This document shows, in pieces, positions 1 to 64,000 of a stretch of DNA of 64,000 nucleotides; within the stretch, counting starts at the first letter, position 1; every line of letters begins with the position of its first letter. The position numbers and the translations under genes were made by a program. The DNA is from Natronorubrum sediminis. GTDB lineage: Archaea > Halobacteriota > Halobacteria > Halobacteriales > Natrialbaceae. The stretch spans positions 1,426,001 through 1,490,000 of the forward strand of contig NZ_FNWL01000001.1 of NCBI RefSeq assembly GCF_900108095.1, read 5' to 3'. A model generated the notes under the pieces. It saw only the letters and a list, made by a program, of their open reading frames with translations. It did no database searches and was not told where the DNA came from.

Positions 1-705
1 GTCGGCTACCTCTTCTGGCAGGCCGGTTTCCTCGTCGCCGCGGGCGTCGGGGTCGTCTGTGCCCTGCTCTTCTATCTGACCTACAGTGGAACCAGCGCGG
101 CCGCGACGACGTACCCCGATTTCGGAAAGTTGCTCTCGAATCGGACCTACCTCTTCCTCGTAACCGCCGGCGTCTGTATCGGCGCGGGATTTTACACGAC
201 GACCGGCTACACCGTCCTCTACGTCGACGAAGGCATCGGTGCTGCGGTCGCGACCGGTGGCATCGTCCTCGCCCTGTTGCAGGTGTTCAGTAGCGTCGGC
301 AAGGTGCTCTCGGGCTGGCTCGCGGACACCCTCCCCGGCACACCCCGGCGCAGAATCGGCGCCATCCTCTTCGTCCAGGTGTTCCTCGGCGGCTTCGTCT
401 TCTTTCTCGTGACGCTCACCGAGACGCCACTCGAGGCCACGGTCGTCTTCTCGGTCCTCGGCTTTCTCGTGCTCGGATCGACGGGCGTCTACTACTCCTG
501 TATCTCGACGGTCGTCACGGACGACGAAATCGGGGCGGCGTCCTCGGCGGGCCAGTTCGCGATGACCTTCGGCGGGTTGCTCGCACCGCCCGTCTTCGGG
601 TTCTTAATCGACACCACGGGGTACGCCGCCGCGTGGTCGTTCCTCGGCGTACTCGCGTTGCTCGGGTCGGGGTTCATCGCACTCGTCGTGCTCACTGCGG
701 AGTGA
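1..705 (+). CDS. MFS transporter, C-terminal part (5' end outside window)
   Basis: The reading frame is open from the first base of the window to the stop at 703-705, so this is the C-terminal 234 residues of a longer protein. It contains about seven hydrophobic segments separated by short loops. A loop with a GWLAD core followed by basic residues (about residues 106-119 of the visible part) matches the conserved cytoplasmic loop of the major facilitator superfamily. The family moves small solutes by proton or ion coupling across the cytoplasmic membrane; the substrate is unknown. It converges with the next MFS gene on the other strand, leaving a 58-bp gap. Confidence 0.8.
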   Translation, partial: VGYLFWQAGFLVAAGVGVVCALLFYLTYSGTSAAATTYPDFGKLLSNRTYLFLVTAGVCIGAGFYTTTGYTVLYVDEGIGAAVATGGIVLALLQVFSSVGKVLSGWLADTLPGTPRRRIGAILFVQVFLGGFVFFLVTLTETPLEATVVFSVLGFLVLGSTGVYYSCISTVVTDDEIGAASSAGQFAMTFGGLLAPPVFGFLIDTTGYAAAWSFLGVLALLGSGFIALVVLTAE

Positions 706-763
706 GTTATTCGGCTGTGAGTGGTGTGGATCGTCGAGGTGAAAACGGAGACCGCTCGAGTCC

Positions 764-2032
764 TCAGGCGCTCGCGTCCGTCGTCGTGGACTGTCGGTGG
801 CTCACCGCGACGTGCAATCCGATCGACAGCGCGGCACCAATCAGTGCGAATCCGGAGAGCATCGCGAAGAAGTAGACGAGTTCGAACGAGCCGAGGACGA
901 ACCCGCCGGCGGCGATACTCGCGGAGCCGAGGCCGAACTCGCCGAGGTAGGTGTACCCGTAGGAGAGCCCGCGCGTATCGGCCGGCGTGTAGACGGCGAC
1001 GGCCTCCTGATAGAACGGCTGAATCGCGAAGAGGAAGAAACCGATCACGCCACAGAGTGCGAGCAGCGGCACTAATCCGATCGAGGAGACCGGGACGAAC
1101 ACCAGCGCGAGGAGCGCGAGAATGGAGAAGATGACCATCAGTCCGCGCTCGGCGGCGAAACGATCCGTCAGTTTCCCACCTGCGTACTGACCCGCCATCC
1201 CGACCACGAGCAAGCCGACGTAGATGTAGTCGGCGGGTTCGATGCCTTCGAGTCCGGCTCCGATATCGATCCCCTCCATGACGGGCAGTCCGTGGAGAAT
1301 TTCGGGCAGGTAGGTGAGCATGCCGCGGTAGAACAGTCCCTCGAACGTGACGATGACGAAGACGACCGCGAACGCGCTCGCGAAGAGCGTCCGCGAGTTC
1401 GAGAGGAAGTCGTCGAGCGTCAGCGCGTCGTCGGAACTGGCGTCGACGTTATCCTCGACGGCCGCCGTCGCATCGAAGTCCGCCTGCAGGCCGTAGACCG
1501 CCGCGATGAAGCCCGGGATCGCGAGGATGGCCGCGACGTACTGCCACTCGAGGAAGATGAGCAACGTGGCGGCGACGAACGGGCCCAGCGCGATACCGAT
1601 GTTGCCGGCGATACCGTGCCAGGCGAAGACGGTGCCCCGTTCCTCGACGCCGGTACTGATGAGCGCGAGTCCGGCGGGGTGGTAGACGCTCGCGGCGAGC
1701 CCCCAGAGGAGCAAGCCGAACGCGATGGCGTATATCGAGTCGACGTAGGCGGCACCCGCGATGAGGACGAAGGCCGCGCTCATGCCGGCGAGACAGAGCA
1801 AGATCAATCGTTTCGGTCCGAATCGGTCGGCGAGGACGCCGGCTGGCAGTGCACCGAAGCCGAACAGGCCGTAACTCGGTGCGAGGACGAGTCCGAGAAC
1901 CAGCAAGGAGACGTCGAATTCGGCGAGCCAGACGACGAGAAAGATCGGAATCGAGGTTTCGAACCAGTGGACGAGCGAGTGACCCGCCATGGTGAATCCA
2001 GCGATCGACCGGTCGTTCGTGTTGAGTCCCAT
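764..2032 (-). CDS. MFS transporter, fosmidomycin-resistance-like subgroup
   Basis: A 422-residue integral membrane protein of usual MFS length with about 12 hydrophobic segments. The loop 2-3 signature GVLADRFGPKR is intact near residues 65-75, and a YHPAG motif followed by a GIAGNIG helix resembles the Fsr/fosmidomycin-resistance-like MFS branch. It probably exports or imports a small organic solute; I infer no specific substrate. The ATG at 2032 was chosen because the first membrane helix begins about 10 residues later. It is convergent with the preceding MFS and lies 162 bp downstream of the FAD oxidoreductase gene on the same strand. Confidence 0.82.
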   Translation of the reverse strand: MGLNTNDRSIAGFTMAGHSLVHWFETSIPIFLVVWLAEFDVSLLVLGLVLAPSYGLFGFGALPAGVLADRFGPKRLILLCLAGMSAAFVLIAGAAYVDSIYAIAFGLLLWGLAASVYHPAGLALISTGVEERGTVFAWHGIAGNIGIALGPFVAATLLIFLEWQYVAAILAIPGFIAAVYGLQADFDATAAVEDNVDASSDDALTLDDFLSNSRTLFASAFAVVFVIVTFEGLFYRGMLTYLPEILHGLPVMEGIDIGAGLEGIEPADYIYVGLLVVGMAGQYAGGKLTDRFAAERGLMVIFSILALLALVFVPVSSIGLVPLLALCGVIGFFLFAIQPFYQEAVAVYTPADTRGLSYGYTYLGEFGLGSASIAAGGFVLGSFELVYFFAMLSGFALIGAALSIGLHVAVSHRQSTTTDASA

Positions 2033-2194
2033 AGATACTGAGTCGTACTGCGGTGGTAGCGTCTCCCGTTGAAAGTAGTTACCGATCCGTAGACGCGCAA
2101 ACGGCGCCAGTCCGACGCTCGAGACAAGGATATCGACACGACAGTTCGAACATCGACACGACAGTTCGGCCCAGTTCGCATCCGCCGACCGACG

Positions 2195-3358
2195 CTACAG
2201 TTCGGACGTCGACGTGTAGGCGAACGACGACCCGGAAACGTCGAACCGATCTGCCCGAAATGGCGCGGTCGAAAACGGTGCTCGCTCGCCAGTCAGTCGC
2301 TCGCGGATCGTCGGTCCCACGATCGGCGACGTCATGATCCCCAATCCGTTGAATCCCGTCGAGACGACCAGTCCGTCGGGGGCGTCCGGCGGCTGGTCGA
2401 CGATCGGCCGCGTATCCGGCGTCGCCACGTCGATCCCGGCCCAGCCGTTGACGAACCCGGCGTCGTCGAACCCGGAAAGCACCGACGGCACGACGGAAGC
2501 GACCTGCCGGGTGAACGACTCGTCGGCGTCGCTCGAGGCCGCGAGCGGGTCCGAAACCGTCTCGTGAGCCCCGCCGACGAGCAGGTCGCCGTTGTGCTCC
2601 GGCCGGAAGTAGAGGTGTTCGCTGCCAATTCGGCCGATCGGCGTCGCCTCGTCGAGGGGTTCTGACGGCTCGAGAACAACGCACTGCGTCCGATACGGTC
2701 GAATCGGAAGGGTGAGACCGGTCGGGAGGAGTTCTTGCGTTCGCCACCCGGCAGCGACGACGACGGCGTCGGCGTCGTACCGGCCGGCAGTCGTTTCGAC
2801 GCCGGTGACTCGTCCGTTCGCCGTAGTGATTTCGGTGACCTCGACCCCGGTCTCGACGCTCGCGCCGCGCGATTGGGCGTCCGTGCGAAGCGCGTTCGCG
2901 TAGGTGTAGGGATCGACCCAGCCCGTATCCCCGTACAGTATCGCGCCGCCGTCTTCGGGAGAGTCGATTCGCGGAAATTCACTCGAGAGCCGCGATCGCT
3001 CGAGGTAGGTGACGTCGAAGCCCGCCTCAGTCAGTTCGGAGGCCGTTTCCCGGGCGTCCTCCGCTTCTTCGGCCGAGACGAAGTCGAGTCGGTGGCGTTC
3101 CGTGAACGAGAAGGCGTCCGTGCCGTCGAACTCCCGAACGAACTCGTTCGCGTGCCGTGCGATGTCCGGCAAGTCGCCGTAGAACAGCGTCGGCGCGACG
3201 ACTCCAGCCGAGAGGCCCGTCGCGCCAGCCGCGACGTCACTCGACTCGAGGAGCGTGACGTCGTGATCGCTCGCGAGTTCTCGAGCGGCGTGACAGCCGC
3301 CGATTCCAGCGCCGATGATTACGATCCGCTCGAGGGCGTGCTCCGCGTTCACAGTCAT
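2195..3358 (-). CDS. FAD-dependent oxidoreductase (DAO family)
   Basis: A 387-residue flavoprotein of the D-amino-acid-oxidase (DAO) fold. A dinucleotide-binding GAGIGG motif lies at residues 16-21 and an acidic residue ends the second strand (LLES). A TGLSAGVV segment corresponds to the flavin-pyrophosphate loop. The C-terminal part has the PDTRPIV and GFNGLGIMTSP elements typical of glycine oxidase, sarcosine oxidase and amine dehydrogenase relatives. It should oxidise an amine or hydroxy acid in the cytoplasm; the substrate is unknown. It is transcribed divergently from a second DAO protein at 3590, suggesting a shared promoter region and perhaps related substrates. Confidence 0.85.
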   Translation of the reverse strand: MTVNAEHALERIVIIGAGIGGCHAARELASDHDVTLLESSDVAAGATGLSAGVVAPTLFYGDLPDIARHANEFVREFDGTDAFSFTERHRLDFVSAEEAEDARETASELTEAGFDVTYLERSRLSSEFPRIDSPEDGGAILYGDTGWVDPYTYANALRTDAQSRGASVETGVEVTEITTANGRVTGVETTAGRYDADAVVVAAGWRTQELLPTGLTLPIRPYRTQCVVLEPSEPLDEATPIGRIGSEHLYFRPEHNGDLLVGGAHETVSDPLAASSDADESFTRQVASVVPSVLSGFDDAGFVNGWAGIDVATPDTRPIVDQPPDAPDGLVVSTGFNGLGIMTSPIVGPTIRERLTGERAPFSTAPFRADRFDVSGSSFAYTSTSEL

Positions 3359-3560
3359 ACGCGGACAGGATACGTGCTACCAAATAGCAATTTCGACTCG
3401 AGTGAGATACCAGCCTCGAGGAGACGAGAGTGCGAGTTGCAAAGCCGTCGGTGCGTACCTTTATCGGGTTGCTCGCGGAGGTCGAACTATGCGCTGTGGA
3501 GTCACGACACCCGTGCAGTGTGGAGTGCATCGGCCCGATTCGAACCCACTGCGGTCCGAT

Positions 3561-3581
3561 ACGGGGGGCACGCACCCCCGT
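3561..3581 (+). promoter_or_regulatory. Inverted repeat just upstream of the DAO gene at 3590
   Basis: A perfect 7-bp inverted repeat (ACGGGGG and CCCCCGT) separated by seven bases ends eight bases before the ATG at 3590. It could form an RNA hairpin in the leader or bind a regulator. Its sequence is seen directly; its role is inferred. Confidence 0.35.
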
Positions 3582-3589
3582 GATAACCG

Positions 3590-4765
3590 ATGAAAGTCGG
3601 TATCGTGGGCGGCGGCGTCTACGGCCTCGCCGTCGCCTACTACCTGAGCGAGTTCGGGGACGAAGACGTGGACGTCGTCTGCTTCGAGCGCGGGTCGCTC
3701 GCGAGCGAGTCGACGGGCTACTCGGCCGGCATCGTCCGCCATCACTACACGAATCCCGTCCAGATCGAGACGGCCATCCGCGGGCGCGAACTCCTCGAGG
3801 AGTTCGAATCCGTCGACGGCGGCGACGGCGGCTTCCGCCAGAACGGCTACCTGTTTCTCGCGGACCCGGACGCGAAGTCCGAGTTCAGAACGGTCGTCGA
3901 CCGACAACGACGGGCCGGCCTCGAGGTGGAACTCCTCGACGCCGACGAAGCCGCGTCCCTGTTACCCGCGCTCGATCCGGATGGAGTCTCGCTCGCGGCG
4001 TACGAACCGCAGGCGGGTTTCGCCGACCCCTATCTGGTCGCGACGGGGTTCGCCGCGGGGGCGCGAGACAACGGCGTCGAGATCCGAACCGACACGCCGG
4101 TCACCGATATTCGACTTGAGGGCGAGCGGGCGACGGCCGTCGAGACCCCGGAAGGAGTCGAGTCAGTCGACTACGTCGTCAACGCCGCCGGCGCGTGGGG
4201 TGGGGAACTCGCCGAGATGGTCGGTGTCGACGTCCCACTCGAGTGGTACGAGTCGAAAATCGTCGTCCTTCAATCGGAGACGTCCTACGGCCCCGACCTA
4301 CCGACGCTGTCGGATCACTCGCGAGCGCCGGATATGTACCTGAAACCCGAGCCTAGCGGCGACTTCATCGCCGGCGGCGTCGACCGGCCGCCTGTCGATC
4401 GGTCCGTCGGCCTCCGGGGCGTCGGTGAGTCGTTCCTTCGTGCCGTCGGCGAACGCCTCGAGGGGCGCGTGCCGGGGTACGCCGACGCGAGCGTCGTCGA
4501 CTCGTGGTCCGGCATCATCACCGTCACGCCGGACTCCCACCAGATCGTGGGCGTCCCGGACGGCGTCGAGAACGTCTACAACGTCCTCGGCGGCAGCGGC
4601 CACGGGTTCAAGGAGTCGCCCGCGTTCGGCGAATCGATCGCGCTGGACATCCTCGGTCGGTCACCCCGGATCGACCTCGAGGCGTACCGACTCTCGCGAT
4701 TCGAGACGGGAGACGGCCTCTACGGCGTCAGCGCGAAATCCTACGGCGACGGCCGTGACGAGTGA
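3590..4765 (+). CDS. FAD-dependent oxidoreductase (DAO / sarcosine-oxidase-like)
   Basis: A 391-residue DAO-family flavoprotein. The FAD-binding motif GGGVYG is at residues 7-12. An STGYSAGIVRHHY segment near residues 44-56 is in the position of the flavin-contacting loop. The C-terminal WSGIITVTPDSHQIVG and GGSGHGFKESPAFGE stretches are the second FAD contact seen in sarcosine and dimethylglycine oxidases. It probably oxidises a secondary amine or amino acid. It is divergent from the DAO gene at 2195-3358 and is followed 97 bp later by the thiolase-like/DUF35 pair on the same strand, so co-transcription is possible but not shown. Confidence 0.86.
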   Translation: MKVGIVGGGVYGLAVAYYLSEFGDEDVDVVCFERGSLASESTGYSAGIVRHHYTNPVQIETAIRGRELLEEFESVDGGDGGFRQNGYLFLADPDAKSEFRTVVDRQRRAGLEVELLDADEAASLLPALDPDGVSLAAYEPQAGFADPYLVATGFAAGARDNGVEIRTDTPVTDIRLEGERATAVETPEGVESVDYVVNAAGAWGGELAEMVGVDVPLEWYESKIVVLQSETSYGPDLPTLSDHSRAPDMYLKPEPSGDFIAGGVDRPPVDRSVGLRGVGESFLRAVGERLEGRVPGYADASVVDSWSGIITVTPDSHQIVGVPDGVENVYNVLGGSGHGFKESPAFGESIALDILGRSPRIDLEAYRLSRFETGDGLYGVSAKSYGDGRDE

Positions 4766-4862
4766 CGGACGTCCAACCGACCGCTTGCGTCTCGACTCAG
4801 TCCGCTCAGATCCCGCCGAAACCGAACCGTATACCTGTACGGGTCGTGTGAGATTCGCTCGC

Positions 4863-6026
4863 ATGACAGCTTCGACGCCGGTCGTATCGGGAGTCACGCA
4901 ACTCCCCAACGGGACGCACGACGCGCCGGAACAGGAACTCGCACTCGAGGTGATCCTCGACGCGCTCGATGACGCCTCGACACCCCTCTCAGCCGTCGAC
5001 GGGCTCTACATGTCCGCACCGCGGCCGTGGACGGACCAGAAGTTCTTCTCGACGGCGCTGCACCACCGACTCGGTCTCGAGACGACCCGAACGCTCGAAC
5101 TCTCGACCGGCGGCACGAGCGGCGGACAGGCCTTTCACGCGGCCGTCTCGGCCGTTCGCCGCGGCGAGGTCGACACGGCCGTCGTCTTCGCGGTCGAACG
5201 CAATTCCTCGATCGAAACGACTGACTCCTACTTCGAGTACGCCCTTCGGATGTTCGACGTCGAATTTCAATCGCCGACGGGGCTCTCCGTCCCCGGCGTC
5301 TACGCCCAGAGCCTCCAGCGCTACCTCCACGAGTACGATGTCGACCACGAGGCCGTCGCCAACATCGTCGTCGAGAAGCGCACCAATGCCGCCGACGACC
5401 CGAACACCCTCTTTGACGATACCGTGACGCGAGCGGACGTCCTCGAGGCCCGGCCCATCGCCGACCCGCTTACCCTCCTCGAGTGTCCAGCACCCTGTGA
5501 CGGCGGGGCCGCCCTCGTCGTCTCGAGCGCCGAGGAGGCACGCGACGAAGAGCGAGCGGTCGAAGTCGCCGGCATCGGCTCTCACCACGCCTCGAGTCAC
5601 ATGCTGGTGAGCCACGGCGAATCGGTGACCGAACTGCCGGCCGTCGAGTCCGCCGCAGACGCCGCGAGCGAGCAGGCAGGCGTTCCGACGGACGAGGTCG
5701 ACGTCTACGAGCCCTATGCGCCGTTCCCGCACATCGAGGCGATGACGGTCGAAGCGTTGGGCCTCGCTGTCCGCGGCGAGGGCGTCGACGCCTGTCTCGA
5801 GGGGAAGACCGCACCGGACGGCGAGTTCCCGATCAGTCCCTCCGGGGGCTGCATCGGGCGCGGCCACCCGCCCATGGTGACGCCGCTGCTCAATCACGTC
5901 GAAGCCGTGAAGCAACTCCGCGGGACGGCGTCGACGCAGATTCCAGACGCGCGAAGCGTCCTGACGACGGCGGAGCACGGACACGTGAACGGGGCGACGG
6001 CAACGATCTTTCAGACGGAGGCCTGA
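4863..6026 (+). CDS. Thiolase-like protein lacking both catalytic cysteines (DUF35 partner)
   Basis: A 387-residue thiolase-fold protein. The start at 4863 follows 97 bp of non-coding sequence and gives a family-like N-terminus; the open frame extends further upstream only as an overlap with the preceding gene. Where thiolases carry the nucleophilic Cys, this protein reads LELSTGGTSGG (residues 78-88), with no Cys. The GGCIGRGHPP loop (328-337) keeps the catalytic His 335. The C-terminal Cys site reads EHGHVNG (371-377), again without Cys. It is followed after only 3 bp by a DUF35 protein. Cys-less, DUF35-linked thiolase relatives include steroid side-chain aldolases such as Ltp2, so a C-C cleaving aldolase is a real alternative to acyl transfer. 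Confidence 0.85.
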   Translation: MTASTPVVSGVTQLPNGTHDAPEQELALEVILDALDDASTPLSAVDGLYMSAPRPWTDQKFFSTALHHRLGLETTRTLELSTGGTSGGQAFHAAVSAVRRGEVDTAVVFAVERNSSIETTDSYFEYALRMFDVEFQSPTGLSVPGVYAQSLQRYLHEYDVDHEAVANIVVEKRTNAADDPNTLFDDTVTRADVLEARPIADPLTLLECPAPCDGGAALVVSSAEEARDEERAVEVAGIGSHHASSHMLVSHGESVTELPAVESAADAASEQAGVPTDEVDVYEPYAPFPHIEAMTVEALGLAVRGEGVDACLEGKTAPDGEFPISPSGGCIGRGHPPMVTPLLNHVEAVKQLRGTASTQIPDARSVLTTAEHGHVNGATATIFQTEA

Positions 6027-6029
6027 CCG

Positions 6030-6455
6030 ATGAGCGAACACACGGACACCGAGCGAGCCGAAACGGACGCCTTCGGAACCGACCGATTCTGGGACGCATT
6101 GGCCGACGATCGATTCTTGATCCGGCGGTGTACGGACTGCGAGGAGGCCTTTTTCCCGCCGGGTCCGATCTGCCCGCACTGTCACTCGAGGGCCGTCTCC
6201 TGGGCGGAGTCGAGTGGCGTCGGGACCGTCTTCTCGTTCACGCGCCAGCACGCGACGGCACCGATGTTCGACGACGAACTCGTCGTCGGACTCGTCGAAC
6301 TCGAGGACGGACCGCGGGTGCTCTCGGCGTTCGAGAGTCGCTACGAGGACCTCGAGATCGGTGCCCCCGTCCGCCTCGAGGCGGTCGAATACGACCAGGA
6401 GTTCGATCGGGGTAGACGCGAGGACGAGCCGTTTTTCGTCGCGACGCTCGAGTAG
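6030..6455 (+). CDS. DUF35 OB-fold, zinc-ribbon acyl-CoA-associated protein
   Basis: A 141-residue protein of the DUF35 family: an N-terminal rubredoxin-like zinc ribbon (RRCTDCEEAFFPPGPICPHC, with four Cys in two CxxC pairs near residues 32-50) and a C-terminal OB fold (GVGTVFSFTRQHA, then GLVELEDGPR). DUF35 proteins bind thiolase-like partners and help hold acyl-CoA substrates, as in archaeal HMG-CoA synthase complexes and in steroid-degrading aldolase or hydratase complexes. The start codon lies 3 bp after the stop of the thiolase-like gene, so the two are almost certainly one transcript and one complex. Confidence 0.9.
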   Translation: MSEHTDTERAETDAFGTDRFWDALADDRFLIRRCTDCEEAFFPPGPICPHCHSRAVSWAESSGVGTVFSFTRQHATAPMFDDELVVGLVELEDGPRVLSAFESRYEDLEIGAPVRLEAVEYDQEFDRGRREDEPFFVATLE

Positions 6456-6549
6456 TCAAGGAGCGACTCGGCGAGTATCGTCGAGAAACGCGGCGAAAAA
6501 TGCGGCGGCACGAATCGGGATGTGGCGAAGCAGATCGAGTCGGTGCGTG

Positions 6550-8514
6550 TTAGTTTTCAGCCGATGCTTCCGCAGTCATCGACTGCGAGGCGAACGGGTT
6601 GTTGGTCTGGAACAGGTAGAGCACGAGGATCCCGACTAGCGCGCCGACCCGAACGGTGTTCTCGGGGAAGATAATCGCCGTCGTCCCGAGAACGAAGAAC
6701 ACGCTCCGCATGACCATCGTCGGTGGCATGCTCATGTTGATCGAGCGTGTGTTCAGGCCGTGGACGACGCCCAGTGCGCCGGCCAGCGCGATTCCGGCGG
6801 AGATGAGCGTTTCGACGGTGAATCCGTCGACGACGAGTTCAGGGTTGTAGATGAACGCGATCGGCAGGATGAACAACACTGCTGAAACCTTGAGCGCCTC
6901 GAAACACGTGCGCCAGAAGTTCGAGCCGGCAATACCTGTAGCCACCACCACCGCAATCGCAATTGGTGGCGTCAACCCGGAGAGAATCGCCGAGTAGAAC
7001 ACGAAGTAGTGGGCGGCCATCTCCTCGACGAGGAACTGACTCGCGAGTGTCGGTGCGATGAGGAACGCCACGACGATGTACGCCGCGACGGTCGGCATCC
7101 CGAGTCCGAGCAGGATGCAGATGACCATCGCGAGGATCACGGTCAGTGCCATGTTGCCACCTGCGAGGTCGATCAAGGCGAGCGACATCGTCCCCGGAAG
7201 CCCGGTCTGGGTGAGGATGTCGACGATGCCGTTGACCGCAGCGACGATGATGACGATCGGTGCCAGCGTAATTGCACCGTACTTCAGCCCCATCGCTGTC
7301 TGTTTGACAACGTCCCACGTCTCCGCTCGCATCTGGCTGCTGTCTTCGTACGCCTGCTGGGCGAGTGGCACGCCAAATCCGGTCAGAAGCATCGTGATGA
7401 CGGTGTACATCCCCGCAGTCATCACCGTCCACTGTAGGACACCGAGCGTATAGACGAGCACGATGAACGGGATGATGAATCGCGCAGCCTGAACGAGTAA
7501 CTCTTGGGTGGTCTTCGCTTCGTCGAGGTAATCGCTCGGGTCGACCTCGACGGCCTGGCCGACCTGTTCGACCGTCGTGTAGTGGACGGCCATGACCAGC
7601 GAGATGTAGAAGATGAGCGCCGGAATGATGCCCGCGATGACGACCGTCAGGTACGTCGTCCCGAGAATCGAGGCCATCACGAACGCTGCCGCACCCATGA
7701 CGGGCGGCATGATCTGTCCACCCGAAGACGCGACGGATTCGATCCCGCCAGCCGTGTCGGATCGCATCCCGTGTTCTTTCATCAACGGAATCGTGAACGA
7801 ACCGGTAATCGCGGTGTTCGCCGCCTGGCTACCGGTGATCGAACCGATGATGATGCTCGCGGTCACTGCAGCCTGACCGACGCCGGATTTGATGTACTTC
7901 GTCGAACGCAACGCTGCTCGAAGGATCAGATCGAACGCCCCGTAGCCGCGCATGAGTCCCGCATAGAGCAGGAACAGTGCCACTTCGGAGGCCATGATCC
8001 GGTGGATCGTGCCGACGAATCCTTCCATGTCGAGGACGGTAACGAGCAACAGTCGTTCACCGCTGAATCCGCCGTGGTTCAGCAGGCCCGGGAAGTAGTT
8101 CCCGAACATGCCGTAAATGAACGCCAGGACGACGACCAGGAAGAACACGAGTCCGTACGATTTGTACGTCAAGTACAGAATCGTGAACATGAGTCCCGCT
8201 GCGAGGGCGTACTCGTGCGTGTGGGCGTACCCGACCCGCGTGTAGATCAGGGCCTCGTAGTAGTACGTCATGTACACCGTCGCAACGACCCCTAAGATCC
8301 CTGCGAGGACGAGTAAGCCGACGTGTATCCATTGTTCTTCTTCGATAGTCTCCTCGAGATTGTCGAAGACGGCGATCGCGATCATGAACCCGAGGAAGAT
8401 CACACCGTATCGGGCCTGTGCGATCCCCTGTGTCTGTGCAAACCAAAGTGTGACGAGCCAGGAAACGGTCGCCGCCACGAACAGTGCTCTGTTGACGTTC
8501 TGTATCACATTCAT
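6550..8514 (-). CDS. TRAP transporter permease, fused small and large subunits
   Basis: A 654-residue polytopic membrane protein of the 4TM/12TM TRAP fusion type that pairs with TAXI-class binding proteins. It has roughly 16-18 hydrophobic segments. Hallmarks of the large-subunit part are GSITGSQAANTAITGSFT, SSGGQIMPPVMGAAAFVM, LGMPTVAAYI and LTPPIAIAV. The ATG at 8514 is preferred over an upstream in-frame start at 8535 because a GGAGG ribosome-binding site lies six bases upstream of it. It follows the TAXI binding-protein gene by 128 bp on the same strand and should form the ion-driven uptake channel for a carboxylate. Confidence 0.92.
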   Translation of the reverse strand: MNVIQNVNRALFVAATVSWLVTLWFAQTQGIAQARYGVIFLGFMIAIAVFDNLEETIEEEQWIHVGLLVLAGILGVVATVYMTYYYEALIYTRVGYAHTHEYALAAGLMFTILYLTYKSYGLVFFLVVVLAFIYGMFGNYFPGLLNHGGFSGERLLLVTVLDMEGFVGTIHRIMASEVALFLLYAGLMRGYGAFDLILRAALRSTKYIKSGVGQAAVTASIIIGSITGSQAANTAITGSFTIPLMKEHGMRSDTAGGIESVASSGGQIMPPVMGAAAFVMASILGTTYLTVVIAGIIPALIFYISLVMAVHYTTVEQVGQAVEVDPSDYLDEAKTTQELLVQAARFIIPFIVLVYTLGVLQWTVMTAGMYTVITMLLTGFGVPLAQQAYEDSSQMRAETWDVVKQTAMGLKYGAITLAPIVIIVAAVNGIVDILTQTGLPGTMSLALIDLAGGNMALTVILAMVICILLGLGMPTVAAYIVVAFLIAPTLASQFLVEEMAAHYFVFYSAILSGLTPPIAIAVVVATGIAGSNFWRTCFEALKVSAVLFILPIAFIYNPELVVDGFTVETLISAGIALAGALGVVHGLNTRSINMSMPPTMVMRSVFFVLGTTAIIFPENTVRVGALVGILVLYLFQTNNPFASQSMTAEASAEN

Positions 8515-8520
8515 TGTTGA

Positions 8521-8526
8521 TCCTCC
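8521..8526 (-). promoter_or_regulatory. Shine-Dalgarno site deciding the TRAP permease start
   Basis: Minus-strand GGAGGA ends six bases before the ATG at 8514. It supports internal translation initiation within a TAXI-permease transcript. Confidence 0.6.
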
Positions 8527-8642
8527 ATTACTCACCGATAGTGGTGAACACCGATTCGTGCAACGTTGCGAATATCATGTGTGTCAGGCTGTGTATTTAG
8601 ATATAAACGGTGGATGACGTCACGTACTGAAAAACGTGCGTC

Positions 8643-9686
8643 TCAGTCACCACGTTCCCAGTCGTCGTTCCAGGCGTCGTTGTCCTCGAGGAAGTCGGCG
8701 GCACCGGGATGGACGGGAATGTTCTCGTGGTAGTATTGGGCCATATCCGCTGGGTCGGAGTGATCCATGTAGTTGTCGTCCGCATCCTGGATCTCTTCCC
8801 AGTGTTCGTGGCTGATCTCCATGATCTCGTAGACGACCTCGTCGTCGATGTCGGAGGCGAAGTACGTATTGTAGTCTTCGGTCCAACACTGAATCTCGTC
8901 CGCGTCGATGTCCTGTTCGTACCCGTACGGTTCGACCTCTTCGTACCCGGCCGCAGAGCCTTCGATCGCCTCGACGTAGTCGTCGCCCATCTCGAGGGCG
9001 TAGAGATCCTCTCGAGAGTCGGCTTCGACGAGCCAGCCGGGGAGACCGTTGAAGTTGGTTCCGTAGCCGAAGAAGACGTCGATGCGGTCTTCGTCGATCT
9101 GTGCGGCGACGTCCTCCGAGGCGACGTCGACTGGGTCTTCGATGTCGTCCCAGAGACCGGCGTCGTCTAGAAGGGTCGTACAAAGCGTTCTGAGCCCCCA
9201 CCCTGGCGGACCGACCCAGATGTTGAGGTCGTCGTCGTCGATCGCTTCCTCGATGCTCTCGACACCGGAGCCGTCGACGGCCAGCCAGTGCATGTGGAGC
9301 GTGAGGTACGAGAGCGCCTGATAGGCGAAGTCGTCGACGGGTTCCTCGTCGAACGGTTCGCCGTCGTCGAGCGCCTGATTGAAGACGAAGTTACCCGCCG
9401 TGTACCCGTCCAGTTCGCCCGCGTCGTACGCCCGGATCGAGTCGGGGTCTCCACCAGGTGCCGTGATGTTCAGTTGCGCGTCTTCCGCGTGATTCGACAC
9501 CGACCGCTGGAGGGCGTTCATCGCGCCGTACGACGCAGACCCGTCAGATGAGGCCCCAACTGTAACCGTTTCGCCACCATCGCCGAGACATCCCGCCAAG
9601 CCAACGACACCGAGGCCGGCACTCGCTTGAAGCACAGTGCGGCGACTGACCCTACCCTTCGCTTCGTGATTGGAATTGCTCGTCAT
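8643..9686 (-). CDS. TAXI-family TRAP solute-binding lipoprotein
   Basis: A 347-residue extracytoplasmic binding protein. The ATG at 9686 gives an ideal Tat signal, SRRTVLQ at residues 14-20, followed by a hydrophobic stretch and a lipobox ending in Cys 33. The longer upstream open frame would bury this signal. The mature part has the TAXI pattern: TVTVGASSDGSASYGAMNAL early on, then GGDPDSIRAYDAGELDGYT. It is very acidic, as expected for a protein exposed to high salt. It should capture a small carboxylate, possibly glutamate-like or a dicarboxylate, for the fused permease downstream. A TATA-like AT-rich block lies at about 9711-9725. Confidence 0.9.
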   Translation of the reverse strand: MTSNSNHEAKGRVSRRTVLQASAGLGVVGLAGCLGDGGETVTVGASSDGSASYGAMNALQRSVSNHAEDAQLNITAPGGDPDSIRAYDAGELDGYTAGNFVFNQALDDGEPFDEEPVDDFAYQALSYLTLHMHWLAVDGSGVESIEEAIDDDDLNIWVGPPGWGLRTLCTTLLDDAGLWDDIEDPVDVASEDVAAQIDEDRIDVFFGYGTNFNGLPGWLVEADSREDLYALEMGDDYVEAIEGSAAGYEEVEPYGYEQDIDADEIQCWTEDYNTYFASDIDDEVVYEIMEISHEHWEEIQDADDNYMDHSDPADMAQYYHENIPVHPGAADFLEDNDAWNDDWERGD

Positions 9687-9710
9687 TCTATAGCACGGTA
9701 TATGGTCGTC

Positions 9711-9725
9711 GTAATAACTATATAA
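9711..9725 (-). promoter_or_regulatory. AT-rich promoter candidate for the TAXI-TRAP operon
   Basis: Minus-strand TTTATATAGTTATTAC lies 25-39 bp upstream of the TAXI ATG, in otherwise GC-rich DNA. This is the right place for an archaeal TATA box. Confidence 0.4.
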
Positions 9726-9917
9726 ATCCTTCCAATCAGTACACAACAATGGTATAAAATTTCGTATTTTTTCCAAAAAGAGGTAACTCAGATATGCGGC
9801 AATATAATCCGATTCGTGGGGAGGCGAGAGCGACGACCGACGGTTTTCCGGCACAGAACGACTCTCACGTCGTCGAACGTGAGTCCCCGAGCCGGCGGGC
9901 GACTCACCGGCGAGTGG

Positions 9918-10469
9918 TTACTGCGAGGCGTCAGACTGAGAGGACACCTCGAACGCCTCGAGCCACTCGAGGACGGCGTCGAGAATCAACAATCGAAGTT
10001 CCAGCAGACTCCCGCGGGTGGGGGGGACGGACGACTCCGACGGTTCCTCCTCGTGGCGCGACTTTACCGTAAGCAGGTGATCACGGGTCTCCAGTACCTG
10101 CGCTTGGAGTTCCCGAATTTCCGCTTGCCTTCGCTCGACCGGCAGGTGGTGTAAAAATCCGAGTTTCACCATGAGGTGTGAGCGAGCAGAGGGGTGGGAG
10201 ACGTCGTCGATCGATCGGTCGAGCAACGACTGAAGGCGGTCCCGTCCATCCGCGGTGATCTCGTAGCCGTACGTCCCGTCGGCCGAGACGGCGCTAACGT
10301 GGCCGTCTTCCTCGAGTTGTGAGATCGTCGGGACCAAAATGCCGGTACTCGCACCCCAGTATCTGCCGTGTCTGTGTCTGAGCGTGTCGTGAATCTGGTC
10401 GACCGTCGCAACCGACTCCTCGGCTAACACGCCGAGGACGGCGAGACTCGCGAGTTCTCGTTGCTCCAT
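9918..10469 (-). CDS. PadR-like winged-helix transcriptional regulator
   Basis: A 183-residue regulator. Starting at the ATG at 10469 gives MEQRELASLAVLGVLAEE, the standard N-terminus of PadR proteins; the longer frame upstream runs through the promoter region. The winged helix covers about residues 5-85 (ASTGILVPTISQLEEDGHV, with a GTYGYEITADGRDRL wing). A C-terminal coiled coil (VERRQAEIRELQAQVLETRD) mediates dimerisation in the family. It is divergent from the SDR gene at 10588 with 118 bp between the starts, so it may control that gene, itself, or the TRAP operon behind it. Confidence 0.82.
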   Translation of the reverse strand: MEQRELASLAVLGVLAEESVATVDQIHDTLRHRHGRYWGASTGILVPTISQLEEDGHVSAVSADGTYGYEITADGRDRLQSLLDRSIDDVSHPSARSHLMVKLGFLHHLPVERRQAEIRELQAQVLETRDHLLTVKSRHEEEPSESSVPPTRGSLLELRLLILDAVLEWLEAFEVSSQSDASQ

Positions 10470-10587
10470 ACTGAGACGGTCGTGACGGACGTTATTAAAC
10501 CCGGTCACCCCCAGCAGCCGAGACCGACCCGTCGAACGGTTCGACGCAAAAGAACGATATGGGCGCTCCGTCATTGGGGTGGTACCG

Positions 10588-11367
10588 ATGAACATTCAGG
10601 GAGAGATCGCTCTCGTGACGGGTGGCAGCGTCGGAATTGGACGGCTAATCAGCACCGAACTCGCGAGCCACGGCGTCACCGTCGTCGTCGCCGACCTCGA
10701 GGCAGAGGCCCGTCGCGACACCGTCGCAGAAATCGAAGCCGCCGGCGGCACGGCCCTCGAAACCCACCTCGACCTCACCGATCCGGACGGGGTCGCCGAC
10801 ACCATCGACGGCGTCCTCGAAGAGGTCGGCACGATCGACATCCTGGTGAACAACGCCGGCGTCGCCGGCCCGACGGCACCGCTCGAGGAGACCTCTCTCG
10901 AGGCGTGGGATCGAACGCACGCGGTCAACCTTCGCGGCGCGTTTTGTTGCACGAAAGCGGTGATCGGCGAAATGAAAGCCCAGGGAGACGGCCGGATCGT
11001 CAATATCTCCTCTGCCTCCGGAAAGCGAGCGGTTCCCAACCGGAGTCCCTACACGAGTTCGAAGGCGGGATTGCTCGGACTCACGCGCACGGCAGCGGCC
11101 GAGGGCGGCCCCCACGGCGTCACGGCGAACGCGATCTGTCCGGGGTCGGTCACCGGCGAGCGAATCGACGACGTCATCAAGAAGCGAGCAGCGAACTCGT
11201 CTCACTCGCCCGCGGACGTCCGCGAGGAGAAACGAAAGGAGACGCTGCTTCACTCGTTCGTCGATCCGGAAGACGTCGCCGCGACGGTCGCCTACCTCTG
11301 TTCTGACGCGGCCGATCGGGTCACCGGGCAGGCGCTGAACGTCTCGGGCGGGAAGACCATCGACTGA
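10588..11367 (+). CDS. SDR family oxidoreductase (3-oxoacyl-ACP-reductase-like)
   Basis: A 259-residue short-chain dehydrogenase. The NAD(P) motif TGGSVGIG lies at residues 11-18, DILVNNAGVAG around residues 89-99, and the catalytic Ser plus YTSSK near residues 138-156. The C-terminus is typical (SDAADRVTGQALNVSGG). The ATG at 10588 is chosen over a GTG nine bases upstream because it directly precedes the first beta strand. It should interconvert a hydroxy and a keto group on a small acid or acyl-CoA. It is the first gene of a run on the plus strand and is divergent from PadR. Confidence 0.86.
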   Translation: MNIQGEIALVTGGSVGIGRLISTELASHGVTVVVADLEAEARRDTVAEIEAAGGTALETHLDLTDPDGVADTIDGVLEEVGTIDILVNNAGVAGPTAPLEETSLEAWDRTHAVNLRGAFCCTKAVIGEMKAQGDGRIVNISSASGKRAVPNRSPYTSSKAGLLGLTRTAAAEGGPHGVTANAICPGSVTGERIDDVIKKRAANSSHSPADVREEKRKETLLHSFVDPEDVAATVAYLCSDAADRVTGQALNVSGGKTID

Positions 11368-11418
11368 CTCCGTTTCGACTGACTCCGTTTCGACTGACTC
11401 CGTTTCGACTGACTCCGT
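11365..11418 (+). repeat. 15-bp tandem repeat starting at the SDR stop codon
   Basis: Three perfect copies of TGACTCCGTTTCGAC plus a fourth partial copy (9 bases) run from 11365 to 11418. The first TGA is the stop codon of the SDR gene. A slippage-type expansion of the gene's 3' end is the simplest explanation. Confidence 0.9.
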
Positions 11419-11503
11419 CCGCCCATCGGTTGTCGGCGTCGGTGGGACGCGCTCGACGGTTGTAATCCGTGAACTACAAGCGGGATGATACCAGACACCA
11501 CCC

Positions 11504-12394
11504 ATGGTCTCCGGGATCGGTATCGCACTCGCAATCGGTGCTGCGTGGTTTCTCGCCGGACAGACGCTCTCTATCAGGCTCGCGACCCGCAAGGGACTCG
11601 CGAACGACGTGCTCGTCGTCGTCATGCTCGTGAACGTCGTCGTCTTGATCCCGCTCGCCCTCGTCCTCGATCCGAATCCGACGATCACGCCGCTGTCGAT
11701 CCTCGCGTTCGGCGTCGCGGGCCTCGTCGGAACGATGGTCGGTCGCGCGTTCTTCTACGCCGGAATCAAACGCGTCGGCGCGAGCCGCGCGGAGCCGATC
11801 AAGGCCTCGATGCCCCTGCACGCGACGATCTTCGCGGTGATCTTACTCGGCGAGCAGGTGACCGGCCCGCAACTCGTTGGCATCGTGTTGATGGTCGGCG
11901 GCATCGCAGCGGTCTCCTGGGAGGGCTCCTCGGCAGAGCGCGCCGCCGGCACGGCAATTCCCTGGTTCGGACTCTCACTGCCGCTGATCGCCGCGGTCTT
12001 CTTCGGCCTCGAGCCGATCTTCGCGAACGTCGGCTTCGACGAGGGGACGGGTGTGCTGACGGGACTCGCGATCAAGACGATCGTCGCGTTGAGCGCGTTC
12101 GTCCTCTACTTGCGCTGGCGAAGTCAACTTCCCCACCCGAAGGGATTCTCCCGTGAGGAACTCGTCTGGGGAGCGGCGGCCGGCCTCGCGAACACCGCGT
12201 TCTTACTGGCGTATTACGCGGCCCTCGAGATCGCTCGCGTCGGCGTCGTCGTGCCGATCATGCAGACGAGTCCGCTGATCGTGATCGGCGTCTCGGCGCT
12301 CTTCCTTCGACAGGTCGAAACCGTCACCCCGCGACTGCTCGGCGCAGCGGGCGTGATCGTCGCCGGCGGCGTGTTAGTGACCCTCGGCGGGTAA
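11504..12394 (+). CDS. EamA/DMT-superfamily transporter
   Basis: A 296-residue membrane protein with about ten hydrophobic segments arranged as two EamA repeats (approximately residues 5-145 and 155-296). Each repeat ends with the family's PLI(V)..G(V)..LGE/LRQ-type helix; examples are ILLGEQVTGPQLVGIVLMVGG and LRQVETVTPRLLGAAGVIVAGG. DMT proteins usually export metabolites or amino acids. The substrate is unknown. It lies between an SDR and a hydratase/CoA-transferase pair on the same strand. Confidence 0.85.
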   Translation: MVSGIGIALAIGAAWFLAGQTLSIRLATRKGLANDVLVVVMLVNVVVLIPLALVLDPNPTITPLSILAFGVAGLVGTMVGRAFFYAGIKRVGASRAEPIKASMPLHATIFAVILLGEQVTGPQLVGIVLMVGGIAAVSWEGSSAERAAGTAIPWFGLSLPLIAAVFFGLEPIFANVGFDEGTGVLTGLAIKTIVALSAFVLYLRWRSQLPHPKGFSREELVWGAAAGLANTAFLLAYYAALEIARVGVVVPIMQTSPLIVIGVSALFLRQVETVTPRLLGAAGVIVAGGVLVTLGG

Positions 12395-12444
12395 CGGACT
12401 CGTGCCGTGTCGATCGACGGGTAATGGACTCGTGCCGTGTCGAT
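12389..12444 (+). repeat. Direct repeat with 30-bp period spanning the DMT gene stop codon
   Basis: Two copies of about 26 bp (12389-12414 and 12419-12444) differ at one base. The first copy contains the TAA stop of the DMT gene and both contain GGACTCGTGCCGTGTCGAT. The second copy lies just before the promoter of the next gene. Confidence 0.85.
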
Positions 12445-12460
12445 TGTCACCACCACACAA

Positions 12461-12467
12461 CTATTTG
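12461..12467 (+). promoter_or_regulatory. TATA-like box for the hydratase gene at 12492
   Basis: CTATTTG is centred about 28 bp upstream of the ATG at 12492, consistent with a leaderless haloarchaeal transcript. Confidence 0.4.
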
Positions 12468-12491
12468 CGTCCGACCATCTACCGTGAAGAC

Positions 12492-13253
12492 ATGAGCGTC
12501 GACCTGACTCTCGACTCGAACCGACCCCACATCGCACACCTGACCATCGACTTCGGGAAGTTGAACCTGCTCACGGCACAGCGACTCGCCGAACTCGAGG
12601 AAACTCTTCGAGACCTGCCGGAGCAGGTCTCCGTCCTCACGATCGGGCCGGAACACTCGCCGGAAAAACTGACCGGGCTGACCGGTGGCTTGCACCTCGA
12701 GCGCGCGAAAGACATGAGCGTCGTCGAGGCTCGAGACGTGTTGACGACGCTCCACGCCACGATGCAGACGGTCCGAAATCTTGACGCCGTCACCGTCTGT
12801 GACTGCGGGACGCACGCCCTCGGGGCCGGCTTCGAACTCGCGCTCTCGTGTGACTTTCGCGTCGCGACTCGAGACGCCGTCCTCGGCCTCCCCGAAATCG
12901 ACGTGGGGCTCGTGACGGGCATCGAAGGCGGCCTGCTGGTTCGGTTCGTCGGCCTCCAGCGCGCGAAGGAACTGATCTACCTCGGCGAACCGATCGACGG
13001 CAAGCAGGCCGCCGCGGAAGGGCTCGTCAACGAGGCGACGACGCCCGAAACGCACGACGACGCGCTCGAGGGAATCGTCGAGCGACTCGCCGAGAAGGAC
13101 CCGACGATTTTGCAGTACCAGACGGAGGTCTTCCGGCAGTGGCGCTCGAACGGCCTCGAGACGGGGATGGACCACAGCTTAGAACTCATCGCGGCCTGTT
13201 TCGGCACCGAGGCCCAATCCGAGGCGATGGAAGGGTTCCTCGAAGGACGGTGA
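12492..13253 (+). CDS. Enoyl-CoA hydratase/isomerase (crotonase) family protein
   Basis: A 253-residue crotonase-fold protein. The oxyanion-hole segment HALGAGFELALSCDFRVA lies around residues 113-130, and GLPEIDVGLVTGIEGG (about 134-149) carries the Glu usual for hydratases. The N-terminal half is divergent (EKLTGLTGGLHLERAKDMS in place of the FSAGAD loop), so the exact reaction is open. The ATG at 12492 was chosen because a TATA-like box lies about 28 bp upstream and the frame above it is promoter-like DNA. It is followed 92 bp later by a CaiB-type CoA-transferase and is probably in the same operon, acting on the acyl-CoA it produces. Confidence 0.82.
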   Translation: MSVDLTLDSNRPHIAHLTIDFGKLNLLTAQRLAELEETLRDLPEQVSVLTIGPEHSPEKLTGLTGGLHLERAKDMSVVEARDVLTTLHATMQTVRNLDAVTVCDCGTHALGAGFELALSCDFRVATRDAVLGLPEIDVGLVTGIEGGLLVRFVGLQRAKELIYLGEPIDGKQAAAEGLVNEATTPETHDDALEGIVERLAEKDPTILQYQTEVFRQWRSNGLETGMDHSLELIAACFGTEAQSEAMEGFLEGR

Positions 13254-13257
13254 GACG

Positions 13258-13280
13258 GGCCCTCCAGACGAGGGAGGGCC
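13258..13280 (+). terminator. Hairpin after the hydratase gene
   Basis: A perfect 8-bp stem (GGCCCTCC and GGAGGGCC) with a seven-base loop begins 5 bp after the stop codon. There is no T-run behind it, so it may be an mRNA-stabilising or attenuating structure and not a classical terminator. Confidence 0.4.
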
Positions 13281-13345
13281 GTCGCCTACACTGAATGCGA
13301 TGGGAAAAGATAACACACAGCAACGATAACGAAGAGGTGACGGCT

Positions 13346-14524
13346 ATGCAACCACTTGAGGGTATCGACGTACTCGATTTCACACAATCGATCGCCGGAC
13401 CGATCTGCACGCAATCACTGACAGCGCTCGGTGCGAACGTTGTCAAGATAGAACCACCGGACGGAGACGCCTTTCGCCCGCTGATCGACGGGGCGATGTT
13501 CGCCTCGTGCAATCGCGGGAAACGGAGTCTCAGTCTCGACCTCAAAAGCGACGAGGGCCGTGCACTCGCCCAGGAACTCGCGGCCGAAGCCGACGTCGTC
13601 GTCGAGAGCTTCCGGCCCGGCGTGATGGAACGCTACGACCTCGACTACGAGTCGGTGTCCGAGACGAACGACGACGTCGTCTACTGCTCCGTGACCGGTT
13701 TCGGGCAGGACGGTCCCTACGAAGACTATCCCGCCTACGATCCCATCGCGCAGGCGATGTCGGGACTACTGAGCGTTACTGGCCCGGCGGACGGAAAACC
13801 AGCCCGCGTCGGGACGAGCGCGATCGACTACACGACCGGGCTGACGGCCGCGATGCTCGTCATGGGCGGCCTGCTCGGTCGACACTCCGGCGGCAGCGAA
13901 CACATCGACGTCTCGCTGTTCGAGGTCGCCACGACGTGGATGGGTTACCGCGTCGCGGAGTACACCGCGACCGACCAGGTGCCGACGCGCTCCGGCGACA
14001 CCATCGACGGCATCGCTCCATACGGTATCTTCGAGGCGGGCGACGGCGATCCGTTCTACCTCGCCACCGCCTCCACGAAGCTCTACCACCGACTCTGTCG
14101 AACCCTCGAGCGCGAGGACCTCCTCGAGGACGAGCGATTCGAGACGCTCAGCAGCCGCTCGGAGCACCGCGAGACCCTCCGAGCCGAACTCGAAGAGGCG
14201 TTCGCCGAGTACGATCGACGGGAACTCGTCGAGCGACTCGTGTCGGGTGGCATCCCGGCCGGGCCGGTACAGTCGATCGACGAACTCGTCGAGGAGGACC
14301 CACATGCTGAGTCGCGAGACTTCTTCGTCGAGACGTACAACCAGCACCTCGAGGAACCCTGCCGGACGACCCGGCTACCGTTTAGATTCGAAGACGGGCC
14401 GGTCGACGACCTCGAGTCGCCGCCGCGACAGGGCGAACACTCGCGGGCCGTCCTCGAGGAGTGGGGCTACGACGATGAGACGATCGAAGCGCTGCTCGCA
14501 GACGGTGTCATCGTGGAATCGTAG
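13346..14524 (+). CDS. CaiB/BaiF family CoA-transferase
   Basis: A 392-residue class III CoA-transferase. The family N-terminus is clear (DVLDFTQSIAGPICTQ, then GANVVKIEPP, ESFRPGVMERYDLDYE). The Asp expected to form the acyl anhydride is D161 in SAIDYTTGL. A Shine-Dalgarno-like GAGGTGA (13334-13340) precedes the ATG. It moves CoA from a donor such as succinyl-CoA onto a carboxylic acid. It is a close paralogue of the gene at 49181, with the same length class and shared motifs throughout. It lies downstream of a crotonase, so the pair plausibly activates and then hydrates one acid. Confidence 0.92.
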   Translation: MQPLEGIDVLDFTQSIAGPICTQSLTALGANVVKIEPPDGDAFRPLIDGAMFASCNRGKRSLSLDLKSDEGRALAQELAAEADVVVESFRPGVMERYDLDYESVSETNDDVVYCSVTGFGQDGPYEDYPAYDPIAQAMSGLLSVTGPADGKPARVGTSAIDYTTGLTAAMLVMGGLLGRHSGGSEHIDVSLFEVATTWMGYRVAEYTATDQVPTRSGDTIDGIAPYGIFEAGDGDPFYLATASTKLYHRLCRTLEREDLLEDERFETLSSRSEHRETLRAELEEAFAEYDRRELVERLVSGGIPAGPVQSIDELVEEDPHAESRDFFVETYNQHLEEPCRTTRLPFRFEDGPVDDLESPPRQGEHSRAVLEEWGYDDETIEALLADGVIVES

Positions 14525-14638
14525 GTGGAGAGGAGAGGGCCTTGAGGAGTCGAGGCCACCGCTTTGGACGCCAGTCGAACGGTTCCGAAACCGCTCATTT
14601 CAGTAGCTTTATTAGCTGTACGGAAAGATCACTTTCGA

Positions 14639-15859
14639 GTGACGGAACCTACGTCAGGCTATCTCTCTGCTGTCAGTCGGAGCGTCCGCGATCTCCTCGC
14701 TGGTCGCCGCGGAACGGTGTTGATCGCGATCGCGGGCGGGTGGTTCCTGACGATGGGCGTCAGAATGATCTACCCCGTGATGGTGCCGTACCTCCAGTCG
14801 GCCTACGACCTGGATCTGACGACGGCTGGCCTCCTGTTGACGGTGCTCTTTATGGCCTACGCCATCGGCCAACTCCCGGGCGGCGTGCTGGCCGATCGAA
14901 TCGGCGAACGGCTCATCCTCACCTCGAGTATGCTCATCTCGGCGATCACGCTGGTGCTCGTCATCACCGCCGGGTCGGCGATCGTGCTCTTCGTCGCGAC
15001 GGCGCTGTTTGGCTTCGGTGCAGCCCTGTACGCGGTCGGTCGGTACACTATCTTACCGCAGCTCTACCCCGAACAAATCGGCGCTGCGAACGGCCTGACA
15101 GCGTCCTCACAGGATGCAGGGCAGTCGGTCCTGCCGCCGCTCGCGGGCATCATTGCGGCGGGGCTCGTCTGGCAACTCGGCTTCGGTTTCGCCGTACCGC
15201 TGTTTCTCGCCATGGCCGCCGTGCTCTGGGTCGTGACCCCGAAGCGCTCCGCTGACGATGCCGACGACGCCGAAGCGCTCTCGCTGTCCGGCCTTCGGTA
15301 CATCGCTTCGATACTCCGCCAGCCGGCGATCGTCTATCCCACGACGATTCTCGTGCTCGGGCTCTTCGTCTGGCAGGCGTTCACCGGCTTCTACCCCACG
15401 TATCTGGTCCAGGAGAAGGGGCTCTCGCAACCGCTCTCGAGCGGCCTGTTCGGGCTCTTCTTCGCGTTAGGAATACTCATCAAACCGCTCTCCGGCGGCG
15501 CCTACGATCGAATCGGGGCGCGACGGTCGTTGTTGTTCTTGACTACGGGACCGATCGCCGCCTTTCTCGCACTGCCGTTTTTCGACAGCTTCTGGGTGCT
15601 CATCGTCGTGACGGCGTTCATCAGCACGCTCCTCGGCTTCACGACCGTCACGGAGCCGTTCTTGCTCGAGCACCTGCCCGAAGACATTCGGGGAACCGGC
15701 TTCGGTATCCTGCGAACGATCGGCTTCTCGATCGGCGCGCTCGGTCCGGTCTTTTTCGGGGCTGCGGCCGACAACGGCTTCTTCGACGAGGCGTTCATGG
15801 CGCTGGCCGCCTTCGCCGGCGCGATAATGCTCCTCGCGTTGCGAATTCCGGCGGAGTGA
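14639..15859 (+). CDS. MFS transporter
   Basis: A 406-residue (from the GTG start) transporter with about 12 hydrophobic segments. The GGVLADRIGERLIL loop near residues 80-93 is the MFS signature. The second half repeats it less perfectly (GGAYDRIGARRSL). The frame is open further upstream to 14564, but those residues are not membrane-like; VTEPTSGYLSAVSRSVRDLLAGRR is a plausible cytoplasmic N-terminus, so GTG 14639 was chosen with moderate confidence. It is probably the importer for the acid handled by the upstream crotonase and CoA-transferase; this is inferred only from position. Confidence 0.85.
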   Translation: MTEPTSGYLSAVSRSVRDLLAGRRGTVLIAIAGGWFLTMGVRMIYPVMVPYLQSAYDLDLTTAGLLLTVLFMAYAIGQLPGGVLADRIGERLILTSSMLISAITLVLVITAGSAIVLFVATALFGFGAALYAVGRYTILPQLYPEQIGAANGLTASSQDAGQSVLPPLAGIIAAGLVWQLGFGFAVPLFLAMAAVLWVVTPKRSADDADDAEALSLSGLRYIASILRQPAIVYPTTILVLGLFVWQAFTGFYPTYLVQEKGLSQPLSSGLFGLFFALGILIKPLSGGAYDRIGARRSLLFLTTGPIAAFLALPFFDSFWVLIVVTAFISTLLGFTTVTEPFLLEHLPEDIRGTGFGILRTIGFSIGALGPVFFGAAADNGFFDEAFMALAAFAGAIMLLALRIPAE

Positions 15860-15930
15860 ACCCGCCCTCGCGGTCGGATTCTCCGTGAGGAAAAGGACTA
15901 ATAGCCGAACTCACTATCAATCGATAACGC

Positions 15931-16089
15931 ATGGGAAACCGATCGATACTCGACCGCCTCGTCGAACTCGATAACAAGGTGCACTCGGCGATGCCGGGGA
16001 AGGATATCTACAGCAAACTCTTCTTCCGGACGATTCTGTGGTTCGCGTTCTTCTTCGGCGTCTACCTAATCGTCTCGAACGCGTTCTAA
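15931..16089 (+). CDS. Small membrane-associated protein (52 residues)
   Basis: A 52-residue open frame with an ATG at 15931 and stop at 16087-16089. The N-terminal half is charged (DRLVELDNKVHSAMPGKDIY) and the C-terminal half is one hydrophobic helix rich in Phe (TILWFAFFFGVYLIVSN). The amphipathic-then-hydrophobic design and haloarchaeal codon use support a real gene. It could be a single-span membrane protein or a transporter accessory. No function is recognised. It is 71 bp downstream of the MFS gene on the same strand. Confidence 0.6.
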   Translation: MGNRSILDRLVELDNKVHSAMPGKDIYSKLFFRTILWFAFFFGVYLIVSNAF

Positions 16090-16217
16090 CCGTCGACGGA
16101 ACTCGCGAACTCTTCCGGCGATTCAGTCGGTGACGAGACGCCACCGAAAACGGGTACCCTTTCGTCTGCTCGCGACGATAGTGTAGTGTGAACGAGACGC
16201 AACGGGATGGCCAAACG

Positions 16218-17234
16218 ATGCGTGCACTGGTCAAACGACGGCCCAAACGGGGGATGACGCTCGAGCAACGGGACGTTCCGACCCCAGGAACAGGCGAGGT
16301 CAGGATTCGCGTCGAGTCGGTCGGAATCGACGGCGGCGCGGAAGCGCTGATCTACGACTGGCACGAGAGCAAGCACCACTACGAACCGGCGTTACCACAG
16401 CTGTTCGGCCACGAGTTCGCCGGCGTTGTCGACGAGGTTCACTCGAGCGTCGAGCGCGTTCAGGCGGGCGAGCGCGTCGCCGTCGAGCCAGTGGTCGGCT
16501 GTGGGACGTGTCGACACTGCCGAAGAGGGGCGTTCGCGATCTGTCCCGATCGACGGCTTATCGGGCTCGACACCGACAGCGACGGCGCGTTCGCCGAGTA
16601 CGTAACCGTCCCACAGGAGACGCTCTATCCGATCGGCGGGCTCGAAGCGGACGTCGGCGTCTTCCTCGAACTCCTCGCGCTGGGAGTCCACGGCCTCGAG
16701 AAGTCGGAATTCGAACTGGGCGATCGAGTGGCGATCGTCGGGCCCGGTCCGGTCGGAATCGGAACGCTCGTCGCCGTCGTCGCGGCGGGTGCCGGCTCCG
16801 TGACCGTCGTCGGGACCGACGCCGACACGGAGGATCGGCTACCCCTCGCACGCGAACTCGGTGCAACGACGGCGGTGACAGCGGACGACCTCGAGGCGGG
16901 CGCATCCTTCGACAGCGTCTTCGAAACGGCCGGGAGCCCGGCCGCACTCGACCTCGCGACGAAGCGAGTCCAACCGGGCGGCGAAATCGTCCAGATCGGG
17001 CTCTTTCACGGACAGGAGGGAGTCTCCGTCGATCTCACGGGATTGGTTCGTCGCAGCGTCTCGATCACGACGGTGTACGGCCGCCGAGCCTCGAGTTGGC
17101 GTCGAGCGATCGCGATCGCAGAACAGGTTGATCTGTCGCCGGCGCTCGGCCCGTCGTTCGACCTCGAGGCGTACGAATCGGCGTTCGAAGCGGTCGCTAC
17201 TCGATCCGGAATCAAGGTCACGCTCCACCCCTAA
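16218..17234 (+). CDS. Zinc-dependent MDR-family dehydrogenase (Asp at the catalytic Cys site)
   Basis: A 338-residue medium-chain dehydrogenase. The structural zinc Cys are C95, C98, C101 and C109 (CGTCRHCRRGAFAIC), and GHE at 64-66 gives the catalytic-zinc His and Glu. The usual catalytic-zinc Cys is replaced by Asp 38 (VGIDGG). The same substitution is established in haloarchaeal glucose dehydrogenase, where Asp replaces that Cys. The Rossmann segment is IVGPGPVGIGTLVAVV. General resemblance is to threonine or polyol dehydrogenases. The ATG at 16218 is preferred over a GTG at 16188 because MRALV begins the first strand. The substrate is probably a sugar, polyol or hydroxy-amino acid. Confidence 0.85.
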   Translation: MRALVKRRPKRGMTLEQRDVPTPGTGEVRIRVESVGIDGGAEALIYDWHESKHHYEPALPQLFGHEFAGVVDEVHSSVERVQAGERVAVEPVVGCGTCRHCRRGAFAICPDRRLIGLDTDSDGAFAEYVTVPQETLYPIGGLEADVGVFLELLALGVHGLEKSEFELGDRVAIVGPGPVGIGTLVAVVAAGAGSVTVVGTDADTEDRLPLARELGATTAVTADDLEAGASFDSVFETAGSPAALDLATKRVQPGGEIVQIGLFHGQEGVSVDLTGLVRRSVSITTVYGRRASSWRRAIAIAEQVDLSPALGPSFDLEAYESAFEAVATRSGIKVTLHP

Positions 17235-17255
17235 TCCGACGTGCGACGCACGGTC

Positions 17256-17981
17256 TCAGTCGTCGACGATTGCGAAGGCGCGAATCGGGCTCGCCGTCGC
17301 GTCGTCGAGGGGCAACGGGGCCGCGCTGAAGGTGAATCGGTGGGCGGGAATGTCGTCGATGTTTCGCAGATTTTCGACGATGAGCGTGTAGGAGTCAGGC
17401 GCGTCGTTCCGGAGAAGTACCTGATGGGCCGGCATCGACACGTCGCCGGCGATGTCGACGTTCCCGCAGTCGATGCCGACGACGGTCACGTCGCGCTCGT
17501 AAAGCCACTCTGCGCCGGCTTCGGAAAGCCCCGGGTGGTCCTCGAGGTACGTCGCCCTGTCCTCGGGCAGGTACTCGTCCCAACCGGTGTACAGCAAGAC
17601 CGAGTCGCCGGCACCGACCTCGACACCGGCGTCGGCCGCCGCGGTCTCGAGTTCGTCCGGGCCGATCGCCCCCTTGGCCCCGGCGTCGGAGACATCGAGC
17701 CAGACGGCGGGGCCGTGACACTCCTCGAGGTCGAGTTCGTCGACCGTCTTTCCCTCCGGGTGGAGGTGAAACGGGGCGTCGATGTGCGTCCCGTTGTGTT
17801 CGGCGATGTAGACGAAGCCGTTGACCAGCGAGAGGTCCTCGACGCCCTTGCCACGCCAGGTGTCCTCGGCCTGGTCGTGGTTCATCCGCGTGCCGTCGAG
17901 AAAGAGCGGGCTCCGGCCGTGGTTGGGATGGTTCGTCATCTCTTCCGTAATCGTCGCTGTGAGGTCGATCAGTTGCGACAC
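17256..17981 (-). CDS. Cyclase-family hydrolase (kynurenine-formamidase-like)
   Basis: A 241-residue metal-dependent hydrolase of the cyclase family. The metal-binding motif HNGTHIDAPFH lies at residues 62-72 and a second His/Glu set follows in the C-terminal half. Members hydrolyse N-formylkynurenine, cyclic amides, isatin or lactones. Without a kynurenine pathway nearby, an amide or lactone substrate linked to the surrounding acid catabolism is more likely, but this is inference. It converges on the MDR dehydrogenase (21-bp gap) and is 156 bp downstream of the acyl-CoA dehydrogenase on the same strand. Confidence 0.87.
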   Translation of the reverse strand: MSQLIDLTATITEEMTNHPNHGRSPLFLDGTRMNHDQAEDTWRGKGVEDLSLVNGFVYIAEHNGTHIDAPFHLHPEGKTVDELDLEECHGPAVWLDVSDAGAKGAIGPDELETAAADAGVEVGAGDSVLLYTGWDEYLPEDRATYLEDHPGLSEAGAEWLYERDVTVVGIDCGNVDIAGDVSMPAHQVLLRNDAPDSYTLIVENLRNIDDIPAHRFTFSAAPLPLDDATASPIRAFAIVDD

Positions 17982-18137
17982 GATAGCACGTGTGGCCGGT
18001 TCGCTAATAACTGTTGTCGGAAACCGTCAGCAGTCGACAGCTGAGAATCGATCGCCCCGACAACTGGCGGCTGACGACGGCGTTCGGCGATAGCCCCCGG
18101 CGACTGCCAACTGCTGACTGCCGACTGCACGCCGCAG

Positions 18138-19274
18138 TTACTCGTAGAGTTGGTTCGCGACGACGACGCGATTGATCTCGTTCGTCCCCTCGTAGATCTG
18201 CATCCCCTTTGCGACGCGCATGCGACGCTCAAGCGAGTAGTCCTTGGAGTAGCCTCGAGAGCCGTGGACCTGGACGGCCTCGGTGGTGACGTCCATCGCC
18301 ACGTCCGTCGCCTTCGTCTTCGCCATCGCGGCCTCGGCGGTGACGCGTTCGTCTCGGTCGCGTTTCGCCGCCGCGGCGAGAGTCAACAGCCGCGACGCTT
18401 CGATCTCGATCGCCATGTCCGCGAGTTTGAACGAGACCCCCTGAAACTCACGAATTGGCTGGCCGAACTGCTCGCGCTCGTCCGCGAAGGCCGTGCTCTC
18501 CTCGAACGCACCCTGTGCGACGCCGACACCCTGTGCCGCCGTGCCGATTCGACCGATGTCGAGCCCCTCGAGCACGTATCGAAGGCCCCGTCCCGGTTCG
18601 CCGATGACGTTCTCGACCGGAACGCGAACGCCGTCGTAGCGAATTTCGGTCTCGACGGCCGTCTCGCCTTCCATGCACGGAATGTCTCGGACGAACTCGA
18701 GGCCGTCGCGCTCGGCTGGCTCTGGCACGCCGATCAGGCTGACGCCCTCGTCCGTCTGGACCCCGACGACGAGGAAGTCGGCGATGCTGCCGTTAGTCGT
18801 CCAGACCTTCTCGCCCTCGAGGACGTACTCGTCACCGTCTCGCGTCGCCGTGGTCTCGAGTGAGCCGGCGTCGCTACCCGCGTTGGGTTCGGTGAGCGAG
18901 AGGGCAGGAATCCACTCACCCGAGCAAATCCTGGTGAGCCACTCCTCGCGTTGCCACTCCTCGCCGAACTCGTGGATCGGGTAGCCGACGAGGCTGCCGG
19001 CGACCGAGGCGGTGCCCGCGAGGAGTTTCCAGCTTCGGGAGAGCTCCTCGATCGTGATTGCGTAGGAGCGGTAGTCGAGCCCGAGTCCGTCGTACTCACT
19101 GCCGTACTGCACACCGTGAAATCCGGCGTCTGCGACCGTCTCGACGACGTCCATCGGGAACGTGCCCGACTCCTCGTACTCCTCGATGTGGGGTTCGACT
19201 TCGTCCTCGCAGAACTGGCGAACCGTCTCTCGATGCTCCTCGTGTGCGTCCGTGAGTTCGAACGATGAGATCAT
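18138..19274 (-). CDS. Acyl-CoA dehydrogenase
   Basis: A 378-residue FAD enzyme with the three-part acyl-CoA dehydrogenase fold: an N-terminal helical domain, a middle beta domain (SLTEPNAGSDAGSLETTA, then KVWTTNGSIADFLVVG) and a C-terminal helical domain (SRGYSKDYSLERRMR). The catalytic Glu is present in the classical IYEGTNEINR motif near the C-terminus. The ATG at 19274 begins MISSFELTDAHEEH, a normal start; the longer upstream frame is promoter DNA. It introduces a 2,3-double bond into an acyl-CoA and passes electrons to ETF. It is divergent from the acyl-CoA ligase at 19489, a natural partner. Confidence 0.93.
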   Translation of the reverse strand: MISSFELTDAHEEHRETVRQFCEDEVEPHIEEYEESGTFPMDVVETVADAGFHGVQYGSEYDGLGLDYRSYAITIEELSRSWKLLAGTASVAGSLVGYPIHEFGEEWQREEWLTRICSGEWIPALSLTEPNAGSDAGSLETTATRDGDEYVLEGEKVWTTNGSIADFLVVGVQTDEGVSLIGVPEPAERDGLEFVRDIPCMEGETAVETEIRYDGVRVPVENVIGEPGRGLRYVLEGLDIGRIGTAAQGVGVAQGAFEESTAFADEREQFGQPIREFQGVSFKLADMAIEIEASRLLTLAAAAKRDRDERVTAEAAMAKTKATDVAMDVTTEAVQVHGSRGYSKDYSLERRMRVAKGMQIYEGTNEINRVVVANQLYE

Positions 19275-19458
19275 GGTTTCAGTGACGACCCGAACGATCG
19301 TACGTTTCCCTTCTCGAGAGCGCACATAATTCCGTGGGATTAGCACACTAGTCGACACGCTCGAGTGCTGTGGCGTCGTCCGGATGAGGTGCCAGAAGTT
19401 CCCGCTGTCGCTCGACGCTCGTTGTATCCGAAATCGAACCAACTACCGGACGGCAGCG

Positions 19459-19466
19459 TTTTAACG
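19459..19466 (+). promoter_or_regulatory. TATA-like box for the acyl-CoA ligase
   Basis: TTTTAACG is centred 26 bp before the GTG at 19489, as expected for a leaderless transcript. Confidence 0.5.
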
Positions 19467-19488
19467 GTGTGCGCGGATACCCTCGTGT

Positions 19489-21051
19489 GTGACACAGCCA
19501 ACCACTGCTGACGTGCTGGGCCAGGCTGCGGCTCGGTTCCCGGACCGACCCGCGCTTCGCGACCCCATGCGCGACGAAACCGTCTCATTCGCTCGTTTGG
19601 ACGAACGCGCGCGAGACCTCGCTTCGGGACTGCTCGAGACCGAACTGGAACCCGGCGATCACCTCTCGGTGCTGACGAACGACTCCCTCGAGTTCGTCGA
19701 ACTCCTGTTCGCGTCGGCTCACGCGGGCCTGGTCTTCAACCCGATCAGTTACCGCGTCCCGCCGAAGCGACTGGCGTACGTCCTCGAGAACGCCGGTTCA
19801 GCAGGACTCGTCGTCGACGACGCCTGTCTCGACACCGTTCGCGCACTCGAGGCCGAGGCGTTGCCCGAGTTGCTCGTCGGAATCGACGTCGACGACGAGC
19901 GAGCGAGCGTCTCGTACGAGTCTCTCCGCGGTGAACGGACATCTCGCAGTGACGACGGCGATCTGGGTCCGGTCGTCGACGTCGACGAAGCAGATCCCGC
20001 GTTGCTCCTCTACACCTCCGGGACGACGGGCCAGCCGAAGGGGGTTCTCCACTCTCACCGAACTGTGGTGAACGCCTCGCTCGTCTCCCTGCCGTACAAT
20101 CGTCTGCGACCGACCGACGTCAACGTCGCGCTCGGCCCGCTCTACCACGTCGGGCCGCTGCTCTGTAACGTCCTGCCCGCGCTGAACGCCGGCGCCTGTA
20201 ACGTGATCCAACACGGTTTCGACCCCGAGACGACCCTCGAGCGAATCGAATCGGAGGGCATCACGACGATGTGGGCCGTCCCGACGCACATCCGAGCGCT
20301 GGTCGACGAACCGTCGATCGAGACGCGAGACGTCGAGCACGTCCGAATGATCCAGTACTCTGGCGCGGCGATGCCCGAAGCGGTAGCGAGGAGAGCACGC
20401 GAGCACGTCTCCGACTGTGACTTCGTCAACGCCTACGGCACGACGGAGATCGTCTTCGGGACGCTCATCCACCCGGAGTTCCACGACGAGAAACTGGGGA
20501 GCATCGGGCAGGCAGCACCGAACGCGGCCGTCCGCGTCGTCGATCCCGAAAACCCCGTCCCCGAGGCCGAACTCGAGGCGAACGAGGTCGGCGAACTCCT
20601 CGTGAAGAACACGACGCGCATGCTCGAGTACTGGAAGAACCCCGAGGCGACCGAGGAGGCGCTCGTCGACGGCTGGTACCGAACCGGTGACCTCGGGCGC
20701 AGAGACGAGGACGGCTTCCTCTACTTCGTCGACCGAAAGGACGACATGATCGTCAGCGGCGGCGAGAACATCTATCCCGCAGAGGTCGAGGATCTCCTGC
20801 ACAGCCACCCCGAGGTAGTCTCCGGCGCAGTCGTCGGCGTCCCCGACGACGAGTGGGGCGAAGTCGTCACCGCCTTCGTCGTCCCCGACGGCGACCTCTC
20901 GAGTGAGGACCTCGAGGAGTTCTTCGTCGACTCCGAGGAACTCGAGTCGTTCAAACGCCCTCGAGAGTACGTCTTCGAGGACGAACTGCCGAAGACGAGC
21001 AGCGACAAAATCGATCGACGGGCGCTGCTCGAGTCGATCGTCCCGGAGTAG
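19489..21051 (+). CDS. AMP-forming acyl-CoA synthetase
   Basis: A 520-residue ligase of the ANL superfamily. The AMP-binding P-loop YTSGTTGQPKGV is near residues 170-181, the A5 motif NAYGTTEI near 318, the A7 motif GWYRTGDLGRRDEDGF near 395, and the hinge and A8 motif DRKDDMIVSGGENIYPAEVE follow. The C-terminal catalytic Lys lies in LPKTSSDKIDR. It activates a fatty or aromatic acid to acyl-AMP and then acyl-CoA in the cytoplasm. The GTG start at 19489 is supported by its spacing from a TATA-like box. It is divergent from the acyl-CoA dehydrogenase. Confidence 0.93.
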   Translation: MTQPTTADVLGQAAARFPDRPALRDPMRDETVSFARLDERARDLASGLLETELEPGDHLSVLTNDSLEFVELLFASAHAGLVFNPISYRVPPKRLAYVLENAGSAGLVVDDACLDTVRALEAEALPELLVGIDVDDERASVSYESLRGERTSRSDDGDLGPVVDVDEADPALLLYTSGTTGQPKGVLHSHRTVVNASLVSLPYNRLRPTDVNVALGPLYHVGPLLCNVLPALNAGACNVIQHGFDPETTLERIESEGITTMWAVPTHIRALVDEPSIETRDVEHVRMIQYSGAAMPEAVARRAREHVSDCDFVNAYGTTEIVFGTLIHPEFHDEKLGSIGQAAPNAAVRVVDPENPVPEAELEANEVGELLVKNTTRMLEYWKNPEATEEALVDGWYRTGDLGRRDEDGFLYFVDRKDDMIVSGGENIYPAEVEDLLHSHPEVVSGAVVGVPDDEWGEVVTAFVVPDGDLSSEDLEEFFVDSEELESFKRPREYVFEDELPKTSSDKIDRRALLESIVPE

Positions 21052-21095
21052 ATTTCCGACCCCATTTGCTGGCCGCCGTTGACGGGCAGCGCCAC

Positions 21096-21839
21096 CTACT
21101 GCATTCGCTGGCCGCCGTTGACGTTCAGCGTTTCCCCCGTGACGAATCCTGCATCGCGGAGGTAGGCTGCTGCCTGCCCGATATCCTCGGGCGTCCCGAG
21201 ACGGCCGACGGGGATGACCTCCTGGCGTTTCTGTGCTTTCGACTCCTCGGAGGTCGTCGCGTCGGTCATATCCGTCTCGATAAAGCCCGGCGCGATGGCG
21301 TTGATCCGAATCGTCGGCCCGAACTCGAGGGCGTGACTCTTCGTGAGCGCGATGATCCCCGCTTTCGAGGACGCGTAGTGGGGTTCGTAGTCCGCTCCGG
21401 CGTGAGCCAGTCGCGAGGAGAGGTTGATCACCGACGGTCCCTCGGGAACGCTCGAGTCCTCGAGGTGGGAGAGCGCGGCTTTCGTCACCGCAAACGTGCC
21501 GGTGACGTTGACGTCCAGCAGCCGCTGGAACTCTTCGGGGGAGAGGTCGGGCGTGTACCGGTGTTCGTTGATCCCGGCGTTGTTGACGACGTGATCGAGC
21601 GATCCGAACGCGTCGACGGTTTCCTCGACACAGGCCTCGACGGCGTCGGGATCGCCGACGTCCGCCTGCACTGCTCGAGCGCGCTGGTCCGTCTCGGTTT
21701 CGATCGTGTCGACGACGTCCCGGGCCGCCCCGTCGCTGCTTCGGTAGTTCACCGCGACGTCGTAGCCGTCGGCTGCGAAGCGACGGGCGATACCGCGACC
21801 GATTCCTCGAGACGCACCGGTAACGAGTGCTGCGGGCAT
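21096..21839 (-). CDS. SDR family oxidoreductase (FabG-like)
   Basis: A 247-residue classical short-chain dehydrogenase. TGASRGIG lies at residues 7-14, HVVNNAGINEH near 83-93, the catalytic Ser near 137 and YASSK near 152. The C-terminus (FVTGETLNVNGGQRMQ) is family-typical. Starting at the ATG at 21839 gives MPAALVTGAS; the upstream frame extension is not conserved-looking. It could reduce a 3-ketoacyl-CoA or oxidise its hydroxy form. It converges with the acyl-CoA ligase and follows the CoA-transferase genes on the same strand. Confidence 0.88.
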   Translation of the reverse strand: MPAALVTGASRGIGRGIARRFAADGYDVAVNYRSSDGAARDVVDTIETETDQRARAVQADVGDPDAVEACVEETVDAFGSLDHVVNNAGINEHRYTPDLSPEEFQRLLDVNVTGTFAVTKAALSHLEDSSVPEGPSVINLSSRLAHAGADYEPHYASSKAGIIALTKSHALEFGPTIRINAIAPGFIETDMTDATTSEESKAQKRQEVIPVGRLGTPEDIGQAAAYLRDAGFVTGETLNVNGGQRMQ

Positions 21840-21953
21840 ACTCGAGCATTCGCAGGCGCGTGCTAATAGTTTACTCTCGACACCCAGTGCGACGCTCTCG
21901 AAATCCATCGCGACGCAGCAAGTAAGAAGTCGTTGACCGAACGGTCTCAGTCG

Positions 21954-22718
21954 TTATTCGCTCCGGCCCGTGTACTGCCCGTCTGGGTCGAGATCCTCGC
22001 GAATGATTCGCAGTTCCTCGTCGTCGGGTTCGGGCGTCGTCTTCACGTCGTCGGCGAAGGCGATGTCCCAGCCAGTGTTCTCGCGAACTTCCTCGCGGGT
22101 GGCCTCCGGATGGAGCGAGTCGACGTACATCTCACCCGCTTCGTCGAAGCGACAGACGGCGAGATCGGTGATGATGGCCTCGGGGCCGCCCTCGAGGCCG
22201 AGTTCCCGCCGTCCCTCGCGGCCGCCGACGAAGCCGGGACTCGTGATGAAGTCGACCTCCTCGGGGAATCGTCGCTCTGAGTGGGGCGTGACGACCAGTG
22301 TGCGATCGACGTGACACGCGATCTCACAGGCCCCGCCGCTACCCGGCAGTCGGACGGCCGGATCGTCGTAGTCGCCGATGACCGTCGAATTGATATTTCC
22401 GTGCTTGTCGATCTGTGCGCCGCCGAGGAAGCCCACGTCGAGGCGATTCGCTTGCAGATAGTAGTTGAAACCGTTCGCCATCGGTTCGATCGAGAGTGCA
22501 CCGGAGGCCAGCCCCGGATCGCCGATCGACAACGGCGGGGACTCCGGATTCGAGCCGATCGTCCCCGACTCGTACATCATCTGTAACCCTGGCGCGTGCG
22601 TTCGCTTCGCGACGTTACAGGCGAGGTTCGGCATTCCGATCCCTACCAGGACCGAATCGTCGTCCGTGAGTTCTCGTGCCGCCGATACGACCATCAGTTC
22701 GCTGTTCGTGTACGTCAT
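21954..22718 (-). CDS. CoA-transferase beta subunit (glutaconate-type)
   Basis: A 254-residue subunit of a family I CoA-transferase. The catalytic Glu is E50 in the MYESGTIG motif, typical of glutaconate and 3-oxoadipate-type beta subunits. Further family segments are VGIGMPNLACNVAKR near the N-terminus and FLGGAQIDKHGNIN in the middle. It receives CoA through a glutamyl-CoA thioester and hands it to an acid. It lies 109 bp downstream of the alpha subunit gene and works with it as a heteromer. Confidence 0.88.
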   Translation of the reverse strand: MTYTNSELMVVSAARELTDDDSVLVGIGMPNLACNVAKRTHAPGLQMMYESGTIGSNPESPPLSIGDPGLASGALSIEPMANGFNYYLQANRLDVGFLGGAQIDKHGNINSTVIGDYDDPAVRLPGSGGACEIACHVDRTLVVTPHSERRFPEEVDFITSPGFVGGREGRRELGLEGGPEAIITDLAVCRFDEAGEMYVDSLHPEATREEVRENTGWDIAFADDVKTTPEPDDEELRIIREDLDPDGQYTGRSE

Positions 22719-22730
22719 CGTGTCTCGAGT

Positions 22731-22766
22731 GTGTCGGTTGTGTCAGTTGCGTCGATTGCGTCGGTG
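22731..22766 (+). repeat. Degenerate 9-bp tandem repeat between the CoA-transferase genes
   Basis: Four successive 9-base units (GTGTCGGTT, GTGTCAGTT, GCGTCGATT, GCGTCGGTG) sit in the 109-bp gap between the alpha and beta subunit genes. This is probably slippage in a non-coding spacer. Confidence 0.65.
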
Positions 22767-22827
22767 TTACCACCCACATCGGGTGCGTCGATTCTGGGTT
22801 CGTGCGCGCTGGTGCCCGCCTGCACGG

Positions 22828-23739
22828 TCAGTATCGCCCCATGTCGACCGGCGTGGCGTAGTCGCTCTCGGGCTCGAGCTCGAGCAGCTGTGAGGCGCCG
22901 AGCTTTTCGACGTACTCGCGTCGATCTTCGACGTCGTAGACCCACTCGTCGAGCCAGGCTTCGACCTGGTCGACGTCGCTCGCGATTTCGGCCCACTCGA
23001 TGTACGCCTCGTTGTCCCGGCCGTAGTAGCCCTGTGCGTAGGAGGGGTGAGAGCCGTAGGGATCCTCGACGACGTAATCCACGTCGTCACCCGTGAGCAG
23101 CGTCCGGTTGGGATCGCTGCGGATCGTCTCCTCCGAGCACAACTCCTCGACGGTGAGGATCACCGTGTCAGCGGCGAGCGCGGCGATCTTCTGTTCGCCC
23201 TGAATACCCCAGAGGTGTGCGTTGCCGTTCTCGTCGGCTCGCTGGGCTCTGACGACGGTCACGTCCGGCTCGATCGGCGCGACGGCGTAGACGTAATCGT
23301 CGTCGAAGGGACTCTCGACGCGCGCGATGTTCTCGTTGTGTTCGGGCAGATCAGAGCCGATAAAGCCCCGAAGCGGCGCGAACGGTAAATTCGACGCCCC
23401 CGCCTGCAGAGCCGCGATCATCCCGAAGTGCGTGTACTCCTCGAGTTCGATTTCGGTTGGGACACCTTCCTCGGCGGCGCGTCGAAAGGCCGGGAGACTC
23501 CCGACGCCCGGATTTCCCGCCCACGAGAAGGTTACCTTGCTCGCACACCCCGCGGCGATCATCTGGTCGTAGATGAGATCGGGCGTGGCTCTCACGAGGT
23601 CGAGGTCGCACAGGCCCTGCCTGATCATCTCGTGGCCCGCGGCGAATGGGATGAGATGGGTAAATCCCGCGAGATACACCTGGTCGCCATCGGCGACGCC
23701 ATCCGAGACGGCGTCTGCCATCGTCGTAACGTTCGTCAT
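22828..23739 (-). CDS. CoA-transferase alpha subunit (glutaconate-type)
   Basis: A 303-residue family I CoA-transferase alpha subunit. It opens with AVSDGVADGDQVYLAGFTHL, has the FSWAGNPGVG segment (residues 71-80), then an ALQAGASNLPFAPLRGFIGSD region and the EELCSEETIRSDPNR loop. The ATG at 23739 is chosen because the extra 54 residues available upstream lie in low-complexity, AT-richer DNA and do not resemble the family. It forms the active enzyme with the downstream beta subunit. It is the last gene of the GC-rich first region; the AT-rich gap begins directly upstream. Confidence 0.88.
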   Translation of the reverse strand: MTNVTTMADAVSDGVADGDQVYLAGFTHLIPFAAGHEMIRQGLCDLDLVRATPDLIYDQMIAAGCASKVTFSWAGNPGVGSLPAFRRAAEEGVPTEIELEEYTHFGMIAALQAGASNLPFAPLRGFIGSDLPEHNENIARVESPFDDDYVYAVAPIEPDVTVVRAQRADENGNAHLWGIQGEQKIAALAADTVILTVEELCSEETIRSDPNRTLLTGDDVDYVVEDPYGSHPSYAQGYYGRDNEAYIEWAEIASDVDQVEAWLDEWVYDVEDRREYVEKLGASQLLELEPESDYATPVDMGRY

Positions 23740-24389
23740 AGCTGGTCGCAAGTACGTGGAACGTGGGTCAATGTCATGATAAGGATTTCCATTGGTAAAC
23801 TGAGCGAACGTACAATGCAGATAATTGAGACGAACAGGCAATCGGCTATACGAGACGGTGTCGAGTACAAGTGTGAAAAGCAACGGTCGGGGATTCATCA
23901 CTGATGAAGTTCCAGCCTAGTCGCCTTCCGCGCTCGAAGTAACCACTGTAGTGTTGGTTACATTGATCAGTTGCATCAGTCGCTGAACGAGTGAGTTCAG
24001 TTCGTGAAGGTGGAGGCGAGACGGTCGATGGCAGCAACTTCAGAAGAGAAGTCGATTCAAGGGGATCAACAACACTCAACACAGGGAATGATTTCGGTAA
24101 TAGCAAAATGAGTGCTAATGTTTTCCGCATTGTTTTGAGGACCCAATTCAACCAATATTGAAGAAATCGACCCCGGTGTGCTCTATGGCAGTATTTTCCA
24201 AGAGTGCGCTGAACAGTAGATTAGCGCCATTGTAAGTGGATCTCGGCTTTGGCTTCTACTTTCGATGATACCGAAGTACAGAGAAGAGAGTTGTCCCATT
24301 CACCAGGGTTCAATCCGCGGGGTTCCAGAATCACGGGAGTTTTCGGCTAGGTCTTCACGTGATGCATCCCACGCTATATGCTGTTCAAC

Positions 24390-24596
24390 ATGTCTCAAAG
24401 AAGTATCACCATCTATATAGGAGATGGAAATAATAGAACGTGGGAGAAAATTATAGACACGATGGGCTATTCCCTCAGCTATATTTTGCATAATACTCCC
24501 CTCCAGATCAGATTAGTAATAATACCAAATATAGTATATTTTTGGCAGATTAGATTCGAAACTGATGAAGACAAGAGTGGTCATATGGACAGGTAG
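24390..24596 (+). CDS. Hypothetical small protein, doubtful
   Basis: A 68-residue frame starting MSQRSITIYIGDGNNRTW, followed by KIIDTMGYSLSYILHN. The first half reads like a small folded domain with a beta strand then a helix, similar in style to short regulators on haloarchaeal plasmids. The second half is hydrophobic and disordered-looking, suggesting a frameshifted or decayed end. No family is recognised. It lies in AT-rich DNA with no close neighbour, so it may be a relic. Confidence 0.25.
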   Translation: MSQRSITIYIGDGNNRTWEKIIDTMGYSLSYILHNTPLQIRLVIIPNIVYFWQIRFETDEDKSGHMDR

Positions 24597-25336
24597 AATA
24601 ACCCAAAGGGTCACGCATCCACCCATTATAATTCACTATTATTTTTATGATTTTAGTTGTGTATGGTGGATTTAATAACCGCATCTTCCGAACATGAGCC
24701 GGTATTGTTTTGGTATAGCCAAAGTCTATCCCAGATTTGCGGAGGGGCCTAGATTTTATACTAAACTATCGGTCAAAATCGACCGCGATTGGATTGGTGA
24801 GTTTCTCGCCGTGCGAAAAGGCCTCGGGCATGAGTGGACAGAACGTTCGCCACGGTGACGAAATACGGATGAGCTCGACGAGTCGCGGTTGGTGGTATGC
24901 TGTACTATGAATCGAGTCAATCAGTAATCGAACTGGAGAAGCCTAACAGAAGTACCGTTGTTATGGTAAGGTGAAATCTGTTTTGATCGACGGAGCATCA
25001 GCGGAGAATTGCGATTGGACAAATGGTTCGGATAGCCACATCGTCGAACGGAACGTAATCTGGCGCCCACAACCGCATTACCACACACAGCGACTGAAGC
25101 GGTTCAAAGGGTTCATCTTCGCTTTCGATCATGCGGTAACGGATATCAACACTGGCATCACCGTTCCTCCAGCACTCCGACCCCACTCGACGTGATCGAT
25201 ACCCGCTCACTTACAAACCTGTTTCAATTCGATTCGCTCAAGAAGTGCGTACCGTGCTTCGGTACGTCCGGGCATCAATGCTACGCAGTCGAGAGCAGGT
25301 GGTACCATACGAAAAGAGTACTTGCGTCAGTTTTGT

Positions 25337-25358
25337 ATAACACCGGTACCAGTGTTAT
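25337..25358. promoter_or_regulatory. 22-bp near-perfect palindrome
   Basis: ATAACAC-N-GGTACC-N-GTGTTAT pairs at 10 of 11 positions around a GGTACC core. It lies in the gene-poor gap, about 400 bp from the end of the IclR gene. It is a good candidate for a dimeric regulator's binding site; which regulator is unknown. Confidence 0.45.
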
Positions 25359-25762
25359 GGTTAGGGTAGTTGTTAGGGAATACGGTTGATTTGCGCAAAG
25401 GTCCCATAGCCGTCCGTCCGCTAATCGGTAGCGGAGCGAACACAGCAGATGCGTTTACTGCTAGTAGACGGAGTCCAAGAAATAGAGATCGGAGAGTTAA
25501 CTAGAGTATTTCCCAATATCTCCTTTAAAATATACGACCATCCAAATAACCAGGGTTTAGAGCGATTATTCAAAGTAATCGGTAAAAATATACCACATTC
25601 AAAAATATAAGACACCACCGTTTCACGAGATTTTTGTTTACTGTCAGTAGACGGTGAACGAGTTGACGTCAGGTAGGTGAATAGAGAATTCAACGGGTCC
25701 GATTGATACACGCATGATACGAAAAATTCGAGTCGGTTCTCGCCGCTTCGCGAGTTCCCGAC

Positions 25763-26536
25763 TCACTTGCTAAATTTTAGTTTTAGGTTAATTTCTTCGG
25801 TAGTGGCGTCGAGTTCGTCGAGGTATTTTTCTTCGGAGTCAATATTAGAGAAGTGCGTTTCAGGGCCCGTAATACTAACTGCGCCGTAGAGATCCTCTTC
25901 CGGGGAGTACAAACCCGAACCGATGGCCCACACGCCATCGATTCGCTCGCCGCGATTGATTGCAAACCCTTGCTCCCTGATCTCGTTCAGTTCGTTGAAC
26001 AGGGCCCCTCTCTCGGTAATCGTGTTCTCTGTCTTCGAATCGAGGCCTCGTTCGTCGAGAATGTCTTCGACCGTCGCGTCCTCGAGTTGAGCCAAGATGC
26101 TCTTTCCGGCAGAGCTCGTATGAAGATCGAATCGCGTTTGGCCGTGTTTGTTGTATGCAGAGCCGCTGAGGTCGTATTTGTCGTTGTACGAATAGAGGTA
26201 GACTCCGTAGTCGTACTCCTTCACTGAGAGCGTCACGAGTTCGTCTACTCGTTCTGCGAGATCCTCGATATGTGGTTTCGCTATCGAAATAAGGTCAGTG
26301 TTCTCGCGAATGTACGTTCCGTGATCGAGAAATCGAAAACTGAGACGATACTCTCCGTCCCTCGATTTCACGTACTTCTGTGCTCTGAGCGTGTTCAGGT
26401 GTTTGTAGACGGTACTCTTTTTCATCCCTAGATGAGTGGCGAGTTCCGTCACGCCAGCCCCATCGAGGTCCTGTAATGCGTTTATTATCTTTAGTAATCG
26501 AACGTCGGATTGAACCAGATCGGTGTCAGTTGGCAT
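25763..26536 (-). CDS. IclR family transcriptional regulator
   Basis: A 257-residue regulator. The N-terminal winged helix-turn-helix covers about residues 10-75 (VTELATHLGMKKSTVYKHLNTLR). The rest is the IclR effector-binding domain, with an SSAGKSILAQL segment and a C-terminal GAVSITGPETHF loop that binds small acids in the family. The start at 26536 is supported by a TATA-like sequence centred about 27 bp upstream. It lies immediately downstream of the lactate-utilisation-like genes on the same strand and probably controls them or the divergent CaiB-M28 operon. Confidence 0.9.
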   Translation of the reverse strand: MPTDTDLVQSDVRLLKIINALQDLDGAGVTELATHLGMKKSTVYKHLNTLRAQKYVKSRDGEYRLSFRFLDHGTYIRENTDLISIAKPHIEDLAERVDELVTLSVKEYDYGVYLYSYNDKYDLSGSAYNKHGQTRFDLHTSSAGKSILAQLEDATVEDILDERGLDSKTENTITERGALFNELNEIREQGFAINRGERIDGVWAIGSGLYSPEEDLYGAVSITGPETHFSNIDSEEKYLDELDATTEEINLKLKFSK

Positions 26537-26558
26537 GAGATGGAGTAACAGTGGGATA

Positions 26559-26566
26559 GATATAAC
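26559..26566 (-). promoter_or_regulatory. TATA-like box of the IclR gene
   Basis: Minus-strand CGTTATAT is centred about 27 bp before the ATG at 26536, implying the regulator has its own promoter. Confidence 0.45.
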
Positions 26567-26628
26567 GTTTACTCAGAGTATACGATGAAGTCCAGCAACG
26601 AACCGGAAACGGGGTGTCACTCCGGTGA

Positions 26629-28818
26629 TCAATTCGATCGGGGATCGAGCAATTCGATAGGATGTGGTGGTTCGGTTTCCGTGAACGCTGCAAGTTGGTC
26701 GCGACACGACGTCCCACTCGCAACGATTTGTCCCGGTGGAAGGGTCGCGTTGAGTCGATCTCCAATGTCCGTGCTGAGTTCGTAGTACTCCTGTTTGTAC
26801 CCGAAACTACCCGCCATTCCACAACACTCAACCGATGTCGTCTCGACGTCGTAGCCAACTCGTTCGAGGACGGTGACCGTGTATGCCGCAAGGTCGAGTG
26901 TTCGTTGCTGGCAATGGCTGTGGTACGCGAGCGAGTGATCGGAGTCTACCCCCGCAAGCGCTTCGAGGTCCCCTCCGTTCTCGAGAAGACCGTAGACGTA
27001 CTCAAGGACCTCGTAGCTGTTCTCGGCGAGGTGTTCCGCTGAACGGGCGGGGAGGAACTTTTCGTAATCGTCGCGAAACATCGCGAGGTCGCTCGGTTCG
27101 ATTACGACGATATCCCGTTCGGCGTCGATGTGCTCAGCGAGTCGTTCGTAGATATCGCTCGCGCGTTCGTCTGCCGTCTCTATCATTCCCTGAGAGAGCG
27201 GCGCTCGACCGCTCTCGGGCAAAGATGGGACGCGAACGGCAACATCGAGCGCCTCCAGCACCCGAACGGTCGCTCGGCCACGTTCTGGCGCGAAATAGTT
27301 CGTATACACGTCCGGATAGAGGATCGCTGTTCGGTCGGCGTTCGACGAGTCGACGCGCGAGCCTCGTTTCTCGAACCAGTCTTGAAACGTCTCGTCGGCA
27401 AACGTCGGTAGCGCTCTCCGGTGATCGATCCCTGCTGCTCGCTCGAGGAGCGAGCGAACGGGACCGGTATTGGCCAACATGTTCGATAGCGACGGCGCGA
27501 TACTGCCGAGTTTCGCCACGGTATCGATGTTACCGAAAACGCGTTTTTGGACGTCCACTCCGGCGGGTTCTTCGTCCGGCGTGAGTCCATCGACCAAAAA
27601 GTCGAACGTTCCCGTTTCCGTATCCTGATTCAATCGACTCCGGACAACGGTGTTGATCCAGGGAATGTCGATTTTCACGGGACACTTCGGAACGCAGCGA
27701 GAACAGCCAGTGCAGAGATCTTTCATGTCCTCCGCCGCGTCCGGGCCGTGGACGCCGGCTTCCCACCCGGTTCCGATCCCGCCGGTATACGTTTCTCCGC
27801 CGAATGCGTGCCCACCGACGCTCTGAAAGTTCGCGCAGGTGTTCGCACACGCACCACAACGGATACAGTAGAGCGTTTCCCGGAGTTGCTCGTCCGCTCG
27901 CATCTCGGTCCGTCCGTTATCAAGCAACACGAGGTGAAACTCGCGCTCTTCCCCGTCGCCGAGTTCATTCGCGTCGAAATCGACGGTTGGCGTTTCGACG
28001 GGTGGCGAGATGAGCGAGACGTACGACGTAATATCCTGGCCGGTTCCCGACCGACCGATGAGTTCGATGAACGGACGAACGTCGGAGACGGTCGGTAGCA
28101 ATTTTTCGATGCCAGCGACGGCGATGTGGACCGGCGGCGTAACGGCTGTCTTTCTGGCGTTACCCTCGTTCGTTACCAAACAGATCGTCCCCGATTCGGC
28201 GGCGACGAAATTCGCGCCAGTCAGCCCAACGTCGGCCTCGAGGATTCGCTGGCCAACCTGTTTGCGAGCGAATTCCGTGAGTTCCTCGGGGTCGGCCTCG
28301 AAGGGGGCTTCCGGGTCGAACACCTCGTTGAACAGTTGGGCAATCGATTCGGTCGATCGGTGCATCGACGGGCCGATGAGGTGTGATGGCGTTTCGTCGG
28401 CGATCTGCACGACGAACTCCCCGAGGTCGGTTTCGGCGACTTCGTAGCCGTCGGCCTTGAGGTGGTCGTTCAGATCAATTTCCTCGGTGGTCATCGACTT
28501 GCTCTTGGCGATCGTCTCGGCGTCGTTGTCGGCCATTACGGAGGCGACGTAGCGATTTGCGTCCGCAGCGTCTTGAGCGACGTACACCGACCCGCCGTTT
28601 GCCTCGACAGCCTCGGTCACCGTGTCGATGAGTGACGGAAGGTTCTCGATGGCTTGCTCCTTGATATCTCGGGCGGTCTCGCGGAGTGATTCTGATTCTT
28701 CGAACGAGTCGAGTGCTTCGCCGGCCCCCTTATTCCGTTCTATTGCCCGTACGCTCACTGCCTCGCCGTCGGTTTCCATGACGGACCGGATTCGATCAGC
28801 GCGTTCGCCTCGACTCAT
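26629..28818 (-). CDS. LUD-domain iron-sulfur protein (LutB-LutA-type fusion)
   Basis: A 729-residue cytoplasmic oxidoreductase component. Residues about 40-300 are a LUD domain (AESGTICLVTNEGNAR). Two 4Fe-4S clusters follow: C318, C321, C324, C328 and C369, C372, C375, C379. The C-terminal third is a CCG-type (HdrB-like) region with an intact second motif, ECCGMAGSFGY, near residue 665. The first CCG site is degenerate: the expected Cys are Val (DVYTNY) and Glu-Ser (ESGRAPLSQG). LutB and LutA, separate in Bacillus, are thus joined here. It likely oxidises lactate or a similar hydroxy acid with the LutC-like protein encoded one base upstream. The frame extends far upstream, but ATG 28818 fits the operon. 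Confidence 0.88.
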   Translation of the reverse strand: MSRGERADRIRSVMETDGEAVSVRAIERNKGAGEALDSFEESESLRETARDIKEQAIENLPSLIDTVTEAVEANGGSVYVAQDAADANRYVASVMADNDAETIAKSKSMTTEEIDLNDHLKADGYEVAETDLGEFVVQIADETPSHLIGPSMHRSTESIAQLFNEVFDPEAPFEADPEELTEFARKQVGQRILEADVGLTGANFVAAESGTICLVTNEGNARKTAVTPPVHIAVAGIEKLLPTVSDVRPFIELIGRSGTGQDITSYVSLISPPVETPTVDFDANELGDGEEREFHLVLLDNGRTEMRADEQLRETLYCIRCGACANTCANFQSVGGHAFGGETYTGGIGTGWEAGVHGPDAAEDMKDLCTGCSRCVPKCPVKIDIPWINTVVRSRLNQDTETGTFDFLVDGLTPDEEPAGVDVQKRVFGNIDTVAKLGSIAPSLSNMLANTGPVRSLLERAAGIDHRRALPTFADETFQDWFEKRGSRVDSSNADRTAILYPDVYTNYFAPERGRATVRVLEALDVAVRVPSLPESGRAPLSQGMIETADERASDIYERLAEHIDAERDIVVIEPSDLAMFRDDYEKFLPARSAEHLAENSYEVLEYVYGLLENGGDLEALAGVDSDHSLAYHSHCQQRTLDLAAYTVTVLERVGYDVETTSVECCGMAGSFGYKQEYYELSTDIGDRLNATLPPGQIVASGTSCRDQLAAFTETEPPHPIELLDPRSN

Positions 28819-28819
28819 T

Positions 28820-29329
28820 CTATCGATCCTCCAAAACGACGACAGAGATGTGTGCTGGGCCATGAACGCCTTCGATGAGTCCACCGAGATCGCCCGTCTT
28901 GCTGGGTCCGCTGGCCAGGATGTGCGCAGTGTTGCCTGAGGCGAGATCGTCACCGAGTCGCTCGAAGGCGACGGATAGGTCGGGGACGATATCTGATGCC
29001 CCGACGACGATGACGCACCGGTTAGGATAGAGGCTGATGAGTTCGTCTCCCGTCGGTCGCGATTCGATCGTGAGCGTTCCGTACGACGCGACGCCGAGTC
29101 CGGCGGGAACGACGCCAGTTTTGGCGGTACGGATCGCTTCGGCGCTCGGATCGGTTTCGACCGTCGTTCCCTCGAGCGAGACGTCGTCGAACGGCATCGG
29201 AGCACCGACTGCGGGCGCTTCGATTGCGTCCTGAATCGTACGTTCGAATTCGTCCGCAGTCGTCCGGTAACAAGAATCGACGTACTCCTGCAGCGATACT
29301 TCGAATGCGGTAATCGACGCTGATGACAT
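28820..29329 (-). CDS. LutC-like LUD domain protein
   Basis: A 169-residue LUD-domain protein. It has the family's core segments AKTGVVPAGLGVASYGTLTI and the C-terminal ILASGPSKTGDLGGLIEGVHGP, where the GPS-x-T-x-D loop is characteristic of LutC/YkgG. LutC is needed with LutA and LutB for L-lactate oxidation in bacteria, though its own chemistry is unclear. The stop codon is separated by one base from the start of the fused LutB-LutA gene, so the two are one operon, read towards the IclR gene. A TATA-like TTAGAA (29355-29360) lies 27 bp upstream of the ATG. Confidence 0.88.
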   Translation of the reverse strand: MSSASITAFEVSLQEYVDSCYRTTADEFERTIQDAIEAPAVGAPMPFDDVSLEGTTVETDPSAEAIRTAKTGVVPAGLGVASYGTLTIESRPTGDELISLYPNRCVIVVGASDIVPDLSVAFERLGDDLASGNTAHILASGPSKTGDLGGLIEGVHGPAHISVVVLEDR

Positions 29330-29354
29330 ACTGATTGGAGTGAGACCTTCTCCC

Positions 29355-29379
29355 TTCTAAAGATACTGGTGGTACCAGT
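29355..29379 (-). promoter_or_regulatory. Promoter and inverted repeat upstream of the lutC-like gene
   Basis: Minus-strand TTAGAA (29355-29360) is centred about 28 bp before the ATG at 29329. Directly behind it ACTGGT and ACCAGT form a perfect 6-bp inverted repeat with a 3-bp spacer (29365-29379). The arrangement suggests an operator next to the BRE/TATA. Confidence 0.45.
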
Positions 29380-29571
29380 CAATATCACCGGAAGCGGCGT
29401 ACTCGACGAGCGCGCAAGCGAAACAGGGCGGCTATCGAACCGAGGTGGGCGTAGAACCCCGTTTAGGGAAGAACGGGGCCGAGAGTGGCAACGTCAACGC
29501 ACGGTCAGACAGAATACCGCCGACGAACGACGGGCCAAAGATTTACGTTGGCGGATCAAAATGAGAGAGCT

Positions 29572-30774
29572 ATGTCGAAGAAAATCCTCGACGGAGTTAC
29601 CGTATTAGACCTGACGACGTTCGTTACCGGCGGCTTCTGTTCGCTCATGCTCGCGAATCAGGGTGCTAACGTAATCAAGATCGAACGACCAGAAGCCGGT
29701 GACGACATTCGTCACTCGGGGCCGCCGTTCGTCGGGGACGAATCGCCGTACTTCTGGACGGTCAACTACGACAAGAAGAGCGTCGAATTGGACCTCCAGA
29801 GTGAGGCGGGGCGGGAAGCGCTGTACGACCTCGCCGCAGAGGCCGACGTCTTTATTCAGAACTTCCGACCGGGGACTGCACAACGGCTGGGTGTCGACGG
29901 AGAGACGATCCGTGAGCGCAACGACGAGTTGATTTACTGTGCAATTTCGGCGTTCGGTCAGACGGGACCCTGGCGGAAACGTCCCGGGTACGACCTGTTG
30001 GTTCAGGGACTGAGCGGAATTATGGACGTAACCGGCGAGTCCGACCGACCCCCAGTGAAAGTCGGGTTACCCCAGACAGACCTCATCACGGCAATGTGGG
30101 CCGCCTTCGGGATCACGACCGCGCTGTACCGGCGAGCGGAAACCGGCGAGGGTGAGTACATCGATCTCGGCATGTTGGATGCGGCGCTTCCGTGGTTGAC
30201 CAAGCAAGCCGGAAAAGTCTTCGCCGGCGAGTCCCCGGACCGAATGGGGTCGCGTGATCCGGTCCTCGCACCCTACCAGAGCTACGAAACCGAGGACGGA
30301 TTCATCAACGTCGCGTGTGGCAATCAGCGCCTCTGGCGCGACTTCTGTGCGGCGATAGATCGAGAGGACCTGCTCGAGGATCCATCCTTCGAGACGAACG
30401 CCGATCGTGTACGAAACATGGACGACCTCGAGGACGAAATCGAATCGACACTCGGCGGGGCGTCGACCGCCGAGTGGACGGCGATTCTCCAGGATGCCGG
30501 AGTGCCCGCGGGGCCAGTACAGTCCGTCGAGGACGCGATGTACAACGAACAATCGGAGGCTCGCGGGAGTATCGATACCGTCGAGGACCGCGACCGAGGG
30601 GAAATACCCGTGATCGAGCACCCGCTTAAATTCCAACACGCCGAGAGTGGGTTCGAGTCTCCGCCGCCGACGCTGGGCGAACACACCCGCGAGGTCTTCA
30701 CTGACATCGGCTACTCCGACGACGAACTCGACGAATTCGAACGACGGGGCGCGTTCGGTGGTGAATCCGAATGA
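29572..30774 (+). CDS. CaiB/BaiF family CoA-transferase
   Basis: A 400-residue class III CoA-transferase. The N-terminus reads GVTVLDLTTFVTGGFCS, then GANVIKIERPEAGDDIRHSG. The predicted catalytic Asp is D170 in LPQTDLITA. ATG 29572 was chosen because the family alignment begins here and a TATA-like TTTACG lies 27 bp upstream. The stop is 7 bp before the start of an M28 peptidase, so the two form an operon. It probably activates the acid released or recognised by that hydrolase. It is divergent from the LUD genes. Confidence 0.92.
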   Translation: MSKKILDGVTVLDLTTFVTGGFCSLMLANQGANVIKIERPEAGDDIRHSGPPFVGDESPYFWTVNYDKKSVELDLQSEAGREALYDLAAEADVFIQNFRPGTAQRLGVDGETIRERNDELIYCAISAFGQTGPWRKRPGYDLLVQGLSGIMDVTGESDRPPVKVGLPQTDLITAMWAAFGITTALYRRAETGEGEYIDLGMLDAALPWLTKQAGKVFAGESPDRMGSRDPVLAPYQSYETEDGFINVACGNQRLWRDFCAAIDREDLLEDPSFETNADRVRNMDDLEDEIESTLGGASTAEWTAILQDAGVPAGPVQSVEDAMYNEQSEARGSIDTVEDRDRGEIPVIEHPLKFQHAESGFESPPPTLGEHTREVFTDIGYSDDELDEFERRGAFGGESE

Positions 30775-30781
30775 CGATTCG

Positions 30782-32176
30782 ATGGACAGCCAAACGAGCC
30801 CCGATCGAGCGTTCGGGAACGCGCCGATGATGCTATCGAACAACGGTATCGGTGACGCCTACGCCTCGGAAATCCGGTGGCGGCTCTTCGAACGGCTAAC
30901 GGATATCGGGAGTCGGATGCCAGCCAGCGATGGCGAACGACGCGGGGCTCAAATTCTCGAGGATCACTTCGACGAGCACGGGTTGACAGACGTGTCCACC
31001 ACCGAGTTCAGTGTTCCATCGTGGAGCCGAGGAACATCGTCGCTCGTTCTCTCGAATCCCGTCGACAGAACGTTCGCCGGCGAACACGAGGTGCTCGCGC
31101 TACCGGGCTCGCCCGCCGAAACGGTTACCGGGGAGATCATCGACGTTGGGGCTGGCCTCCCGGAACACTTCGAATCGAAACCCGTGGACGGCAACATCGC
31201 GCTCGTCTCGAGCCAAAACCCGGCCGAATACGGCCGGGCGATCAACCGGATCGAAAAGTACGTGCTGGCCGAAAACGCGGGTGCCACAGGGTTCGTCTAC
31301 TACAACGACGTCCCCGGGAGCATCGCGCCGACCGGCACCGTCGGATTCGGCCGGAACGGACCGGGGAAGATACCCGCGGTCGGAATCACTCGAGAAGTCA
31401 GCCGTCGGATCAAACGATGGCTCGATCGCGGGACGGTTTCGGTTACGCTCTCCGTCGACGCAGATATCGGCCGCGGCACGTCACGCAACGTCGAGGCGGT
31501 GCTCGGGCCCGAAGGCGACGAAGAGGTCCTACTCACCAGTCACGTCGATGCCCACGATATCGGAGACGGTGCGCGTGACAACGCCGCCGGATGTGCGCTG
31601 GCCGCCGAGGTAGGTCGGTTGCTCGCAACCGTTTCGGAACTCGGCTGTCCCGTGCGTGTCGTCTGCTTCGGAAGCGAAGAGATCGGACTGTACGGGTCGA
31701 CTCAGTGGGCGAACGACAACGACCTGGATCGAATTAACTGTCAGGTGAACCTCGACGGAATCGGGTTTAGCCGATCGCTGATGGTCACGGGGACGAACCC
31801 GGTCGTCGATCCGTTCGTCACCGCCTCCGACGAACTGGGGGTGCCGATTCGAACCGAGACGAAAATGAGTCCGTTCAACGACGCATGGCCGTTCGCCCGC
31901 GAAGGGGTTCCGGTAGCTACCTGCCGGTCAGCGCCGAAACAGTCCGACCGAGTCGTTCGGTACGGGCACGAAGAGTGGGGACACACCCACGCCGATACAG
32001 CCGACAAATTAGACAAACGGGACCTACGAGACCTCTCGATTCAGATCGCAGAAGGTGTTGCAACCGCCACTCGAGTCGTCGACGGCGAACGACTCACACC
32101 GGCCGAAACGGTAACTCACCTCCCTTCCGGAACGGGTCGATACTTCGAACTCTCCAACAGAGAAGACGGGCTCTGA
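30782..32176 (+). CDS. M28-family metallohydrolase with PA domain
   Basis: A 464-residue zinc peptidase of the M28 clan. A PA domain is inserted about residues 115-220 (ENAGATGFVYYN, then GKIPAVGITRE). The five metal ligands are all visible: SHVDAHD (His), DGARDNAAG (Asp), FGSEEIGLYG (Glu pair), NLDGIG (Asp) and WGHTHADT (His). There is no signal peptide, so it should be cytoplasmic, unlike secreted M28 aminopeptidases. Coupling to a CaiB transferase 7 bp upstream suggests that it cleaves an amide-linked acid, not proteins. That role is inferred. An internal ATG 15 codons in is an alternative start. Confidence 0.88.
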   Translation: MDSQTSPDRAFGNAPMMLSNNGIGDAYASEIRWRLFERLTDIGSRMPASDGERRGAQILEDHFDEHGLTDVSTTEFSVPSWSRGTSSLVLSNPVDRTFAGEHEVLALPGSPAETVTGEIIDVGAGLPEHFESKPVDGNIALVSSQNPAEYGRAINRIEKYVLAENAGATGFVYYNDVPGSIAPTGTVGFGRNGPGKIPAVGITREVSRRIKRWLDRGTVSVTLSVDADIGRGTSRNVEAVLGPEGDEEVLLTSHVDAHDIGDGARDNAAGCALAAEVGRLLATVSELGCPVRVVCFGSEEIGLYGSTQWANDNDLDRINCQVNLDGIGFSRSLMVTGTNPVVDPFVTASDELGVPIRTETKMSPFNDAWPFAREGVPVATCRSAPKQSDRVVRYGHEEWGHTHADTADKLDKRDLRDLSIQIAEGVATATRVVDGERLTPAETVTHLPSGTGRYFELSNREDGL

Positions 32177-32271
32177 CGGAAACGACACGAAAAGAAGGGG
32201 AGCATGGATTCTGGGGTACTTGATGGTAACCCCACTGCAACATCGAATTCCTATCACAGTCGGAGTCGATT

Positions 32272-33048
32272 CTACTCGCCGACGAACTCCGGATCGTCAC
32301 CCGCGTTGAACGATCTGATTCCTTCCTCGTGGTCGGCGCTCTTGAACGCCTCGTCACGCACTCTCGAGACCCAGTCCTGTTCTAAGTCCGATGGCGTGGT
32401 TTTCTCCTCGAGGTTTCTGAAGATCTTCTTCATGTATTTCAACGACAGCGGCGCGTTCCCGGCGATCGTCTCCGCCAGGTCGTACGTCGTCTCCTCGAGT
32501 TCGTCTCGGTCTGTCAGATGGTTCAACAGTCCGATCTCGTCCGCCCTGTTCGAGTCGATTGGTTCCCCGGTGAACAGGAGTTCTTTCGCGTAGGGGTAGC
32601 CGACGACGTCGATGACTCGCTTGATCGACGTTCCCTTGTAGACTAACCCGATTTTTGCGGGAGTAATTCCGAACGTTGCCCCGCGCACACCGACACGGAG
32701 GTCACACGTCGAGATGAGTTCCATCGCACCGCCGTACGTGTCACCGTTTATCATCGCAATCGTCGGGTATTCGTACTCCTCGAGCGTGCTGATCATGCGA
32801 GGCCAGAGTTCTTTTTGCTCCTCCGTCTGTTCCGTTCGATCTACCGATAAGTCGAACCCAGCGCTAAATGCATGGTCTCCCTCTCCCGTGAGGACGACGA
32901 CTGGATAATCGTCTCGCTGGTCCAACCGCTCGAACTGTTCGATCAACTCCTCGAGAATCGTGTATCCGATTGCGTTTCGTTTTCCCGGGTTGCTAATCGT
33001 CAACGTACATACGTTACCGTCTATGTCGGCCTTGACAGTGCCGGTCAT
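32272..33048 (-). CDS. Crotonase-family protein with one acidic catalytic residue replaced
   Basis: A 258-residue crotonase. The acyl-CoA loop is AFSAGFDLS (residues 59-67). YGGAMELISTCDLRV retains the first catalytic-type Glu. At the second site, usually PE, it reads FGITPAKIGLVYKG, with Ala for Glu. This pattern also occurs in decarboxylase and isomerase branches, so simple enoyl-CoA hydration is uncertain. The C-terminus (DHEEGIRSFNAGDDPEF) is normal. The ATG at 33048 matches the family start better than the one eight codons upstream. It lies 79 bp downstream of a CaiB gene on the same strand and probably acts on the CoA ester formed by it. Confidence 0.87.
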   Translation of the reverse strand: MTGTVKADIDGNVCTLTISNPGKRNAIGYTILEELIEQFERLDQRDDYPVVVLTGEGDHAFSAGFDLSVDRTEQTEEQKELWPRMISTLEEYEYPTIAMINGDTYGGAMELISTCDLRVGVRGATFGITPAKIGLVYKGTSIKRVIDVVGYPYAKELLFTGEPIDSNRADEIGLLNHLTDRDELEETTYDLAETIAGNAPLSLKYMKKIFRNLEEKTTPSDLEQDWVSRVRDEAFKSADHEEGIRSFNAGDDPEFVGE

Positions 33049-33127
33049 AGGTGAAGTGTTACACAATGGCACAAAAAGATTGTGATTAGCTACACTGTGT
33101 CGCGCCGGACAGTTCGTCGTAACGGGA

Positions 33128-34303
33128 TTAGATTACGCCCTCTTCTTCCAGTTGCGCGAGTTCCTCCTCTGAAAGGTTGAGGCGTTGGCCGAGTACTTCA
33201 GCGGTGTGTTCACCCAGGTCAGGTGGTCCGGAACGAATGTCTCGCTCGCCGTTCGAGAAGTGAAGCGGATGGCCGTGGAGGAGAACTTCTCCTAATCGGT
33301 CGTCGTCGTACTCGAACACGTAGTCTCGAGCGCGCGCTTGCGGGTGGTCAACGACGTCACTCACCTGATTGAGTGGGCCACACGGAAACCCATACTCGTC
33401 CGAGAGGGCGAGCCATTCCTCGGTCGTTTTTTCCTTGACTTTCGGGTTCATGACGTCCATGATTTCGTCGTAGTTGTTTTGACGTGCCTCGGTCGTATCG
33501 TACTCCGCTAACTCGGGTGCATCGAGCAATTCGGTAGCGAAGGTTTCCCAACCGACGCCGAGCGTGTTTATCACCACGTGGCCGTCCTGCGTCTCGAACA
33601 ACTCGTAGGGGACGCTCGTTTGGTGTCGAGTACCCATTGGCTCGGGATCCTCCCCCGTCATTCCGTACATCGTGATGTACTCCTCCATGAACGAGAGGAT
33701 GGTCCCGAAGAGGTTCGTTTCGACCTTTTGGCCGGTTCCGCCGGTATCTCGTTCGTGCAACGCCGCCAGAATTGCAATAGTGGAGTACAATCCGGCACCG
33801 ATATCGCCGATTGCCTGACCGACTTTGACCGGATCACCGCCTTCGGGACCGGTGACGCTCATGATCCCCGCTTCGGCTTGCATGACGAGGTCCACCCCCT
33901 TTTGATCCTTGTAGGGTCCTTTTTCGCCGTACCCCTTTATCGACGCGTACACGAGGTCGGAGTTAACCTCCGAATCGAGATACTCGTAGCCGAGGCCGAA
34001 CTCTTCCATGACGCCCAGGCTAAAGTTTTCGACGAGAACGTCCGCATCTGCAATCAGGTCCTCGAGGAGTTCCGTCCCTTCCTCACTCTTCAGATTGATC
34101 TCGACGCTCTTCTTGTTCCGATTTCTCGAGATGAAATTCACGCCCATTCCGTCTCGTTCCGGGAAGGAACCGCGAGCAGTGTCACCGACGTTGGGTCGCT
34201 CCACCTTGATTACTTCTGCACCCAGTTCGCTCAGGATTTGTGTACACCAGGGCCCGGCCCGTACACGGGTCAGGTCAACTATGGTAATGTCATCTAATAC
34301 CAT
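33128..34303 (-). CDS. CaiB/BaiF family CoA-transferase
   Basis: A 391-residue class III CoA-transferase. Motifs are TIVDLTRVRAGPWCTQIL, GAEVIKVERPNVGD and NFISRNRNKKSVEINLKSEEG; the predicted catalytic Asp is D167 in AIGDIGAG. Two in-frame ATGs are close (34318 and 34303). The second was chosen because a TATA-like TTAAAG (34327-34332) lies 27 bp upstream of it, so a leaderless mRNA would begin there. It is the first gene of an operon with the crotonase at 32272 and is convergent with the M28 operon. Confidence 0.91.
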   Translation of the reverse strand: MVLDDITIVDLTRVRAGPWCTQILSELGAEVIKVERPNVGDTARGSFPERDGMGVNFISRNRNKKSVEINLKSEEGTELLEDLIADADVLVENFSLGVMEEFGLGYEYLDSEVNSDLVYASIKGYGEKGPYKDQKGVDLVMQAEAGIMSVTGPEGGDPVKVGQAIGDIGAGLYSTIAILAALHERDTGGTGQKVETNLFGTILSFMEEYITMYGMTGEDPEPMGTRHQTSVPYELFETQDGHVVINTLGVGWETFATELLDAPELAEYDTTEARQNNYDEIMDVMNPKVKEKTTEEWLALSDEYGFPCGPLNQVSDVVDHPQARARDYVFEYDDDRLGEVLLHGHPLHFSNGERDIRSGPPDLGEHTAEVLGQRLNLSEEELAQLEEEGVI

Positions 34304-34326
34304 ACCGCGTAATTCCATCGCAATGA

Positions 34327-34332
34327 CTTTAA
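34327..34332 (-). promoter_or_regulatory. TATA-like box for the CaiB-crotonase operon
   Basis: Minus-strand TTAAAG lies about 27 bp upstream of ATG 34303 and only about 12 bp from ATG 34318, favouring the internal start. Confidence 0.45.
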
Positions 34333-34417
34333 TGCTATGTTCACCAAAGTGAGTTGTTCATCCGCAGCTATAGAAATAATATATTCCTTCGTAATCTCAA
34401 TTGTATTTAGCCGAGAT

Positions 34418-34846
34418 TCATTTTCCGACGGTGGAGACGACGGTCGTATCCGCGTTCAAAATTATGGATTGAGAGACGCTCCCGAACACAGCCTTCCCGG
34501 TCGGCGATCGTTTTCGTCCGCCGGTCACGATATATCGTGCGTCGCGTTCGTCAGCAAACTCGATTACCCTCGAGCTGGGGTCACCCACCAACCCGAGCGA
34601 TTCGTGCGGGACGTCAATGTCGACGGTCGCTTCTTCGGCATATTCTGCCGCAAGTTTGGAGATTGTTTCCATGTCAACTGCAGTTCCTGTTTCCTCGGTA
34701 TGATTTCGCTGAATGTCAGTGAACTCGGACCTTGTCATCACGTGAACCACGTAGAGGTCCTCCTCGAAGGCTGTTGCGAGACTCTCAGCTTCTCTGACGA
34801 CTGCCTTCGCTTGATCTGAACGGTCAACTGCGGCGACTACGGCCAT
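34418..34846 (-). CDS. UspA-type universal stress protein
   Basis: A 142-residue single-domain UspA protein. The N-terminal strand VVAAVDRS and the C-terminal nucleotide-binding loop GGRKRSPTGKAVFGS (G-x9-GS type) suggest ATP binding. Uptake clusters in haloarchaea often carry such proteins, where a link to transporter regulation has been proposed. It lies between the CaiB operon and the TctCBA importer, on the opposite strand to the importer. A second member with a near-identical GKAVFGSV loop occurs at 61981. A TATA-like CTTAT lies about 27 bp upstream. Confidence 0.9.
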   Translation of the reverse strand: MAVVAAVDRSDQAKAVVREAESLATAFEEDLYVVHVMTRSEFTDIQRNHTEETGTAVDMETISKLAAEYAEEATVDIDVPHESLGLVGDPSSRVIEFADERDARYIVTGGRKRSPTGKAVFGSVSQSIILNADTTVVSTVGK

Positions 34847-35042
34847 AGGTACCGTTCCAGTTGGAAGAGCATAAGTGTTAGAAGGGTATTCGAACGGGAA
34901 GTTGATTCATATACGATAGCTCACAGAGTGAATTAACCTCGATGGGGTAAATGTTACCGCTGGTTCAGGTTGACGGGAGGCAGCCGATGTGAGGGGAACA
35001 GGTGCTAGTATAAATATAGTCAATATCGGATCATAACAGTAT

Positions 35043-35054
35043 TGGAAATTTCCA
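35043..35054. promoter_or_regulatory. Perfect 12-bp palindrome next to the tctC promoter
   Basis: TGGAAATTTCCA is fully symmetric and lies 7 bp upstream of the TATA-like box at 35062. This is a probable binding site for a dimeric regulator of the importer. Confidence 0.45.
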
Positions 35055-35061
35055 GAAAGTG

Positions 35062-35070
35062 TTTATAGTA
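35062..35070 (+). promoter_or_regulatory. TATA-like box for the tctCBA operon
   Basis: TTTATAGTA is centred 27 bp before ATG 35093 and only 12 bp before ATG 35078, which decides for the second start. Confidence 0.55.
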
Positions 35071-35092
35071 GCGTTGCATGGTTGAGATTGTC

Positions 35093-36070
35093 ATGCAGCG
35101 ACGCAAGTTTGTACAACTGGCAGGCGCTGTCTCGCTGGCCGGTCTAGCGGGATGCAGTGGTGGTACTGATGACGGTGATTTCCCCAGTAGCGATCTCAGG
35201 ATCGTAATCCCGTACTCCGAAGGGGGTGGGAGTGACATGTACGCTCGTCAGATTGGTGGTGTACTCGAAGACGAAACTGGAGAGGCAATAACGCTAGAAA
35301 ACCACGAGGGGTCGGGTGGAATGATCGGGGTCCAAGAAGTTGTGAACTCGAGCCAGGAAGGACACGATATATTCACACACAATTTGCCCACTATCGCATT
35401 GGAACACATGCAACAGGACATCGATATCTTCGATTTAGATGATCTACGTGGGCAAACGATCGCAGTATACGCGACCGACGTGCGAATGACGGTCAAAAAC
35501 CCTGACCTGGATGTCGAGACCTACGAAGACTTGATAGACATACAGGATGAAATCGACTACGGTACCCCCGGCGGCACGGAAATGGGTATTCTCCAGAAGG
35601 CAGACGAACTCCACGGATTCGTACCGAATAACCACGTCACGTACGACGGAGGTGCAGATGCGGCAGCAGCGGTCGCATCCGGCGAACTAGACATTGCTTC
35701 AGCCCCCGAAGGGAACTTCGAAGGACCGATCGAATCGGGCGACGTCGAACCGTTTTTCGTGTGGGCCAGTAGTGGTTCTAGCATCTACGAGGACGTGCCG
35801 ACGATTGCCGATGATGAAATGGGAGGGTTCGAGGAATTCGACTGGCTTAGTGAGACCCAACGTGCCTTCTGGAGCAGTCCCGACGCTTCGGACGAGACAC
35901 TTGAGTGGTGGGAAGACGCCCTCGAGGACACGATGACGTCCGACGAAATGGAATCGTGGTCCGAGGAAACTGGCTCGCCGATTCAATTTGATGGAAGGGA
36001 CGACGCGAACCAGGCGTTCGAAGATGCGATCGAAGGGATGGAAGAAGATATCGACATCGACGAGCTGTAA
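35093..36070 (+). CDS. tctC: TctC-type solute-binding lipoprotein (tripartite tricarboxylate transporter)
   Basis: A 325-residue extracytoplasmic binding protein. The N-terminus RRKFVQLAGAVSLAGLAGC is a short Tat-type signal with a lipobox ending at Cys 21, so the protein should be lipid-anchored outside the cell. The body follows the TctC/Bug pattern: LRIVIPYSEGGGSDMYARQI, then GSGGMIGVQEVV and YGTPGGTEMGI. It captures a carboxylate for the TctA/TctB membrane complex encoded directly downstream. The third-position GC is lower than in genes outside this region, in line with transfer. Confidence 0.9.
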   Translation: MQRRKFVQLAGAVSLAGLAGCSGGTDDGDFPSSDLRIVIPYSEGGGSDMYARQIGGVLEDETGEAITLENHEGSGGMIGVQEVVNSSQEGHDIFTHNLPTIALEHMQQDIDIFDLDDLRGQTIAVYATDVRMTVKNPDLDVETYEDLIDIQDEIDYGTPGGTEMGILQKADELHGFVPNNHVTYDGGADAAAAVASGELDIASAPEGNFEGPIESGDVEPFFVWASSGSSIYEDVPTIADDEMGGFEEFDWLSETQRAFWSSPDASDETLEWWEDALEDTMTSDEMESWSEETGSPIQFDGRDDANQAFEDAIEGMEEDIDIDEL

Positions 36071-36114
36071 CTGCTCCGATATCAGTGAGCCGTAAGTGAC
36101 TTTCCCCACCTACC

Positions 36115-36657
36115 ATGATTGAAAAAACATACAGTTTAGATGACGTGATTGCAATAGTACTGGTCGTGATAGGGTTACTAGCTTTTCATGAAGCCCGGAC
36201 GTCGTTTCCGTTTGAAGAAGGCGTGTTCCCGATGATCGCGTCGGCGATTATGGCGGTTTCAGCTGCCATTTGGCTTCTTCGACCATTTCTCCCGAGTTTT
36301 CTCCATTCAGCGTTGATCGAGTACGACGAGCCCGCAGAAATCGAGGAACTCGAGGACGATTTAGAGACAGTGACCCACGACGAAGAGACGACGAACGAAG
36401 CCGATACAGGCCTCGTCGATGATAGAAATATGATGTATATGCTGATCTCCATAACGATCGGGTACGTCGTCCTCTCGTATCTCATCGGGTTCCTATGGGC
36501 GAGTCCGTTCTTCATCGTCGTGTACGGTATGTTGATGGGATTCGACCTCCGGGATCATGCCATCATCATTGCGGTAGCCTTTTTGGTCGTTTTGGGATTT
36601 GCCTATTTCACTACCGCGCCAGTCGACGAGGGAGTGTTGTGGGGGGTTAACATATGA
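36115..36657 (+). CDS. tctB: TctB-type small membrane subunit
   Basis: A 180-residue protein with four hydrophobic segments (roughly residues 10-27, 36-55, 102-135 as two, and 140-165). A long acidic loop between helices 2 and 3 (IEELEDDLETV) is typical of halophilic versions. TctB is the poorly conserved small membrane subunit of tripartite tricarboxylate transporters. Its stop overlaps the start of tctA by four bases (ATGA), showing translational coupling. Confidence 0.85.
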   Translation: MIEKTYSLDDVIAIVLVVIGLLAFHEARTSFPFEEGVFPMIASAIMAVSAAIWLLRPFLPSFLHSALIEYDEPAEIEELEDDLETVTHDEETTNEADTGLVDDRNMMYMLISITIGYVVLSYLIGFLWASPFFIVVYGMLMGFDLRDHAIIIAVAFLVVLGFAYFTTAPVDEGVLWGVNI

Positions 36658-38135
36658 TCGGAGCGCTTCAAGAAGCGCTCGCGATCATCTTCAGTGGAGA
36701 CACACTACTGTGGTTGGCAGCGGGATTGTTGCTCGGGATATTCGTCGGGGCTATTCCTGGGGTCGGTACGTCCCTCGGCATGGCCATTTTGCTACCGCTG
36801 ACCGCACCGCTAGAGAGCCAAGACGCAATTATTTTGCTCGCAGCGATATACCTCGGTGGAAACTACGGGGGAAGTGTTGCAGCAATCTTGATAAACGCAC
36901 CCGGGACCTCAGCAGCTGCTGCGACGACGCTTGACGGCTATCCGATGTCACGAAAAGGAGAGGCATCGCGCGCGTTAGCCATGTCCGCAATCTCGTCGAC
37001 CCTCGGCGGCTTTATCGGACTCGGTTTTCTTATCCTCATCTCACCAGTTGTGACGGCACTCGTCCTTCAATTCCGTTCACAAGATTATTTCCTTGTGTCG
37101 CTGCTCGGCATATTGATGATAACACTGATCGCTCGAGGACCGCTGATCAAGGGTGTTGCCATCGCCGGCCTCGGATTACTATTGACCACCGTCGGCGTCT
37201 CGCCGATAGGGCTCGAACAACGCTACACATTTGGGTCCGTATACTTGTTCGACGGAGTCGATTTCGTTGCGATCCTTATCGGCCTCTTCGCCGTCTCCGA
37301 GATGTACAAACTGATGACGGAGTCCGGTGGGATATCAAAAGGGGATGTCGGTGTAAGCAGTGAAATCGCACCGGGTATACGAGATGCCTTGAACCGGCCA
37401 AAGACGATATTCAAATCGTCGCTCATCGGCATCGCGGTTGGAGCGATTCCTGGTGCTGGCGCGTCAATTTCGACGTTTATCGCGTACGGAGAGGCCGTCA
37501 GAAGCTCGAACGAAGAGTTCGGGAATGGAAATCCAGACGGAGTTGTCTCTGTCGAGTCCTGTAACAACAGTACAGTCGGTGGGTCACTGATTCCAACCTT
37601 TTCGTTCGGTATTCCAGGCGGGGCGGCAACAGCCGTCTTGCTCGGTGGGATGTTGATGCACGGACTGGTTCCAGGACCGCAGATGTTCGACGCAGACCTG
37701 CACATCACCTACTCGATCTTTACCGCGTTGTTCTTGGGCAACTTCATCATTCTCGCAGTAGGATTGCTAGTGATCACGCGTATCGGAATCGTAACCCAAG
37801 TCGACACGATGTACATCATCCCAGTTGTTCTCGTCGTCGCACTGAGCGGGTCGTACCTGCTCCGGATGAACTGGGTCGACGTCCTTACGGTGTTGTTCAT
37901 GGGGATCATCGGGTACTACCTCCGGGAGAACAACTGGTCGGTTATCGCACTCGTCCTTGGGGCTGTCCTCGGTGATCTTATGGAGTCGAACTTGAATCGT
38001 GCACTCCAATTGTCCGACGGGTCGTTCATGATCTTCGTCTCCCGACCGCTGTCTCTCGCTCTTGTTGTCGCCTGCTTCTTGGTCCTCTTTGGAGGACATC
38101 TCAAGGAGAGAGCAAAGCGAATTACGGCCAGGTGA
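36654..38135 (+). CDS. tctA: TctA-type large permease subunit
   Basis: A 493-residue permease with about 12 membrane segments. The two family signature repeats are present: GAIPGVGTSLGMAILLP near residues 31-47 and GAIPGAGASISTFIAYG near 262-278. The NAPGTSAAAATTLDGYPM segment is also characteristic. It forms the sodium- or proton-driven channel for the acid delivered by TctC. It overlaps tctB by four bases and ends 200 bp before the dehydrogenase at 38336. The importer probably feeds the enzymes downstream. Confidence 0.93.
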   Translation: MIGALQEALAIIFSGDTLLWLAAGLLLGIFVGAIPGVGTSLGMAILLPLTAPLESQDAIILLAAIYLGGNYGGSVAAILINAPGTSAAAATTLDGYPMSRKGEASRALAMSAISSTLGGFIGLGFLILISPVVTALVLQFRSQDYFLVSLLGILMITLIARGPLIKGVAIAGLGLLLTTVGVSPIGLEQRYTFGSVYLFDGVDFVAILIGLFAVSEMYKLMTESGGISKGDVGVSSEIAPGIRDALNRPKTIFKSSLIGIAVGAIPGAGASISTFIAYGEAVRSSNEEFGNGNPDGVVSVESCNNSTVGGSLIPTFSFGIPGGAATAVLLGGMLMHGLVPGPQMFDADLHITYSIFTALFLGNFIILAVGLLVITRIGIVTQVDTMYIIPVVLVVALSGSYLLRMNWVDVLTVLFMGIIGYYLRENNWSVIALVLGAVLGDLMESNLNRALQLSDGSFMIFVSRPLSLALVVACFLVLFGGHLKERAKRITAR

Positions 38136-38303
38136 AGGCAATCTCGGAGAAATCGTCTCCGTGGTTCGGGTCGGAGTCTAATTAGGATTTTGACGGATTC
38201 ACTGTAGTTGAGTTCAAACACCGGGAGAGAACGTGCCGACCGTCCGTGATACGATATCGTCGCTGTACAACAGCCGAAAGGGGCCGTCGTCGCGTGATGG
38301 GCA

Positions 38304-38312
38304 ATTTTATTA
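38304..38312 (+). promoter_or_regulatory. TATA-like box for the Fe-ADH-like gene
   Basis: ATTTTATTA is centred about 28 bp before ATG 38336, so the dehydrogenase probably has its own promoter separate from the importer. Confidence 0.5.
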
Positions 38313-38335
38313 CGCCTGCAATCAGACTACGTCCC

Positions 38336-39526
38336 ATGCTACCATCCGACAGTACGTTCAGTTTCGAGTACGCAGACAGCACTGTACACTTTGGGCGAAA
38401 CTCGGTCGCGAATCTCGAGGAATGTTTAGCAGAACACGGAGCGCAATCGGCCTTGATCGTCTGCGGGTCGAACGTTGGGGCGAACGCCGACTTGATGGGG
38501 CCACTTCGAGAGGGATTGGGAAGTCGTCTCGGTGGCGTATTCGATGGAACGACGCCCGACAAATCGATCGAAGACGTGTTTGCTGGTATCGAAGCGATCA
38601 GGGAGTCGGATCCGGACGTGTTAGTCGGAGTCGGCGGAGGGAGTAGTCTGGACATCGCTCGTCAGATGAGTGTCCTCGAAGCGGATGGACGGTCACTCGA
38701 GGAGATCAAACGAGCGGCACGGGAAGGTGGACTTACTCCACCGGAGCCCGAAAGGCCACCGAAGCCAGTGATCGTGATCCCGACGACGTTTGCCGGTGCG
38801 GCCGACTCGTCGGGTGGTTCCATAATCGTCCTGTCGGCCGATGAATCACCGACAGCGCAGCCGGTTCGAATCGGTGGGTCGCTTCGGCCAATCGCGATGT
38901 TCTACGATCCCGCCCTGTTCGAAACGACTCCGACGAGCGTCCTCGCTGGCTCGGCGATGAATGGGTTCAACAAAGGCCTCGAGACGATTTATTCGTCCGC
39001 TTCGAACCCGATCACCGACGCTACCGCAGTTCACGGCCTTCGATTGCTGCAGGATGGCTTTACTCGCCTCTCGAGTGATCGACCAGACGGAATGGACGAA
39101 TCCGTGGTCGGAACGATACTGGTCCAGTTCGAACGGAACACGAACGTTATCCACGCGTTCGGCCACGGGTTTTCCCGTCGGTATCCCGTACAACAGGGGA
39201 AGATTCACGCGATCGTCGCACCGCACGTGCTCGAATACCTATTCGACGAGGCCGATGCGAGACGAAACGTCTTGGCGGAGGGGTTGAACGTCGATACCGC
39301 TCGCGCGTCCGACCCGGCGATCGGTGAAGCGATCGTCACCGAAGTGCGGAAGGTGCGAAACGGATTCGAGTTACCGACGCGACTGCGCGACCTCGAGCCC
39401 GTCAGGGAAGAAGATATTCCGAAGATTGCCGAGTTCATCGTCTCCGACACCGCGATGGCCAGAGCCCCCGAATCCGTTCCGATGGGGGAAGGCGAGGTCG
39501 AGGAAATCATTCGAAGCGCTTGGTAA
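38336..39526 (+). CDS. Iron-type alcohol dehydrogenase / maleylacetate-reductase-like protein with altered metal site
   Basis: A 396-residue group III dehydrogenase. The NAD loop GVGGGSSLDIAR is at residues 98-109 and PTTFAGAADSSGGS at 149-162, the latter as in maleylacetate reductases. The normal metal-ligand positions are altered: the Asp is N209 and the first His is K213 (MNGFNKGLE), and the PHG His is Gln (PVQQG, 284-288). H273 and H277 remain, and H291 and H297 match the HxxxxPH pattern of maleylacetate reductase. It probably reduces an unsaturated or keto acid with NAD(P)H without a bound metal. The TATA box 28 bp upstream supports ATG 38336. Confidence 0.83.
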   Translation: MLPSDSTFSFEYADSTVHFGRNSVANLEECLAEHGAQSALIVCGSNVGANADLMGPLREGLGSRLGGVFDGTTPDKSIEDVFAGIEAIRESDPDVLVGVGGGSSLDIARQMSVLEADGRSLEEIKRAAREGGLTPPEPERPPKPVIVIPTTFAGAADSSGGSIIVLSADESPTAQPVRIGGSLRPIAMFYDPALFETTPTSVLAGSAMNGFNKGLETIYSSASNPITDATAVHGLRLLQDGFTRLSSDRPDGMDESVVGTILVQFERNTNVIHAFGHGFSRRYPVQQGKIHAIVAPHVLEYLFDEADARRNVLAEGLNVDTARASDPAIGEAIVTEVRKVRNGFELPTRLRDLEPVREEDIPKIAEFIVSDTAMARAPESVPMGEGEVEEIIRSAW

Positions 39527-39539
39527 GGCGGCCCGCAGA

Positions 39540-39560
39540 TTTGGGTCTCCTCGACCCAAA
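39540..39560. promoter_or_regulatory. Inverted repeat directly upstream of the M29-like gene promoter
   Basis: TTTGGGTC and GACCCAAA form a perfect 8-bp inverted repeat with a five-base spacer, 13 bp after the preceding stop codon and adjoining the TATA-like TATTAC at 39563-39568. It may be an operator, or a terminator hairpin of the upstream gene. Confidence 0.45.
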
Positions 39561-39593
39561 GGTATTACGAGCTGGAATGCGTTCTTTGGTATC

Positions 39594-40631
39594 ATGTGGC
39601 AAAAGAAGATCGAAAGCGCCGGGTTTAGATCGATATCTGCGTTTCGAAACGTGAAGAAGCCCTTAGAACCGAACATCGACCAGGACGAAGAGGTGTTGAT
39701 ACTGACGGACACTGAACACGATCCCGCGGTGTGGAAACTGATTGCAGCGGCGGTTCGAGATCTGGGTGCGCACCCAATCATTTCCATGTTCGAGGCACGG
39801 GAGATGGATTACTACGACCCCCCATCTAGCGTCGGTCAGCAGATGAAAGACGTCGACATGGTCATAACGTGTACGACGACGGCAATGCTACACAGTCCGG
39901 CAGGCGAAGCTGCAATGGAGTCCGGCGTCCCGATTATCGCCATGGACGGTGGGCTAACGATCGATATGTTGACGAACGGTGCAGCGACCGCCGATTACAA
40001 CGAAGTCGAACGCTTGGAGTACGAAATTGGAAAGCGAGTGTTCGAAGGAGGGAGCGAAGCACACCTTACCAGCGAACACGGAACCGACCTCACGCTCAGC
40101 GTGGAGGATCGGGTGTTTCTCTATCGAGAGCCAGATCCCGACGACCAGCCGCTAGAATTATACGAGAAACGCCCCGGGTTCCACGCCGTCGTCTTCCCAC
40201 GCGGCGAGTTCAACGTCCCGCCGAATCCGAGTACCGCGGACGGAACGATCGTTTTCGATACGACGATGCACCACCTGGGTCGACTCGAGGAACCGATCGA
40301 ACTCACGATCGAGTCTGGAACGATCACGGACATTGACGGCGGCTATCAGGCTCGAGAACTCGAGCGAGTGCTGGCGGAGTACGGAGACGAGGACGCGTAT
40401 CGGATGCCGACCGAATTTTCAGTCGGTGCGAACCCGGACGCACGGGTGACGGGGTGCCAGCGCGAGGACAAAAACATGCTGGGGTGCATTCACATCGGAC
40501 TCGGGACGAACGCCGACGTCGGTGGAGAAGTCCACAGCAAGCTCCACATGGACGGCGTGATCGCGCGACCGACGCTGAAAATAGATGGCGACGTGATGAT
40601 CGACGAGGGAGAGATCACCGTTTTGGACTGA
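39594..40631 (+). CDS. M29 aminopeptidase-like / NicX-like metalloenzyme
   Basis: A 345-residue protein of the COG2309 superfamily. Candidate metal ligands are E205 (PRGEFNVPP), E274 (PTEFSVGANP), H300 (GCIHIGLG), H318 and D320 (KLHMDG). This two-Glu, His, HxD set is the M29 aminopeptidase pattern. The same fold includes NicX, the 2,5-dihydroxypyridine 5,6-dioxygenase, whose iron is held by two His and an Asp, including an HxD. The neighbours (carboxylate importer, maleylacetate-reductase-like protein, MaoC, FAH hydrolase) favour a ring- or amide-cleaving catabolic role over peptide digestion. That is inference. The start at 39594 has a TATA-like box 28 bp upstream. Confidence 0.75.
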   Translation: MWQKKIESAGFRSISAFRNVKKPLEPNIDQDEEVLILTDTEHDPAVWKLIAAAVRDLGAHPIISMFEAREMDYYDPPSSVGQQMKDVDMVITCTTTAMLHSPAGEAAMESGVPIIAMDGGLTIDMLTNGAATADYNEVERLEYEIGKRVFEGGSEAHLTSEHGTDLTLSVEDRVFLYREPDPDDQPLELYEKRPGFHAVVFPRGEFNVPPNPSTADGTIVFDTTMHHLGRLEEPIELTIESGTITDIDGGYQARELERVLAEYGDEDAYRMPTEFSVGANPDARVTGCQREDKNMLGCIHIGLGTNADVGGEVHSKLHMDGVIARPTLKIDGDVMIDEGEITVLD

Positions 40632-40652
40632 GGACCCCCGTCGTGTGCGTCG

Positions 40653-41432
40653 TTAGTCGCCTCTATCCTCCGGAACGATGGTAGGAATTGGGTACGTCCC
40701 GCCGTTCGCGTGGACTACTTGACCGGTGATGAACGACCCCCGCTCGGATGCCAGAAAGCTGACTACCTCGGCGATTTCCTCGGGCGTGCCGAGGCGGCCG
40801 AGCGGCGTCGAATCGACGATCGCCTCCTTTTTGCGTTCGAACGACTCGGACCGATCGCGGTTCGTATCGATCAACCCCGGCGAAACGGCGTTGACACGGA
40901 TATCATCCTTCCCCAACTCCGTCGCGAGTTGGCGAGTGATCCCCTCGATGGAGAACTTCGTGCCGTAGGAGTGAACGTGTCCCGGATCCCCCAGGTAGAC
41001 GAGAGCTCCGATGAGGTTGACGATCGACCCACGACCGGCGTCTAACATATCGGGGACGACGTGTTGGCTGGTGAGGATCTGCCCGCGGAAGTTGACGTTC
41101 GCCGTGCGTTCGATGTCCTCGAGTTCGAGGTCGAGGAAAGCTTTCTCCGGACGGTAAGTGGCGTTGTTGATCAGCACATCGATCGGGCCCAATTCCTCTC
41201 GAATATCAGTAACCATCGTCTTGACGGCATCCGGGTCTCCCAGGTCTGCAGTTGCCGTCGCCGCCGTTCCGCCAGCGGATTGGACTTGGTGAGCAGTTTC
41301 TTCACAGCCTTCCTCGTCGGTTCGTGACGTGATGCCGACGTCGGCACCCTCTTCAGCCAGTTTGACAGCGATAGCGCGGCCGATGTTCCGGCTTCCACCG
41401 GTAACGAGCGCGGTCTTTCCATCGTGCTCCAT
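40653..41432 (-). CDS. SDR family protein lacking the catalytic Ser
   Basis: A 259-residue short-chain dehydrogenase. TGGSRNIG lies at residues 11-18, DVLINNATYRP at 85-95 and the Tyr-Lys pair at Y156 and K159 (HSYGTK). The Ser expected 13 residues before the Tyr is A143 (NLIGALVYLG), so the usual Ser-Tyr-Lys triad is incomplete. It may be a slow or specialised reductase, or use another proton relay. It converges on the M29-like gene (21 bp apart) and is divergent from the gamma-carbonic-anhydrase-like gene. Confidence 0.85.
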   Translation of the reverse strand: MEHDGKTALVTGGSRNIGRAIAVKLAEEGADVGITSRTDEEGCEETAHQVQSAGGTAATATADLGDPDAVKTMVTDIREELGPIDVLINNATYRPEKAFLDLELEDIERTANVNFRGQILTSQHVVPDMLDAGRGSIVNLIGALVYLGDPGHVHSYGTKFSIEGITRQLATELGKDDIRVNAVSPGLIDTNRDRSESFERKKEAIVDSTPLGRLGTPEEIAEVVSFLASERGSFITGQVVHANGGTYPIPTIVPEDRGD

Positions 41433-41591
41433 GGAATGTCATTCGGGAACATAGCACCATATCATTACGCATAGCGGTAAGTCGTCGCACACGTACCGCG
41501 TCGAAGTGTTCGTACGCGTTAAGCTCGAGAATCGAACGCCGAAACCATGTCAACAGGAAGGGTTAAGTCAACCGTTGGCAATGAACCGGAC

Positions 41592-42116
41592 ATGATCCGA
41601 TCCTACGACGGAACGACGCCGACGATCGCAGAATCCGCGTATATCGACGACGACGCCACCATCATCGGTGACGTCGTGATCGAAGACGACGCAAGCATCT
41701 GGCCCGGGACGGTTCTGCGGGGGGATCACGGCTCCATCGTCGTGCGGGAGGGGGCAAACGTACAGGACAACGCAACCCTCCACGAGGGCGTAGAAATCGA
41801 GCAGTACGCGACAATCGGACATAATGCGATCGTTCACAGCGCGACAGTGGGGCCTCGAGCGACGGTCGGTATGGGCGCGATCGTCCTCGACGGGTCGACG
41901 ATCGGTGAGGAAAGTATCGTCGGGGCGAACAGTCTCGTCACGGAGGGGACGACCGTTCCGGAATCGGTGCTCGTCGTCGGATCGCCGGCGGAAGTGTTAA
42001 AAGACCTTGAGGGGTCCGACTGGGCGTCGGCAGGAGAGCGCTACGTCGAGTACGCCAACACGCACGCCGAAACGTCGGAGGTCCTCGATAGAGACGACGT
42101 TACGACCGGTGAATGA
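41592..42116 (+). CDS. Gamma-carbonic-anhydrase-like left-handed beta-helix protein
   Basis: A 174-residue protein made of hexapeptide repeats that build a left-handed beta helix and trimerise in the family. The three zinc-ligand His are H64 (ATLHEG), H77 and H82 (TIGHNAIVH). The conserved Arg-Asp (VLRGDHG) and Gln (NVQDN) are present. An upstream ATG at 41547 is possible; 41592 was chosen because family members usually begin MIRSYDG and a TTAAG element lies about 27 bp upstream. It may hydrate CO2 or act as a CoA-ester hydrolase or accessory, as CaiE/PaaY relatives do in CoA catabolism. Its stop overlaps the next gene by four bases. Confidence 0.85.
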   Translation: MIRSYDGTTPTIAESAYIDDDATIIGDVVIEDDASIWPGTVLRGDHGSIVVREGANVQDNATLHEGVEIEQYATIGHNAIVHSATVGPRATVGMGAIVLDGSTIGEESIVGANSLVTEGTTVPESVLVVGSPAEVLKDLEGSDWASAGERYVEYANTHAETSEVLDRDDVTTGE

Positions 42117-42373
42117 GCTCGAGACGGATGGATGAAAACGGACGCGAAACCGTGCACGTGTTCGGCACCGAGTACGAGAGCGAGCGGATCCAACGGGTGT
42201 GGTCGCTGGCCGCGTTGATCGGGATTCTCGAGATCATCGTCGGCGTAATTGGAGTACTCGTCACGGACGCTCGCCTGTTGGATTCCGATTCGATATTCGC
42301 AATCCTCGTCTTCGTGGGGATCGGTTGGTACGCGCTCGTGATCCTCTCCAAGCACCTCCTGTTAAGCAGGTAG
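42113..42373 (+). CDS. Small two-helix membrane protein (86 residues)
   Basis: An 86-residue protein. The first 30 residues are charged and polar, followed by two membrane helices (about 31-52, LAALIGILEIIVGVIGVL, and 62-83, SIFAILVFVGIGWYALVIL) with a short acidic loop. The start overlaps the stop of the gamma-carbonic-anhydrase-like gene by four bases (ATGA), so it is translationally coupled to it. No family is recognised. It could anchor the partner at the membrane. Confidence 0.7.
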   Translation: MSSRRMDENGRETVHVFGTEYESERIQRVWSLAALIGILEIIVGVIGVLVTDARLLDSDSIFAILVFVGIGWYALVILSKHLLLSR

Positions 42374-42426
42374 GTCAGCGATAGACATGCACACCCGAAC
42401 ATGCCACGATACGCGAGGAATCGCAT

Positions 42427-42434
42427 AACTTATT
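42427..42434 (+). promoter_or_regulatory. TATA-like box for the MaoC-type gene
   Basis: AACTTATT is centred about 29 bp before ATG 42460, consistent with a leaderless transcript. Confidence 0.45.
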
Positions 42435-42459
42435 CTGGCGTGTGCTAGATACCCACGGT

Positions 42460-42918
42460 ATGACACGCCATTACGAGGACCTACAGGTCGGCGACGTGTT
42501 TGAGGTAGGAAGTTGTGAGGTAACGAAACTGGATATCATCTCCTTCGCCGAACAATTCGATCCACAACCGTTTCACGTCGACGAAGAGGAGGCTACGGAT
42601 TCAATGTTTGGTGAATTGGTTGCCAGCGGACTCCACACACTGTGTTTATCGGTCCGACTGTTCGTTACGGAATTCGTACAGAGCGAAGAGGGTCTAGCTA
42701 ATATGGGCGGCCTCGGAATGGACAAACTGGAGTGGCACAAGCCGGTGTATCCCGGGAATACGCTCAATCTTCGAATCGAGGTACTCGAGAAAACGCCCTC
42801 GAGTAGCAGATCCGATCGGGGATACGTGATGTTCGGTCGGGAGGTATGCAATGAACACGGCGAGGCCGTGATGACGAACGTTTCGAACAACGTGGTTCGA
42901 CGGGCTACGGCCGAATAA
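42460..42918 (+). CDS. MaoC-like hot-dog-fold hydratase
   Basis: A 152-residue single hot-dog domain. The R-hydratase motif region is FAEQFDPQPFHVDEEEA (about residues 31-47), with the catalytic Asp and His in place (D-x2-P-x-H). The HKPVYPGNTLNLRIEVLEK segment is the family's second half. It should hydrate an enoyl-CoA, or dehydrate a hydroxyacyl-CoA such as mesaconyl-CoA-type intermediates. The ATG at 42460 is preferred over an upstream GTG because of TATA spacing. It converges on the FAH hydrolase gene. Confidence 0.9.
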   Translation: MTRHYEDLQVGDVFEVGSCEVTKLDIISFAEQFDPQPFHVDEEEATDSMFGELVASGLHTLCLSVRLFVTEFVQSEEGLANMGGLGMDKLEWHKPVYPGNTLNLRIEVLEKTPSSSRSDRGYVMFGREVCNEHGEAVMTNVSNNVVRRATAE

Positions 42919-43022
42919 TCCGACTTTCGAGTTTGGCACAATTGTTGGCGAATGTACGCAAAGGTCAAACGGTCGGTACAGTTGAGCAGCAGGCGTATCA
43001 GTACGAAACGAACCGTCGAGTG

Positions 43023-43910
43023 CTACTCGAACGCGCAGGTGTTCGTCAACTCGCCGAGTTCGTCGATCCCGATCGTCACCTCGTCGCCGTCCTCGAGCAA
43101 GACAGGGGGATCCCGGTAGACGCCGACACCCGGTGGCGTGCCGGTGAAGACGAGGTCGCCCGGGTTCAGTGTGAACGCCTGGCTGCAGAATGACACCAAC
43201 TCGTCGATCCCGAAGATGAGGTTGTCGGTCGTCGACTCCTGTAAGCGCTCACCGTTCACCTCGGCCCAGATCTCGAGGTTGTGAGGGTCTGACACTTCAT
43301 CCGCGGTGACGAGGTCGGGGCCGATCGGGGCGAAGCCGTCGAGGCTCTTCCCCCGAACCCACTGCCCGTCGCCGTGTTGGAGGTCGCGAGCCGAGACGTC
43401 GTTACCGACGAGGTAGCCCGCCACGTGCTCGAAGGCCTCGTCTTCGTCGACGCGGCGGGCTTCCGTTCCGATGACGACGACGAGTTCGGCCTCGTAGTCG
43501 ACCTTCTCGGTGAGATCGGGGTCCCACGAGATGGTATCACCCGGTCCGGAGATCGTGGTTGGAAACTTCGAGAAGAGCACGGGTTCGTCGGGGATCGGGT
43601 TGTCACCCTCCTCGGCGTGATCGCGGTAGTTGAGGCCGACGCAGACAATCTTTTCCGGGTCCGCGATCGGGGCGAGGCGCTCGACCTCCGCGGTGGAGTA
43701 CACGGCAGTATTCGTCCCCCGAACGTGCTCGAGGGCTCGTTCTACGTTTCGCTGCCACGCGTCGTCGACGGGTGCCTTCGATTCCGTTTCTGAGAGATCG
43801 ATGCCGGCAGCGGTGCAGGCTTCCGGGACGTTGACGATCTCCTGGTCGGATATCGAGACGCCGTACCAGCACTGGTCAGTCTCCGCCGTCGTGAACCGTC
43901 CGATTCGCAT
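43023..43910 (-). CDS. FAH-family hydrolase (fumarylacetoacetase-like)
   Basis: A 295-residue protein with a small N-terminal domain and a C-terminal FAH domain. GLNYRDHAEE, FSKFPTTISGPGD and the metal-binding VDYEAELVVVIG (the Glu pair) are family motifs; GNDVSARDLQ and GQWVRGKSLDGFAPIGP complete the site. Relatives cleave acylpyruvates, hydrate oxopentenoates or decarboxylate oxalocrotonate-type acids. It lies 72 bp downstream of an SLC13 permease on the same strand, which may import its precursor. Confidence 0.9.
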   Translation of the reverse strand: MRIGRFTTAETDQCWYGVSISDQEIVNVPEACTAAGIDLSETESKAPVDDAWQRNVERALEHVRGTNTAVYSTAEVERLAPIADPEKIVCVGLNYRDHAEEGDNPIPDEPVLFSKFPTTISGPGDTISWDPDLTEKVDYEAELVVVIGTEARRVDEDEAFEHVAGYLVGNDVSARDLQHGDGQWVRGKSLDGFAPIGPDLVTADEVSDPHNLEIWAEVNGERLQESTTDNLIFGIDELVSFCSQAFTLNPGDLVFTGTPPGVGVYRDPPVLLEDGDEVTIGIDELGELTNTCAFE

Positions 43911-43982
43911 ACCGGTACCTACGGCCGCGAGTATATTGTTCTTGGGTTGTCTCCGAAATACGGAGAACGCGTCGAATCCCGT

Positions 43983-45431
43983 CTAGAACTGTAAGGAGTC
44001 GACGAGCGCCTCGACCACCGGCCAGTAGAACAGCCAGCTTCCCAATACGACGATAGCCGAGAAGCAGACGGTCATCAGTCCGAGGAAAAACACGTCTTTG
44101 ATCGACAGCGGCCCCCGCTCGTAGGCGAGCAGGACCGTAGAAATATTGAACGGGAACAACGACGTCGAGACGAGAACGAGCATCAGTGAGAACGACGAGT
44201 ACAACGCGTTGACGCCGAGCGTAGCGGCGAACTCGAGCAAGATCGGGAGCAAAATCGCGATCGCGGCCGCGACCGAGGAGAAGATGGCTCGGACGGCGAC
44301 CGCGAAGACGAAGAGCACGCTCATGACGAGGACCGGCGCGCTGTGTATCGAAACGAACGAAAAGAGCACGTCGACGACAAGATCGATCGCCTCGAGTTCC
44401 TCCATGACCTCGAGAATCGAGAGCATCGCACCGACGAGAAAGACGATTCCCCAGCTAATCTCCCGGAAGTCGGCCGGAGAGAGCACCCGTATTCCCGGAA
44501 GGTAAAAGATGAGCACGACGATCATCGCGGGGATGATCGCATCGATCCCGAGGAACGACCCGAGGATCCACATGGCGATCGCCAATAAAAGCGTCCCGAA
44601 GACGAGTTTTTGTTCACGATCCAGTGATTCCGAGGACGATCGATCGACGGGTTCGGGATCTGGGTCGGCAACGTGCTCTGAGGACACCGCGTCGGTCGGG
44701 ACGCGATACACCCAGATGCCACACAGTGACGCGAGCACGAACAGCGAAGCCGCCGGTGGGATCATGAACAGCGCCCACTCAACCCAGGTCAACTCTCTAA
44801 CCATCGAGTTGATCAACTCGGCGGTCACGATTGCCATGCCGCCTCCCGTCATCAACGCCGTCGATCCGATGTGGTTCACGTGTCCGATAATGTAGTACGA
44901 AGCGGAACGAAACGCGCTGTCGGGACCGAGCCCGTACTGCTCGTTTATCTGATCGATGATAGGCATAAACGTCACAGTTCGAGCCGTGCCAGACGGCATG
45001 ACGAACGCGAGGAGGAGGATCGTTCCGGTCAATCGGTAGAGTGAACCGCGGATCGTACTCGTCTCAGTAACCAACCGATCCGAGATCCACTCGTCTAGAT
45101 CAACGCGGACGATGCTCTTCCCGATCAATAACAGGAGAATGAGGAAGAAAACGAGAGACGATGCAAAGCCGACGACTGCCGCTTCGAACGTTTCGGTGAC
45201 GCCAAATCCATACAGTAAGACAACACAGAGGAGACTCGAGATCGAGTAAGGGATCGGTTTGGTCACCCACAACACGATCGTTGCGGCGAGGATAGTAAAC
45301 AGGAGTTGAGTTCGATAACCGATCGTTTGAGGCGTTTCGATAACGGTGCCAATCAGTAGTACGAGCGCTGATACCACCAGTCCGGCGAACTGAATTCGAT
45401 CGACCGACCGAAGGGCCACCGACCGGTTCAT
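43983..45431 (-). CDS. SLC13/DASS-family permease
   Basis: A 482-residue polytopic protein with about 12 hydrophobic segments. The WVTKPIPYSISSLLCVVLL and VMPSGTARTVTFMPII segments correspond to the conserved regions of divalent-anion:sodium symporters, where a Ser-x-Thr near the half-helix hairpins binds carboxylate. A second such region near the C-terminus reads FSLMLVLVSTSLFPFN. It probably imports a dicarboxylate or similar anion with sodium. It is co-directional with the FAH hydrolase (72 bp downstream). Confidence 0.85.
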   Translation of the reverse strand: MNRSVALRSVDRIQFAGLVVSALVLLIGTVIETPQTIGYRTQLLFTILAATIVLWVTKPIPYSISSLLCVVLLYGFGVTETFEAAVVGFASSLVFFLILLLLIGKSIVRVDLDEWISDRLVTETSTIRGSLYRLTGTILLLAFVMPSGTARTVTFMPIIDQINEQYGLGPDSAFRSASYYIIGHVNHIGSTALMTGGGMAIVTAELINSMVRELTWVEWALFMIPPAASLFVLASLCGIWVYRVPTDAVSSEHVADPDPEPVDRSSSESLDREQKLVFGTLLLAIAMWILGSFLGIDAIIPAMIVVLIFYLPGIRVLSPADFREISWGIVFLVGAMLSILEVMEELEAIDLVVDVLFSFVSIHSAPVLVMSVLFVFAVAVRAIFSSVAAAIAILLPILLEFAATLGVNALYSSFSLMLVLVSTSLFPFNISTVLLAYERGPLSIKDVFFLGLMTVCFSAIVVLGSWLFYWPVVEALVDSLQF

Positions 45432-45779
45432 AGGACAGAAACGACCGAGTGATGTTCGGGATCGTCGAATTGTCGAATCGATGGGAAAGCGGCCCTCATC
45501 GTATGGCTCCGCTCCTATTCGAGGAAACAGTAGACGTACGCGTCACTTCGCACCTGCCAAAAGTTGCTGACGTGTCGACCATTGATTTCCGTGCTCGGAG
45601 TGGATTCGCAATATAGTTATACATTTCTGTATATTCAGACCCCAATCACCGTTATTTGAAGGAGGATCGATGTAACCCAATATAACGGGAACGTGATCAG
45701 CAGTGTCTCGACACTCGTTTCCGACCTGATTCTAAACGGAACACGTACGTTTTTCTCGGTATGGATCAACTGCCCACTT
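45432..45779. other. 348-bp intergenic region with an AT-rich inverted repeat
   Basis: No gene is seen here. It holds the promoter side of the SLC13 gene (minus strand) and of the SRPBCC gene (plus strand). TATACA and TGTATA form an inverted repeat with a 4-bp spacer at 45618-45633, inside an AT-rich patch. An upstream in-frame extension of the SRPBCC gene reaches 45693 but does not look like protein of that family. Confidence 0.5.
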
Positions 45780-46208
45780 ATGCGCGAGATAACCACCACA
45801 TACATCGTGGAACCGTCGCGCGGAGCCGTGTGTGAGGTCTTGACCCCACGGACAATCGTCGAGAGCTCCGAGTTGTACGAGATCAGATCACACGACCGTA
45901 CGGCAGCGCGCGAGGAAATTGTCGTCGAATTCGACGACACGGTCCTTCGGTTCGGATTTACCAAACGGAAGAACGGATACGAGTACGAACTCGTCGGCGA
46001 CTCCGACCTCTTCGAGGAGTATCACACGAGTGTAACCGTCGTGGAGCGTGAGGAGACAACCATTACCGCCACGTGTCGGTATACGCTCGACTCGTGGTTG
46101 TCGTTCGTTCTGGACCGACTGGCGGCTAGTACGGTCGAGACCGAACTCGAAACGATGCTCGCGAATATCGTTGAAAAAGTTCATCAAGGCGAATCGAGTG
46201 AACAGTGA
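45780..46208 (+). CDS. SRPBCC (START-like) domain protein
   Basis: A 142-residue protein with the alpha/beta pattern of the SRPBCC fold: an N-terminal strand (MREITTTYIVEPSRG), a helix with LTPRTIVE, a run of beta strands (EIVVEFDDTVLRF, EYELVGDSDLFEEYHTSVTV, TTITATCRYTL) and a long C-terminal helix. The pocket of this fold binds hydrophobic ligands; no substrate can be named. ATG 45780 was chosen because MREI is the natural first strand. It stands between the SLC13 permease and the ThDP enzyme, on the plus strand. Confidence 0.7.
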   Translation: MREITTTYIVEPSRGAVCEVLTPRTIVESSELYEIRSHDRTAAREEIVVEFDDTVLRFGFTKRKNGYEYELVGDSDLFEEYHTSVTVVEREETTITATCRYTLDSWLSFVLDRLAASTVETELETMLANIVEKVHQGESSEQ

Positions 46209-46359
46209 GGTTGATCTGCCGCCGAAACACGAACAGAATGTACGTGTGACTTCCAAAATTGCGATAATATACCGCTCAGCGGTCGCAGGCGCAAGATGAA
46301 ACGTGGATAGAGAGGGCGTTCGGCCAATCGTGTTTATCGTCTATCATCACGTCCTAACC

Positions 46360-46365
46360 TTTACG
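46360..46365 (+). promoter_or_regulatory. TATA-like box for the ThDP enzyme gene
   Basis: TTTACG is centred about 27 bp before ATG 46389. Confidence 0.4.
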
Positions 46366-46388
46366 CTGCATACCAACACAGTACACGT

Positions 46389-48032
46389 ATGAACGTCAAC
46401 GAGGCGATTATCGAGTGTCTAGTGAGCAACAACATTGGAACCCTATTCGGCATCCCCGGCAAGCAGTCGCTACCGCTGAACGAAACCATCAGCGAACGCA
46501 GCGACATCGAGTTCGTCATGGCTCGTCACGAAACCGCCGTCTCCCACCAGGCGTGGGGTTACGCCGAGACGAGCGACTCGATGGCCGCGACGGTCGTCAT
46601 CCCCGGCCCGGGTGACATGAACGCGATGAACGGGCTGAAGAACGCGCTCAACGACTGCACGCCCTTGCTCCACATCGCCGTCGAGACCGAACCCGAAATC
46701 CGTGGCGGCGACGGTATCCACGAGACGCCCCCGGACACCTACGACAACGTTGTCAAGGAGAACATCACCGTCGAGACGCCCCAGAGCACGGTCGCCGAAC
46801 TCCAGCGAGCGATCGACATCGCACAGACGGCCCCGACGGGCCCCGTCCGCATCGGCATCCCGAAGAACTTCCTCAAGATGGACGTCGAAGTCGCCGAACC
46901 CGCCTCGAGCGAGCGCCAGGAAGCCGGCAACCCGCCGGAAGCGAAGGTCGAGCGCGCGGGCGACCTGCTCGCGGACGCCTCTGCTCCGATCATCATCGCC
47001 GGCGGCGGCGTCCGCGCCTCGGGTGCGAGCGACGAACTGCGACGCGTCGCTGAGCGACTCGAGGCTCCCGTCGTCCTCACGTACAAGGGGAAGGGCGTGT
47101 TTCCAGACGACCACGACCTCGCGGGAGGCGTCCTCTGTGGCGGCACGGGGACGGCACAGAAGGAGATCATCGCCAACTCCGATGCCGCACTGGGCGTCGG
47201 CACAGACTTCGACGCGGTCACCATGCAGAACTGGTCGATCGATGTGCCCGACGACCTGGTCCACGTCACGCTCGACGCGGACGACATTGGCACGGGCTAC
47301 GATCCGGCCGTCGGCATCGTCGCCGACGCCAGCCGAACGCTCGAGGCACTCGATGCGAGCCTCGCAGAACGGACCGTCCAGAGCGAGAACGGAACCCGAC
47401 GAGCACGGGAGACCCGTGACGCGATCGACGACCGACTCGAGGAGCTGCGCGCGGTGACGGAAGCGCCGCTGACGTCGGTCAGTGCACTCGATGCGATTCG
47501 AGAGGGAACGCCCCGAGACTCGATCATCGCCGTCGACGCTGGCGGGTTCCGACTCTGGACGCTGCTGACGTTTCCGGTGTACGACACGCAGAACTACGTC
47601 AATCCCGGCTCGTGGGCGACGATGGGGTCGGGCGTCCCCTCGGCGATCGGTGCGAAGAAAGCCAATCCCGACCAGGACGTCGTGGCGCTCACCGGCGACG
47701 GCGGCCTGATGATGTGTATCCACGAACTGCACACGCTCGCGGGCGAGAATATCGACGTGACGGTAGTCGTTCTCAACAACAGCGACTACGCGATCATCAG
47801 CGAGGAAGCGGGTCGGAGCTACCGGATGGACCCCGGCGAGTACGGCTGGGACTCCGCGCCGGTCTCCTACACCACGGTCGCGGAGGGCCTCGGCATCGAC
47901 ACGATGTCCGCCACGACGACCGACGAGGTGGCTGCAACGGTCGCCGAGGCCATCGAGAGCGACGGCCCGACGCTCGTCGAAATTCCGACGGATCCCTACG
48001 AGCCACAGTCGAGCGTCCACATGAACGACTGA
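46389..48032 (+). CDS. Thiamine-diphosphate-dependent enzyme (acetolactate-synthase-like)
   Basis: A 547-residue protein with the three-domain ThDP fold. The N-terminal domain has the cofactor-activating Glu 48 (MARHETA). The central domain has IIIAGGGVRASGA. The C-terminal domain has the ThDP-magnesium motif GDGGLMMCIHELHTLAGEN ending in NNSDYAI. Relatives include acetolactate synthase, oxalyl-CoA decarboxylase, sulfopyruvate decarboxylase and benzoylformate decarboxylase. No small regulatory subunit lies nearby, so a catabolic 2-keto-acid decarboxylase or lyase is more likely than branched-chain amino acid synthesis. It stands at the start of the GC-rich third region and is convergent with the aldolase. 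Confidence 0.9.
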   Translation: MNVNEAIIECLVSNNIGTLFGIPGKQSLPLNETISERSDIEFVMARHETAVSHQAWGYAETSDSMAATVVIPGPGDMNAMNGLKNALNDCTPLLHIAVETEPEIRGGDGIHETPPDTYDNVVKENITVETPQSTVAELQRAIDIAQTAPTGPVRIGIPKNFLKMDVEVAEPASSERQEAGNPPEAKVERAGDLLADASAPIIIAGGGVRASGASDELRRVAERLEAPVVLTYKGKGVFPDDHDLAGGVLCGGTGTAQKEIIANSDAALGVGTDFDAVTMQNWSIDVPDDLVHVTLDADDIGTGYDPAVGIVADASRTLEALDASLAERTVQSENGTRRARETRDAIDDRLEELRAVTEAPLTSVSALDAIREGTPRDSIIAVDAGGFRLWTLLTFPVYDTQNYVNPGSWATMGSGVPSAIGAKKANPDQDVVALTGDGGLMMCIHELHTLAGENIDVTVVVLNNSDYAIISEEAGRSYRMDPGEYGWDSAPVSYTTVAEGLGIDTMSATTTDEVAATVAEAIESDGPTLVEIPTDPYEPQSSVHMND

Positions 48033-48105
48033 CCGATCGCGGAAAGAACACACGCAGTCACGGCTGACGGATGTCAGCCGTATCAGAAACGATCCGCCGA
48101 GATCC

Positions 48106-48900
48106 TTACTCTGACGCGCACTCGGCGTAGCGCTCGCGGATTCGCTCGCCAGTTTCGATGAGCGACGTCATGTCCTTGCCCGCGATCTGGTAGTCGAAGC
48201 CGTGTTCGGCCCGATCGGCGATATCCTCGGCTCGGACGGTCAGCGTTCCTACGGGAAGACCGGCGGCGTTACCGGCGTCGACGACGCGAGCCATCGCGGA
48301 CTCGAGTTCAGGGGCGTCCCACTCGGCGAAGACGCCAAGCGACGCCGAGAGATCGGCCGGCCCGATAAAGAGGGAGTCGACGCCGTCGACGTCGGCGATC
48401 TCGGCGGCGTTCTCGACGCCGGCCGCCGACTCGATCTGGGCGACTACGAGCAAGTCGGCGTGACCGTCCTCGACGTAGTCGACGAAGTGCTCGCCGTAGC
48501 CGGCGGCCCGTCCCGATGCGACGCCGCGCTCGCCGTTCGGTGGATATCGTGTCGCGCTGATTAACTCCCGTGCGTCATCCACCGTGTCGACCTTCGGGAC
48601 GATGATTCCGTCGACGCCGATGTCGAGCACGCGTTTGATCCGAACCGGATCGTTCGACGCGGGCCGGACGAAGACGGCGAGATCACCGGGGACGCCGGCG
48701 GCCGTCCGAACGAGTTCGGCGACGGTCTCGAGGCTCATCGTCGTGTGCTCGGTGTCGATAGCGACGTAGTCGAAGCCCGCTCGAGCGGCGGCCTCGACGA
48801 GCGCCGGGTGGCCGATCGAGAGCCACGTCCCGAGTGCGTCACCGGCGAGGAACGACTCGCGGAAGCCGTCGCTCGCGTCCGCGTCTGCGAGCCCAGTCAT
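48106..48900 (-). CDS. HpcH/HpaI aldolase family protein
   Basis: A 264-residue class II aldolase of the HpcH/HpaI (GarL-type) family. The key residues are visible: the His in DTEHTTMS (base), Arg in FVRPAS, Glu in AQIESAAGVENA and Asp in IGPADLSASLG as metal ligands. Members cleave 2-keto-3-deoxy sugar acids or 4-hydroxy-2-ketoacids into pyruvate and an aldehyde. Three enolase-superfamily dehydratase-like genes lie 4-11 kb away and would make such substrates. The 5' side contains an unusual set of three imperfect 21-bp repeats. Confidence 0.92.
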   Translation of the reverse strand: MTGLADADASDGFRESFLAGDALGTWLSIGHPALVEAAARAGFDYVAIDTEHTTMSLETVAELVRTAAGVPGDLAVFVRPASNDPVRIKRVLDIGVDGIIVPKVDTVDDARELISATRYPPNGERGVASGRAAGYGEHFVDYVEDGHADLLVVAQIESAAGVENAAEIADVDGVDSLFIGPADLSASLGVFAEWDAPELESAMARVVDAGNAAGLPVGTLTVRAEDIADRAEHGFDYQIAGKDMTSLIETGERIRERYAECASE

Positions 48901-48919
48901 CCGGATTCCTCCGGTTTAC

Positions 48920-48982
48920 AGCAGGTAGTCTGCACTTCACGGCGGGTAGTCCGCACTTCGCGACGGGGAGTCTGCGCTGCTC
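48920..48982. repeat. Three imperfect 21-bp repeats with internal hairpins
   Basis: Units begin about 48920, 48941 and 48962. The first contains GCAG-GTAGT-CTGC (48921-48933), the second GCGG-GTAGT-CCGC (48942-48954). The stem differs by a paired change, so pairing is kept. The third is weaker. They lie 20-82 bp upstream of the aldolase start on the minus strand. Confidence 0.7.
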
Positions 48983-49180
48983 GAAACGGTCCGCGAGTCG
49001 ACGCCAGCCGTCGGTTCGAACGACGGACTGTCTCGGCTGTCGGTTCGTTCATCGTCTGGTCATTCGATGCTAGCAGCAAAAGCGTGGGGGTCGATGGCAC
49101 GACGCTCGAGCCATCGCGCGAACTCACTGCGAGGTGACTCTCGTCGAAACCATTATGAGCGTTAGCACGGAGCAATTGGC

Positions 49181-50380
49181 ATGAAGCCTTTAGACGACAT
49201 TACGGTCGTCGACTTCACGCAATCGGTCGCTGGACCAACCTGTACACAACTACTCGCCGAAATGGGGGCGACGGTCATCAAGGTCGAACCGCCCGCGGGC
49301 GATGCCTTCCGCAATCTGATGGGCGGAGATATGTCCGCGCCGTTCAACCACGGCAAACTCAGCATCGCCGTCGATCTGAAGTCCGAAGACGGTCACGCCG
49401 TCGCCACGGAACTGGTCGACGAGGCCGACGTCGTCATCGAGAGTTTCCGCCCCGGCGTCCTCGAGAAGTTCGACCTCGACTACGAGTCGGTCCGAGAGCG
49501 AAACGAGAACGTGATCTACTGCTCGCTGTCGGGCTTCGGCCGAACCGGTCCCTACAGCACCTTTCCGGGCTACGACCCCTGCATTCAGGCCGTCTCCGGC
49601 CTGATGTCGATCACTGGCTACGAGGACCGCCCACCGGTCAGAATCCGCGCGAGCCTCATCGACTGCGGGACGGGCGCGAACGCCGCCGTCGCCATCCTCG
49701 GGGCCATTCGACAGCGCGACCGGGCGGACGAGGGAACGCACATCGACATCTCGCTGTTCGACGTCGCCGTCGCCTGGATGTCCTACTGGATCACGAACTA
49801 CGAGCGAACCGGCACCCTACCGGAACGAGCGGGAAGCAAAGGCATCGGCAGCGCGCCCAACGGCGTCTTCGAAGCCGGCGAGGGCTACACCTACGTCGCC
49901 ACGCTCACCGAACCGATGTACGACCGACTCTGTGACCTCCTCGAGCGACCCGACCTCCTCGAGGACGAGCGATTCGAGACGCTCGAGGATCGTATCGATA
50001 ACCGCGAGGCGCTCCGGGACGAGCTGACGGCCGAGTTCGAACGCTTCGAGTCGAAGGAACTGGAGCAGTACCTCCTCGAGGCCCAGATCCCCTCCGGGGC
50101 CATTCAATCCGTGGCGGATCTCGTCGATGACGACCCACACGCCGAGGCTCGCGAGTCCCTCGTCGATTCCACGAACCCCGAAACGGGCGAGGAGATCACC
50201 GTTCCTGCCCTCCCGTTTCGGTTCAGTTCGGACATCCACGACGGGACGTTCTCCTCCGATCCGCCCGCCGTCGGCGAGCACACGGTCGACGTGCTCGAGT
50301 CCCTGACGTACGACGACGGAGAGATCGAACGGATGCTCGAGACCGGCGCGGTCGTCGCGGGTACCGCCCCGGAGACGTAA
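49181..50380 (+). CDS. CaiB/BaiF family CoA-transferase
   Basis: A 399-residue class III CoA-transferase. The motifs DITVVDFTQSVAGPTCTQLL, GATVIKVEPPAGDAFRN and ESFRPGVLEKFDLDYESV are shared almost word for word with the paralogue at 13346. The predicted catalytic Asp is D161 in SLIDCGTGA. A TATA-like TTATG lies about 26 bp upstream. It is followed by an acyl-CoA dehydrogenase (189 bp) on the same strand. Together they would activate an acid and then desaturate it. Confidence 0.93.
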   Translation: MKPLDDITVVDFTQSVAGPTCTQLLAEMGATVIKVEPPAGDAFRNLMGGDMSAPFNHGKLSIAVDLKSEDGHAVATELVDEADVVIESFRPGVLEKFDLDYESVRERNENVIYCSLSGFGRTGPYSTFPGYDPCIQAVSGLMSITGYEDRPPVRIRASLIDCGTGANAAVAILGAIRQRDRADEGTHIDISLFDVAVAWMSYWITNYERTGTLPERAGSKGIGSAPNGVFEAGEGYTYVATLTEPMYDRLCDLLERPDLLEDERFETLEDRIDNREALRDELTAEFERFESKELEQYLLEAQIPSGAIQSVADLVDDDPHAEARESLVDSTNPETGEEITVPALPFRFSSDIHDGTFSSDPPAVGEHTVDVLESLTYDDGEIERMLETGAVVAGTAPET

Positions 50381-50568
50381 CAGCCGCGGTTGCTTTCACC
50401 AGTGGCACAACAGACAGGACAATAACTCGAGCGTCGACGGGGCGGACGAAGACGGTGAGGTCGGGTTGCATCTCGGCGCGTTTTTCTACTGGGTGCGAAA
50501 TCGACACCCGTTCGACGGACCCTCCGTTTCGCGTACATTGATATCAGCAGCCCCGGTAGAGGCTAGCG

Positions 50569-51705
50569 ATGATCACGCTCAGTGACGAACAGGAACTGCT
50601 CGTCTCGTCGTTAGAAGACCTCGCCGAGCGGGAGTTCACGGACCGCGCGTTCACGTGGGACGGCGACCCGCCGTGGGAGAACGTCGAGTTGCTCGCCGAA
50701 CAGGGCTTTCTCGGAATCAATATCGCCGAGGAGTACGGTGGCGGGGGGATGACCGAGTTCGACGCGATGCTCACCATCGAAGCCGTCGGCCGCGTCTGTC
50801 CCGACACGGCAGAGTTCCTCTACAACCAGCAGATGGTCGCCCCACGCGCGATCGAGTTGTTCGGTACGGACGAGGCTAAAGAGCGCTACCTCCCGCCGGT
50901 GGTCGCCGGCGAGGACAGCATCGCCATCGGCATCTCCGAACCCGAAGCCGGTTCGGACGTGGGTGCAATGCGGACGACGGTCGAAGAAGACGGCGACGAC
51001 CTCCGTATCACCGGCGAGAAGACGTGGGTGAGCAACGTCGAGCACTCGAGTGCCGTCCTCGTCTGGACGCAGTTCCCGGAGGGCCTCGGCTCCGTCGTCG
51101 TCGACTTCGACGCGGCGGGCGTGAGTATCGAGCAACACTACGAGAACATGGCCGAGCACCACCAGACGCACTTCGTCATGGAGGACGTCGTCGTCCCCGA
51201 AGAAAACGTCGTCACGCGCGGCTCCGAGGGGTTCAAGAACCAACTCCGCGCGCTCAACTGGGAACGACTGGGCAGTGCGACCCTCGCCAACGCCATCGCC
51301 AGTTGCGCGCTAGACAAGGCTCTCGAGTACGCCGAGCAACGAACGCAGTTCGACCAGCCCATCGCCGACTTTCAGGGTATCGAGTGGAAGCTCGCGGACG
51401 CCGCGACCGACCTCGAGGCCTCGCGCTCGCTCACTCACCGCGCGGCGATTCAGGCCCACGAACGCGGCCGGATCCCCGACAGGCTCGACGCCTCGATGGC
51501 CAAACTTCGCTCGAGCGAGATGGTCGAACAGGTCGTCAGCGAAGCCCTGCAGGTCCACGGCGCGAACGGCTACCAGCAGGGCCACCCGCTCGAGTACCTC
51601 TACCGGCTGGCGCGGGGCCGTCGATTGGCTGCCGGCACCGACGAAGTCCAGAAGAACCAGATCGCCTCGGTGTTGAAACAGCGCGGATTGCCGGACCTCG
51701 CCTGA
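50569..51705 (+). CDS. Acyl-CoA dehydrogenase lacking the canonical C-terminal Glu
   Basis: A 378-residue acyl-CoA dehydrogenase-fold protein. FAD and substrate loops are normal: IAIGISEPEAGSDVGAMRTT and TGEKTWVSNVEHSSAV in the beta domain, and QVHGANGYQQGHPLEYLYR in the C-terminal domain. Where many members have YEGT with the catalytic Glu, this one reads RLAAGTDEVQKNQIA, so the base must lie elsewhere (as in isovaleryl-CoA dehydrogenase and some FadE proteins), or the enzyme works as part of a heteromer. It follows a CaiB gene and is convergent with a crotonase. Confidence 0.9.
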   Translation: MITLSDEQELLVSSLEDLAEREFTDRAFTWDGDPPWENVELLAEQGFLGINIAEEYGGGGMTEFDAMLTIEAVGRVCPDTAEFLYNQQMVAPRAIELFGTDEAKERYLPPVVAGEDSIAIGISEPEAGSDVGAMRTTVEEDGDDLRITGEKTWVSNVEHSSAVLVWTQFPEGLGSVVVDFDAAGVSIEQHYENMAEHHQTHFVMEDVVVPEENVVTRGSEGFKNQLRALNWERLGSATLANAIASCALDKALEYAEQRTQFDQPIADFQGIEWKLADAATDLEASRSLTHRAAIQAHERGRIPDRLDASMAKLRSSEMVEQVVSEALQVHGANGYQQGHPLEYLYRLARGRRLAAGTDEVQKNQIASVLKQRGLPDLA

Positions 51706-51738
51706 GCAATTCACCGTAAGGTGCTGGCGAGCGCGAAC

Positions 51739-52518
51739 TCAGTACTCGCGGTCGAACGCCGGTTCTCGCCCCTCGCCGAAGGCCGCGATCGCTTCGTGGT
51801 GTTCGGCGTCGTTCACGCACTCCCACTGGTACTCGATCGCCCGCTCGCAGTAGTCCTCGAACGTCTGCTCTGAATCGACGAGTTCGTTCGTCCGCCGAAC
51901 GGCGTGTGCCGGCAGCGAGAGGACGTCTGCCGCGAGGTCGAGGGCCGCCTCGAGTGGCTCGTCGGCTTCCTCGACGGCGAGGCCGAGGTCGACGGCGTCG
52001 TCGGGTTCGATATCCTTGCCGGTGAGGAGGTACTCTTTGGCCTTCGACTCGCCGATGAGTCGCGGAAGCAACCACGCGCCGCCGTCGCCGGGCACCAGGC
52101 CGACGCGGACGAATCCCTCGCGCAAGATCGCGTTAGGGCCAACGACGCGCATGTCACACGCCAGCGCGAAGTCACAGCCGGCACCGATGGCCGGCCCGCC
52201 GACGGCGGCGATGGAGGGTTTTTCCATCGCTCGAAGCTGACGGACGACGTTCTGGACGCCCCAGAGGTAGCCCGCGTAGTCTTCCTTGGACATCTCCTCG
52301 TGCCAGTCGGGCATCTCCGTGATGTCGGCACCGGCACAGAAGCCGTCTCCGGCCCCGGTCAGGACGACCACGTAAACGCGCTCGTCCTCGTTCGCGACGC
52401 GGATGGCGTCGTTGAGTTCCGCGATCGTCTGCTCGCGAAACGCGTCGAGTACGTCCGGTCGGTCGATCGTGATCGTGGCGATTCCGTCGTCGGTCTCGTA
52501 TCGAATGTCGTCGTACAT
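51739..52518 (-). CDS. Crotonase-family protein (PaaG-like isomerase subgroup)
   Basis: A 259-residue crotonase. The acyl-CoA loop is GFCAGADITEM (residues 59-69). GGPAIGAGCDFALACDMRV has Asp where hydratases have the first Glu. EGFVRVGLVPGDGGAWLLPRLIG lacks the second hydratase Glu and matches the PaaG-like isomerase pattern. It probably shifts a double bond in, or rearranges, an acyl-CoA, not simply hydrates it. It converges with the acyl-CoA dehydrogenase, 34 bp apart, and lies downstream of an enolase-superfamily gene on the same strand. Confidence 0.88.
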   Translation of the reverse strand: MYDDIRYETDDGIATITIDRPDVLDAFREQTIAELNDAIRVANEDERVYVVVLTGAGDGFCAGADITEMPDWHEEMSKEDYAGYLWGVQNVVRQLRAMEKPSIAAVGGPAIGAGCDFALACDMRVVGPNAILREGFVRVGLVPGDGGAWLLPRLIGESKAKEYLLTGKDIEPDDAVDLGLAVEEADEPLEAALDLAADVLSLPAHAVRRTNELVDSEQTFEDYCERAIEYQWECVNDAEHHEAIAAFGEGREPAFDREY

Positions 52519-52569
52519 GGGAAGTTGGAACGTGATAGCGTACTATTGTGATTTTTCGTCGGTCGTGCG

Positions 52570-53736
52570 TTACTCGTACGTTCGGCGGCCGATTTCGCGC
52601 TCGAGGATGTCGTCCCAGTCGTACTCGACGCCGAGACCGTGGCCCTCGGGAACCTGCACGCAGCCGTCCTCGTCGACACAATCGAGCATGTCGGAGTACT
52701 CGCCCTCGTAGACTGGTGGTTGCGTATTCGGACAGTTCGGGTGGACGAGCGCGACTTCGTAGTAGTTGCTGTTGCGCGTGGCCGCGAGACACTGTCGCTG
52801 GGCCGGCCCCGGCGCGTGGTACTCCACGTCGAGGCCGAAGCCCTCGGCGACGTGGGCGATTTTCATCGCGCCCGTGATGCCGCCGTCGTACTCGGGATCC
52901 GCGCGAACGAAGTCCGTCGCGTCGGCCGCGATGAAATCGGCGTGAGGCTCGAGGCCGCGGACGTGCTCGGTCTGCAAGAGCGGTGTCTCGAGTGACTCTC
53001 GAAGCTTTCGGTGGGCGTGGTGTGAGACGCCGCCGTCGCGGTAGGGGTCTTCGTACCAGAGGAAGCCAGCGTCGTCACAGGCCTTGCCGATCTCGAGCGC
53101 GTCGGCGTACGTGTTCGGGTTGCACGCCGGATCGATCATCAGGTCCATCTCGTCGCCGACGCGGCGACCGACCTCGCGGACGGTCTCGGCCGACTCCTCG
53201 GCGTCGGTCCAGTCGCCGCCCCAGTCGTGGATTTTGAACCCCTGATATCCCATCTCGAGGCAGTCTTCGGCGAAGTCGGCGTACGCCTCGGGGGAGTCGA
53301 GTCCGCCGTTTCGATCACCTTGGTACGTCGACGCGTAGGCGGGGAACTCGGTCCGGTAGGTGCCGATGAGTTCGTGAATCGGGGCGTCGTGGTACTTGCC
53401 GGCGAAGTCCCACAGTGCGATGTCGAGCGGGCCCATCCCCATCCAGTCGTACTTCCTGAGCGCGCGTTTGAACGCCGACCAGTGGCGCTCGCGCTCGAGG
53501 GGGTTCTTCCCGATTAGGTAGTCCGCGACCATGTTGATCTGGGCCGCGGCGGGCGAGTTGCCGCCGACGTACTCGCCCGTGATCCCCTCGTCGGTGTGAA
53601 TCCGGAGCGCGAAGAGCTTTCGTTCGGTGGTCGTTCCGGGTTCGTAGACGATACTGAATCCGTTCGGCGCGTAGCCGACGTCCGGTAAGTCGTAGCCGAA
53701 CTCGACGGATTCGATCTTCGTGATAGTCGGTGCCAT
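52570..53736 (-). CDS. Enolase-superfamily protein (mandelate racemase/muconate cyclase family) 1
   Basis: A 388-residue protein with the enolase capping domain and modified TIM barrel. The KxH element is GFKIHDWGG; metal ligands are Asp in MIDPACN, Glu in LWYEDPY and Glu in QTEHVRG. A later His is in VEYHAPGPAQ. This set suits an acid-sugar dehydratase. The sequence is only loosely like known sugar-acid dehydratases, so the substrate is unknown. Start at 53736 (MAPTITKIESVEF) is natural. It follows the second enolase-superfamily gene by 117 bp and probably shares its transcript. Confidence 0.9.
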   Translation of the reverse strand: MAPTITKIESVEFGYDLPDVGYAPNGFSIVYEPGTTTERKLFALRIHTDEGITGEYVGGNSPAAAQINMVADYLIGKNPLERERHWSAFKRALRKYDWMGMGPLDIALWDFAGKYHDAPIHELIGTYRTEFPAYASTYQGDRNGGLDSPEAYADFAEDCLEMGYQGFKIHDWGGDWTDAEESAETVREVGRRVGDEMDLMIDPACNPNTYADALEIGKACDDAGFLWYEDPYRDGGVSHHAHRKLRESLETPLLQTEHVRGLEPHADFIAADATDFVRADPEYDGGITGAMKIAHVAEGFGLDVEYHAPGPAQRQCLAATRNSNYYEVALVHPNCPNTQPPVYEGEYSDMLDCVDEDGCVQVPEGHGLGVEYDWDDILEREIGRRTYE

Positions 53737-53853
53737 CTACCCGTCCATTGACGACTGTTACCAAATCGCTTTCCCTCTCGGAAATCGGTGGCGGCCCGTG
53801 CGCCGGTCGGTCGAACGCGACAACGAGTTGCACCCGAACAGCGTCGGACCGAC

Positions 53854-55080
53854 TCACTCGTCGCTCGAGTGGACGACCGTTCGTTCCTCGACGGTCGATT
53901 CGTCGACGACGATGCCGAGTCCGGGTCGGTCGTCCAGCGAGAGCGTGCCGTCCTCGGGAACCGGCGGGTCCTCGAGGAAGAACTGGAAGCCCTCGTTCCA
54001 CTTCACGAGGTACTCGAGCATCGGCGAAACGGTCGGCGACTGGGCAGCGGTGAGGTGCAGGTTGGCCGAGACCGAGTGGCCGTGAGGGATCACGGGAACG
54101 TCGTGAACCGAGGCGAGGGTACAGATTCGCTGGAGTTCCGTGATACCGCCCGCCCAGCACGTATCGGCCTGAATCACGTCCAGCGCGTCACGTTGGAGTA
54201 ACTGGTGGATTCCCCATCGCGTGTACTCGTGTTCGCCGCCGGCGATCGGAATCGGCGACGTCGCTCGCAGGTCGGCCAGTTGGTCGAGTTTGTCCGGGTG
54301 GACGGGTTCCTCGATCCAGCGCGGGTCGTACGCCTCGAGTTTCCGGATCGCCCGCTCGGCGTACGGTCGATCCCAGCTCATCCAGCAGTCGAACATGAGG
54401 TCGTAGCCCTCGCCGACGGCGTCTCGAGCGGTCTCTGCGAGTTCGACGTTTCGCTGGAGCCCCTCGGTTCCCGAGCCGGGGCCGTGGCGGAAGAACCACT
54501 TCTGGGCGCGATAGCCCGCCTCCTTCATCTCTTGCGCCCGCTCTCGGACGTCCTCCGGCTCGACGGAGTAGCCGAGCATCGAGGCGTACGCCGGGATCTC
54601 CGTTCGAGTCGGCCCGCCGAGCAGTCGGTACACCGGCTCGTCGTAGTACTTGCCCTTCAGATCCCACAGCGCGCAGTCGATCACGCTGATGGCTTTCATC
54701 GTCTTCCCCCGTCGACCGTGAACCTCGTGGCGGTACATGAGGTCCCAGAGTTTCGCCGTCGCCAGCGCGTCCCGTCCGAGGAGAAATTCGGCGATCGGGG
54801 CGACGAGACCAGCCCACTCGCGGTCGATCGGCCCCGCGACGCCCTCGAGGCCCTCGTCCGTCCGAAGGACGAGATACGTCTGCGTGATCCGAATCTCCTC
54901 GTCGGTGACGTACGGCGTCATCACGTCGTCCGACCCCATCAGATACTCCGCACCGACCGTTCGGAACTCCTCGTAGACGTCGAGGGGAATCGCCAGGCGC
55001 TCCTCGTAGAACGACTGCGGATCGTCATACCCCTCGAGCGTCCCCGTGAGTTCGACGCACTCGTAGCCAGTTATTTTCAT
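53854..55080 (-). CDS. Enolase-superfamily protein (rhamnonate-dehydratase-like) 2
   Basis: A 408-residue enolase-superfamily protein. Start ATG 55080 gives MKITGYECVELTG, the standard first strand. The barrel has YRAQKWFFRHGPG (the K-x-F-F-R style of rhamnonate-type dehydratases), metal ligands in FDCWMSWD, WIEEPVHP and GGEHEYTRW, and a catalytic-type His in IPHGHSVSANLHL. It should dehydrate an acid sugar to a 2-keto-3-deoxy acid. It is divergent from the LLM oxidoreductase at 55285. The pair with the gene at 52570 suggests parallel routes for different epimers. Confidence 0.9.
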   Translation of the reverse strand: MKITGYECVELTGTLEGYDDPQSFYEERLAIPLDVYEEFRTVGAEYLMGSDDVMTPYVTDEEIRITQTYLVLRTDEGLEGVAGPIDREWAGLVAPIAEFLLGRDALATAKLWDLMYRHEVHGRRGKTMKAISVIDCALWDLKGKYYDEPVYRLLGGPTRTEIPAYASMLGYSVEPEDVRERAQEMKEAGYRAQKWFFRHGPGSGTEGLQRNVELAETARDAVGEGYDLMFDCWMSWDRPYAERAIRKLEAYDPRWIEEPVHPDKLDQLADLRATSPIPIAGGEHEYTRWGIHQLLQRDALDVIQADTCWAGGITELQRICTLASVHDVPVIPHGHSVSANLHLTAAQSPTVSPMLEYLVKWNEGFQFFLEDPPVPEDGTLSLDDRPGLGIVVDESTVEERTVVHSSDE

Positions 55081-55284
55081 TGCGTCACCCCCCGTTCGAC
55101 CCGGGTACCGCCGCTCGAGCACGTGATCGATCGGCCGCGTTCGTGTGCCGTGTTCTGTCGTGCCATACTCTCGAGTCGGCGAACGAACAAAAAGCCGTTG
55201 TGGTGCACACGGCCCGCTTCGGGGCGCAAATGGCCCGCGAAAAGCGGGGCAACAGTTACGGTTACACCGCGAAAACTGAGAGGT

Positions 55285-56259
55285 ATGGTATCACACGGCT
55301 ACGTACTGCCGACGCGCGGAATCGTTCTCTCGGCCGACGACGGACTCGAGCAAGCCGCACGCGCCGATTCGGAGGTCGTCGAACTCGCCCAACGAGCGGA
55401 GGGACTCGGCCTCGACGCGGTCTGGGCCGGCGACAGCGTCCTCGCGAAGCCCCGACTCGAGCCGCTATCGGCGCTGAGCGCGATCGCCGGCGCGACGGAC
55501 GCCGTCACGCTCGGCACGGCCGTCTACCTGCCACAGCTTCGCCATCCCGTCCACGTCGCCCACCAGGCGGCGACCGTCGATCTCATGAGCGGCGGCCGCC
55601 TCGCGCTCGGAATCGGCGTCGGCGTCGGCTCGAGCGTCGTCGAGGAACACGAGCAGTTGGACGTGCCCTACGGCCGACGCGGCGCGCTCCTCGACGAGGG
55701 CCTCGAGATCGCGACGGGCCTGTGGGAGGACGAACCCGTTACCGTCGACGGGGAGTTCTTCGACCTCGAGGACGCCGACATCGGACTCAGACCCTGTGGC
55801 AGCCCGCCGCCGCTGTACATCGCCTCCGCGACGTTCGACCCGCGAGACGGCTTCCCGCGACCGATTCGCGAGCGCATCGAGAACCACGGCGGCGGCTGGC
55901 TCCCGATTGGCATGACCCCCGAGATGTACGAATCCGGGCTCGAGCGCGCCCGCGAAATCGTCGACGACGCGGGACGGAACCCTGCCCTGTTCGACGCGGC
56001 CTACTACCACGACGTCGTGATCGCCGAGACCGAAGCCGCGGCCATCGAGGAGGCCAGAGACTTCCTCGAGCGATACTATCCGGCGAAAGCCCCCTTCAGC
56101 GACGACGAGATCCGCGCTCGCGGCGCGTTCGGCCCGCCGTCGGTCGTCGCCGAGCACCTCGAGCGATACGCCGACGCCGGCGTCGAATCCTTCGTCACCC
56201 GATTCGCGGCGAGCGACCAGCGCGAGCAGCTTCGACGCTACGCCGATATCGTTGGCTGA
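55285..56259 (+). CDS. LLM-class flavin (F420-type) oxidoreductase
   Basis: A 324-residue luciferase-like monooxygenase-family protein with the TIM-barrel order of the family: ELAQRAEGLGLDAVWAGDS, then VTLGTAVYLPQLRHPVHVA and LMSGGRLALGIGVG. The GRRGALLDEGLEIA helix follows. Haloarchaea have F420, and many of their LLM proteins use it; FMN cannot be excluded. It probably oxidises or reduces a small aldehyde, alcohol or acid. ATG 55285 is chosen within a much longer open frame that upstream is only the antisense of the neighbouring gene. Confidence 0.86.
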   Translation: MVSHGYVLPTRGIVLSADDGLEQAARADSEVVELAQRAEGLGLDAVWAGDSVLAKPRLEPLSALSAIAGATDAVTLGTAVYLPQLRHPVHVAHQAATVDLMSGGRLALGIGVGVGSSVVEEHEQLDVPYGRRGALLDEGLEIATGLWEDEPVTVDGEFFDLEDADIGLRPCGSPPPLYIASATFDPRDGFPRPIRERIENHGGGWLPIGMTPEMYESGLERAREIVDDAGRNPALFDAAYYHDVVIAETEAAAIEEARDFLERYYPAKAPFSDDEIRARGAFGPPSVVAEHLERYADAGVESFVTRFAASDQREQLRRYADIVG

Positions 56260-56302
56260 TCGGGTCGAAGTGAATCGCACGCAGCGCCCCTCACTCGAGC
56301 GA

Positions 56303-56737
56303 TTACGACAGATCGTAGACGAACGAGTAACAGTACTTCTCGTAGCCCATTCGCTCGGTGTAGAATCGGTGTGCGTCCTCTCGCCAGCGGCCGGACTCGA
56401 GTTCGACCGCCTCACAGCCCCGTTCGTCGGCCCACTCGTGGACGTGCTCGAGGAGGCGTTCGCCGTGGCCCTTCGATCGCTCCGCTTCGGTCGTGACGAG
56501 GTCATAGACGTAGGCGTGACGACCCAGGTAGAAGTTAGTCGAGACGGTGACGCCAGCCACGGCGACGGGCTGATCGTCGTCGTAGACCGCGAACAGCCGG
56601 TATCCCTCCTCGGCCATCTGCTCGTACAGTTCGAGGTACCGCGTCTCGTCTAAGTGATCTCGGAGTTCGGCGACGATCGGAAACACCTCGCGAACGTCGT
56701 CGATTGTCGTGAGTTTGCGAACGGTTGCGCTCGACAT
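56303..56737 (-). CDS. GNAT-family N-acetyltransferase
   Basis: A 144-residue GNAT domain. The acetyl-CoA pyrophosphate loop is RSKGHGERL near residues 88-96 (R-x-x-G-x-G). The strand before it (AYVYDLVTTEAE) and the C-terminal helix with FYTERMGYEKYCYSF are family-typical. It transfers an acetyl group to an unknown amine. It converges with the LLM oxidoreductase gene, 43 bp apart. Confidence 0.88.
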   Translation of the reverse strand: MSSATVRKLTTIDDVREVFPIVAELRDHLDETRYLELYEQMAEEGYRLFAVYDDDQPVAVAGVTVSTNFYLGRHAYVYDLVTTEAERSKGHGERLLEHVHEWADERGCEAVELESGRWREDAHRFYTERMGYEKYCYSFVYDLS

Positions 56738-56824
56738 GAGATACCGTGAGCGGCGACGTTACTTAGCTACACGGACAACGCCGTCGTTCAGCGTCGGTCC
56801 TCGCCGGTGAGCGCAAGCGGAGCG

Positions 56825-57829
56825 CTACGGCAGTCGACCCGTGAGCGCCTCGCTCGCCGGTGCGAAGTCGATCGTCGAGCCGAGGTCGGCCTCGAGCGCG
56901 CGCTGGTAGAGCATGTTCGCCGCCGCGGCCGTCTCGATGCCCGTCCCGCCGCTGTCGAAAACGGTGATCTCGTCGTCGCTCGTTCGGCCGGCAGCGCTTC
57001 CGGCGACCACCTCACCCAGATCCGCGTGGACGTGGTCCTCGTCGATCACGCCATCCTCGAGCGCCGCGAGGAACGCGCCCGCGTCGAACGTCGCGCGCTC
57101 GCGGAGGTCCGGCACGTACGTCGCCCGCTCGATGGTCGTCGTATCGATTTCGTGGCTGCCCTCCTGATACTGGCCCATCGCCGTCACGTGCGTGCCGGGC
57201 TCGAGGTCCTCGCCGTCGAAGACGGGGTCACTCGACTTCGTCGCCGTGATGAGGACGTCCGCGCCCTCGAGTGCCGCCGCGCTCGAGTCGACCGCTCGAA
57301 CGTCGGCGGCGAGTTGCTCGTCGAACTCGCTCGCGAACGCCTCACGGTTCTCGGGGGTCGGCGAGAAGACGCGAACGTCCTCGAAGTCGCGGACCGTCGC
57401 GGTGGCGTGGACCTGCCCGCGAGCCTGCGAGCCGCTGCCGATGACGGCCAGCGTCGTCGCGTCGTCTCGAGCGAGTTCGTCGACGGCCACCGCGCCGGCG
57501 GCCCCGGTCTTGAACGGATTCATGCTCGCCCCGTCGAGGACGGCCAGCGGTTCGCCGCTCTCGGCGTCGAACAGCGGCGTCATGAACCACGCGTTGCCGG
57601 CACCGAAGCCGGAGGTGTACATGTAGCCCCCGACGACGCCCGTCTCGGGGAGCAACGCAGCGTAGCTGGTGAACATCCCGTCCGGATCCGAGCGGAAGAA
57701 CTTCTGGCGCGGGTATGCCGGTGCACCCTCGCCGACCTGTCGATAGCCCTCTCTCACGGCGTCGACGTACTCCGCCGGCGTCGCGAGTCCCTCGAGTTCG
57801 TCGCTGGTCAGAAACAGCGTGTCTGTCAT
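56825..57829 (-). CDS. Ornithine cyclodeaminase / alanine dehydrogenase / mu-crystallin family protein
   Basis: A 334-residue NAD(P)-dependent protein. The N-terminal part has QKFFRSDPDGMFTSYAALLP; the catalytic-site Lys is in NPFKTGAAGAVAVD; the Rossmann loop is LAVIGSGSQARGQV; and the EGADVLITATKSSDPVF element follows. Relatives are archaeal alanine dehydrogenase, ornithine cyclodeaminase and ketimine reductase. ATG 57829 is chosen because the longer frame overlaps the neighbouring gene. It could aminate a keto acid made by the local aldolase, but the substrate is unknown. Confidence 0.88.
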   Translation of the reverse strand: MTDTLFLTSDELEGLATPAEYVDAVREGYRQVGEGAPAYPRQKFFRSDPDGMFTSYAALLPETGVVGGYMYTSGFGAGNAWFMTPLFDAESGEPLAVLDGASMNPFKTGAAGAVAVDELARDDATTLAVIGSGSQARGQVHATATVRDFEDVRVFSPTPENREAFASEFDEQLAADVRAVDSSAAALEGADVLITATKSSDPVFDGEDLEPGTHVTAMGQYQEGSHEIDTTTIERATYVPDLRERATFDAGAFLAALEDGVIDEDHVHADLGEVVAGSAAGRTSDDEITVFDSGGTGIETAAAANMLYQRALEADLGSTIDFAPASEALTGRLP

Positions 57830-57915
57830 ACGCTGACACTCACACTCGAGGGAGAAAAAGCGTGCCGATACGGTGGGCCGGTAGTCGAACGGAGAGAAGC
57901 GCCGAGACCTACAGG

Positions 57916-59148
57916 CTACGTCTTTCGGTGTTCCTCGACGACGTCCCAGTCCAGTTCGATGCCCAGTCCGGGCGTGTCCGGCACCGTAATGCGGCCGTCC
58001 TGAATCAACGGCTCGTCGGAGTCGACCAGGTCGTCCCACCACGGCACGTCCCGCGCGTGGTACTCGAGGGCGAGGAAGTTCGGCACGGTCGCGCCGACGT
58101 GGACGCCGGCCATCGTCGCGACGGGGCTGCCGACGTTGTGGGGCGTCAGCGTCATGTAGTACGTGTCGGCGAGTTCACCGATCTTCTTCGTCTCCGCGAT
58201 ACCGCCCGTTTTCGGGATGTCCGGCGCGACGAACGACACCGCCTGCTGTTCGACGAGATCCTGGAAGCCGTGTCGGCCGTAGCAGTTCTCACCGGTGAGC
58301 AGCGCCTGACTCACGTTGCGGTTCAACTGGGCCATCGCGTCCTCGTTCTCCGGCGGGAGCGGGTCTTCGATCCACGCGAGGTCGTAGGGCTCGAGCGCCT
58401 GGCACAGCTTCTCGGCCGCCTCGACGCTGAAGTTCCAGTGGAGGTCGACCGCGACCTCGGCTTCGTCGCCGACTTCGTCGGTGACCGCCTCGACGAGCGC
58501 TCGCTTGTGTTCGATCTCGGGACCGTCGAAGTGGCGTGCGAGCGTGTCTATCTCCCGGCCGGAGGGCACGTCGAGGTCGAACTTGACGATCTCGAACCCG
58601 TCGTCGACCGCGGACCGCGCAGCCTTCGCGTAGGCGGCGGCCTCGTAGGCCTCCGTCGGCTGTTCGTCCAACGCTGCCTCGACCATCCCCTCGCCCGCGT
58701 GGCAGTCCGCGTACAGTCGAACTTCCTCGCGCATCTTGCCGCCCAGTAGCTGGTAGACGGGTTGCTCGAGGATCTTACCGGCGGCGTCCCACAGCGCGAG
58801 TTCGACGCCGCTGATGGCGATAGTTCCCATTCCCTGCTGGGAACCCCGCCCCGAGAGGCTCTCGCGCATGAGGTGGTAGAGTCGTTCGACGTCGAGGGGG
58901 TTCTCGCCGCTCAAGACGGGCTGTAAGTAGTCCGTGATCACCTCGTGGACGCCGGGAGAGGGGTAGGCTTCGCCGATGCCCGTCACGCCGGCGTCGGTCT
59001 CGAGCGTGACGATCGTCCAGGGGAAGTTGCCGTCGACGACGACGGTCGAGACGTCGGTAATTTCGGGTGTCCCCGTGTTCCGTTCGGGCGTCTGGTCGAA
59101 ATCTGGCCACATAGTCGTCGCCAACCGGGCCGCGAAATCAGAGTACAT
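57916..59148 (-). CDS. Enolase-superfamily protein (galactonate/gluconate-dehydratase-like) 3
   Basis: A 410-residue enolase-superfamily protein. EIVKFDLDVPSG has a KxD element. The metal and acid residues are in AVDLHWNFS (an Asp-x-His pair as in galactonate dehydratases), LAWIEDPLPPEN and LLTGENCYG. The catalytic-type His is in TPHNVGSPVA. Three in-frame ATGs are close (59163, 59148, 59112); the middle one is a compromise. An N-terminal extension of about 27 residues precedes the first family strand (ITDVSTVVVDG). It is co-directional with the GlcD-type gene (63 bp downstream of it), suggesting one acid-catabolic operon. Confidence 0.9.
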   Translation of the reverse strand: MYSDFAARLATTMWPDFDQTPERNTGTPEITDVSTVVVDGNFPWTIVTLETDAGVTGIGEAYPSPGVHEVITDYLQPVLSGENPLDVERLYHLMRESLSGRGSQQGMGTIAISGVELALWDAAGKILEQPVYQLLGGKMREEVRLYADCHAGEGMVEAALDEQPTEAYEAAAYAKAARSAVDDGFEIVKFDLDVPSGREIDTLARHFDGPEIEHKRALVEAVTDEVGDEAEVAVDLHWNFSVEAAEKLCQALEPYDLAWIEDPLPPENEDAMAQLNRNVSQALLTGENCYGRHGFQDLVEQQAVSFVAPDIPKTGGIAETKKIGELADTYYMTLTPHNVGSPVATMAGVHVGATVPNFLALEYHARDVPWWDDLVDSDEPLIQDGRITVPDTPGLGIELDWDVVEEHRKT

Positions 59149-59211
59149 GGTACCGTGGCACATTTTACAAGCGTTGGCATTACTCTTGTGGGAACTGGTG
59201 CCACAGTCGTG

Positions 59212-60615
59212 TTATTCCGACGACGGCTCCGGGATGACCTTCTCGGGATTCAAGATCCCCTTCGGATCGAGCGTGTCCTTGATCGAGCGCATGAGGTCGA
59301 GTGCGACGCCGTGTTCTTCGGCCATGAACTTTCGTTTCCCGATGCCGACGCCGTGTTCGCCCGTCGCGCTGCCGCCTAACTCGAGGGCCTTCGAGACGAC
59401 GCGTTCGTTCAATTCGTGGGCTCGAGCGACCATCTCCTCGTCGTCGGGGTCGACCAGCGGCGTGTAGTGGAGGTTGCCGTCGCCCGCGTGGCCGACACAG
59501 GAGACGGTCAGATCGAGGTCCTCGCCCGCGTCGGAGACCTCCTGGACGATGTCCGGGTAGTTCGAGATGGGGACGACGACGTCGCCCACGAGCGCGACCT
59601 CCCACTCCTCGCGGTAGGACGTCGTCGCCCAGTACTTGTCGCGACGCGCCTGCCAGATGTCGTCGATGTTCTCCTCGGCCGCGGCCGTCCACGACTCCAT
59701 GCCGTGATCTTCACAGATGAGTTTCGCGAACGCGAGATCCTCCTCGATGCCGTCGTTGTTCGCGTGGAGTTCGATCAGCAGCGTCGGTTGCTCCTCGAAC
59801 TCGAGGTCGTCGTGGTAGGCGTTGAGCATCCGTATCGACATCCGATCCATGAACTCGATCGCGCCGGGGACGAGCGCCGAACCGATCGCGTCCGAAACGG
59901 CTCGAGAGGCGTCCTCTCGCGACGGGAACGTCACGAGCGCCGCCCGCCGGTGTTCGGGCACGCCGACCAGGCCGACGGTCACCTCGGTGACGACCCCCAG
60001 CGTCCCCTCGCTCCCGATAATGAGGTCCTTCAGGCTGTAGCCCGCCGAGGTCTTCACCACGTCGCGCCCGCACTCGACGATCCTCCCGTCGGCGGTCACG
60101 ACCTCGAGTCGGCGGACGTGATTTCGGGTCTCGCCGTAGCGAACCGCGTTGAAACCGCTCGCGTTCGTCGCGACCATCCCCCCGAGCGTGGCGATGTCGC
60201 CGCTCGAGATGCCGGGAGCGAACCGGAGGCCGTGCTGGGCGAGGTGCTCGTTCAGGTCGTCGTAGACCACGCCCGCGCCGACGGTCGCGTGGAGGTCGTC
60301 CGGCGAGACGCTGATCTGCTCGAGGTCCGCAGTGGTGAGAACGATCCCGCCCGAAGCGGGGATAGCGTTACCCTCGAGACCGGAGCCACCGGACCACGGT
60401 GTCACCGGAATCTCGCGGTCGTTCGCCGCCGAGAGTACCGCGGCGACCTCCTCGGTCGAGGCCGGCCAGACGACGGCGTCGGGCAGACGACCCGCGTGCG
60501 GACTCGCGTCTACGGCGTACTGTTCGCGAACGGAGGGCTCGTCAGCCACCCGTCCGTCATCGATTACGTCCTCGAGAAACCCGCACTCGTATTCCGCGTC
60601 AGTCTGCGTTCCCAT
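59212..60615 (-). CDS. FAD-binding lactate/glycolate dehydrogenase (GlcD/DLD type)
   Basis: A 467-residue PCMH-type flavoprotein. The FAD-binding half has TPWSGGSGLEGNAIPASGG (about residues 72-90), then GLRFAPGISSGDIATLGGM and IIGSEGTLGVVTEVT. The C-terminal FAD-linked oxidase half has CVGHAGDGNLHY and ATGEHGVGIGKRKFM. It probably oxidises D-lactate, glycolate or a related 2-hydroxy acid and passes electrons to the respiratory chain. ATG 60615 gives a normal N-terminus; the frame upstream lacks family likeness. The electron partner is not encoded beside it; the LUD iron-sulfur protein at 26629 is 30 kb away. Confidence 0.92.
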   Translation of the reverse strand: MGTQTDAEYECGFLEDVIDDGRVADEPSVREQYAVDASPHAGRLPDAVVWPASTEEVAAVLSAANDREIPVTPWSGGSGLEGNAIPASGGIVLTTADLEQISVSPDDLHATVGAGVVYDDLNEHLAQHGLRFAPGISSGDIATLGGMVATNASGFNAVRYGETRNHVRRLEVVTADGRIVECGRDVVKTSAGYSLKDLIIGSEGTLGVVTEVTVGLVGVPEHRRAALVTFPSREDASRAVSDAIGSALVPGAIEFMDRMSIRMLNAYHDDLEFEEQPTLLIELHANNDGIEEDLAFAKLICEDHGMESWTAAAEENIDDIWQARRDKYWATTSYREEWEVALVGDVVVPISNYPDIVQEVSDAGEDLDLTVSCVGHAGDGNLHYTPLVDPDDEEMVARAHELNERVVSKALELGGSATGEHGVGIGKRKFMAEEHGVALDLMRSIKDTLDPKGILNPEKVIPEPSSE

Positions 60616-60799
60616 TGGTTCGTCATGACACGCCAATGTCCGTATATGTGCCGGTCCGCGGAGCCACCGTCTGCATATGCACCCAGCAGGGAACCAGAAC
60701 GAGGAGTCCAATCCGAACAGTCGCGAACGCGCTAACGGAACGACGGCCGATACTGAGCCGACCCAAACGTATTCATGGCTCTCATTCGTTGTGAGAGCT

Positions 60800-60976
60800 A
60801 TGACGTGTCCACACCTTTCCTACCGCACGACGGACGGCGACCGCGAGTTCGAGACCGAACGAGCCTACTGCGGCGTTATCGAGGAGTTCGTCAGCCCGAT
60901 GCGAGCGGACGTCTGTAACGACCGCCACGAGTTGGCTCACGATCGCGACTGTGAACACTATCGTACCGCCGAGTAA
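60800..60976 (+). CDS. Small Cys/His-rich protein (58 residues)
   Basis: A 58-residue soluble protein beginning [18 protein letters not shown]. It has Cys 3, 23, 41 and 52 with nearby His residues ([11 protein letters not shown]), a spacing that could bind one zinc. The start at 60800 is preferred within a longer frame because that extension is hydrophilic and non-conserved in style. Small CxxH-type proteins with this opening appear to be widespread in haloarchaea from memory, without known function. It converges with the BKACE gene, 3 bp apart. Confidence 0.65.
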
Positions 60977-60979
60977 CGC

Positions 60980-61816
60980 CTACATCCCGAGCAGTTCTCG
61001 AGCGTCCGCCGGCGTCGCCAGGTCTCGCTCGAGTTCGTCCGCGATTCGAACGGCGCGTTCGACCAACTGGGCGTTGCTCTCGACTGGTTCCCCCTTACGG
61101 AAGTAGAGGTTGTCCTCCATCCCGACGCGGATGTGTCCGCCCATGACGATTCCCATCGTCGTGAGCGGCAGTTGATGACGGCCGATGGCGAGCACGTTGA
61201 AGATCGAGTTCTCGGGGAGGTTGTTGATCATGTTGACCATGTTCTCCGGCGTCGGCGGCGTGAGCGTGCCAGGCCCAAAGATGATGTTGATGTAGTAGGG
61301 TTCCTCGAGCAGGCCCTTCTCGATGAGACGATAGACCTCGTTGAGGTGGCCGTTGTTGAACACCTCCATCTCCGGTTTGATCCCCTTCTCTTGCATCTCC
61401 GCTGCGAGCGTGTCGATCATGTGGCGGGTGTTCTCAGCGGTGATGTGCTGGTAGCGGTTCATCGGCCCCATATCGAGCGACGCCATCTCCGGCAACGGAT
61501 CCGTCCGAATGCCCTTCACTCGTTCCTCGAGTGGCAGGCCCGTCCCTCCCGTCGTATTCTGGATGATGATATCCTCACAGCGCTCGCGAACCAGTTCGTT
61601 GATCTCCTGTAATCGACCGGCGTCGCGCTCGCCGTGTTCGTCGCGTCCGTGCAGGTGCACGATCGACGCCCCCAATTTCTCACATTCCCGTGCCGCGTTC
61701 GCGATTTCCTCTGGTGACTCCGGCAGGTTCGGATTCGCCTCCTTGCCCTGCACGCCGCCGGTCGTCGGCACCGTCAGGATCAAGGGTTCGCCCGCGAGGT
61801 AGTCTTGGTAACTCAT
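60980..61816 (-). CDS. BKACE family protein (beta-keto acid cleavage enzyme, DUF849)
   Basis: A 278-residue TIM-barrel protein. The zinc His pair is IVHLHGRD (residues about 52-59) and the third ligand is the Glu in IRVGMEDN. NTTGGTG and MEVFNNGHL are other family segments. BKACE enzymes condense a beta-keto acid with acetyl-CoA to give acetoacetate and a new acyl-CoA, as in 3-keto-5-aminohexanoate cleavage of lysine fermentation. The substrate cannot be told from sequence. It is alone on the minus strand between the small Cys-rich gene and UspA. The start at 61816 (MSYQDYLAG) is natural. Confidence 0.92.
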   Translation of the reverse strand: MSYQDYLAGEPLILTVPTTGGVQGKEANPNLPESPEEIANAARECEKLGASIVHLHGRDEHGERDAGRLQEINELVRERCEDIIIQNTTGGTGLPLEERVKGIRTDPLPEMASLDMGPMNRYQHITAENTRHMIDTLAAEMQEKGIKPEMEVFNNGHLNEVYRLIEKGLLEEPYYINIIFGPGTLTPPTPENMVNMINNLPENSIFNVLAIGRHQLPLTTMGIVMGGHIRVGMEDNLYFRKGEPVESNAQLVERAVRIADELERDLATPADARELLGM

Positions 61817-61980
61817 CTACCGGAAGAGAGCGTGTCAACCATAAAAACTGTACTGGAAGTGGGAGACGGTCACACACTCGAGCGAACGACGAATCGCCGA
61901 GCGATCACCCGACTCGGACGACGCTGTCGAGGTCCATCGTCGAAGAATTATGTGGATGCAACGTGAGGAACAAACGAAGC

Positions 61981-62415
61981 ATGTACCACATCGTCATCCC
62001 AGTCGATACCAGCGAAGAACGCGGTACCAAAGCGACGCAGTACGTCATCGACCTCCTCGAAGCGGGCGTGATCAGCGACGCCGAAGCGATCAGCGTCACG
62101 GTGCTCAACGTCTTCGAGAAGTTCAAAGCCGTCGACGACGGCGGCAACGTTAGCTCAGCGGAACTCTACGACGAAGACGACTACCCTGACGCGGTCGTGC
62201 GCGCTCGAGACTTACTCGAGGACGCGGCGATCGAGTACGACCTCGAGCGTCGCCACGGCGATTCGGCCGACGAAATCGTCGACTTCGTCGAGGAGGCGGA
62301 CGCCGACCTCGTCGTCATGGCCCCTCGAAAGCGAAGTTCCGTCGGAAAAGCCGTCTTCGGCAGCGTCGCCCAGAACGTCCTGATCAATACGGATCGGCCG
62401 ACGCTGATCGTCTAA
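61981..62415 (+). CDS. UspA-type universal stress protein
   Basis: A 144-residue UspA domain. The N-terminal strand is YHIVIPVDTSEE and the nucleotide loop is APRKRSSVGKAVFGS, nearly the same as in the protein at 34418. A TATA-like GAATTATG lies about 32 bp upstream. It probably binds ATP and modulates metabolism or transport. It converges with the gamma-glutamyltransferase gene, 12 bp apart, and is divergent from the BKACE gene. Confidence 0.9.
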   Translation: MYHIVIPVDTSEERGTKATQYVIDLLEAGVISDAEAISVTVLNVFEKFKAVDDGGNVSSAELYDEDDYPDAVVRARDLLEDAAIEYDLERRHGDSADEIVDFVEEADADLVVMAPRKRSSVGKAVFGSVAQNVLINTDRPTLIV

Positions 62416-62427
62416 CCGACGAGACGA

Positions 62428-64000
62428 TCAGAAGCCGACCGCCGAACCGTCTTTTCGCGGGTCGCTACCGCCCGAGAGGACGCCGTCCGTGTTACGCGCG
62501 ATCTGGCCGCCGCCGAAGTGTGCGGGCGGCATTACCCGAACTTCGTGGCCGCGACGAGCGAGTTTCGTCTGAACACGCCCCTCGAGTCGGCCTTCGACGG
62601 CGAGTTGCCCGTCGACCTGGTAGCGCCAGCGCGGGAAGTCGATCGCTTCCTGAACCGACATCCCGTCGTCGAGCAGGTTCATCAGCACCTGGAGGTGCCC
62701 CTGTGGCTGGTTGTAGCCGGCCATGACGCCGAAGGCCGCCCAGTCGTCGTCCTCGAGTTTGGCGATGCCGGGAAGCAGGGTGTGGAACGGCCGTTTGCCG
62801 GGTTCGATCCGGTTCGGGTGGTCGGGATCGAGCGAGAACGAACTGCCGCGATTCTGGAGGGCGATGCCGGTGTCGCCGGCGACGATGCCGCTGCCGAAGT
62901 CCTTGAATCGGGAGTTGATGAACGAAACGACGTTCCCTGCCTCGTCCGCGACCGTGAGCAAGACGGTATCCGCGTTCTCGGCACTGTCATTCTCGAAGCC
63001 GATCTCCACGTCCGAAGAGGCCTCCGCGTCGATCTCCGCCGCCCGCTCGGCCGCGTACTCCTTCGAAGCGAGATCCGGCACGTCCTCGAACCTCGGATCC
63101 GTGATGTAGTGGTGACCGTCGGCCATCGCCCGCTTCATCGCCTCGGCACCGAGGTGGATCCGTTCGGTCGACCCTGCCGGGTACTCGCCCGCGCCGAGTT
63201 CTTCGGCGATGTTGAGCGCCTCGAGAGCGATCAGGCCTTGATTGTTCGGCGGAAGTTCGTAGACCTCCGCGCCGTTGTACGTCGTACTGACGGGGTCGAC
63301 GAACTCGGGTTCGAACGACGCGAGATCGTCGTGCGAGAGGAAGCCGCCGCGGGATTGGACCGTGTCGACGATTTCGTCCGCGATGTCGCCCTCGTAGACG
63401 ACGTCGGCACCCTCCTCGGCGATACGTTGGAGGCTCTCACCTAGTTCCGGCAGCGTGACAGAATCGCCGACATCCGGCGCGTCGCCGTCGAAGAGGTACG
63501 CGTCTCGAGACTGCTCGCCGTCGAGCACGGAGGCGGCCTCCGCCCACTGGTCGGCGATGATCTCCGAGACGGGAAAGCCCTCGGTCGCGTACTCGATCGC
63601 CGGCTCGAGCGTCCGCGCCAGCTCGAGTTCGCCGAGTTCCTCGACGGTTCGCTCCCAGCCCCGAGCCGTGCCGGGAACCGTGATCGTCTGCGGGCCGTAA
63701 ACCGGCATCTCGGCGTCTTCGGGGTCGACGTCTTGCTCCGCGGCGACGGCCTCCCGAACGCGCTCGAGGGTCGCATCACCCGGCGCACCGCCACAGCTTC
63801 GGAACGCGCCGACGTCGCCGTCTGCAGTTCTGTAGAGGGCGAAGAGGTCGCCACCGAGTCCGGTGCTCGTCGGTTCGACGACGTTGAGCACGGCCGCCGT
63901 CGCCACGGCGGCGTCGAAGGCGTTCCCGCCGTCTCGTAACACGGCGATTCCCGCTTCCGAGGCGAGTGGCTGGCTCGTCGCGACGATACCACGAGGCGCG
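62428..64000 (-). CDS. Gamma-glutamyltransferase-like Ntn hydrolase (5' end outside window)
   Basis: About 523 residues of a gamma-glutamyltranspeptidase-family protein are visible; the true start lies beyond base 64000, since the frame is open with the family's GIVATSQPLASEAGIAV at the edge. The GGNAFDAAVATAA helix and GLGGDLF follow. The nucleophile Thr that starts the small subunit is in ENADTVLLTVADEAGNVVS, and SGIVAGDTGIALQNRG is the glycine loop. It cleaves gamma-glutamyl amides after self-processing. No signal is visible because the N-terminus is cut. Confidence 0.92.
   Translation of the reverse strand, partial: APRGIVATSQPLASEAGIAVLRDGGNAFDAAVATAAVLNVVEPTSTGLGGDLFALYRTADGDVGAFRSCGGAPGDATLERVREAVAAEQDVDPEDAEMPVYGPQTITVPGTARGWERTVEELGELELARTLEPAIEYATEGFPVSEIIADQWAEAASVLDGEQSRDAYLFDGDAPDVGDSVTLPELGESLQRIAEEGADVVYEGDIADEIVDTVQSRGGFLSHDDLASFEPEFVDPVSTTYNGAEVYELPPNNQGLIALEALNIAEELGAGEYPAGSTERIHLGAEAMKRAMADGHHYITDPRFEDVPDLASKEYAAERAAEIDAEASSDVEIGFENDSAENADTVLLTVADEAGNVVSFINSRFKDFGSGIVAGDTGIALQNRGSSFSLDPDHPNRIEPGKRPFHTLLPGIAKLEDDDWAAFGVMAGYNQPQGHLQVLMNLLDDGMSVQEAIDFPRWRYQVDGQLAVEGRLEGRVQTKLARRGHEVRVMPPAHFGGGQIARNTDGVLSGGSDPRKDGSAVGF

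Follow-up and report, generated by a model that had tools for sequence, protein, structure and literature searches.

What reaction, if any, is carried out by a thiolase-fold protein of Natronorubrum sediminis that seems to have lost its catalytic cysteines and that is encoded next to a DUF35 protein? The two genes lie in a 64,000-nucleotide stretch of contig NZ_FNWL01000001.1 (positions 1,426,001 to 1,490,000), which we refer to as the window, and a first-pass annotation had proposed for them an aldolase of the Ltp2 type. Judging from the evidence described below, the complex is probably a retro-aldolase of 3-hydroxyacyl-CoA that would act through Tyr285 and His335, within a clade distinct from Ltp2. 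The pair consists of:

4863..6026, + strand: thiolase-fold protein of the 'YAPF' type, 387 aa long, predicted to be a subunit of an acyl-CoA retro-aldolase (Pfam, alignment, tree, AF2 model)
6030..6455, + strand: DUF35 partner of 141 aa, Zn-ribbon and OB-fold, zinc cysteines C34, C37, C48 and C51 (Pfam, alignment)

The DUF35 reading frame begins 3 bp past the TGA of the first, as annotated initially, and the two form a working gene pair. The first product matches the Pfam models Thiolase_C_1 (2.5e-29) and, more weakly, Thiolase_N (3e-8), and in NCBIfam it finds thiolase and lipid-transfer models only, all sub-threshold; the second matches zf-ChsH2 (2.4e-13) and OB_ChsH2_C (8.9e-12). The ATG start at 4863 is backed by co-linear starts among orthologs. 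A scan of the haloarchaeal class found an ortholog in 14 of 292 genomes (55-100% identity), followed by a sharp fall to paralogs at ~36%, and dN/dS values (NG86) for four ortholog pairs were about 0.10, 0.12, 0.14 and 0.18, reflecting purifying selection; for these reasons the frame is not a chance ORF. DUF35 is the next gene in all 27 loci examined (19/19 haloarchaeal, 8/8 bacterial), frequently with a 4 bp overlap between the two frames, and its four zinc cysteines are invariant among 14 aligned partners.

The AF2 model of the thiolase-fold protein depends on its input: an alignment of the 14 close orthologs alone gave a poor pLDDT of 68, and a broader alignment of 36 sequences raised it to 90.3, with a pTM of 0.93. 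Compared by VIA-align, this model is a full-length thiolase fold, with Z scores of 54.8 for 6esq, 52.1 for 7yvy, 47.9 for Sal (9myr), 47.0 for Ltp2 (6ok1) and 43.6 for 4u4e. The solved structures closest to the protein, in overall sequence and in modelled fold alike, are the Cys thiolases 7yvy and 6esq and not aldolases, which speaks against an aldolase; the ranking, however, tracks overall similarity and leaves the chemistry undecided.

The chemistry is better addressed at the catalytic columns, which we compared in a joint alignment with 32 collected relatives from haloarchaea, Asgard MAGs and Proteobacteria, the reference sequences being HMMER alignments of solved structures and two bacterial Ltp2-like genes. 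The columns of interest are:

5112..5114, + strand: codon of Gly84, replacing the thiolase nucleophile Cys (joint alignment; positions calculated from the start of the ORF)
5715..5726, + strand: YAPF motif, residues 285-288 (joint alignment)
5865..5867, + strand: codon of His335 (GRGHP), aligned with the catalytic acid Tyr344 of Ltp2 (alignment) and tentatively the proton donor
5973..5984, + strand: EHGH, residues 371-374, at the CxG site (joint alignment)

The motifs LSTGGTSGG, EHGHVNG and GRGHP are all present as first described, and by alignment the protein has no catalytic thiolase cysteine, Gly84 and Pro287 occupying the two places. The conclusion that both cysteines are missing was therefore right, but the CxG site was the wrong column from which to draw it for the second one: in Cys-type archaeal and SCP-x relatives this site reads HNLGGSG, and their second cysteine sits in HDCF. 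Because these relatives also have no cysteine at the CxG site, that site is non-discriminating in the present branch, and the informative change is that from HDCF to YAPF. All 32 relatives have Gly at position 84, as do 8/8 proteins of the Ltp2, Sal and 4u4e types, and 25/25 thiolases have Cys or Ser there. At position 285, all 32 relatives and the Ltp2/Sal/4u4e types have Tyr and all 25 thiolases have His; the column corresponds to Tyr294 of Ltp2 (YDHF) and Tyr302 of Sal (YDCY). Position 287, the column of Ltp2 His296, of Sal Cys304 and of the thiolase cysteine in HDCF, is Pro in every relative (32/32), the motif reading YAPF or YAPC. Gly84, Tyr285, Pro287, Arg333, His335 and Glu371 are invariant in the 32 relatives, Glu371 being a signature of the group, and Glu283 is a further invariant polar residue at the catalytic columns across archaea and bacteria.

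We use 'YAP' for the clade with these six residues and DUF35 as the next gene, all of which the window protein has. A scan of contigs and plasmids added haloarchaeal members from Natronorubrum, Natrialba, Natrinema, Halalkalicoccus, Halomarina and Halorientalis, and also matched three Asgard-type MAGs and proteobacteria at 31-34% identity; among Alphaproteobacteria, close relatives of the Pacificitalea protein occurred in only 4 of 289 genomes. In a maximum-likelihood tree of 53 rows, the 25 YAP sequences included form a single clade (support 100/98), apart both from Ltp2, Sal and 4u4e/YDSF (100/97) and from the Cys/Ser thiolases (98/93). The tree has no outgroup and its three groups join at one node, which is compatible with either aldolases or thiolases as the sister group of YAP. 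No description of the clade was found in the literature searched, which left subscription journals mostly outside its coverage. The clade is apparently uncharacterised and scattered among archaea and bacteria.

The N. sediminis genome encodes nine Thiolase_C_1 proteins: four HDCF proteins with Cys, one HDMF protein with Ser, three Cys-less YDSF proteins and the window protein, the sole YAP type. The three YDSF (4u4e-like) proteins are likewise paired with DUF35, fall in the Ltp2/Sal clade and lie nearer to Ltp2 than does the window protein. Their loci, L107 (G000:C2:443000-458500), L108 (G000:C3:293000-308000) and L109 (G000:C6:127000-142000), each lie near genes for acyl-CoA dehydrogenase, enoyl-CoA hydratase, AMP-ligase and 3-hydroxyacyl-CoA dehydrogenase. 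The Ser-type paralog L076 (TSSSGG, HDMF; locus L114, G000:C1:122000-139000) shows the residues that one would expect in a haloarchaeal Ser-His-His ketothiolase.

Around the pair, domain searches bore out the neighbours named at first, two DAO-type FAD oxidases and a TRAP permease with a TAXI binding protein; further genes of acyl-CoA metabolism lie 6-15 kb downstream:

2195..3358, - strand: DAO-family FAD oxidase
3590..4765, + strand: DAO-family FAD oxidase, upstream of the pair and on its strand, a putative functional partner
6550..8535, - strand: TRAP fused permease, recurring beside orthologs
8643..9854, - strand: TAXI-family TRAP solute-binding protein
12492..13253, + strand: enoyl-CoA hydratase-like gene, possible pathway partner
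13295..14524, + strand: class III CoA-transferase, possible pathway partner
18138..19274, - strand: acyl-CoA dehydrogenase, possible pathway partner
19567..21051, + strand: AMP-binding acyl-CoA ligase, possible pathway partner

The setting is most regular in bacteria. We examined eight proteobacterial loci, from Achromobacter, Roseomonas and Pacificitalea (annotated) and from Cupriavidus (two) and three alphaproteobacterial genomes (labelled by BLAST). They contain an acyl-CoA dehydrogenase (8/8), a MaoC hydratase (7/8), a CaiB CoA-transferase (6/8) and an ADP-forming acyl-CoA ligase (5/8), a gene set that matches the order of steroid side-chain chemistry: activate, desaturate, hydrate, cleave. 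A steroid link itself was not seen for the YAP-type pair in the loci examined. No 3-hydroxyacyl-CoA dehydrogenase was detected in these eight loci; nor was one detected in eight loci of other thiolase relatives used as controls, of which five are from N. sediminis and three from a single proteobacterial genome. Among the haloarchaeal YAP loci, three do match one. We therefore rejected its absence as proof of aldolysis, for which it is suggestive at most, and take only the presence of dehydrogenase and hydratase as informative.

Across the 19 haloarchaeal loci, dehydrogenase (7/19) and hydratase genes turn up less consistently than in the bacterial ones. MFS transporters occur in eight, TRAP-TAXI, M20 peptidase and CaiB in seven each, and DAO oxidase and gamma-glutamyltransferase in five each. 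A substrate could not be read from these neighbours, since the recurring gamma-glutamyltransferase, M20 peptidase, TRAP-TAXI, DAO oxidases and CoA-transferases point to no single compound. Gamma-glutamyltransferase stands beside the haloarchaeal orthologs at L039, L040, L042, L045 and L056, mostly together with M20 peptidase. The 14 ortholog genomes hold 30 matches to it in total; 4 were observed within the 17-kb loci against a roughly estimated 0.13 expected, so that the link to the orthologs is probably real. In the window itself the gene (62428-63942) is about 57 kb from the pair, and the same island carries a LUD-domain and 4Fe-4S protein, lactate-utilisation-like (26629-28779, - strand). 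A Jordarchaeia MAG has an ORF of 591 aa (L068:9876-11651, - strand) that joins a Ras-family GTPase domain (13-171) and Peptidase_M20 (265-571) in one frame.

With these observations in mind, one may propose a mechanism in which the complex cleaves, or forms, a C-C bond of a 3-hydroxyacyl-CoA, performing aldol chemistry instead of thiolysis of a 3-ketoacyl-CoA. In this scheme Tyr285 would deprotonate the beta-hydroxyl with help from the main chain at Gly84, the residue that stands in for the nucleophile. Cleavage between C2 and C3 would then yield an aldehyde or ketone and an acyl-CoA enolate, which His335 of the GHP motif, possibly with Glu371, would protonate, while DUF35 may shape the acyl-binding cleft. 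The original idea of an aldolase is partly supported, by the Gly-for-Cys exchange, by a Tyr shared with Ltp2 and Sal in 32/32 relatives, by the universal DUF35 partner and by the bacterial dehydrogenase-hydratase operons; the activity itself is predicted. In Sal, mutation of the Tyr equivalent to Tyr285 abolishes activity, and the Gly equivalent to Gly84 makes the enzyme incapable of thiolysis (PMC12329534). The weakest step is His335 as the acid: the proton donor is a guess because the acids of Ltp2 (Tyr344) and of Sal (Cys304) are both absent. Against His335 stands the finding that Sal does not retain activity when Cys304 is changed to His (PMC12329534), albeit at a different position.

Three other readings deserve consideration. 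The pair might be a beta-ketothiolase without a nucleophilic Cys, like the two-subunit BktB/PhaA of haloarchaea, in which a Ser-His-His catalytic subunit works with an OB-fold subunit. Such ketothiolases have been described (PMC7137286), in the same host group and with the same architecture, and the window protein has thiolases as its nearest solved structures and keeps the GHP His. This is nevertheless improbable, as the nucleophile position is Gly and not Ser in all 32 relatives, the HDxF His is replaced by Tyr, and it is the Ser-type paralog L076, not the window protein, that clusters with 4yzo in the thiolase clade.

Loss of the nucleophile also fits a decarboxylase, or another enolate-forming enzyme, that uses a malonyl-CoA-like substrate. 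Thiolase-fold proteins of this kind can decarboxylate: the related TbSLP, without the nucleophile Cys, does so slowly with malonyl-CoA, but at a mere 0.005 per s (kcat), and Sal lacks this activity (PMC12329534). An enolate-stabilising pocket would suit both reactions, yet the steps encoded in the bacterial operons yield a hydroxyacyl-CoA rather than malonyl-CoA, and we consider a decarboxylase unlikely. We give similarly little weight to the idea that this thiolase relative is non-catalytic and has been retained, together with DUF35, to scaffold a different enzyme. Both thiolase cysteines are lost, and DUF35 domains can act as scaffolds in multienzyme complexes (PMC12329534); however, the polar residues Tyr285, His335, Glu371 and Glu283 are invariant at the catalytic columns from archaea to bacteria, purifying selection is strong, and no further partner gene recurs in every locus examined.

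If the retro-aldolase reading is true, its implications extend beyond this locus. Of the thiolase-fold aldolases encountered here, those established by experiment, Ltp2 and Sal, both come from steroid breakdown. A further aldolase clade, in organisms in which a steroid pathway was not seen, would make aldolytic shortening of acyl-CoA a more general alternative to thiolysis, and 'thiolase family protein' would be a misnomer in YAP-bearing genomes. We tentatively suggest that haloarchaea, Asgard archaea and Proteobacteria may possess, in this clade, a third and independent line of acyl-CoA aldolases with the thiolase fold, one that works with a Tyr-His pair. Its role would be in a pathway that dehydrogenates, hydrates and then aldol-cleaves acids other than steroids. 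Because Tyr285, His335 and Glu371 are invariant, this idea is testable.

Among known systems, the steroid aldolase Ltp2-ChsH2(DUF35) (6ok1) resembles the window pair in its thiolase fold, nucleophile-site Gly, Tyr for the HDxF His and C4-zinc DUF35 partner. Its base is Tyr294 of YDHF and its acid Tyr344 (PMC12329534); of these tyrosines the first is kept as Tyr285 and the second is His335, so that the retained GHP His, noted at first as present, marks a difference from Ltp2 and not a likeness. YAPF instead of YDHF, Pro287 in place of the oxyanion His296, an identity of about 25% on the model and the position in a separate clade likewise set the protein apart, and we rejected membership in the Ltp2 type. 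The bile-acid aldolase Sal-Shy(DUF35) (9myr) and TbSLP (5ab4-7) also have the nucleophile-site Gly and the catalytic Tyr, Sal with a DUF35 partner as well, and Sal employs Tyr302 and Cys304 (PMC12329534). Their YDC(Y/F) motif differs from YAPF, and Sal membership was rejected for want of a Cys304 equivalent, Pro287 standing there, and for its tree position in the other clade.

The putative thiolase 4u4e of Sphaerobacter and the YDSF paralogs L072, L073 and L075 share the nucleophile-site Gly, the Tyr and HP at the GHP site, but have YDSF, GGSS and HGTGG motifs and cluster with Ltp2 and Sal. Haloarchaeal BktB/PhaA, compared through its described residues (the thiolase examined from the Haloferax mediterranei plasmid pHME505, L098, proved to be of the Cys type), has two subunits with a separate OB-fold partner in the same class of organisms; the window protein has Gly for its Ser, on which ground this identity was rejected, and Tyr for its His. 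Closest in structure are the archaeal Cys thiolases 7yvy (32% identity) and the DUF35-linked 6esq, from which the window protein differs in having neither the Cys nucleophile nor the HDCF/HDAF motif. With the SCP-x and archaeal Cys thiolases it has the GHP His in common (His335, 32/32), and where these have a nucleophile Cys and an HDCF-type His, in most with its Cys, it has Gly84, Tyr285 and Pro287.
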